IMG/VR virus record: IMGVR_UViG_3300022752_000364
Coordinates: 1-25,093 of that record
DNA: 25,093 nt
DNA from: a virus
Reading direction: 5' to 3' (one strand)
Of the stretch, positions 1 through 25,093 are shown piece after piece; positions within the stretch are counted from its first letter, which is position 1; every line of letters begins with the position of its first letter. The notes beneath the pieces were generated by a model, which worked only from the letters and a program-made list of their open reading frames with translations, searched no databases and was not told the origin of the DNA. The translations under genes and the position numbers were made by a program.

Positions 1-1254
1 TTTGGTAATGAGCTGCGTGAGTCCAGTGAAAAAGATCCAAATATCGAGGCAGTCGGTATCGGCGGTCAGATCTACGGTAAGCGTGCCGATATGATCATCG
101 TAGATGACGCGGTGACTTTAAAGAACGCCAATGAGTTTGAAAAGCAAATTCGGTGGTTAACCCAGGACGTACGCTCTCGTCTAAACCCAACAGGTAAACT
201 TATTGTGGTGGGAACCCGTGTGGCATCCGTGGATCTCTATAAAGAACTACGTAACCCAGATCGCTACCCAGGCGGTACCGTGCCGTGGACATATCTAGCA
301 ATGCCAGCGCTATTGCGTACAGATGAAGACCCTGACAAGTGGGAAACATTGTGGCCAGCATCAGATCAACCATTTGATGGGCAAGAAGAATCTGAAAAAG
401 ATGAGTACGGCCTATACCCACGTTGGAACGGGCGACATCTATTTAATGAACGTCAAGCTATGGATGGCGTTACCTGGGCACTTGTCTATCAACAGCAAGA
501 TGTGGCAGAGGATGCAATCTTTGATTCTGTCTGTGTACGTGGCTCTATAGATGGAATGCGAAAGTCAGGTCCCATTAACGCTGACGCGCCAGGTCATCCC
601 AAAGATTTACACAACTACACAATCATTTGCGGTATGGACCCAGCGATTGTGGGAGATACTGCCGCTGTCTGTTATGCAATAGATCGCAACAGTCACAAGC
701 GTTATATCTTAGATGCAATTAAGATTACACGCCCATCACCGCAGGCTATTAGAGATCTGATCATTAACTGGACAGAGATCTACAAGCCTAGTGAATGGAT
801 CGTAGAGAAGAACGCCTTCCAGGCTTTTCTTACACAGGACGAAAATCTTCGTCAGCATCTCAATACACGTGGTATTTATTTGCGAGAACACCACACAGGC
901 AGTAACAAGTGGGATTCAGGATTCGGTGTGGCATCTATGTCCACGCTGTTTGGAACAAAGCAGCACGACGGCAAGCACCACCGCGACAACTTAATACATC
1001 TACCTAGTGATCAGACAGAAAACGTCAAGGCTCTTATTGAGCAGTTGATTACCTGGTCGCCAACTACCAAGGGTAAAACCGATATGGTGATGGCGTTATG
1101 GTTCTGCGAAATCCGAGCACGCGAGATGCTGAACAATGGTCAGTACTCAAAGACTCACCTTCGCAATCCATTCCTTACTAGGGCAGAACAATCAAGGCGA
1201 GTTGTCGTAAACATTGACGAGATGCTCGCGCAAGAAAACAAGTATTTCGTCTAA
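1..1254 (+). CDS. terL: Terminase large subunit, C-terminal part (5' end outside the window)
   Basis: DNA-packaging motor: the ATPase translocates DNA into the procapsid and the RNase H-like nuclease cuts the concatemer. The reading frame is open from base 1, so the Met at base 91 is internal; 417 residues are visible. Fragment residues 31-38 (MIIVDDAV) fit Walker B with its catalytic acid, and GTR at 71-73 fits the coupling motif that follows it. The nuclease half shows the three expected acids: D213 in CGMDPAIVGDT, E269 in WIVEKNAFQ and D361 in KGKTDMVMAL. Walker A must lie left of the window. The next gene starts 14 nt downstream and the portal follows, the usual phage order. What is seen is the motif set; function follows from the family. 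Confidence 0.93.
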   Translation, partial: FGNELRESSEKDPNIEAVGIGGQIYGKRADMIIVDDAVTLKNANEFEKQIRWLTQDVRSRLNPTGKLIVVGTRVASVDLYKELRNPDRYPGGTVPWTYLAMPALLRTDEDPDKWETLWPASDQPFDGQEESEKDEYGLYPRWNGRHLFNERQAMDGVTWALVYQQQDVAEDAIFDSVCVRGSIDGMRKSGPINADAPGHPKDLHNYTIICGMDPAIVGDTAAVCYAIDRNSHKRYILDAIKITRPSPQAIRDLIINWTEIYKPSEWIVEKNAFQAFLTQDENLRQHLNTRGIYLREHHTGSNKWDSGFGVASMSTLFGTKQHDGKHHRDNLIHLPSDQTENVKALIEQLITWSPTTKGKTDMVMALWFCEIRAREMLNNGQYSKTHLRNPFLTRAEQSRRVVVNIDEMLAQENKYFV

Positions 1255-1268
1255 GAGAAGGAAAACAA

Positions 1269-1454
1269 ATGATCACACCATCATACAAGGTAAACAAAGA
1301 GGGCGAAGAAGAATACATTGATCGCCCAGCAGTAATAACCCCACAGGTAAACCCAGCAGTTGATGCTATGTATCAAAAGGGCAAGGCAGAAGCTTACGCC
1401 GCAGATTACGTAGAGTGGCCAACAAAGGTTCACGCAACTGATGAGGGTTACTAA
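1269..1454 (+). CDS. Hypothetical protein, 61 aa
   Basis: I do not recognise this protein. It begins MITPSYKVNKEGEEEYIDRP, is acidic and tyrosine-rich, and has no signal peptide or membrane segment. The ATG follows a purine-rich AGAGAAGGAAAAC stretch about 5-10 nt upstream, a reasonable ribosome binding site. Its TAA overlaps the next ATG by one base (TAATG), so the two are probably translationally coupled. Lying between terminase and portal, it could be a small packaging or head-completion accessory, but nothing in the sequence shows that. Confidence 0.7.
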   Translation: MITPSYKVNKEGEEEYIDRPAVITPQVNPAVDAMYQKGKAEAYAADYVEWPTKVHATDEGY

Positions 1455-1642
1455 TGGCTGACAAAAAAGGAACACAGCCAGGTCACGCAGTAACTGATAC
1501 TGCAAATCACACAAAGCCTTTGACCGGTGCTGCAGCTATCGCTGCACTAGCACGTCAAGTTTCTCCATCAGGAGTTAAGCAGGCCGAAGCAAACGCCAAG
1601 AAGGCGATTGACAAGAAGTACCCAGGCCTTTACAAAAAATAA
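1454..1642 (+). CDS. Hypothetical small basic protein, 62 aa
   Basis: Not recognised. The sequence is rich in Ala and Lys, with a central helix-prone stretch (AAAIAALARQVSPSGVKQAE) and a lysine-rich end (KKAIDKKYPGLYKK). It starts on the last base of the preceding stop codon and ends 10 nt before the portal gene, so it belongs to the same transcript. Its composition resembles the short lysine-rich proteins encoded at 3413-3553 and 13670-14604. No enzymatic motif or membrane segment is visible. A nucleic-acid-binding or virion-internal role is only a guess from charge. Confidence 0.7.
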   Translation: MADKKGTQPGHAVTDTANHTKPLTGAAAIAALARQVSPSGVKQAEANAKKAIDKKYPGLYKK

Positions 1643-1652
1643 GGATTACTAA

Positions 1653-3395
1653 ATGGCATTGAATATTAAAGAGATTACCGCAAAGGTATCTCGCCTACAG
1701 ACTCGTTACGCAGCGCGTGACGGTCGTATGCGCGATGTCTTGTCGGTTCGTCAGGGAGACATCAGCAAGGTTTATCCTTCTATGTTCTCAGAAGAATATC
1801 CAAAGCCACTTGTTGCAAATATGATTGACGTGGCAGCACGTGACCTAGCAGAAGCTATGGCACCACTGCCTGCATTTAACTGCTCTGCATCTAATATGGT
1901 GTCAGATTCTGCACGCAAAGCTGCAGATAAGCGCAGCCGTATTGCTAACTACTATGTAGATCGTTCAAAGCTACAGGTACAGATGTACACAGGTGCTGAC
2001 TGGTTTAACACCTACGGTATGCTCATTGGTCGTATTGATATGGACTATGAGAACAACGAGCCAACAATCTCGCTCATTAACCCTTTCGGAGCGTATCCGG
2101 AGATTGATCGTTTTGGTCGTTGCTTATCTCTCACACAAATCGTTGGTATGGATGCTGATGCACTAGCGTCAATGTTCCCAGAGCACGCAAATCAAATCTT
2201 AAATAAGAACCTATACACACCAGGTTCTCCATATTTGTCTCTTGTTCGTTATCACGACAAGGAGCAGGATGTTCTTTACTGTCCAGAGCGCAAAGACTTA
2301 GTTCTATCTCGAACACCAAACCCAGTCGGTGAGTGTCTAGTATCTGTAAAGATGCGTTCATCTATTGATGGTGAAGCACGTGGTCAGTTCGATGACATTT
2401 TGGCAGTACAGCTTGCTAAGGCACGCTTTGCTGTTCTACAGATTCAGGCAGCTGAAAAGTCAATTCAGGCTCCTATAGCCATTCCACAAGATGTACAGGA
2501 ATTGTCACTCGGCCCTGATTCAATTATGCGTTCTGCAAATCCACAGGCTATCCGTCGTGTTCCATTGGAACTACCAGCTGGTGTATTTACAGAATCATCT
2601 GTATTGGATAAAGAACTACGCGTTGGTGCTCGCTACCCAGAAGTACGTGGTGGACAGATTGACGCATCAGTTGTCACAGGTCGCGGAGTTCAAGCACTAC
2701 AAGCTGGCTTTGATACACAGATCAAGGCAGCACAAGCTCAGTTCGCATTATTCTTCACAGAACTTATCTCTCTATGCTTTAAGGTAGATGAGAAGATCTT
2801 TGGTTCACGCACCAAGGAAATTCGTGGCAACGATGATGGTATGCCATACACAATGAAGTATGTTCCATCAAAGGATATTGCTGGAGATTACTCAGTAGAT
2901 GTTCGCTACGGAATTATGTCTGGTATGAATCCAAACAACGCAATCGTAGCTCTGCTACAGATGCGCTCAGACAAACTTGTTTCACGTGATTATGTGCGCC
3001 GTGAACTTCCAGTTGATATCAACATCACACAAGAAGAACAAAAGGTTGACATTGAAGAGATGCGTGACGCGTTACGAGTGGCAGTGGCTCAATATGCACA
3101 GGCTGTTCCAACCCTTGCAGCGCAAGGCCAAGATGTTGAAACAATTATTTCACGTATCGCAGATGTAATTAAGGGCCGTCAAAAAGGACAGCTACTTGAA
3201 GATATTGTTGAGAAGGCGTTCGCGCCAGCTCCACAACCAGAGGCATTGCCTCAAGCATTAGGTGCAGGTGCGGCCCCCGCTCCTGCCTCGCAGCCTACTC
3301 CAGTACAACCTGGCGGTGTGGCCCCTGCACCTGGTGCACCACAAGGACGACCAGACATTGCATCATTGCTCGCCTCAATCGGCGGCGCGGCATAA
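1653..3395 (+). CDS. Portal protein
   Basis: Forms the dodecameric ring at the capsid vertex through which DNA is packaged and ejected. The call rests on position directly after terminase, length (580 aa, within the usual portal range) and a predominantly helical sequence with the N-terminal stretch LVANMIDVAARDLAEAMAPL (residues 53-72), which resembles portals of actinobacteriophages as I remember them. The last 60 or so residues are a low-complexity Pro/Ala/Gln tail (such as GAGAAPAPASQPTPVQPGG), probably flexible. The ATG has AAGGAT about 8 nt upstream. The family is assigned by resemblance and context; a profile search would settle it. Confidence 0.8.
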   Translation: MALNIKEITAKVSRLQTRYAARDGRMRDVLSVRQGDISKVYPSMFSEEYPKPLVANMIDVAARDLAEAMAPLPAFNCSASNMVSDSARKAADKRSRIANYYVDRSKLQVQMYTGADWFNTYGMLIGRIDMDYENNEPTISLINPFGAYPEIDRFGRCLSLTQIVGMDADALASMFPEHANQILNKNLYTPGSPYLSLVRYHDKEQDVLYCPERKDLVLSRTPNPVGECLVSVKMRSSIDGEARGQFDDILAVQLAKARFAVLQIQAAEKSIQAPIAIPQDVQELSLGPDSIMRSANPQAIRRVPLELPAGVFTESSVLDKELRVGARYPEVRGGQIDASVVTGRGVQALQAGFDTQIKAAQAQFALFFTELISLCFKVDEKIFGSRTKEIRGNDDGMPYTMKYVPSKDIAGDYSVDVRYGIMSGMNPNNAIVALLQMRSDKLVSRDYVRRELPVDINITQEEQKVDIEEMRDALRVAVAQYAQAVPTLAAQGQDVETIISRIADVIKGRQKGQLLEDIVEKAFAPAPQPEALPQALGAGAAPAPASQPTPVQPGGVAPAPGAPQGRPDIASLLASIGGAA

Positions 3396-3412
3396 AGAGA
3401 AGGAGGTGCAAT

Positions 3413-3553
3413 ATGAGAAAAGGAACACACGCCCCAGCATCAATGGCCAAGCCAGTTGAGGGCAAGAAGGAAGGCGACAAAGTTCAGGGCGGTAAGGTAA
3501 TGGAACCTTTCGCTGGAGCAGCGAAGCCTGGTAAGAAAGTCAAGAAGGGCTAA
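3413..3553 (+). CDS. Small lysine-rich protein, 46 aa
   Basis: A short gene with one of the best ribosome binding sites in the window: AAGGAGGTG at 3400-3408, 4 nt before the ATG. The product starts MRKGTHAPASMAKPVEGKKE and ends AGAAKPGKKVKKG. It is strongly basic, Gly/Lys/Pro-rich and probably disordered. The ending resembles that of the 56-aa protein at 13670 (AGKKKVGK). It lies 17 nt after the portal stop and 8 nt before the next possible start. Function is unknown. The strong SD suggests high expression, as for a virion component or DNA-binding peptide, but that is inference. Confidence 0.72.
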   Translation: MRKGTHAPASMAKPVEGKKEGDKVQGGKVMEPFAGAAKPGKKVKKG

Positions 3554-3561
3554 TCAATTTT

Positions 3562-3798
3562 ATGTGCGAGGGGTGCCGGATGGAAGAAGATAAAGTACGC
3601 CGTCCGGTACGCCTTGCCGACTTCTTGGTAATTGGTGCAGGTTTCCTGCACAACTTAACATCAGCGTTAGATGTATTAACAGAAGAGCTAATGCAGCTAT
3701 CTATCTATAACGCAAACAGAGAGACTCAGATCAATAATGTCTGGGAAAAATTTTCAGTAGATTTAGAATCAATTACGGAGGACGACGATGGCGCTTGA
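3562..3798 (+). CDS. Hypothetical protein, 78 aa (start uncertain)
   Basis: Not recognised. It contains a hydrophobic/amphipathic stretch, LADFLVIGAGFLHNLTSAL (about residues 18-36), then an acidic C-terminus (SITEDDDGA). Two starts are possible. ATG 3562 adds a Cys pair (MCEGCRME). ATG 3580 gives a 72-aa protein and has GAGGGG at 3568-3573, 6 nt upstream, a better-placed site. The end overlaps the next gene by 11 nt (that ATG is at 3788), implying coupling. A membrane segment is possible but weak. Its place beside the portal suggests a head or neck accessory. Confidence 0.68.
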   Translation: MCEGCRMEEDKVRRPVRLADFLVIGAGFLHNLTSALDVLTEELMQLSIYNANRETQINNVWEKFSVDLESITEDDDGA

Positions 3799-4231
3799 GG
3801 ATGCAACTAATCCTATGCAGGGCGTTTCAGGTCCTGGTAAATTCGCAAAGCGAACAGATTTACAGTATCAGTCAACCGGTTACGGTGACGGCGTTGCAAT
3901 GCAACAGCAGATGCAGGGTGCACCTGTAGCGACATCTTCAGATGTACGCGGTGCAACCAATACAGTAGTACGTCAAGCTGCAGCTAATGCACCACAGGAG
4001 CCTTTAACATCTTTGTATGCTCCAACAAATCGTCCCAATGAACCAGTTACACACGGTGTAGATGTTGGACCAGGTGCAGGTTCAGATGCTTTGATGATGG
4101 CAAAGCCAGAAGATGACACAGCATTTCGTGACACAATGCGAGCATATGGACCAGTTCTTTCTTATATTGCAAATTTGCCTAACACATCTCCAGAAACTCG
4201 CAGAGCTATCCGACAGTTAAGGGATAATTAG
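3788..4231 (+). CDS. Hypothetical virion-associated protein, 147 aa
   Basis: Not recognised as a named family. Residues 1-100 or so are low complexity (Gln, Ala, Gly, Thr, Pro) and look disordered. The last 45 residues (from KPEDDTAFRDTMRAYGPVL) look helical and folded. The ATG is preceded by CGGAGG (3776-3781), a good ribosome binding site inside the upstream gene. Its TAG shares one base with the GTG of the 1534-aa gene, so the two are probably made together. It may act as a small partner of that large protein; the only evidence is the overlap. Confidence 0.75.
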   Translation: MALEDATNPMQGVSGPGKFAKRTDLQYQSTGYGDGVAMQQQMQGAPVATSSDVRGATNTVVRQAAANAPQEPLTSLYAPTNRPNEPVTHGVDVGPGAGSDALMMAKPEDDTAFRDTMRAYGPVLSYIANLPNTSPETRRAIRQLRDN

Positions 4232-7200
4232 TGAGCATATGGAACAGAATTGGTGATGTAGCTTTTACCGCTGCTAAAAATACAGTTAAATTTGGTGGTG
4301 AACTTGCTAACGCCGTAGGTGGAACTGCACGCTTTGCGTGGGATGTGGGTACTGCTCCTTGGAATAACGCCAAAGAGTACAATGGTTTTATCCAGACCTT
4401 TAAAACTGCTGCAGATAAAGAAGGCGCAAACATTGTAAAGCCTTTGTCATCTGCAGGTGGTGCAATTATGAAGGTGCCTGGGGTACAACCAGCACTTGAG
4501 CGTATCAATTACATCAACCGTGAATACATTCGTGAACCATTAACTACATATAACTTGGTTCTAGGTGACATCACCTCTGGTCGTGAGCCTATATCTGAAA
4601 TCTTTAATCCTAAAGAGTGGAGCAAGGCAAAGACTGCAGCTCAAGATATTTCTTTTGGACAGGCAGCAGTTGGTCTTTTTCGCAACACCTACGATCCTAA
4701 GTTTAATATTTATGATCCAAAGGAACGTGAACAAGCATTTAAGCAAAGTGCTTGGGGTAAGGCGCTATCTGGTGGCTTTGATGTAAGCATCCAGTTAGTA
4801 GGAGACGTAACTAACCTTGCTGGTGGAGTAGGCAAGATAGTTAAAGGATCTGAACTAGGTATTGGAGCACTTAAGAACTCTGATGCTGTAGCAAAAGCAG
4901 CAGAAGATATTACAAAAGCTCAAGCAGGTGAAGTTAACCGCTTTACTAAAGTACTAGATGACTTTACTGCTAATGATTCTATGTATGCACTCAACCATCC
5001 AATGGTTAAGTCATCATCACAGCCTGGACTTTTAGCGCATCTATTGGGTGACTCAGTAGATCGTGACGAGACTGCACTTATCTTGCGTTCTGCTATGAGC
5101 GATCCAGTAGCAATGGATGAACTACGCTTACAGCGTCGTTATATTACAGATGCACTTGAGGCAGCTCGTGCTGACCTATCATCAGTAGATGAGTGGAAGT
5201 TATTCTCTGCTCCAGATGGTTCTGGAATGATTCCATTCCTTAATGACAACCCTGCAGTAACAGAAGATGCTCTTGCTAACTATAAGTCTTTGGCAGAGCA
5301 CGATAAGTATTTTTCTAAACTAATGGGCTTAGGTGAAGGTGGCGGTGCGCTTACACGCACAACTGGATTCTTTGGTCAAGGAATTGAAAACTTTATAGCA
5401 CAGGGACGTGCTGCACGTTTTTACGACAAGTCAGTTGGTAATCCTCGCGTTGAGATCTATCAACCAACACCATTCCACCGTTTATATCAAAAGATTTCTT
5501 GGGCACAACAGGAACGTCCAGCAGGTCTTGTAGATTTTAACGATGCTGATTCCTATAAGGAAATCACAGCAACTACTAATCAACTACAAAAGTTGCTTAA
5601 GTTATCACCTGATGAGAGCAAGTCAATTATTGACTCATACATCAGCGCTGCGACACCAGAACAACGTATGACAGCTACTCTTAATATTGAGGGTAAGGGT
5701 CTACGTGATATTGCCAAGAAGTATGGCTACACTGATGAAGAAGCTACCAAAATTTACAACGCCTATAATGGTGCTCGTACCTCTGCACTAAAGTCTATTA
5801 GCGATAAGGGCTTTATGGTAGATACTGACGGTTCTATCATCAAGGTTCCACAGTTTGAATCACAAACTGCAGACTTTTTGCCTGTAATGGATTTCCAGTT
5901 AATGGATAATCTACTCAAGCGTAACTCTTCTTTATTACGTGGAATTATCGGCGGTGGCAAGGATAGTATCCTTCACGTAGCAGATGTCCTGCAGGATGCC
6001 TTTAAGGCAGGAGCATTGCTTCGCCTTGGTTACACACAGCGTAACGCTATTGACTCACAACTACGTATTGCAGCAGCTGTAGGATCTATGGCTACCCTAC
6101 GTCACGTAGGTCCTGGTATTAAGAACCTAATCAATAACAGTATTGCAGTTCCTGCACGCTTTATTGATACATACCGACCAGTAGATGCAGGTATGACTAT
6201 CAAAGAAGTACAACGTGAAAATGTACGAGTTATTAAAAAGCTTGAAGAAATTAAGAGTCAGATTGGTGAACTTGAGGCTAAGGTTGCTTTGCATCCAGAA
6301 GACATTGACCTTGCAGGTCAACTTAATACAGCAAAGCTTTTAGAAGAAGAACACCGTGCAGTCTATAACCACTACACAGATGTGCTTAATCGTAAGGGAA
6401 CAGCAAATCCTAAGAAGCGTATTGGTGCTGGTTCATACCGAGTAACCACAACAGATGGTGAATCATACGATTTGCACGATGCTTTCGGTGGACCACTAGG
6501 TGATATGTTCCGTCGTATTGCTTCATCTGGCAATTCTTTTGAGCGTATGGTTGATAGCAATACTGATATGTATGCTCGCAAGTTATCATCAAAGGGTATC
6601 GGTGCAATTCGCCCAACAGACCCAGGATACTTTGAGCAGTGGGCACAAACCCTGCGTCAGCAATTTGGTAACTCAGCAGTTATCAAACGTCTTGCTGCAG
6701 GCGAGAGTGTCGAAGATGTCAGCAAGTGGCTACGCAACTCCGAGCAAGGACGAGATCTACGCAAGCGTTTGGGTATCACATCAGATGATGCTGCAGAATA
6801 TGTTACACGTTCTAATGGATTCCTAGATCAGTACCTACCGATTGAGTCAGGTCTTCGTGGAAAGATCAAGGATGTAACTGCAGCAGATCTACGCTCTGCA
6901 TTTCCAGATCCTACAACACTACCTGTTGTACACGGTCACGTTCTTGAAGAAGCATTATTTAATGTATCAGCACTTAAGGGCAAAGAAATTATTAACTCTT
7001 TGTTTAAGTTGCTGGGCACTATGCCAGAAGATGCTTGGGCACGTAACCCACTATATGTTTACTACTATCGTAGAGAAGCAGCTCGCCGCCTAGATATTAT
7101 GGCTGGACAAAAGGTTGAGCGCTTAACGCTAGAAGAGCAGAACAAGTTAATGGGTCAAGCCCATAAAATTGCTCTACGTGAGATGAAGAATGTTTTATTC

Positions 7201-8835
7201 AACATTGAGCGTCGCACAAATTTAGCAAGTGCTTTTAAGTACATCAGCCCATTTTTCTCTGCACAGGAAAATGCCTACAAGACTTGGCTTAAGTTAGCAG
7301 CAGCTAACCCAGCAGTAGTCAACCGTGGGTATCTTGTATGGAACTCTCCTAATAAGGCAGGCCTTGTAACAGATCAAGATGGTAATGAAGTACCAGCTGG
7401 TAAGACATCAGGTAATGACATTATTTGGGTAGGACTACCAAAAGGAATCACAAAGATTCCTGGTCTTGAATCACTAACTCAAATGGGTATCCCAAAGGGA
7501 TCACTAGACATCTTGTTCCAAGGTGGACTAGATGTTCTTTATATGCAGGGTAACCCAAATGTATTTAGCGATATCTTCCCAGTCGGTCCATACATTGGTG
7601 TTCCAGTATCTGAAATTGCAAAGCGCCAACCTAAGTTTGAAGAAGCGTTTAAGTACGTACTTCCATATGGTCCATCTAAGGATGCTATCTCTGGCTTCCT
7701 ACCAGCGTGGGTACAAAAGGCACAGATTCGTTTATCTAACTTAAACGATCCACAGTTTGCTCGTACCTATCAGTTGATTTGGAATACAGAACAACAGCGT
7801 GCAAAGCGTAACGGTAAGCCTCCTGTATCTGCATCCAAGATCCTTAATATGACCAAGGATTACTGGAATATGCGTATAGCAGCAAACTTAATTATGCCGT
7901 TTGCTCCACGTTTTGATAGTCCTTACAAGTTCTATCTTGACAAGTCTCGTGAGTATCGTCGCCTTTATGGCCTCAATGCTGACGCTAAGTTCCTAGATGA
8001 TTTTCCTGAGTACTTCTCCTTCTCATCTAGCTTGTCATATAACCCAACAAATGTGCAGTCATCTGTACAAGCGGTTGAAAACATTAACAAGTATCAGGGC
8101 TTAGTGGGTGATCTATCAAAGATAGAGCCACGTTTGATTAGTCTGGTTACTAACAACTTTGCAGGTTATGACTTCTCACAGGCAGCATATGACTACCTAT
8201 ACGGTAAGCGTATCTCAGCAGATTCACCGCTGAAGTTTTTATCATCTCAATCACCAGCAGAATCGCAAAAGCGTAATGAAGCTGAAAAGGGTTGGATTGT
8301 TTACAACCGTGTGATGGATGCTATTGATAATGAACTTCAGGATCGTGGGTTGGTTTCAACTCAGCAAAAGGGTGCAGAAGATCTTAACGTGATTAAGTAT
8401 GCAATTATCAAAAAGTTATCTATTCAAACAGATACAAATGGTAATAGAATAATTGATCCAAAGACTGGTCAGTACGTTCAGACTCCTTGGTATGACGACT
8501 ACCTAGACTCAGACGGTTCAAAGACCAACCGAGTTATTGTTGGACTTGGAAAGATTCTTGATGATCCAAAGTTTATTGAAGCCAACAAGAAGAACCCAAC
8601 TTGGAAGTCAGTATCTGCATACCTAGATTTTCGTAAGGTAGTTGCAGCAGAGTTGCTCAAGCGTCCTGCTAAAACTATTACAGCCAAGTCAAATACTGAC
8701 TTAAAGCTTATTTACGATGCAACAGTTAACAAACTTAAGCAAGACGACAAGTTAGGTTTTGCTTATATCTATGATCGTTTCTTGTCACAAGACCTTGTGT
8801 ACGATAGATATTTAACCGTAAGGGAGAGTAAGTAA
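4231..8835 (+). CDS. Giant helical protein (1534 aa), putative internal virion/ejection protein
   Basis: The largest gene in the window. The GTG start overlaps the preceding TAG by one base. The product is mostly helical with no signal peptide. A coiled-coil-like region spans about residues 658-723 (EVQRENVRVIKKLEEIKSQI and following). A conserved-looking Pro/aromatic segment, SPFFSAQENAYKTWLKLAAA, lies near residues 1005-1025. I see no lysozyme or polymerase catalytic motif. Size and helicity recall internal ejection proteins of short-tailed phages (T7 gp16 is about 1300 aa), but here the gene lies between portal and scaffold rather than after the tail genes. A tape-measure role is the main alternative; the lack of tail tube or tail assembly genes argues against it. 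Confidence 0.8.
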   Translation: MSIWNRIGDVAFTAAKNTVKFGGELANAVGGTARFAWDVGTAPWNNAKEYNGFIQTFKTAADKEGANIVKPLSSAGGAIMKVPGVQPALERINYINREYIREPLTTYNLVLGDITSGREPISEIFNPKEWSKAKTAAQDISFGQAAVGLFRNTYDPKFNIYDPKEREQAFKQSAWGKALSGGFDVSIQLVGDVTNLAGGVGKIVKGSELGIGALKNSDAVAKAAEDITKAQAGEVNRFTKVLDDFTANDSMYALNHPMVKSSSQPGLLAHLLGDSVDRDETALILRSAMSDPVAMDELRLQRRYITDALEAARADLSSVDEWKLFSAPDGSGMIPFLNDNPAVTEDALANYKSLAEHDKYFSKLMGLGEGGGALTRTTGFFGQGIENFIAQGRAARFYDKSVGNPRVEIYQPTPFHRLYQKISWAQQERPAGLVDFNDADSYKEITATTNQLQKLLKLSPDESKSIIDSYISAATPEQRMTATLNIEGKGLRDIAKKYGYTDEEATKIYNAYNGARTSALKSISDKGFMVDTDGSIIKVPQFESQTADFLPVMDFQLMDNLLKRNSSLLRGIIGGGKDSILHVADVLQDAFKAGALLRLGYTQRNAIDSQLRIAAAVGSMATLRHVGPGIKNLINNSIAVPARFIDTYRPVDAGMTIKEVQRENVRVIKKLEEIKSQIGELEAKVALHPEDIDLAGQLNTAKLLEEEHRAVYNHYTDVLNRKGTANPKKRIGAGSYRVTTTDGESYDLHDAFGGPLGDMFRRIASSGNSFERMVDSNTDMYARKLSSKGIGAIRPTDPGYFEQWAQTLRQQFGNSAVIKRLAAGESVEDVSKWLRNSEQGRDLRKRLGITSDDAAEYVTRSNGFLDQYLPIESGLRGKIKDVTAADLRSAFPDPTTLPVVHGHVLEEALFNVSALKGKEIINSLFKLLGTMPEDAWARNPLYVYYYRREAARRLDIMAGQKVERLTLEEQNKLMGQAHKIALREMKNVLFNIERRTNLASAFKYISPFFSAQENAYKTWLKLAAANPAVVNRGYLVWNSPNKAGLVTDQDGNEVPAGKTSGNDIIWVGLPKGITKIPGLESLTQMGIPKGSLDILFQGGLDVLYMQGNPNVFSDIFPVGPYIGVPVSEIAKRQPKFEEAFKYVLPYGPSKDAISGFLPAWVQKAQIRLSNLNDPQFARTYQLIWNTEQQRAKRNGKPPVSASKILNMTKDYWNMRIAANLIMPFAPRFDSPYKFYLDKSREYRRLYGLNADAKFLDDFPEYFSFSSSLSYNPTNVQSSVQAVENINKYQGLVGDLSKIEPRLISLVTNNFAGYDFSQAAYDYLYGKRISADSPLKFLSSQSPAESQKRNEAEKGWIVYNRVMDAIDNELQDRGLVSTQQKGAEDLNVIKYAIIKKLSIQTDTNGNRIIDPKTGQYVQTPWYDDYLDSDGSKTNRVIVGLGKILDDPKFIEANKKNPTWKSVSAYLDFRKVVAAELLKRPAKTITAKSNTDLKLIYDATVNKLKQDDKLGFAYIYDRFLSQDLVYDRYLTVRESK

Positions 8836-10037
8836 TGGCAGATCCAAAGGTAAGCACTGGATCAAGCGCCCTTGATAAAATTGGTGCAGCCGGTGGTTTG
8901 ACAGCTGCAGATATCGCAGAAGCAAAATCTGCATTAACATCTGCAACTTCTACTACTACCAAGACTCCTAAGCCAACCACCAATGTCTATCCAACTATTT
9001 CAAGCCCTACCGATGCAACAGCATTAATCAATAAGGTCTTTGAGAATGTACTCAAGCGCCCTGCAACTGCAGAAGAAATGGCATACTGGAAGCCACTACT
9101 TAAAGATGCTCAAACAAAGGGTGGTGCTGTACAAAAGTACAAGGTATCTGGTAAGACTGGTACTCAAACTACTACATCTGGTCTTAACGAAGAGGTCTGG
9201 TTAACTCAACAACTAGCAAATAATACAGACTATAAGAAGGCTTTACCTGAAATTGATTATGCTGCAGAATTAGCAGCAGTCAAAACAACAGATCCAGCAT
9301 TATTTGCACGTCAGCAGGAAAAGGCTTTATACGATAAGGCTATTGCCTCAGCTGGAAAAGACAAGAATAAGATTGCTCAAATTGAGGCAACTACTGCATA
9401 TGGTAGAAGTCTTAAGAATATCAAGGATGCTATTGAGTCTGCTCGTCTTGCAGCAGGTGCTGAACTATCTCCAGATGAAATATCCAACATTGCTAAAGAA
9501 GCATACGATAAAGGTTTGGATTTAGAGAAGAGCACATTCAATACATTCTTAGATAACAAGTTTAAGTTTGGTGCAACTGCTAAGGGTGAAGCAGGTAAGA
9601 CAATAGCTGCTCTTACTAAGGTTGCAGCGGCTAATGGTTTAGATCTACAAAAGGCTTTTGGATCACAACTACCAACTTGGTTGTCTGCAATCAATAAGGG
9701 TGAAGCGGTTGATACATACGCAAAGATTATTCGTGATGTAGCAAAGATTGGTATGCCTGAGAAGGTTGCTAAGTTGATTGACCAAGGTGTAGATCTTGAC
9801 ACTATCTATAGCCCATACAAGAACATTATGGCTAATACATTAGAGATCAACCCAGAGACAATTACTCTTAATGACCCAACCTTACGGTCAGCCATTACTG
9901 CACAGAATGAAATTCCATTATATGAATTTGAGCGTGCATTACGCAAAGACAACCGCTGGCAGTACACCAACCAAGCCAGAGGTGAAGTAGCCGATGCAGC
10001 TAAAAAAATTCTACAAGACTTCGGATTTATGGGGTAA
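8835..10037 (+). CDS. Helical virion protein with DUF4214-like motif, 400 aa
   Basis: Starts on the last base of the previous stop (TAATG). After a Thr/Pro-rich linker (about residues 38-60) comes LINKVFENVLKRPATAEEMA followed by YWKPLL. This resembles the repeat unit of DUF4214-type domains (pattern L-x-R-x2-[TD]-x2-E-x3-YW), found in secreted and surface-layer-associated proteins. The remainder is Ala/Lys-rich helix with no catalytic signature. It sits between the 1534- and 445-residue proteins, and the three probably act together, perhaps as inner-core or ejection proteins. The domain resemblance is judged by eye and the function is inferred from neighbours. Confidence 0.75.
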   Translation: MADPKVSTGSSALDKIGAAGGLTAADIAEAKSALTSATSTTTKTPKPTTNVYPTISSPTDATALINKVFENVLKRPATAEEMAYWKPLLKDAQTKGGAVQKYKVSGKTGTQTTTSGLNEEVWLTQQLANNTDYKKALPEIDYAAELAAVKTTDPALFARQQEKALYDKAIASAGKDKNKIAQIEATTAYGRSLKNIKDAIESARLAAGAELSPDEISNIAKEAYDKGLDLEKSTFNTFLDNKFKFGATAKGEAGKTIAALTKVAAANGLDLQKAFGSQLPTWLSAINKGEAVDTYAKIIRDVAKIGMPEKVAKLIDQGVDLDTIYSPYKNIMANTLEINPETITLNDPTLRSAITAQNEIPLYEFERALRKDNRWQYTNQARGEVADAAKKILQDFGFMG

Positions 10038-10040
10038 ACA

Positions 10041-11378
10041 GTGGCTAGAATATATGATCCATATGATGATTACACAACACCTAGCTCGTTCTTACCAGAA
10101 GACTCAGCGGTAAAAAACGCTGCAAAGTCACCTACTGCTACAAAAGCAGCACAAGCAACAGAAGATGCTTATTACACACAACCAGTTGGAATAACAGGCA
10201 AGACTCAAGCACAGCTTGATGCTCTAGCAAATGCTCGTGAAACTGCAGCAACTATTCGTGGTGCATCCACAACAATGACTTCACGTGTAGATCCAGCAAC
10301 TGGAAAAGTTATTACTACCCCAAAGGGAACTGTACTTCCTGTTAATCCAGCAAATCCAGTAACCCCAAATAAGCCTGGTGGAGTGACAACATATACTGCA
10401 ACAGATGGAACACCATTTACAGATGCTCAAGCCTATGCTACTTATCAAGCATCTCTTAATGCAGGAGCAACTAACAAAGCATTAATGGCTCAGCAAGCAA
10501 AAGCTGCTGAAGAAGCCAGACTTCAAGATCGTCAGTCTGCTTATGATCTTCTATACAATGAGTTTAGTAAGTATGGATTAGGCACACTTGTTGAAGGCAT
10601 CAAAGATCTTATTCAAAAGAATGTATCACCATCAGAATTTGCGATTGCTTTGCAGAATACTGATGCCTATAAGCAGCGCTTTGCTGCTAACCAGGATCGT
10701 ATCAAGCAGGGACTACGGGCATTAACTCCAGCAGAGTACATTGGTCTGGAAGACCAGTACCAGAACATTATGCGTAACTATGGACTACCAAGTTCATATT
10801 ACTCAAAGGATACTATGGGAACTCAGGCTGGCTTTAATAAGTTTATTGCCAATGACGTATCTGCTGCAGAGTTGGAAGATCGTATTGCTACTGCACAGAA
10901 GCGTGTTATCAACGCAGATGTAAATGTTAAGGACGCACTGCGTCAGTTCTATCCAGATATTACAGATGCAGATATCTTGGCATACACACTTGATCCAAGC
11001 AACGCACTTGAGAACATCAAGCGTAAGGTCACTGCCGCTGAGATTGGTGGAGCAGCCCTTGGTCAAGGTCTTGGCACTAACGTCAATCGTGCAGAAGAAC
11101 TTGCTAAGTATGGAATTACAAAGGCACAAGCGCAGCAGGGTTACGGACAGATTGGTGAGTTCCTACCAACTGCTGAAAAACTTGGTGACATTTACTCCAA
11201 GCAAGGTCTTGGTGCCTATGACCAATCAACTGCAGAGTCAGAAGTATTTGGAACTGCAGGTGCAGCAGAGGCTGCACGTAAGCGCAAGAAGTTGACACAA
11301 CTTGAACAAGCACAATTTGGTGGTCAAGCTGGAACTTCACAAAGCGCACTAGATAGAGGACGACAAGGTTCGTTCTAA
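10041..11378 (+). CDS. Helical virion protein, 445 aa, putative internal/ejection protein
   Basis: GTG start 4 nt after the previous stop. The first 150 residues or so are Ala/Thr/Pro-rich and probably disordered. From about residue 165 there is a long helical domain containing YDLLYNEFSKYGLGTLVEGI and ALTPAEYIGLEDQYQNIMRN. This region resembles an uncharacterised protein I recall from actinobacteriophage genomes, encoded near the portal or capsid genes. The tail (LTQLEQAQFGGQAGTSQSAL) is again flexible. No transmembrane segment or enzyme motif is seen. It closes the three-gene block and is followed by a 105-120 nt gap with two hairpins, so it may end a transcription or processing unit. Function unproven. 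Confidence 0.78.
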   Translation: MARIYDPYDDYTTPSSFLPEDSAVKNAAKSPTATKAAQATEDAYYTQPVGITGKTQAQLDALANARETAATIRGASTTMTSRVDPATGKVITTPKGTVLPVNPANPVTPNKPGGVTTYTATDGTPFTDAQAYATYQASLNAGATNKALMAQQAKAAEEARLQDRQSAYDLLYNEFSKYGLGTLVEGIKDLIQKNVSPSEFAIALQNTDAYKQRFAANQDRIKQGLRALTPAEYIGLEDQYQNIMRNYGLPSSYYSKDTMGTQAGFNKFIANDVSAAELEDRIATAQKRVINADVNVKDALRQFYPDITDADILAYTLDPSNALENIKRKVTAAEIGGAALGQGLGTNVNRAEELAKYGITKAQAQQGYGQIGEFLPTAEKLGDIYSKQGLGAYDQSTAESEVFGTAGAAEAARKRKKLTQLEQAQFGGQAGTSQSALDRGRQGSF

Positions 11379-11388
11379 ATAAAGCCTG

Positions 11389-11412
11389 CTAACAGCAACG
11401 CCGGACTGTTAG
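11389..11412 (+). promoter_or_regulatory. Hairpin 1 upstream of the scaffold gene
   Basis: A perfect 7-bp inverted repeat, CTAACAG at 11389-11395 and CTGTTAG at 11406-11412, with a 10-nt loop (CAACGCCGGA). It starts 10 nt after the 445-aa gene. No T-run follows, so it is not a standard terminator. It could be an mRNA processing or stability element, or part of a promoter or operator region, in one of the longer gene-free gaps on the + strand. Confidence 0.5.
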
Positions 11413-11439
11413 AGAGATACAAAAACCGGTAGTAGGAGC

Positions 11440-11464
11440 CATACTGCGTACCCCAAACAGTATG
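11440..11464 (+). promoter_or_regulatory. Hairpin 2 upstream of the scaffold gene
   Basis: A second perfect 7-bp inverted repeat, CATACTG at 11440-11446 and CAGTATG at 11458-11464, with an 11-nt loop (CGTACCCCAAA). It ends 35 nt before the scaffold ATG and has no T-tract. With hairpin 1 it fills the gap between the internal-protein block and the capsid block. No convincing -35/-10 pair was seen by eye. Confidence 0.5.
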
Positions 11465-11498
11465 TGGCCTGCGATTACATAGAATGGGAGATGGACTA

Positions 11499-11960
11499 AT
11501 GTCCAATTACGACTACGAGGACGACGAAGAATTCACAACGGATTCTAATGATCTCGTCAAACAACTACGCAAGCAACTAAAAGCAAAAGAGAAAGAAATG
11601 TCTGAGTTCAAAACTCAGTTCGATAATCTCTCAAAGGCGCAACGTGAACGAGCAGTCAAGGATGTCCTCGAAGCTCGCGGAGTGAATGGCAAAGTTGCTA
11701 AATTCATTCCACAGGACTTAGACCCAACTGAGGAGTCTTTGTCAAAATGGCTTGAAGATAACGCCGATGTATTCGGCTTTCAGGTCGAAGATAAGCAAAC
11801 ACCAGCAGTTGATCCAGCTACTGCTAATGCCTATAAGAAAATGAATAGTGCCGTTGATCAGGGTTTAACTCCTGATTCATCAGACGACATTATGCGTAAA
11901 CTCTTATCAGCAAATAGTAGAGAAGAACTGGACGAAGTAATTCGCAACTCTGGTCTTTAA
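11499..11960 (+). CDS. Capsid scaffolding-like protein, 153 aa
   Basis: Probably guides assembly of the major capsid protein into a procapsid and then leaves or is degraded. Evidence: position immediately before the capsid gene; small, highly charged, helical product; acidic N-terminus (MSNYDYEDDEEFTTD); a coiled-coil-like stretch (KQLRKQLKAKEKEMSEFKTQ, about residues 20-40); a helical C-terminus (SANSREELDEVIRNSGL). These are typical traits of phage scaffolds, which share little sequence. I chose ATG 11499 over the in-frame ATG at 11484 because GGGAG at 11486-11490 lies 8 nt upstream and the protein then begins at its charged region. A head-assembly protease is not visible in the window. Confidence 0.72.
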   Translation: MSNYDYEDDEEFTTDSNDLVKQLRKQLKAKEKEMSEFKTQFDNLSKAQRERAVKDVLEARGVNGKVAKFIPQDLDPTEESLSKWLEDNADVFGFQVEDKQTPAVDPATANAYKKMNSAVDQGLTPDSSDDIMRKLLSANSREELDEVIRNSGL

Positions 11961-11989
11961 ACCAACTCTAACCGAAAGGCATAACCTAA

Positions 11990-12919
11990 ATGGCAATTCC
12001 ATCAGGTACGCTGACCGGCACATCTACGATTAGCAATCTCGTACAAACAGCATATGATCAGTATGTCCGTATGGCCCTACGTTCAATTCCTGTTATGCGT
12101 GCTCTTGCAGATGTTAAGCCAGTGCAGCAAGCGATGCCAGGTTCATCAGTTGTATTCTCAATCTACTCAGATCTAGCTCAGGCTACATCTACATTGACAG
12201 AGTCTACAGATGTATCTTCTATCGCTCTTGGTAATCCAAACCAGATTACAGTAACACTACAAGAATACGGCTCAGCCGTAACAACAACAAAGAAGTTAAA
12301 CCTAACTTCATTCAACGACGTAGATGCAGCACTTGCTGATATCATCGCTTACAACGCTGCAGACTCTATTGACGCAGTAGTTGCAGGTGTATTGACATCA
12401 GGCACAAACATCATCTACGGCGGTACAGCAACAAACACTGCAGGTATCACAGCTGGTTCAACCATCTCTGTATCTGACATCCGTGCTGCTGTAACAAACC
12501 TACGCTCAAACAAGGCTTTGCCTCGTATTGGCGAACTATACGCTGCTTACCTACATCCAAAGCAGACAGCTGACCTTCGTGCAGAAACAGGTACTGGTGG
12601 ATTCCAGGAACTATCTAAGTACGTAGATCGCACACCATTCGTTGCAGGTGCAGTAGGAGTACTAGAAGGTGCATTCATTGTTGAAACACCTCGCGTACCT
12701 TCTGCTAACACAGGCTCAGGTGGAACAACTGTTTACTCTGCAATCGTTGCAGGACGTGAAGCACTCGCAGAAGCTCAGGGACAAGACATCTCAACTGTCA
12801 TTGGACCACAGATCGATGCGCTACGTCGCTTCCACACAATCGGTTGGTACTACTTCGGTGGATGGAACATCCTTCGTACCGCAGCTTTGTATCAGATCCA
12901 AACATCAACTGCTTACTAA
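11990..12919 (+). CDS. Major capsid protein, N4 gp56-like
   Basis: Forms the icosahedral shell. The 309-residue sequence fits the HK97-fold capsid group typified by N4 gp56. It has an N-terminal helix-rich arm (AYDQYVRMALRSIPVMRALA), the segment ITVTLQEYGSAVTTTKKLNL followed by an Asp/Ala-rich helix (NDVDAALADIIAYNAADSID), AAYLHPKQTADL in the middle, and the closing segment RFHTIGWYYFGGWNILRTAA, which is characteristic of that group as I know it. The ATG has AAAGG about 10 nt upstream. It is flanked by a scaffold-like gene and followed directly by a strong hairpin (12931-12960). Family assignment is by eye but motif and position agree. Confidence 0.88.
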   Translation: MAIPSGTLTGTSTISNLVQTAYDQYVRMALRSIPVMRALADVKPVQQAMPGSSVVFSIYSDLAQATSTLTESTDVSSIALGNPNQITVTLQEYGSAVTTTKKLNLTSFNDVDAALADIIAYNAADSIDAVVAGVLTSGTNIIYGGTATNTAGITAGSTISVSDIRAAVTNLRSNKALPRIGELYAAYLHPKQTADLRAETGTGGFQELSKYVDRTPFVAGAVGVLEGAFIVETPRVPSANTGSGGTTVYSAIVAGREALAEAQGQDISTVIGPQIDALRRFHTIGWYYFGGWNILRTAALYQIQTSTAY

Positions 12920-12930
12920 TAGTTAGTTGA

Positions 12931-12960
12931 CTGAGGGGCAGGGGCAACCCTGCCTCTTGG
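12931..12960 (+). terminator. Strong GCAA-loop hairpin after the capsid gene (attenuator or mRNA stabiliser)
   Basis: Bases 12933-12943 (GAGGGGCAGGG) pair with 12948-12958 (CCCTGCCTCTT) around a GCAA tetraloop, giving 11 bp including two G-T wobbles. C12931-G12960 and T12932-G12959 can extend it to 13. It begins 12 nt after the capsid stop. No T-run follows (next bases GTAAGTTC), so full termination is doubtful. Partial termination or 3'-end protection of the abundant capsid message fits better. Confidence 0.65.
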
Positions 12961-12980
12961 TAAGTTCACTAGGAGACTAA

Positions 12981-13310
12981 ATGGCATACGCAGCAACAAC
13001 ACCTTGGGAGTACCAGACTTGGAATGCTGGTAAGGCTTGGCCTGACAAGTACTCACGTCTTGCTGGACGACCAGTGACAGGTGGTACCTACACAGGTCCC
13101 ATCAACCCATACATTACTGACGTTGCACGTGGAGTCACATTGATTGTTAAAGATGGAGTGGTAGAAGCAACACTCTATCCATACCAAAACACATTAGCCG
13201 ATGCAGACTTTTACATCCTTGGTGGTCACACTCAAACCATCACAGATGCTCAAGCTGCCATCCTTATTGCCGCAGGGTACGGAGATTACGTAACCCCGAT
13301 TGTGGTGTGA
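12981..13310 (+). CDS. Hypothetical capsid-adjacent protein, 109 aa
   Basis: Not recognised. The sequence is aromatic-rich (TPWEYQTWNAGKAWPDKYSR) with a beta-rich middle (GVTLIVKDGVVEATLYPYQN) and a short helical end (TDAQAAILIAAGYG). The ATG follows AGGAG (12971-12975) at a good distance. Its TGA is immediately followed by the GTG chosen for the zinc-ribbon gene (TGATGTG). Position straight after the major capsid gene suggests a decoration or head-completion protein, but no family evidence supports a firm call. Confidence 0.78.
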   Translation: MAYAATTPWEYQTWNAGKAWPDKYSRLAGRPVTGGTYTGPINPYITDVARGVTLIVKDGVVEATLYPYQNTLADADFYILGGHTQTITDAQAAILIAAGYGDYVTPIVV

Positions 13311-13311
13311 T

Positions 13312-13659
13312 GTGCCTAACTATGACTTTACTTGCACAGCGTGCAAGGTAACAGAAGAGATATTCCAAGCCTATGTAGATTATGGAAAGCAAGAGATCCA
13401 TTCCTGCGGTGGCACAATGGAAAGACAATTTAATCTTAATCCACATTTTGATGGAGGTCTAACTCCATCACGAAGTGTCTCATCACTTGCTGCAATTAAG
13501 AAGGATGACAAAGAACTATCATCTTATTACTCTGCAGTAAAACAAGGTATTGAGCCAATCTCTACCAAACAACGTGACATTGACGCAGCAGTTGCGATCA
13601 GTAATGAAACAGGAAAAGCGTTCGACGGTGCAAACCCAGGCGCTAGTTACTTCAACTAA
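13312..13659 (+). CDS. FmdB-type zinc-ribbon protein, 115 aa
   Basis: The N-terminus PNYDFTCTACKVTEEIFQAY matches the FmdB-type small zinc ribbon, which normally starts M-P-x-Y-D-[FY]-x-C-x2-C. Cys8 and Cys11 form the first knuckle. The second half (IHSCGGTMERQF) keeps Cys32 and the usual CGG turn, but the expected partner Cys is absent; His30 may replace it. The rest is charged and probably flexible. I prefer GTG 13312 because it gives the family's usual N-terminus; TTG 13300 would add four residues. No good SD is close to it, so coupling to the preceding stop is likely. The family is thought regulatory or metal-binding; its role in a virion operon is unknown. Confidence 0.8.
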   Translation: MPNYDFTCTACKVTEEIFQAYVDYGKQEIHSCGGTMERQFNLNPHFDGGLTPSRSVSSLAAIKKDDKELSSYYSAVKQGIEPISTKQRDIDAAVAISNETGKAFDGANPGASYFN

Positions 13660-13669
13660 GGAGAAATAA

Positions 13670-13840
13670 ATGAAGTTCGCTAAGGCAATGAAGGGCGACG
13701 GCGGAGCAGAGTCAACCAACTTCAAGGGATTCGGTGAAGGATCTAAGAAGGGTATTCCTGCTTCAACAATGAAGGGCAAAGTTGGTATGTCAGGCAAGAA
13801 GGCTACATTCAAGGCTGGCAAGAAGAAGGTAGGCAAGTAA
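13670..13840 (+). CDS. Small lysine/glycine-rich protein, 56 aa
   Basis: Begins MKFAKAMKGDGGAESTNFKG and ends KATFKAGKKKVGK: strongly basic, Gly-rich, no hydrophobic core, probably disordered. AAGGAG at 13658-13663 lies 6 nt before the ATG. Its TAA shares one base with the next ATG, and this begins a run of five genes coupled the same way. Its C-terminal pattern is like that of the 46-aa protein at 3413. Function unknown; charge suggests contact with nucleic acid or an acidic capsid surface. Confidence 0.72.
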   Translation: MKFAKAMKGDGGAESTNFKGFGEGSKKGIPASTMKGKVGMSGKKATFKAGKKKVGK

Positions 13841-13959
13841 TGTGCGCTAACTGCGGATGCGGCTACGCATCATATGATGATATCCAGACAGGTGCTCCAG
13901 CAAACGAGCCTTGGCCTTGGACTCCAACACAAGAGAAGCAAGAAAAGAGCGAAGCATAA
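13840..13959 (+). CDS. Cys-rich micro-protein, 39 aa
   Basis: A 39-residue product starting MCANCGCGYASYDDI and followed by an acidic, Pro/Trp-containing tail (NEPWPWTPTQEKQEKSEA). The three cysteines in C-x2-C-x-C could bind a metal if paired with another chain. The start overlaps the preceding TAA (TAATG), and its own TAA overlaps the next ATG. The frame is kept open by two precise one-base overlaps, which supports a real gene despite the length. It is the one acidic member of an otherwise basic five-gene run. I do not recognise a named family. Confidence 0.68.
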   Translation: MCANCGCGYASYDDIQTGAPANEPWPWTPTQEKQEKSEA

Positions 13960-14144
13960 TGATGAAGAAGAAAGCACACCCAGGATTTAAGAAGGCAGCA
14001 GAAATGATTGCTAAGAAGCAGGGCGTATCTAAGGATCGCGCTGGTGCAATTCTTGCAGCAGGTGCACGCAAGGCTTCTGCAAAAGCAGTCAAGGCAAACC
14101 CTAACCTGAAGAAGGTTAGCGGTATGAAGAAGAAGATGGGCTAA
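13959..14144 (+). CDS. Small basic helical protein, 61 aa
   Basis: Starts MMKKKAHPGFKKAAEMIAKK, continues with GVSKDRAGAILAAGARKASA and ends KKVSGMKKKMG. The sequence is highly basic. The middle looks like a short folded helical unit and recalls small 'HPGF...AILA...ARKAS' proteins I have seen in phage structural operons. The first ATG (13959) shares a base with the upstream TAA; the adjacent ATG at 13962 is an alternative. Upstream in-frame codons belong to the previous gene's coding region in another frame and are not used. It may be a virion or DNA-binding component; the role is inferred from charge and location. Confidence 0.75.
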   Translation: MMKKKAHPGFKKAAEMIAKKQGVSKDRAGAILAAGARKASAKAVKANPNLKKVSGMKKKMG

Positions 14145-14299
14145 TGAAGAAGGCATTTTGGGATACAAAAAATCCTAAAAAGAAATCTTCAAAGTTAACT
14201 CCTGCACAAAAGACAAAGGCTAAGGCCAGTGCTAAAGCTGCAGGACGACCATATCCAAATTTAGTAGATAATGCGGCAGCATCAAGAAAGAAAAAATAA
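14144..14299 (+). CDS. Small basic protein, 51 aa
   Basis: Begins MKKAFWDTKNPKKKSSKLTP and ends GRPYPNLVDNAAASRKKK. It is very lysine-rich, and the block AGRPYPNLVDN looks like a conserved core in short phage proteins as I remember them. It is embedded between two genes with TAATG overlaps at both ends (bases 14142-14146 and 14297-14301). No hydrophobic segment or catalytic residue is present. The unbroken chain of overlaps is the best evidence for translation. Function not known. Confidence 0.72.
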   Translation: MKKAFWDTKNPKKKSSKLTPAQKTKAKASAKAAGRPYPNLVDNAAASRKKK

Positions 14300-14604
14300 T
14301 GGCTAAGACTCCAGCGTGGCAACGCAAAGAAGGACAGAACCCAAAGGGTGGTCTTAACGCTAAGGGACGTGCCAGTGCTAAAGCACAAGGCAGTAACTTA
14401 AAGCCACCTGTGAAGTCTGGTGATAATCCACGTAGAGCAAGTTTCCTTGCTCGTATGGGTAACGCTGCAGGACCTGAGCGTAAGCCAAACGGAGAACCAA
14501 CCAGACTGTTGTTATCGCTGCAAGCCTGGGGAGCATCTAGTAAAGCAGATGCCAAGAAAAAGGCAGCAGCAATTTCAAAGCGTAATCAATCAAAAAAGAA
14601 GTGA
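14299..14604 (+). CDS. Small basic phage protein, 101 aa (DUF6321-like by resemblance)
   Basis: The N-terminal half reads TPAWQRKEGQNPKGGLNAKG, then RASAKAQGSNLKPP, then PRRASFLARM. This order (W-x-R-x-E-G-x-N-P-x-G-G-L, LK-x-P, RR-x-SF-x-ARM) resembles a widespread phage protein of unknown function that I believe is called DUF6321. The usual Cys in SFCARM is Leu here. The C-terminus is lysine-rich (ADAKKKAAAISKRNQSKKK). It is the last of the five coupled short genes and ends 8 nt before the next GTG. Pattern and basic charge are seen; the family name is from memory. Confidence 0.78.
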   Translation: MAKTPAWQRKEGQNPKGGLNAKGRASAKAQGSNLKPPVKSGDNPRRASFLARMGNAAGPERKPNGEPTRLLLSLQAWGASSKADAKKKAAAISKRNQSKKK

Positions 14605-14612
14605 GGTTATAG

Positions 14613-14908
14613 GTGGCACAATACGGATATGATGGTTCAACACTCAATGATGAACTTAATCGTTTAGCAAACGGTGGTGCTACCTATCCTACCTACACCA
14701 ACTACTACGATCAGGCTGGTGCTGCTAAGAGATGGGCAGCAGCTAAGAGCGTAGCTCTTGGTAAGACTACAGATCTAGTGGGAGTGATTAACATTATCGG
14801 TGGTATTACTAACCGTACACAGATGTTAGATATCGCAGGAATCTGCAACAAGATTGCTGGAACTACAGGGTTAGAACCTGCAGCAGCTCTGCGTCAGGTG
14901 GCTAACTA

Positions 14909-14909
<1 letters not shown>
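14613..14909 (+). CDS. Hypothetical structural protein, 98 aa
   Basis: GTG start with GAGG (14603-14606) 6 nt upstream. The first 40 residues are Tyr/Asn/Gly-rich (YDGSTLNDELNRLANGGATY). The rest forms plausible helices (KRWAAAKSVALGKTTDLVGV; GICNKIAGTTGLEPAAALRQ). It overlaps the next gene by one base (TAATG). I do not recognise a named family. Its place between capsid accessories and the fibre genes suggests a small head or tail component. Confidence 0.75.
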
Positions 14910-16722
<1,813 letters not shown>

Positions 16723-16731
16723 GATTGACCT

Positions 16732-17820
16732 ATGAAAGTAGCAGTCTATACAATCGCTTTAAATGAAGCAAAGCACATCAAGCGCTGGTACGAGTCAGCC
16801 AAAGATGCAGATTATCTGCTGATTGCAGATACTGGATCTACTGATGGAACAGCAGAGCTTGCTCGCAGTCTAGGTATAAAAGTAGTTGAAATTTCAATTA
16901 AACCTTGGCGCTTTGATGATGCTCGTAACTACGCGTTAATGAGTCTGCCATACGATATTGATTACTGCATCTCTATGGATGCAGATGAGATCTTAACTTC
17001 AGGATGGAGGGCAGAACTTCAGAAGGCATATGATGCCAGAGGCGACAAGCTGCCAAGACCTAAGCACAAACTGGTTACAGACTTTGATGCTGCTGGAAAT
17101 CCAACGGTTGACTTCTATGCTAACCGTATTCATCCACGATTTGGTTACAGATGGCGACATCCTATCCACGAAGTGATCGTGCCTTACGAGAAAGATCTGA
17201 CAGAGACTTTCTTTGAGATAGGTTTGCAGATCCACCATCATCCTGACAACGACAAGTCTCGTGGTCAGTATCTACCAATGCTAGAGATGGCAGTAGATGA
17301 AGAACCTTTCAATGCACGTAACTTGTATTATTACGCAAGAGAGTTGTTCTTCCACAAGCAGTACTTGGAAGCAAAGCTAGTTTTTGAAGAGTACCTCAAG
17401 TACACCAAGTACCCAGGTGAGAAGTCATACGCACTTCGGTACCTAGCAAAGTGTGATCCTAAGAATGCTGAGAAGCATCTTAAAGAATCTATAAAAACTT
17501 TATACTGTAGAGAAAATGTATTGGCACTTGCCAATCATTACTACATCACCAAAGAGTGGAAGAAGTGTCTAAAGACTTCCCTTGAAGGTATTGAGATTAA
17601 AGAACGGCTTAATGATTTTATGTCCGAGGAATGGGCATATGGTCATATGGCATATGACTTAGTTGCTATCAGTGCGTGGCAATTAGAGCAATGGGAAGAT
17701 GCACTGCGCTACGGTGAGATTGCGCTTGAAATGTCACCACACGACGAACGACTACAAAACAACGTCAAGTTCTATAGGAGCAAAATAGATGAGCTACACA
17801 TTCGCTCAGATGGTGGATGA
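16732..17820 (+). CDS. Family 2 glycosyltransferase with C-terminal helical (TPR-like) region, 362 aa
   Basis: N-terminal GT-A domain of family 2: MKVAVYTIALNEAKHIKRWY, then LLIADTGSTDGTAELARSLG (nucleotide-binding D33 and D38) and the metal-binding SMDADEIL with D83-x-D85. It transfers a sugar from a nucleotide sugar; donor and acceptor cannot be read from sequence. From about residue 180 the protein is helical with repeated Tyr/Ala/Leu patterns (NLYYYARELFFHKQYLEAKL; HYYITKEWKKCLKTSLEGIE), like TPR repeats that often follow this domain and may hold the acceptor. It is 9 nt downstream of the collagen-like fibre and overlaps the connector gene start by 32 nt. The obvious candidate acceptor is the Thr-rich fibre, but lipid or cell-wall targets remain possible. 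Confidence 0.88.
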   Translation: MKVAVYTIALNEAKHIKRWYESAKDADYLLIADTGSTDGTAELARSLGIKVVEISIKPWRFDDARNYALMSLPYDIDYCISMDADEILTSGWRAELQKAYDARGDKLPRPKHKLVTDFDAAGNPTVDFYANRIHPRFGYRWRHPIHEVIVPYEKDLTETFFEIGLQIHHHPDNDKSRGQYLPMLEMAVDEEPFNARNLYYYARELFFHKQYLEAKLVFEEYLKYTKYPGEKSYALRYLAKCDPKNAEKHLKESIKTLYCRENVLALANHYYITKEWKKCLKTSLEGIEIKERLNDFMSEEWAYGHMAYDLVAISAWQLEQWEDALRYGEIALEMSPHDERLQNNVKFYRSKIDELHIRSDGG

Positions 17821-18694
17821 GATAAGAGTAAACCTTTCTGGTTACACTCTGCGTCAAGACCGCATCTCAAACCTAGCCAACGTAGGCGGGATTAGCGCAA
17901 CCGATCTTGCAATTAAGATTGGCAGTGCTGACAACCTAGCAAAAGGTATCATCGAAATTGACGATGAGCTTATCTGGATTAACTCCTTTGATACAACTAA
18001 CTTACAACTCAACGCTATCTCAGGCTTTGGTCGTGGCTATAGCGGAACAACACCTGCACCTCATTCACAAAATGCTCAAGTGACTATGACTCCTACATTC
18101 CCACGAGTCAATGTGAAGAAGGCTATCAACGATACAATCAATTCTTTGTATCCAAAACTATTTGCAGTTAACTCAACAGTATTTACTTTCAATGCAGCGC
18201 AAGTTGCATACCCACTACCTGCTGATGCTAGAGATATCTTGTACATCTCGTGGCAAACAGTAGGTCCGTCAAGAGAATGGCTACCAGTTAATCGCTGGCG
18301 TATGGACCGTATGGCAAACGTAACAGCATTTAATACTAACAAGACGGTGAACATCTATGACAAAATTATGCCTGGTCGCAAAGTACAAGTCTATTATTCC
18401 ACTCTCCCAAATGACCTCACTAACAACACTGATGACTTTGCTACTGTTACAGGCCTACCGGAATCATCAAGAGATGTCATTACACTTGGAGCTGCATACA
18501 GGCTCTTGTCTTACCTTGACACAGGTAGAATTAACCTCTCATCCGCAGAAGCAGATATAAACGACAACAAGTTGCCATCTACAGCTGGCGCTTCTGCATC
18601 TAAATATGTCTTTGCTCTTTATCAGCAACGTCTGATGGAAGAGTCAACCAAGCTCCAAGATCGTTTCCCAATCCGAGTTTCATACACCCGATAA
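17789..18694 (+). CDS. Probable head-tail connector/adaptor protein, 301 aa
   Basis: The ATG lies inside the glycosyltransferase gene, 32 nt before its end, with AGGAG at 17776-17780 and an 8-nt spacer, so this start is well supported. The N-terminus (MSYTFAQMVDEIRVNLSGYT) is helical. A beta-rich section follows (KGIIEIDDELIWINSFDTTN; GFGRGYSGTTPAPHSQ), then PRVNVKKAINDTINSLYPKL and a helical C-terminus with AAYRLLSYLDTGRINLSSAE. The overall arrangement resembles adaptor proteins between portal and tail of short-tailed phages, such as T7 gp11, in size and mixed fold. This is inferred, and other tail-completion roles are possible. Confidence 0.72.
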   Translation: MSYTFAQMVDEIRVNLSGYTLRQDRISNLANVGGISATDLAIKIGSADNLAKGIIEIDDELIWINSFDTTNLQLNAISGFGRGYSGTTPAPHSQNAQVTMTPTFPRVNVKKAINDTINSLYPKLFAVNSTVFTFNAAQVAYPLPADARDILYISWQTVGPSREWLPVNRWRMDRMANVTAFNTNKTVNIYDKIMPGRKVQVYYSTLPNDLTNNTDDFATVTGLPESSRDVITLGAAYRLLSYLDTGRINLSSAEADINDNKLPSTAGASASKYVFALYQQRLMEESTKLQDRFPIRVSYTR

Positions 18695-18703
18695 GGACAG
18701 CCA

Positions 18704-19486
18704 ATGCAAGTTAGAAAATATAGCTCAATCTCGCAAGATACAACCCTTGCAGCCGGTGGTATCAACTCAGGTGCTACATCAATGACGGTAGCAACTGGTA
18801 CTGGTAACTCACTTATGGGTGGCATCTCGCTGACGGCAGGAGATACATTTCAAGTAGCCATTGACCCAGATACAGTCAACGAAGAACTTGTCTTTATTAC
18901 CGCTCAATCTGGAGATGTCTTTACTATCACTCGTGCACGTGCTGGAACATCAGCAATCGCTCACGCAGCAGGAGCCACAGTACGCCACGTACTATCAAGT
19001 GATGACCTTAACTACTTTAACACCACAAGCCCAGCATCATTAGCACTTGCTAAAGGTAGCATCACAGTTGCTACAGGAAACCAAGCAGTGGCAGGACTTG
19101 CAGTAGGAACAAATGATTATGTTCTTACAGCAGACTCTGCTCAGGCAACTGGTGTCAAGTGGGCAGCAGCACCTACAACTAGCCTTAACCTCACCTTCAA
19201 CGCACAGACTGGTACTACATATACTCTAGTATCCGGAGATGTCAACAAGTTAGTTACTCTTAATAATGCTAATGCAATAACAGTAACTGTACCTAATGGA
19301 ATTTTTACATCAGGACAACAAATCAATTTACAACAAATTGGAGTAGGACAAGTAACTGTGGCTTCTGACGGAACAACAACAATTACATCTACCCCTGGTT
19401 TAAAGCTGCGTGCTCAATACTCAGCCGCAACCTTGATTTGCACAGGAACTAATACATTTACTTTAATAGGAGATATCTCAGCGTGA
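18704..19486 (+). CDS. Tail fibre-like protein sharing the C-terminal domain of the collagen-like fibre, 260 aa
   Basis: Residues 1-100 or so form a beta-rich N-terminal domain of a type common in phage fibres (AIDPDTVNEELVFITAQSGD; TITRARAGTSAIAHAAGATV), likely the virion attachment part. Next is a linker with VGTNDYVLTADSAQATGVKW. From L163 to the end the sequence parallels the last 98 residues or so of the collagen-like fibre: NAQTG, VTVP, Q-x-N-x-x-Q-x-G-x-GQ, TPGLKLR, SAATLI and L-x-GD-x-SA recur in order. AAGGA upstream of the ATG gives a ribosome binding site. The stop overlaps the next gene by 4 nt (GTGA). Probably a fibre component; the shared domain may trimerise or bind receptor. 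Confidence 0.8.
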   Translation: MQVRKYSSISQDTTLAAGGINSGATSMTVATGTGNSLMGGISLTAGDTFQVAIDPDTVNEELVFITAQSGDVFTITRARAGTSAIAHAAGATVRHVLSSDDLNYFNTTSPASLALAKGSITVATGNQAVAGLAVGTNDYVLTADSAQATGVKWAAAPTTSLNLTFNAQTGTTYTLVSGDVNKLVTLNNANAITVTVPNGIFTSGQQINLQQIGVGQVTVASDGTTTITSTPGLKLRAQYSAATLICTGTNTFTLIGDISA

Positions 19487-20655
19487 GAATATTAGGAGTA
19501 GTCGCATCACGTGACGGTGGCACACCTACCGCACCTACAATCGGTACAGCAACTGCATCAGGATCTACTGCTGCAACTGTTACATATACAGCATCTACTT
19601 ATACTGGTAAGGGAGCAGCTACTTATACCGCCACATCTAGTCCAGGTGGATTTACAGGAACAGGCGCAAGCCCTATTACAGTTTCAGGATTAACTGCTGG
19701 AACCGCTTATACATTTACAGTTACAGCAACATCTACTACAGGTCAGACTGCAACATCAGCTGCATCTAACTCTGTAACTCCTGTTAGTGCTTATACTCTT
19801 GTTGCAACAATAAATACTACTACAACTTATACAGTTCCTTCAGGTAAAACTGAAATTGCTTTTGTTGGAATCAGTGCTGGTGGAGCGGGTAGTCGTACTC
19901 CAGAATCACCACCATCAGTTGCAACTGGTGGTGCTGGTGGTGGTGGTTCAGGAAAAGCATTTATTCTTAAAAATGTTGCAACATCAGCAGGTACAAATTA
20001 TTTAATTACTATTGGTGCTGGTGGAACAAAAGGAGCAGCAGGTTATAATCCACCAAGTGCTGGTAATGCAGGAGGACAATTAACCATCGGAAACATTTTA
20101 ACTGCTAATGGTGGAAATGCTGGAGCAATTAGTACTTACAACAACTCATCAGGAGGAGTTGGAGGAAACATTGGTACCTTAACTTATAATACAGGAACTC
20201 TTGAGGCGCAATCTAATACAGGTGCAGGTGGAAGAGGCGGAAACGGTATAGTTCAAAATACTGCCGTTACCGCAAATCCAGGTATCACTGGTGAAGCAGG
20301 TACTACTCTTAATTCAAATGAATCTGGTATTTCTTCTTATCTAGCAGGTGGTGGAGGAAGCGGTGGTTCTGGCGGTGTTAGAAATAATGGAAACACAGGT
20401 TCAATAACAGGTGCTTCATTAGTAAATGGTGGTTCCCCATCTGGTGGCGCTGGTGGATACGGAGGAAACATTAATAATAATCACGGAATTGTAAATACTT
20501 TTGTTGGCACAACTTCAGCCAATGGTGCTGGAGGAGGTGGAGGAGGAATGTCAGGTGGTTTTGAATTTCTTGAAGCAGGCTGTGGAATTTATTACCCAGG
20601 AACTGCTAATGTACAATCTGGTGGCGATGGTCAAGTGTTAGTTTACGTGAGGTAA
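19483..20655 (+). CDS. FN3 plus glycine-rich tail fibre protein, 390 aa
   Basis: GTG start overlapping the previous TGA by 4 nt. Residues 13-100 form a fibronectin type III-like domain (ITVSGLTAGTAYTFTVTATS near its end, then NSVTP). A bridge with TYTVPSGKTEIAFVGISAGG leads into a glycine-rich domain covering about residues 125-390. This part has many Gly runs (GGAGGGGSGKAF, LAGGGGSGGSGG, GAGGGGGGMSGG) and ends QSGGDGQVLVYVR. The layout matches glycine-rich phage fibre or adhesin tips, where poly-Gly helices carry variable recognition loops. The likely role is receptor binding. Base composition falls towards the 3' end, leading into the AT-rich genes that follow. Confidence 0.84.
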   Translation: MRILGVVASRDGGTPTAPTIGTATASGSTAATVTYTASTYTGKGAATYTATSSPGGFTGTGASPITVSGLTAGTAYTFTVTATSTTGQTATSAASNSVTPVSAYTLVATINTTTTYTVPSGKTEIAFVGISAGGAGSRTPESPPSVATGGAGGGGSGKAFILKNVATSAGTNYLITIGAGGTKGAAGYNPPSAGNAGGQLTIGNILTANGGNAGAISTYNNSSGGVGGNIGTLTYNTGTLEAQSNTGAGGRGGNGIVQNTAVTANPGITGEAGTTLNSNESGISSYLAGGGGSGGSGGVRNNGNTGSITGASLVNGGSPSGGAGGYGGNINNNHGIVNTFVGTTSANGAGGGGGGMSGGFEFLEAGCGIYYPGTANVQSGGDGQVLVYVR

Positions 20656-20660
20656 TTATT

Positions 20661-20969
20661 ATGGCAAATTATGCTTTTATTAAAAATAACATTGTTACTA
20701 ATATTGCAGTTTTTGAAGATGATGTTACAGAAGATATCCTTGATTTATTTAGGATACATCATAAAGCTGATTTAATATCTCTATGTGACGAAAATTCTTG
20801 TATAGGTGGGGATTATATAGATAATCAATTTAGATCTTTAAGACCTTATCCTTCTTGGATTTGGGATAAAGAAAAGAAAAATTGGATATCACCAACCCCT
20901 ATGCCAGAAAATGATAATTTTTACTATTGGGATGAAGAAATATTAAATTGGGTGGTAGTATCCTCCTAA
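20661..20969 (+). CDS. Small fibre-associated protein of cyanophage/pelagiphage type, 102 aa
   Basis: Begins MANYAFIKNNIVTNIAVFED and ends with two Trp-rich motifs: PYPSWIWDKEKKNWISPTPM and NFYYWDEEILNWVVV. The pattern 'PYPSW...W..P.P.P......Y.WDE....W' recalls short accessory proteins near fibre genes in marine cyanophages and pelagiphages, where they resemble tail-fibre-associated or assembly proteins. The DNA is markedly AT-rich, with many AAT, TTA and ATA codons, unlike the capsid genes. GAGG before the ATG (20649-20652) is a usable SD. Role inferred; family by memory. Confidence 0.75.
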   Translation: MANYAFIKNNIVTNIAVFEDDVTEDILDLFRIHHKADLISLCDENSCIGGDYIDNQFRSLRPYPSWIWDKEKKNWISPTPMPENDNFYYWDEEILNWVVVSS

Positions 20970-20987
20970 TTCACTAAGGGGGCATTT

Positions 20988-21683
20988 ATGAAAATAATCT
21001 TTACAGATATTTATAATTTAGGTGATGCTTTAGATCAACCTAAACCAGCAAACCAAGTTATACCTGAATGGTATAAAAAAATTAACTCTTATATTTCTGG
21101 AAAAAAAATACCAACTGATACTGGAGAAGCAAATTCAACGATAAAAAAATGTATGCCTGTTTTTGATGCAATAACAGCGGGATATATTATTACATCTGCA
21201 GCAGATTTATATGTTGAAAAAAAAGAAGAAGGTTTATATTACAAATGGTCTGGTTTAGATTTAATTAGTTTTCATTCACCAGATCAAACAACTGGACACC
21301 CCGCAAAAATAAATGATGAATTAAATTCATCTCCTAAATTTATAAACCCTTGGTCTATTAAAACACCCAAAGGATATTCTGTTTTAATTATTCAACCAAT
21401 GCACCGTGAATCTCCATTTACAATTATGCCAGGTATAGTAGATACGGATACTTATACAAACCCAGTTAATTTTCCATTTACAATGAACGATAAAAATTGG
21501 GAAGGATTAATACCAGCAGGAACTCCGATTGCTCAAATTATACCTTTTAAACGAGAAAATTGGAAAATGCAAATAGGTTATGAAAAAGAAATACAAGAAA
21601 CTATAGCAATAAGAAATAAATTTAAGACAATTTTTTGGGACAGATATAAGCGTTTTTATTGGAATAAAAAAGAATACAAGTAA
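20988..21683 (+). CDS. Accessory protein of cyanophage type, 231 aa (possible DUF6065-like beta-barrel)
   Basis: Starts MKIIFTDIYNLGDALDQPKP after a clear AAGGGGG site (20977-20983). Core motifs: INPWSIKTPKGYSVLIIQPM, GIVDTDTYTNPVNFPFTM and GLIPAGTPIAQIIPFKRENW. This order (NPW-x-I-x-TP-x-GYS, VDTD-x-Y-x-x-P-x-NFPF, P-x-GTPIAQ-x-IP) resembles a phage family I believe is DUF6065, beta-rich and of unknown function. The ending is basic and aromatic (FWDRYKRFYWNKKEYK). It is very AT-rich: bases 21061-21120 count to 14 G/C of 60. With the 102-aa gene it looks like a recently acquired pair. I do not assign a function. Confidence 0.75.
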   Translation: MKIIFTDIYNLGDALDQPKPANQVIPEWYKKINSYISGKKIPTDTGEANSTIKKCMPVFDAITAGYIITSAADLYVEKKEEGLYYKWSGLDLISFHSPDQTTGHPAKINDELNSSPKFINPWSIKTPKGYSVLIIQPMHRESPFTIMPGIVDTDTYTNPVNFPFTMNDKNWEGLIPAGTPIAQIIPFKRENWKMQIGYEKEIQETIAIRNKFKTIFWDRYKRFYWNKKEYK

Positions 21684-21705
21684 AACTTAATAAGCATTAC
21701 CACCT

Positions 21706-21733
21706 GAGCCTGTGGTTAAACGGCTCTATTTTT
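21706..21733 (+). terminator. Candidate Rho-independent terminator after the AT-rich genes
   Basis: GAGCC (21706-21710) pairs with GGCTC (21722-21726) around an 11-nt loop, followed by TATTTTT (21727-21733). The stem is only 5 bp, so it is weak. It lies 22 nt after the 231-aa gene and could separate the imported pair from the tail gene. Confidence 0.45.
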
Positions 21734-21753
21734 ATGCAACAAAAGGGAGCTGC

Positions 21754-21852
21754 TTGTATAAGTGCGCTATTAGAGGCTGTACTGCATACGCTGTAATTAA
21801 AGGAATGTGCGCTAAGCACGATAAGCAATATAGAAAATCTAAGGAGATCTAG
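21754..21852 (+). CDS. Zinc-knuckle micro-protein, 32 aa
   Basis: A 32-residue product with TTG start, preceded by AAAAGGGAG (21741-21749) 4 nt upstream, the same spacing as the TTG-started gene at 23835. The protein (MYKCAIRGCTAYAVIKGMCA, then KHDKQYRKSKEI) has C4, C9, C19 and H22 in the pattern C-x4-C-x9-C-x2-H. With the G-x-C-x2-H turn and following basic residues, this is the short zinc finger frequent in phage proteins and next to HNH nucleases. Its TAG overlaps the GTG of the tail gene by one base, the same TAGTG junction as at 4229-4233. Metal binding is well supported by pattern; function is unknown. Confidence 0.66.
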   Translation: MYKCAIRGCTAYAVIKGMCAKHDKQYRKSKEI

Positions 21853-23825
21853 TGGCATCATATCCACCGAACATTACTGAAGCGATTCCAGTAGCAGTAG
21901 GTAACCCACAGAACACACCTACATATGCTGCAACTGGCGTTGCCTATGACATCTCTATTGCAGGTCAACCATTCTTCTTGCTTAACGATGACAACAATCC
22001 ATACCGTAGAGTCACAGCTCAGTACCGTAAGAATCAGGTAGATATGAGCCGTGAGCCTGGTGAGCAAACACTTACCGGTTGGTGGTTACGTTCACAGTCA
22101 TCATTCCATCTAGGTCAGGGAATCACATTCTTTGAGCCTACTCAGGATGAGTCGCTACGCTTTCAATACACCTATTCCAAGGGCTGTAACGTATGGGACA
22201 AGGGACAGGTAACACTACTTCCTGACACCTTTACCTCAGCTCACACGATACTAGAAGGCTTTCAAACCAACACACGTCCATTCCAGTATGCCAGATCTAT
22301 TCGCTGGTCTGGCACAGATGGCATCTTGCTACACGATGGATACCATCTTGACAAGATTGCAGTAGATGGAACTAGAACAGATTTCCAATCCTATACATCT
22401 GGAACAGATGATCCTGTCTATGGAGTATGTGATGATGGAGTCTATGCATACTGGGTTACAAATGATGTGGCATCAGGTAAGTTAGAGTTTAATAAAAAAC
22501 TACTGACAGCAGATTACACAACACCACCTACGATAATGTTTACAAAGGTAGGTATTACAGTTACCAATGCAGTCCTTGAATACACCAAGGAACGTATCGT
22601 TGCTTGTATCAATGACAAGATATATGAGATTGCAACTAACGCATCAACACTGCCTACCGCTGTCTATACACACCCAGACCAAGATGTAGTCTTTACTAGC
22701 ATTACATCAAGTGGTGCTGCAATCTATGTCTCAGCATTTTCTGGTATCCAATCTAATATCTACAAGTTCACATTAACTACTGCAGGTGCTATGCCTACGC
22801 TCACCTCTGCTATCACAGCAGCTGAAATGCCAGTAGGTGAGAAGATCTATCGCATCAACTACTACCTTGGTATCTTGGCTATTGGTACATCACTGGGTCT
22901 GCGTATAGCAGCAGTGTCAGATACCGATGGCTCTATTGCCTACGGTCCACTCATCTTTGAATCACAGCAGGCTGTCTATGATGTGTGTTTTAGAGACAAG
23001 TATCTTTGGTGTGCAACCAACGTGGATGGAAACCCAGGATTGACACGAGTCAATCTGGGCCAACAGATATCTAGCCTTGTCTATGCCTACGCTTGGGATC
23101 TCTACGATCCTGCAACCACAGGTCGCAACACTACAGCCTGTGCCTTTGCTGGATACAGCACACAAATTATCTTTACCACTGCAAAGACAGCAACCGCTGG
23201 TGCTATCTATATCCAGCATCCAACTAACCTCATTGAAGAGGGAACCTTGCGAACAGGCTACGTTCGCTATAACACATTAGAGAACAAGATCTTCAAGTAT
23301 GTAGTCCCACGTTTTGACACCTTGTATGGTGGGCTAGAGATCCTATCTGTGGACCAGTTCGGTAATGAGTTTGGTCTAGGTACCTATGCTCAGGGTTCTG
23401 AGGTAGGTCAGGTTGGTATTGCCTATCCACCAGGAGCACAGCAGTACATTGGCTTTGAGTTTATTATGAGCCGCTCTAGTACAGATGCCACCAAGGGTCC
23501 TACCTTTACTGGCTACCAGCTCAAAGTATTGCCTGCCGTTCCACGTCAGCGCCTAATCCAATACCCTTGCTCCCTGTTTGATTCAGAGTCTGACAAGTTT
23601 GGTAATAAGTCAGGCTATGACGGCGCTGCATATGAGCGTTTAAAGGCCATAGAAGCCATTGAGAGCAACGGAGATACTCTGGTGGTACAAGACTTTAGAC
23701 CACCCGGTGGTGAGACCTATACGGGAATTATAGAGGAAATTGACTTTATCAACAAAACCCCAACCGATAAGCGTTACTCAGGTTGGGGCGGTCTCTGCTT
23801 AATCACTATCCGCACTATCTCATAA
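21852..23825 (+). CDS. Large tail protein, 657 aa (probable beta-propeller tail component)
   Basis: GTG start with AAGGAG (21841-21846) 5 nt upstream. The protein is beta-rich throughout. An N-terminal segment contains EPGEQTLTGWWLRSQSSFHL and SLRFQYTYSKGCNVWDKGQV, which resembles tail proteins of actinobacteriophages. Residues of about 120-430 show successive short beta blades with Asp/Gly turns (DGILLHDGYHLDKIAVDG; GVCDDGVYAYWVTND; YLWCATNVDGNPGLTRV), suggesting a propeller. The C-terminal 200 residues form another beta domain. It resembles in size and beta content the nozzle (gp12) of T7-like phages, or a siphophage minor tail protein. It sits directly upstream of the lysis genes. Confidence 0.76.
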   Translation: MASYPPNITEAIPVAVGNPQNTPTYAATGVAYDISIAGQPFFLLNDDNNPYRRVTAQYRKNQVDMSREPGEQTLTGWWLRSQSSFHLGQGITFFEPTQDESLRFQYTYSKGCNVWDKGQVTLLPDTFTSAHTILEGFQTNTRPFQYARSIRWSGTDGILLHDGYHLDKIAVDGTRTDFQSYTSGTDDPVYGVCDDGVYAYWVTNDVASGKLEFNKKLLTADYTTPPTIMFTKVGITVTNAVLEYTKERIVACINDKIYEIATNASTLPTAVYTHPDQDVVFTSITSSGAAIYVSAFSGIQSNIYKFTLTTAGAMPTLTSAITAAEMPVGEKIYRINYYLGILAIGTSLGLRIAAVSDTDGSIAYGPLIFESQQAVYDVCFRDKYLWCATNVDGNPGLTRVNLGQQISSLVYAYAWDLYDPATTGRNTTACAFAGYSTQIIFTTAKTATAGAIYIQHPTNLIEEGTLRTGYVRYNTLENKIFKYVVPRFDTLYGGLEILSVDQFGNEFGLGTYAQGSEVGQVGIAYPPGAQQYIGFEFIMSRSSTDATKGPTFTGYQLKVLPAVPRQRLIQYPCSLFDSESDKFGNKSGYDGAAYERLKAIEAIESNGDTLVVQDFRPPGGETYTGIIEEIDFINKTPTDKRYSGWGGLCLITIRTIS

Positions 23826-23834
23826 GGAGACACC

Positions 23835-24080
23835 TTGGCAGCCCTGCTACTTAACGGCAACTTACTCTTCTCAGGACTGTGGGCTTTTTGTGAAACTATC
23901 GTCATCTTCACAGCAGCGTACAAGTACTTTTCAAAGATGAGTAAGCGACTAGATCGTATTGAATACCAGCTGTATGAAAACGGCGGGGCTTCTATGAAGG
24001 ACCAGATCAATAACCTTTGTGAAGATATTCAGGAACTTAAGATTAACCAGGCAATTATCAAGACCAAGCTGGAGGCATAA
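23835..24080 (+). CDS. Membrane-anchored coiled-coil protein in the lysis cassette, 81 aa
   Basis: TTG start with AAGGAGA (23824-23830) 4 nt upstream. Residues of about 4-28 (LLLNGNLLFSGLWAFCETIV and on) form one hydrophobic segment. From about 35 to the end there is a charged coiled coil (MSKRLDRIEYQLYENGGASM; EDIQELKINQAIIKTKLEA) with heptad spacing. One N-terminal membrane span plus a coiled coil suits a holin partner, antiholin or spanin-like protein. Its TAA overlaps the peptidase ATG by one base, placing it in the lysis operon. The exact role cannot be read. Confidence 0.75.
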   Translation: MAALLLNGNLLFSGLWAFCETIVIFTAAYKYFSKMSKRLDRIEYQLYENGGASMKDQINNLCEDIQELKINQAIIKTKLEA

Positions 24081-24538
24081 TGATTCCATTAGCAAAGAAG
24101 GCAACCCCTGCTGCTATCGCTGTTCTTCGTCAGGCTACGGCACTATGCCCACACCGCAAGACTGCAAGTGATGGGCTACTACCATCTGCTGCCCACGTGG
24201 CACAGAACCCCAACTCTGACCACAACTCAGGCTTTGCAGTAGATCTCACCCACGACAAACTGGGTGGAATTGACTGCTTTGTTTTGTTCCAGAAGTTAAA
24301 GGCAGACCCAAGAGTTAAGTACCTAATTTTCAGCGGCAAGATCTGGTCAAAGGAAAGAGCTGCTGAAGGGGACCGTAATTACGATGGTCCTAACAAACAC
24401 CCACATCATCTCCATATTTCTATCAATGAGAACTGTGGAAATGACACCTCGCCTTGGTTCCCTTGGCTTGGTTCTATCAAGACAATCGCTAAAGTAAAGG
24501 CGGCAGTTAAGCCTTTGCCTAAGAAGGAGATCAAATGA
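24080..24538 (+). CDS. Endolysin-like peptidase (M15-type fold by motif), 152 aa
   Basis: Probably cuts peptide bonds in the host peptidoglycan at lysis. The zinc site is recognisable: SDHNSGFAVDL with H48 and D55, and HPHHLHISI with H110 and/or H112. Together they match the S-x-H-x2-G-x-A-x-D-L ... H-x-H layout of M15/VanY-like D,D- or L,D-peptidases. D59 follows in LTHD, and residues 76-81 read DPRVKY. No signal peptide is present, so export must depend on the holin next door. There is no separate cell-wall-binding domain; the Lys/Pro-rich tail (KVKAAVKPLPKKEIK) is short. The start overlaps the upstream stop (TAATG), and its end overlaps the holin gene by 4 nt (ATGA). Confidence 0.85.
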   Translation: MIPLAKKATPAAIAVLRQATALCPHRKTASDGLLPSAAHVAQNPNSDHNSGFAVDLTHDKLGGIDCFVLFQKLKADPRVKYLIFSGKIWSKERAAEGDRNYDGPNKHPHHLHISINENCGNDTSPWFPWLGSIKTIAKVKAAVKPLPKKEIK

Positions 24539-24744
24539 AGTTCAATAACAAGGTAGTAGAACTATGGGCGAAGTGGTTCGTAGGTAACCTGCTTACAGCA
24601 GTAGTTATCCTCGGTAAGTCACCACTAGATTTCACAACCTCAGACTGGAAGCACGCTGCTAATACAGTATGGCTTGCTCTAGTCCCAGTCATTATCGCTT
24701 GGGCTAACCCTAAGCACGATCTGACTATGACAGTTAAGAAGTAA
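24535..24744 (+). CDS. Holin, 69 aa
   Basis: Small membrane protein with two hydrophobic segments: residues 13-28 or so (WFVGNLLTAVVILGKS) and 43-58 (ANTVWLALVPVIIAWA). The N-terminus is basic (MKFNNKVVEL) and the C-terminus short and charged (NPKHDLTMTVKK). Two spans, size under 80 residues and a 4-nt overlap with the peptidase are typical of class II holins of phages infecting Gram-positive hosts. Its role would be to open the inner membrane for the signal-less endolysin. AAGGAG (24525-24530) before the ATG supports the start. A strong terminator follows 18 nt later. Confidence 0.85.
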   Translation: MKFNNKVVELWAKWFVGNLLTAVVILGKSPLDFTTSDWKHAANTVWLALVPVIIAWANPKHDLTMTVKK

Positions 24745-24762
24745 GTTTAACTGCGAGGCTAA

Positions 24763-24794
24763 GGCCCCACCCGAAAGGGTGGGGTTCTTTTTTT
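24763..24794 (+). terminator. Strong Rho-independent terminator ending the late operon
   Basis: CCCCACCC (24765-24772) pairs perfectly with GGGTGGGG (24777-24784) around a GAAA tetraloop; two more G-T pairs extend the stem. TTCTTTTTTT (24785-24794) follows as the U-tract. It acts on + strand transcripts. On the minus strand the trailing sequence is CCTTAGCC, so it is not bidirectional. Confidence 0.93.
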
Positions 24795-24915
24795 ATGCCT
24801 AAAAGGTTTTCTTATATGCCAGGTGGTGTACTCCCTGCCGTGGGCAGTGATGGTAATAAGTTTCCATACAAACAAGTACCGCTTCTGGACAAAGCCAACT
24901 GCATCTATGGACAGT

Positions 24916-25093
24916 TTATTCTTGTTCATATCCAGGTCTATCAGCTGGACAAGGAAGGATTACCTTGGCATCACAGTTAAGGCATTCGCCTTCTAGGTAC
25001 CACCAAGCAAGTTCATAATCATCAAAGGCAACCAAAGACTTGAATACATTACATCCGCAAGCGCAGGTGTGAGTAGGGCCGATGCCTCTGAAA
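24916..25093 (-). CDS. Zinc-ribbon phage protein (5' end beyond the window)
   Basis: The only supported minus-strand gene. Read from the right edge, the 58 visible residues begin FRGIGPTHTCACGCNVFKSL, continue with VAFDDYELAWWYLEGECLNC, and end at a TAA complementary to 24916-24918. Cysteines C10, C12, C14 and C37, C40 (numbered within the fragment) give a ribbon pattern C-x-C ... C-x2-C. The core 'HTC-x-CG...V...F-[ED]-DYE-x-A-x-[WY]...C-x2-C' matches small actinobacteriophage proteins as I recall them. The start codon is off the right edge. It runs towards the late operon and is separated from it by the terminator. Function unknown; the metal-binding fold is likely. Confidence 0.72.
   Translation of the reverse strand, partial: FRGIGPTHTCACGCNVFKSLVAFDDYELAWWYLEGECLNCDAKVILPCPADRPGYEQE

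Follow-up and report, generated by a model that had tools for sequence, protein, structure and literature searches.

The AT-rich tract at positions 20,661 to 21,683 of the window (the whole 25,093-base virus record analysed here, which encodes terminase, portal, capsid and tail genes) appears to be part of a larger block of ~1.96 kb (19,786-21,744) that we interpret, with a probability of about 0.6, as a horizontally exchanged receptor-binding cassette occupying a hypervariable slot in the genome of a freshwater actinophage. The block comprises the glycine-rich tip of a fibre gene, two small genes designated A and B, and an RNA pseudoknot. This interpretation is drawn from mosaic joints at the junction of the fn3 and glycine-rich parts of the fibre gene and again after B, from codon usage that shifts over the same stretch, from the independent movement of B and from the regular placement of A before B. 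An earlier note, made from the letters of the window, had described the tract as imported cargo linked to host recognition, and both parts of that reading are supported once the borders are corrected: the B tree conflicts with the phage backbone, the slot is hypervariable and homology is lost at both ends, and the pair is preceded by a receptor-binding-type fibre and includes a gene resembling a fibre chaperone. The cassette would replace the distal, host-contacting glycine-rich domain of the fibre along with its partner A and the accessory gene B, and the likely homology arms of the swap are the fn3 segment that the fibres share and the conserved stretch downstream. Genes A and B, the two fibre genes, the propeller-like gene and the pseudoknot all lie on the plus strand.

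Classification of the phage as a freshwater actinophage is based on sequence, because the 657-aa tail protein encoded at 21852-23825 is related to proteins of Streptomyces phages and of the cultured Planktophila phages LanE43-AprE7 and LanE43-AprF5 (46% identity; OX376640 and OX376641, PMC10202952). Its hosts are probably of the Nanopelagicales type.

Base composition and borders of the block

The tract at 20661-21683 has a GC content of 29.2%, the minimum of all 1,023-bp intervals in the record, and the lowest non-overlapping interval elsewhere has 39.6%. The AT-richness reported in the earlier note is thus confirmed, and its hand counts (14 G/C at 21061-21120 and 27 at 22081-22140, each out of 60) are exact. 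Relative to the remaining genes of the window, A and B together have an overall GC z of -5.3, and their GC3 of 0.148 compares with 0.399 expected for the same amino acids under the codon usage of the window (z = -10.4; 0 of 5,000 simulations were equally low). The shift in codons was also as claimed, with values in the island versus the rest of 0.75 versus 0.46 for AAT, 0.87 versus 0.21 for TTA and 0.51 versus 0.09 for ATA; AAA is likewise shifted (0.87 versus 0.26).

When each gene was tested against codon usage in all other parts of the window, the fibre gene immediately upstream (19483-20655) was found to be shifted too (GC3 z = -7.2), a shift that is hidden in raw GC because glycine codons start with GG. 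Pfam domains divide this gene into an fn3 domain (~19531-19770) followed by a glycine-rich tip (Gly_rich_2, ~19813-20649). The codon shift sets in within the gene at ~19,630-19,785, grows at the end of fn3, becomes extreme in the glycine-rich part and stops with B, the codon usage of the downstream propeller-like gene being normal.

The borders of homology were located on both sides. On the left, at least 15 relatives cease to align in nucleotide sequence at 19781-19786, at the fn3/glycine-rich junction and approximately where the codon shift starts; in protein, homology of the fibre ends at about residue 100, and of the 50 loci with significant matches, 28 have alignments that reach no further than residue 115. 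On the right, the joint lies at 21744-21754: three relatives bearing B (L163, L179 and L183) align through B and the element downstream of it up to 21,743/21,744, and relatives lacking B align from 21,754. These breaks delimit the imported block given above. The "two-gene island" of the earlier note was therefore right about an AT-rich A and B and wrong about extent, since the block takes in the glycine-rich fibre tip. The tip, used as a query for an unbiased test of co-occurrence with A and B, found no relatives, and a DNA-level comparison of the A-B pair with sequenced phages gave nothing beyond short chance matches.

A hypervariable slot in the tail region

The slot is bounded on the left by a conserved fibre or virion gene (18704-19486; PHROG tail fibre/virion families) and on the right by the gene for the propeller-like tail protein (21852-23825; phrog_11667, E = 1.5e-155), both of which are found in relatives. 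In relatives, the slot, taken from the fibre gene at 18704 to the propeller-like gene, spans 1.2-6.0 kb and holds fibre-tip, HNH-endonuclease-like and small genes in differing numbers. Among 72 non-redundant relatives collected without B as bait, an A-like gene is present in 30 and B in 13, and every one of the 13 B carriers has A (Fisher p = 1.7e-6). In L108/L145, the same site has an A-like gene together with a B of 34% identity that lies on the opposite strand. Among 52 phage loci, an A-like gene lies within 1.6 kb upstream of B in 33 and directly adjoins it in 26, and the A-like genes preceding B often come straight after a fibre gene of the glycine-rich or fn3 type.

B is absent from the closest backbones, whose adaptor proteins are 87-97% identical to that of the window (L113, L121/L133, L123/L131 and L094/L134). 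In a tree of 69 proteins, B of the window is instead sister to B of a 95.9-kb phage, in whose record no adaptor was seen and whose capsid protein matches at just 33%. Constraining B from phages of the same backbone to one clade was rejected (AU p = 1.3e-9), so B moves independently of the phage backbone. Grouping B of the window with B of L143 alone was not rejected (p = 0.49), and this counts against the cassette model. According to the earlier note, import would be refuted if close relatives carried the pair at the same site with matching codon usage and tree; some relatives do carry it there (the 13 above), but their trees disagree and B is missing from the majority of close relatives. Its description of the proteins as being of "cyanophage/pelagiphage character" holds only loosely: the nearest kin of B are from uncultivated freshwater phages (66% identity), followed by haloarchaeal viruses (~40%) and cyanophages (~26%).

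HNH-endonuclease-like genes sit between consecutive fibre-tip genes in the slots of eight relatives (L084, L088, L091, L101, L109, L121, L122 and L123), which suggests that homing endonucleases drive the exchange of modules. A mini-ORF of ~32 aa encoding a zinc finger (21754-21852, TTG start, weak DUF5763 match), absent from the list of open reading frames, has a stop codon that overlaps the GTG start of the propeller-like gene and is 68-83% conserved in five relatives (L084, L088, L090, L091 and L122). Upstream of the slot, a collagen-like gene with GPTGATGS repeats and raised GC (53%) occupies 15253-16722, with a glycosyltransferase gene next to it at 16732-17820.

Gene A resembles a tail-fibre chaperone

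Gene A (20661-20969) encodes a 102-aa probable tail-fibre chaperone or assembly protein belonging to phrog_7759 (E = 1e-8), a profile matched by 39 of the 49 members of the A family. It starts 5 bp past the end of the glycine-rich fibre gene, a chaperone-like gene order that is repeated in many loci. The AlphaFold model of A (pLDDT 96.9) has a beta C-terminal half, and its best PDB match, the one that makes sense, is 7ypx_a (probability 0.99, E = 0.09, TM 0.45 over 64 columns), a chain of 162 residues that we take by its length to be gp25 of cyanophage Pam3. The match offers a possible, weak counterpart in A of the N-terminal beta-sandwich domain of such chaperones. Both the weakness of this match and the lack of the C-terminal helical trimerisation domain count against the cassette model, and because that domain is missing we do not file A as a member of the Tfa family. 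Sequence-profile searches of the PDB with A, and likewise with B, returned nothing significant. By position and partly by predicted fold, A resembles a chaperone of the Tfa/gp25 type and may work like one; A would then serve as chaperone or assembly factor of the glycine-rich tip, as gp25 does for gp24 in Pam3.

Gene B has a dUTPase-like predicted fold

Gene B (20988-21683) encodes a 231-aa member of phrog_7084 (E = 5e-61) related to DUF6065. The DUF6065 profile (PF19541) does not match B of the window itself and does match 15 of 57 homologues, at best with E = 1.9e-8. The PDB matches listed for its AlphaFold model (pLDDT 93) are dUTPases and dCTP deaminases, with a best E of 1.3e-4 and a TM-score of just ~0.3, the latter counting against the cassette model. 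The score of B against the dUTPase family PF00692 (11.8 bits) is under the Pfam gathering cut-off of 22, and a single profile-profile comparison with dUTPases is weak by itself (E = 0.01). In an alignment with E. coli Dut, the Asp of motif III (GxIDxxY) is retained in the form G149-I-V-D152-T-D154, both Asp residues being present in 57 of 57 homologues, and the Gly and Gln of motif IV are invariant. The Asp of motif I (AGxDL) is missing, with hydrophobic residues in its place (A-G-Y-I-I); the PRSG of motif II is replaced by P-x-H-R-x-S in a shorter loop; and the glycine-rich tail of motif V gives way to a conserved Lys/aromatic C-terminus. From the model, we are confident that B has a dUTPase-like fold.

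The B family is broad, extending to haloarchaeal viruses, cyanophages and bacterial chromosomes; the chromosomal neighbours have no common functional theme. Homologues adjoin a tryptophan halogenase, and in cyanophages also a 2OG-Fe(II) oxygenase (L067, L069 and L072; S-CREM1, L126; syn9, L128), a possible clue to a modification pathway. A general partnership of B with these enzymes was considered and rejected, as it occurs in cyanophages and a few viral loci and is absent from the relatives of the window. In nine loci (L002, L041, L043, L045, L050, L059, L070, L071 and L150), B occurs as tandem diverged duplicates. Our best guess is that B is an enzyme whose substrate has changed and which serves in the maturation of the fibre or virion, and a structural role is possible. 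More tentatively than for A, B could be a re-tooled dUTPase-fold protein, distinct from a canonical dUTPase, that is made with the late tail genes and acts either on the fibre itself or on some substrate, a nucleotide or small molecule, that modification of the fibre requires.

An RNA pseudoknot downstream of B

The intergenic element that follows B is an H-type RNA pseudoknot of 27 nt (21700-21726; CCAC-CT-GAGCC-T-GTGG-TTAAAC-GGCTC), in which stem S1 is formed by CCAC/GTGG and stem S2 by GAGCC/GGCTC, the last loop ending in AAAC. Searches with fixed spacing identified it in 13 of the 72 relatives, 52-73 nt ahead of the propeller match, whether or not B was present. We searched viral contigs with a pattern in which the loops and the second stem alone were specified, which gave 133 distinct matches; the unspecified first stem is fully paired in 105 of these, compared with 11 expected from shuffling and 0-1 when the position is slid. 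A spacing variant of the pattern is also often paired. In an analysis of covariation on 44 sequences, 99.5% of cells were paired and the score was 0.558 versus 0.148 for shuffled alignments (0 of 500 shuffles); the pairing test is the fairer of the two because the 44 sequences were partly chosen for pairing. Of the 105 paired elements, 102 are outside long open reading frames, 57 are within 30 nt of an upstream stop codon and 14 are ahead of a tRNA gene, mostly tRNA-Asp (13 of these at a distance of 4-14 nt). Several phages have 2-5 copies. Carriers comprise the window, other loci in our set (L011, L028, L094, L101, L163, L179, L349 and L422-L539) and S-CRM01, a cultured freshwater cyanophage with at least two (130337 and 149416), one of them ~5 nt before tRNA-Met.

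Across 297 actinobacterial genomes the pattern was matched 8 times, and 299 genomes of the Bradyrhizobium phylum gave a single, apparently chance, match. The most convincing actinobacterial matches are in two genomes of 1.3-1.4 Mb (L547 and L548), where the first stem has three of four pairs and the motif lies 85 nt after serS, ahead of tRNA-Arg and tRNA-Ser. This placement hints that the phage element may have a counterpart in hosts. No gathering match was found among the 4,227 models of Rfam (a permissive threshold gave chance-level or unrelated matches), and we found no description of the element in open papers, which does not by itself prove novelty.

The earlier note had referred to a terminator-like hairpin after the pair; a structured element is indeed present there, in the form of a covarying pseudoknot rather than a simple hairpin. 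An ordinary Rho-independent terminator would account for the position of the element 17 nt past the stop codon of B, for the T-rich run that follows it in the window and for the recovery of the GAGCC/GGCTC stem by a simple fold (z = -2.0). However, two interleaved helices covary, the T-run is not conserved and elsewhere the element lies just ahead of tRNA genes, an unlikely site for termination, and on this covariation and context we reject the simple hairpin and consider a terminator improbable. We propose tentatively, at slightly less than even odds, that the pseudoknot represents an uncatalogued class of phage RNA whose inferred role would be to take part in the processing of transcripts or to block exonucleases where a gene borders on another gene or on a tRNA gene, and which incidentally marks the right border of the slot. 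With similar reservation, the class may cover freshwater actinobacterial phages, at least one freshwater cyanophage and many uncultivated phages, in addition to the lookalikes in the two small actinobacterial genomes.

Alternative explanations

The AT-richness of the pair could result from selection for expression or RNA structure on vertically inherited genes that are ordinary in their lineage. Consistent with this idea, B is AT-richer than its neighbours in nearly all of 48 viral loci (mean GC 34% versus 42% for other genes), and A and B of relatives at the same site are AT-rich as well. AT-richness is therefore a habit of the family across phages, which taken alone neither proves recent import nor dates the transfer. 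Selection does not account for the sharp drop in homology at both ends of the block, the lack of B in the closest backbones or the conflict between the B tree and the backbone, and most chromosomal homologues (chiefly from Alphaproteobacteria) match the GC of their own locus, with exceptions such as L239. We regard this explanation as already disfavoured and very unlikely.

A less remote, though still rather unlikely, alternative is that B is simply cargo, an active enzyme of the dUTPase/dCTP-deaminase superfamily that resides in a recombination-prone late locus and plays no part in host recognition. The predicted dUTPase fold and the invariant polar residues, including D152, D154, Q183 and R189, fit such an enzyme, as do the ribonucleotide reductase gene adjoining a haloarchaeal-virus homologue, the halogenase and 2OG oxygenase genes next to cyanophage homologues and the occurrence of stand-alone homologues on chromosomes. 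Against it, three of the dUTPase motifs are lost and B accompanies a fibre gene and A across many unrelated backbones, and we favor the receptor-binding cassette.

If so, the AT-rich block probably helps decide the bacterium to which the phage attaches. The analysis maps the joints for the exchange of the host-contacting portion of the fibre in lake actinophages, and shows that the slot contains a small gene resembling a chaperone gene, joined in about one-fifth of relatives by a gene for a dUTPase-fold protein. This provides a testable model of host-range change for viruses of highly abundant freshwater bacteria, for which the cultured phages E7 and F5 exist. The pseudoknot is a separate lead, being a tiny RNA structure that is common to many aquatic phages and has no Rfam entry; it and the dUTPase-fold protein B are the parts most worth following.

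Comparison with known systems

In cyanophage Pam3, gp25 is the chaperone of the tail fibre gp24 (PDB 7YPX, PMC9608196). In the window, as in Pam3, a small gene comes immediately after a glycine-rich fibre gene, and the product of this small gene, A, has a weak fold match to a chain of the length of gp25, whereas A has no significant sequence similarity to gp25 and is without its helical trimerisation domain. B is a clear member of phrog_7084 and shares with the DUF6065/dUTPase superfamily the fold, the motif III Asp and the motif IV Gly and Gln; it differs from the dUTPases of PF00692 in having lost motifs I, II and V and in its score below gathering. LanE43-AprE7 and LanE43-AprF5 match the gene order of the window, including an A-like gene in the slot ahead of the propeller-like gene, but their proteins are only ~46-50% identical and neither B nor the pseudoknot was found in them. 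The 8-kb island described in these two phages (PMC10202952) was considered as a counterpart of the slot and rejected, as that island is flanked by the portal and capsid genes. Finally, the slot differs between close relatives and holds host-recognition genes, as do the metaviromic islands of Mizuno, Ghai and Rodriguez-Valera (2014; PMC3909814), with which it shares a hypervariable region and intragenic variation as well; in contrast to those islands, the joints are mapped here, one to the boundary of a domain and the other to an intergenic element, and the cassette includes a dUTPase-fold gene.
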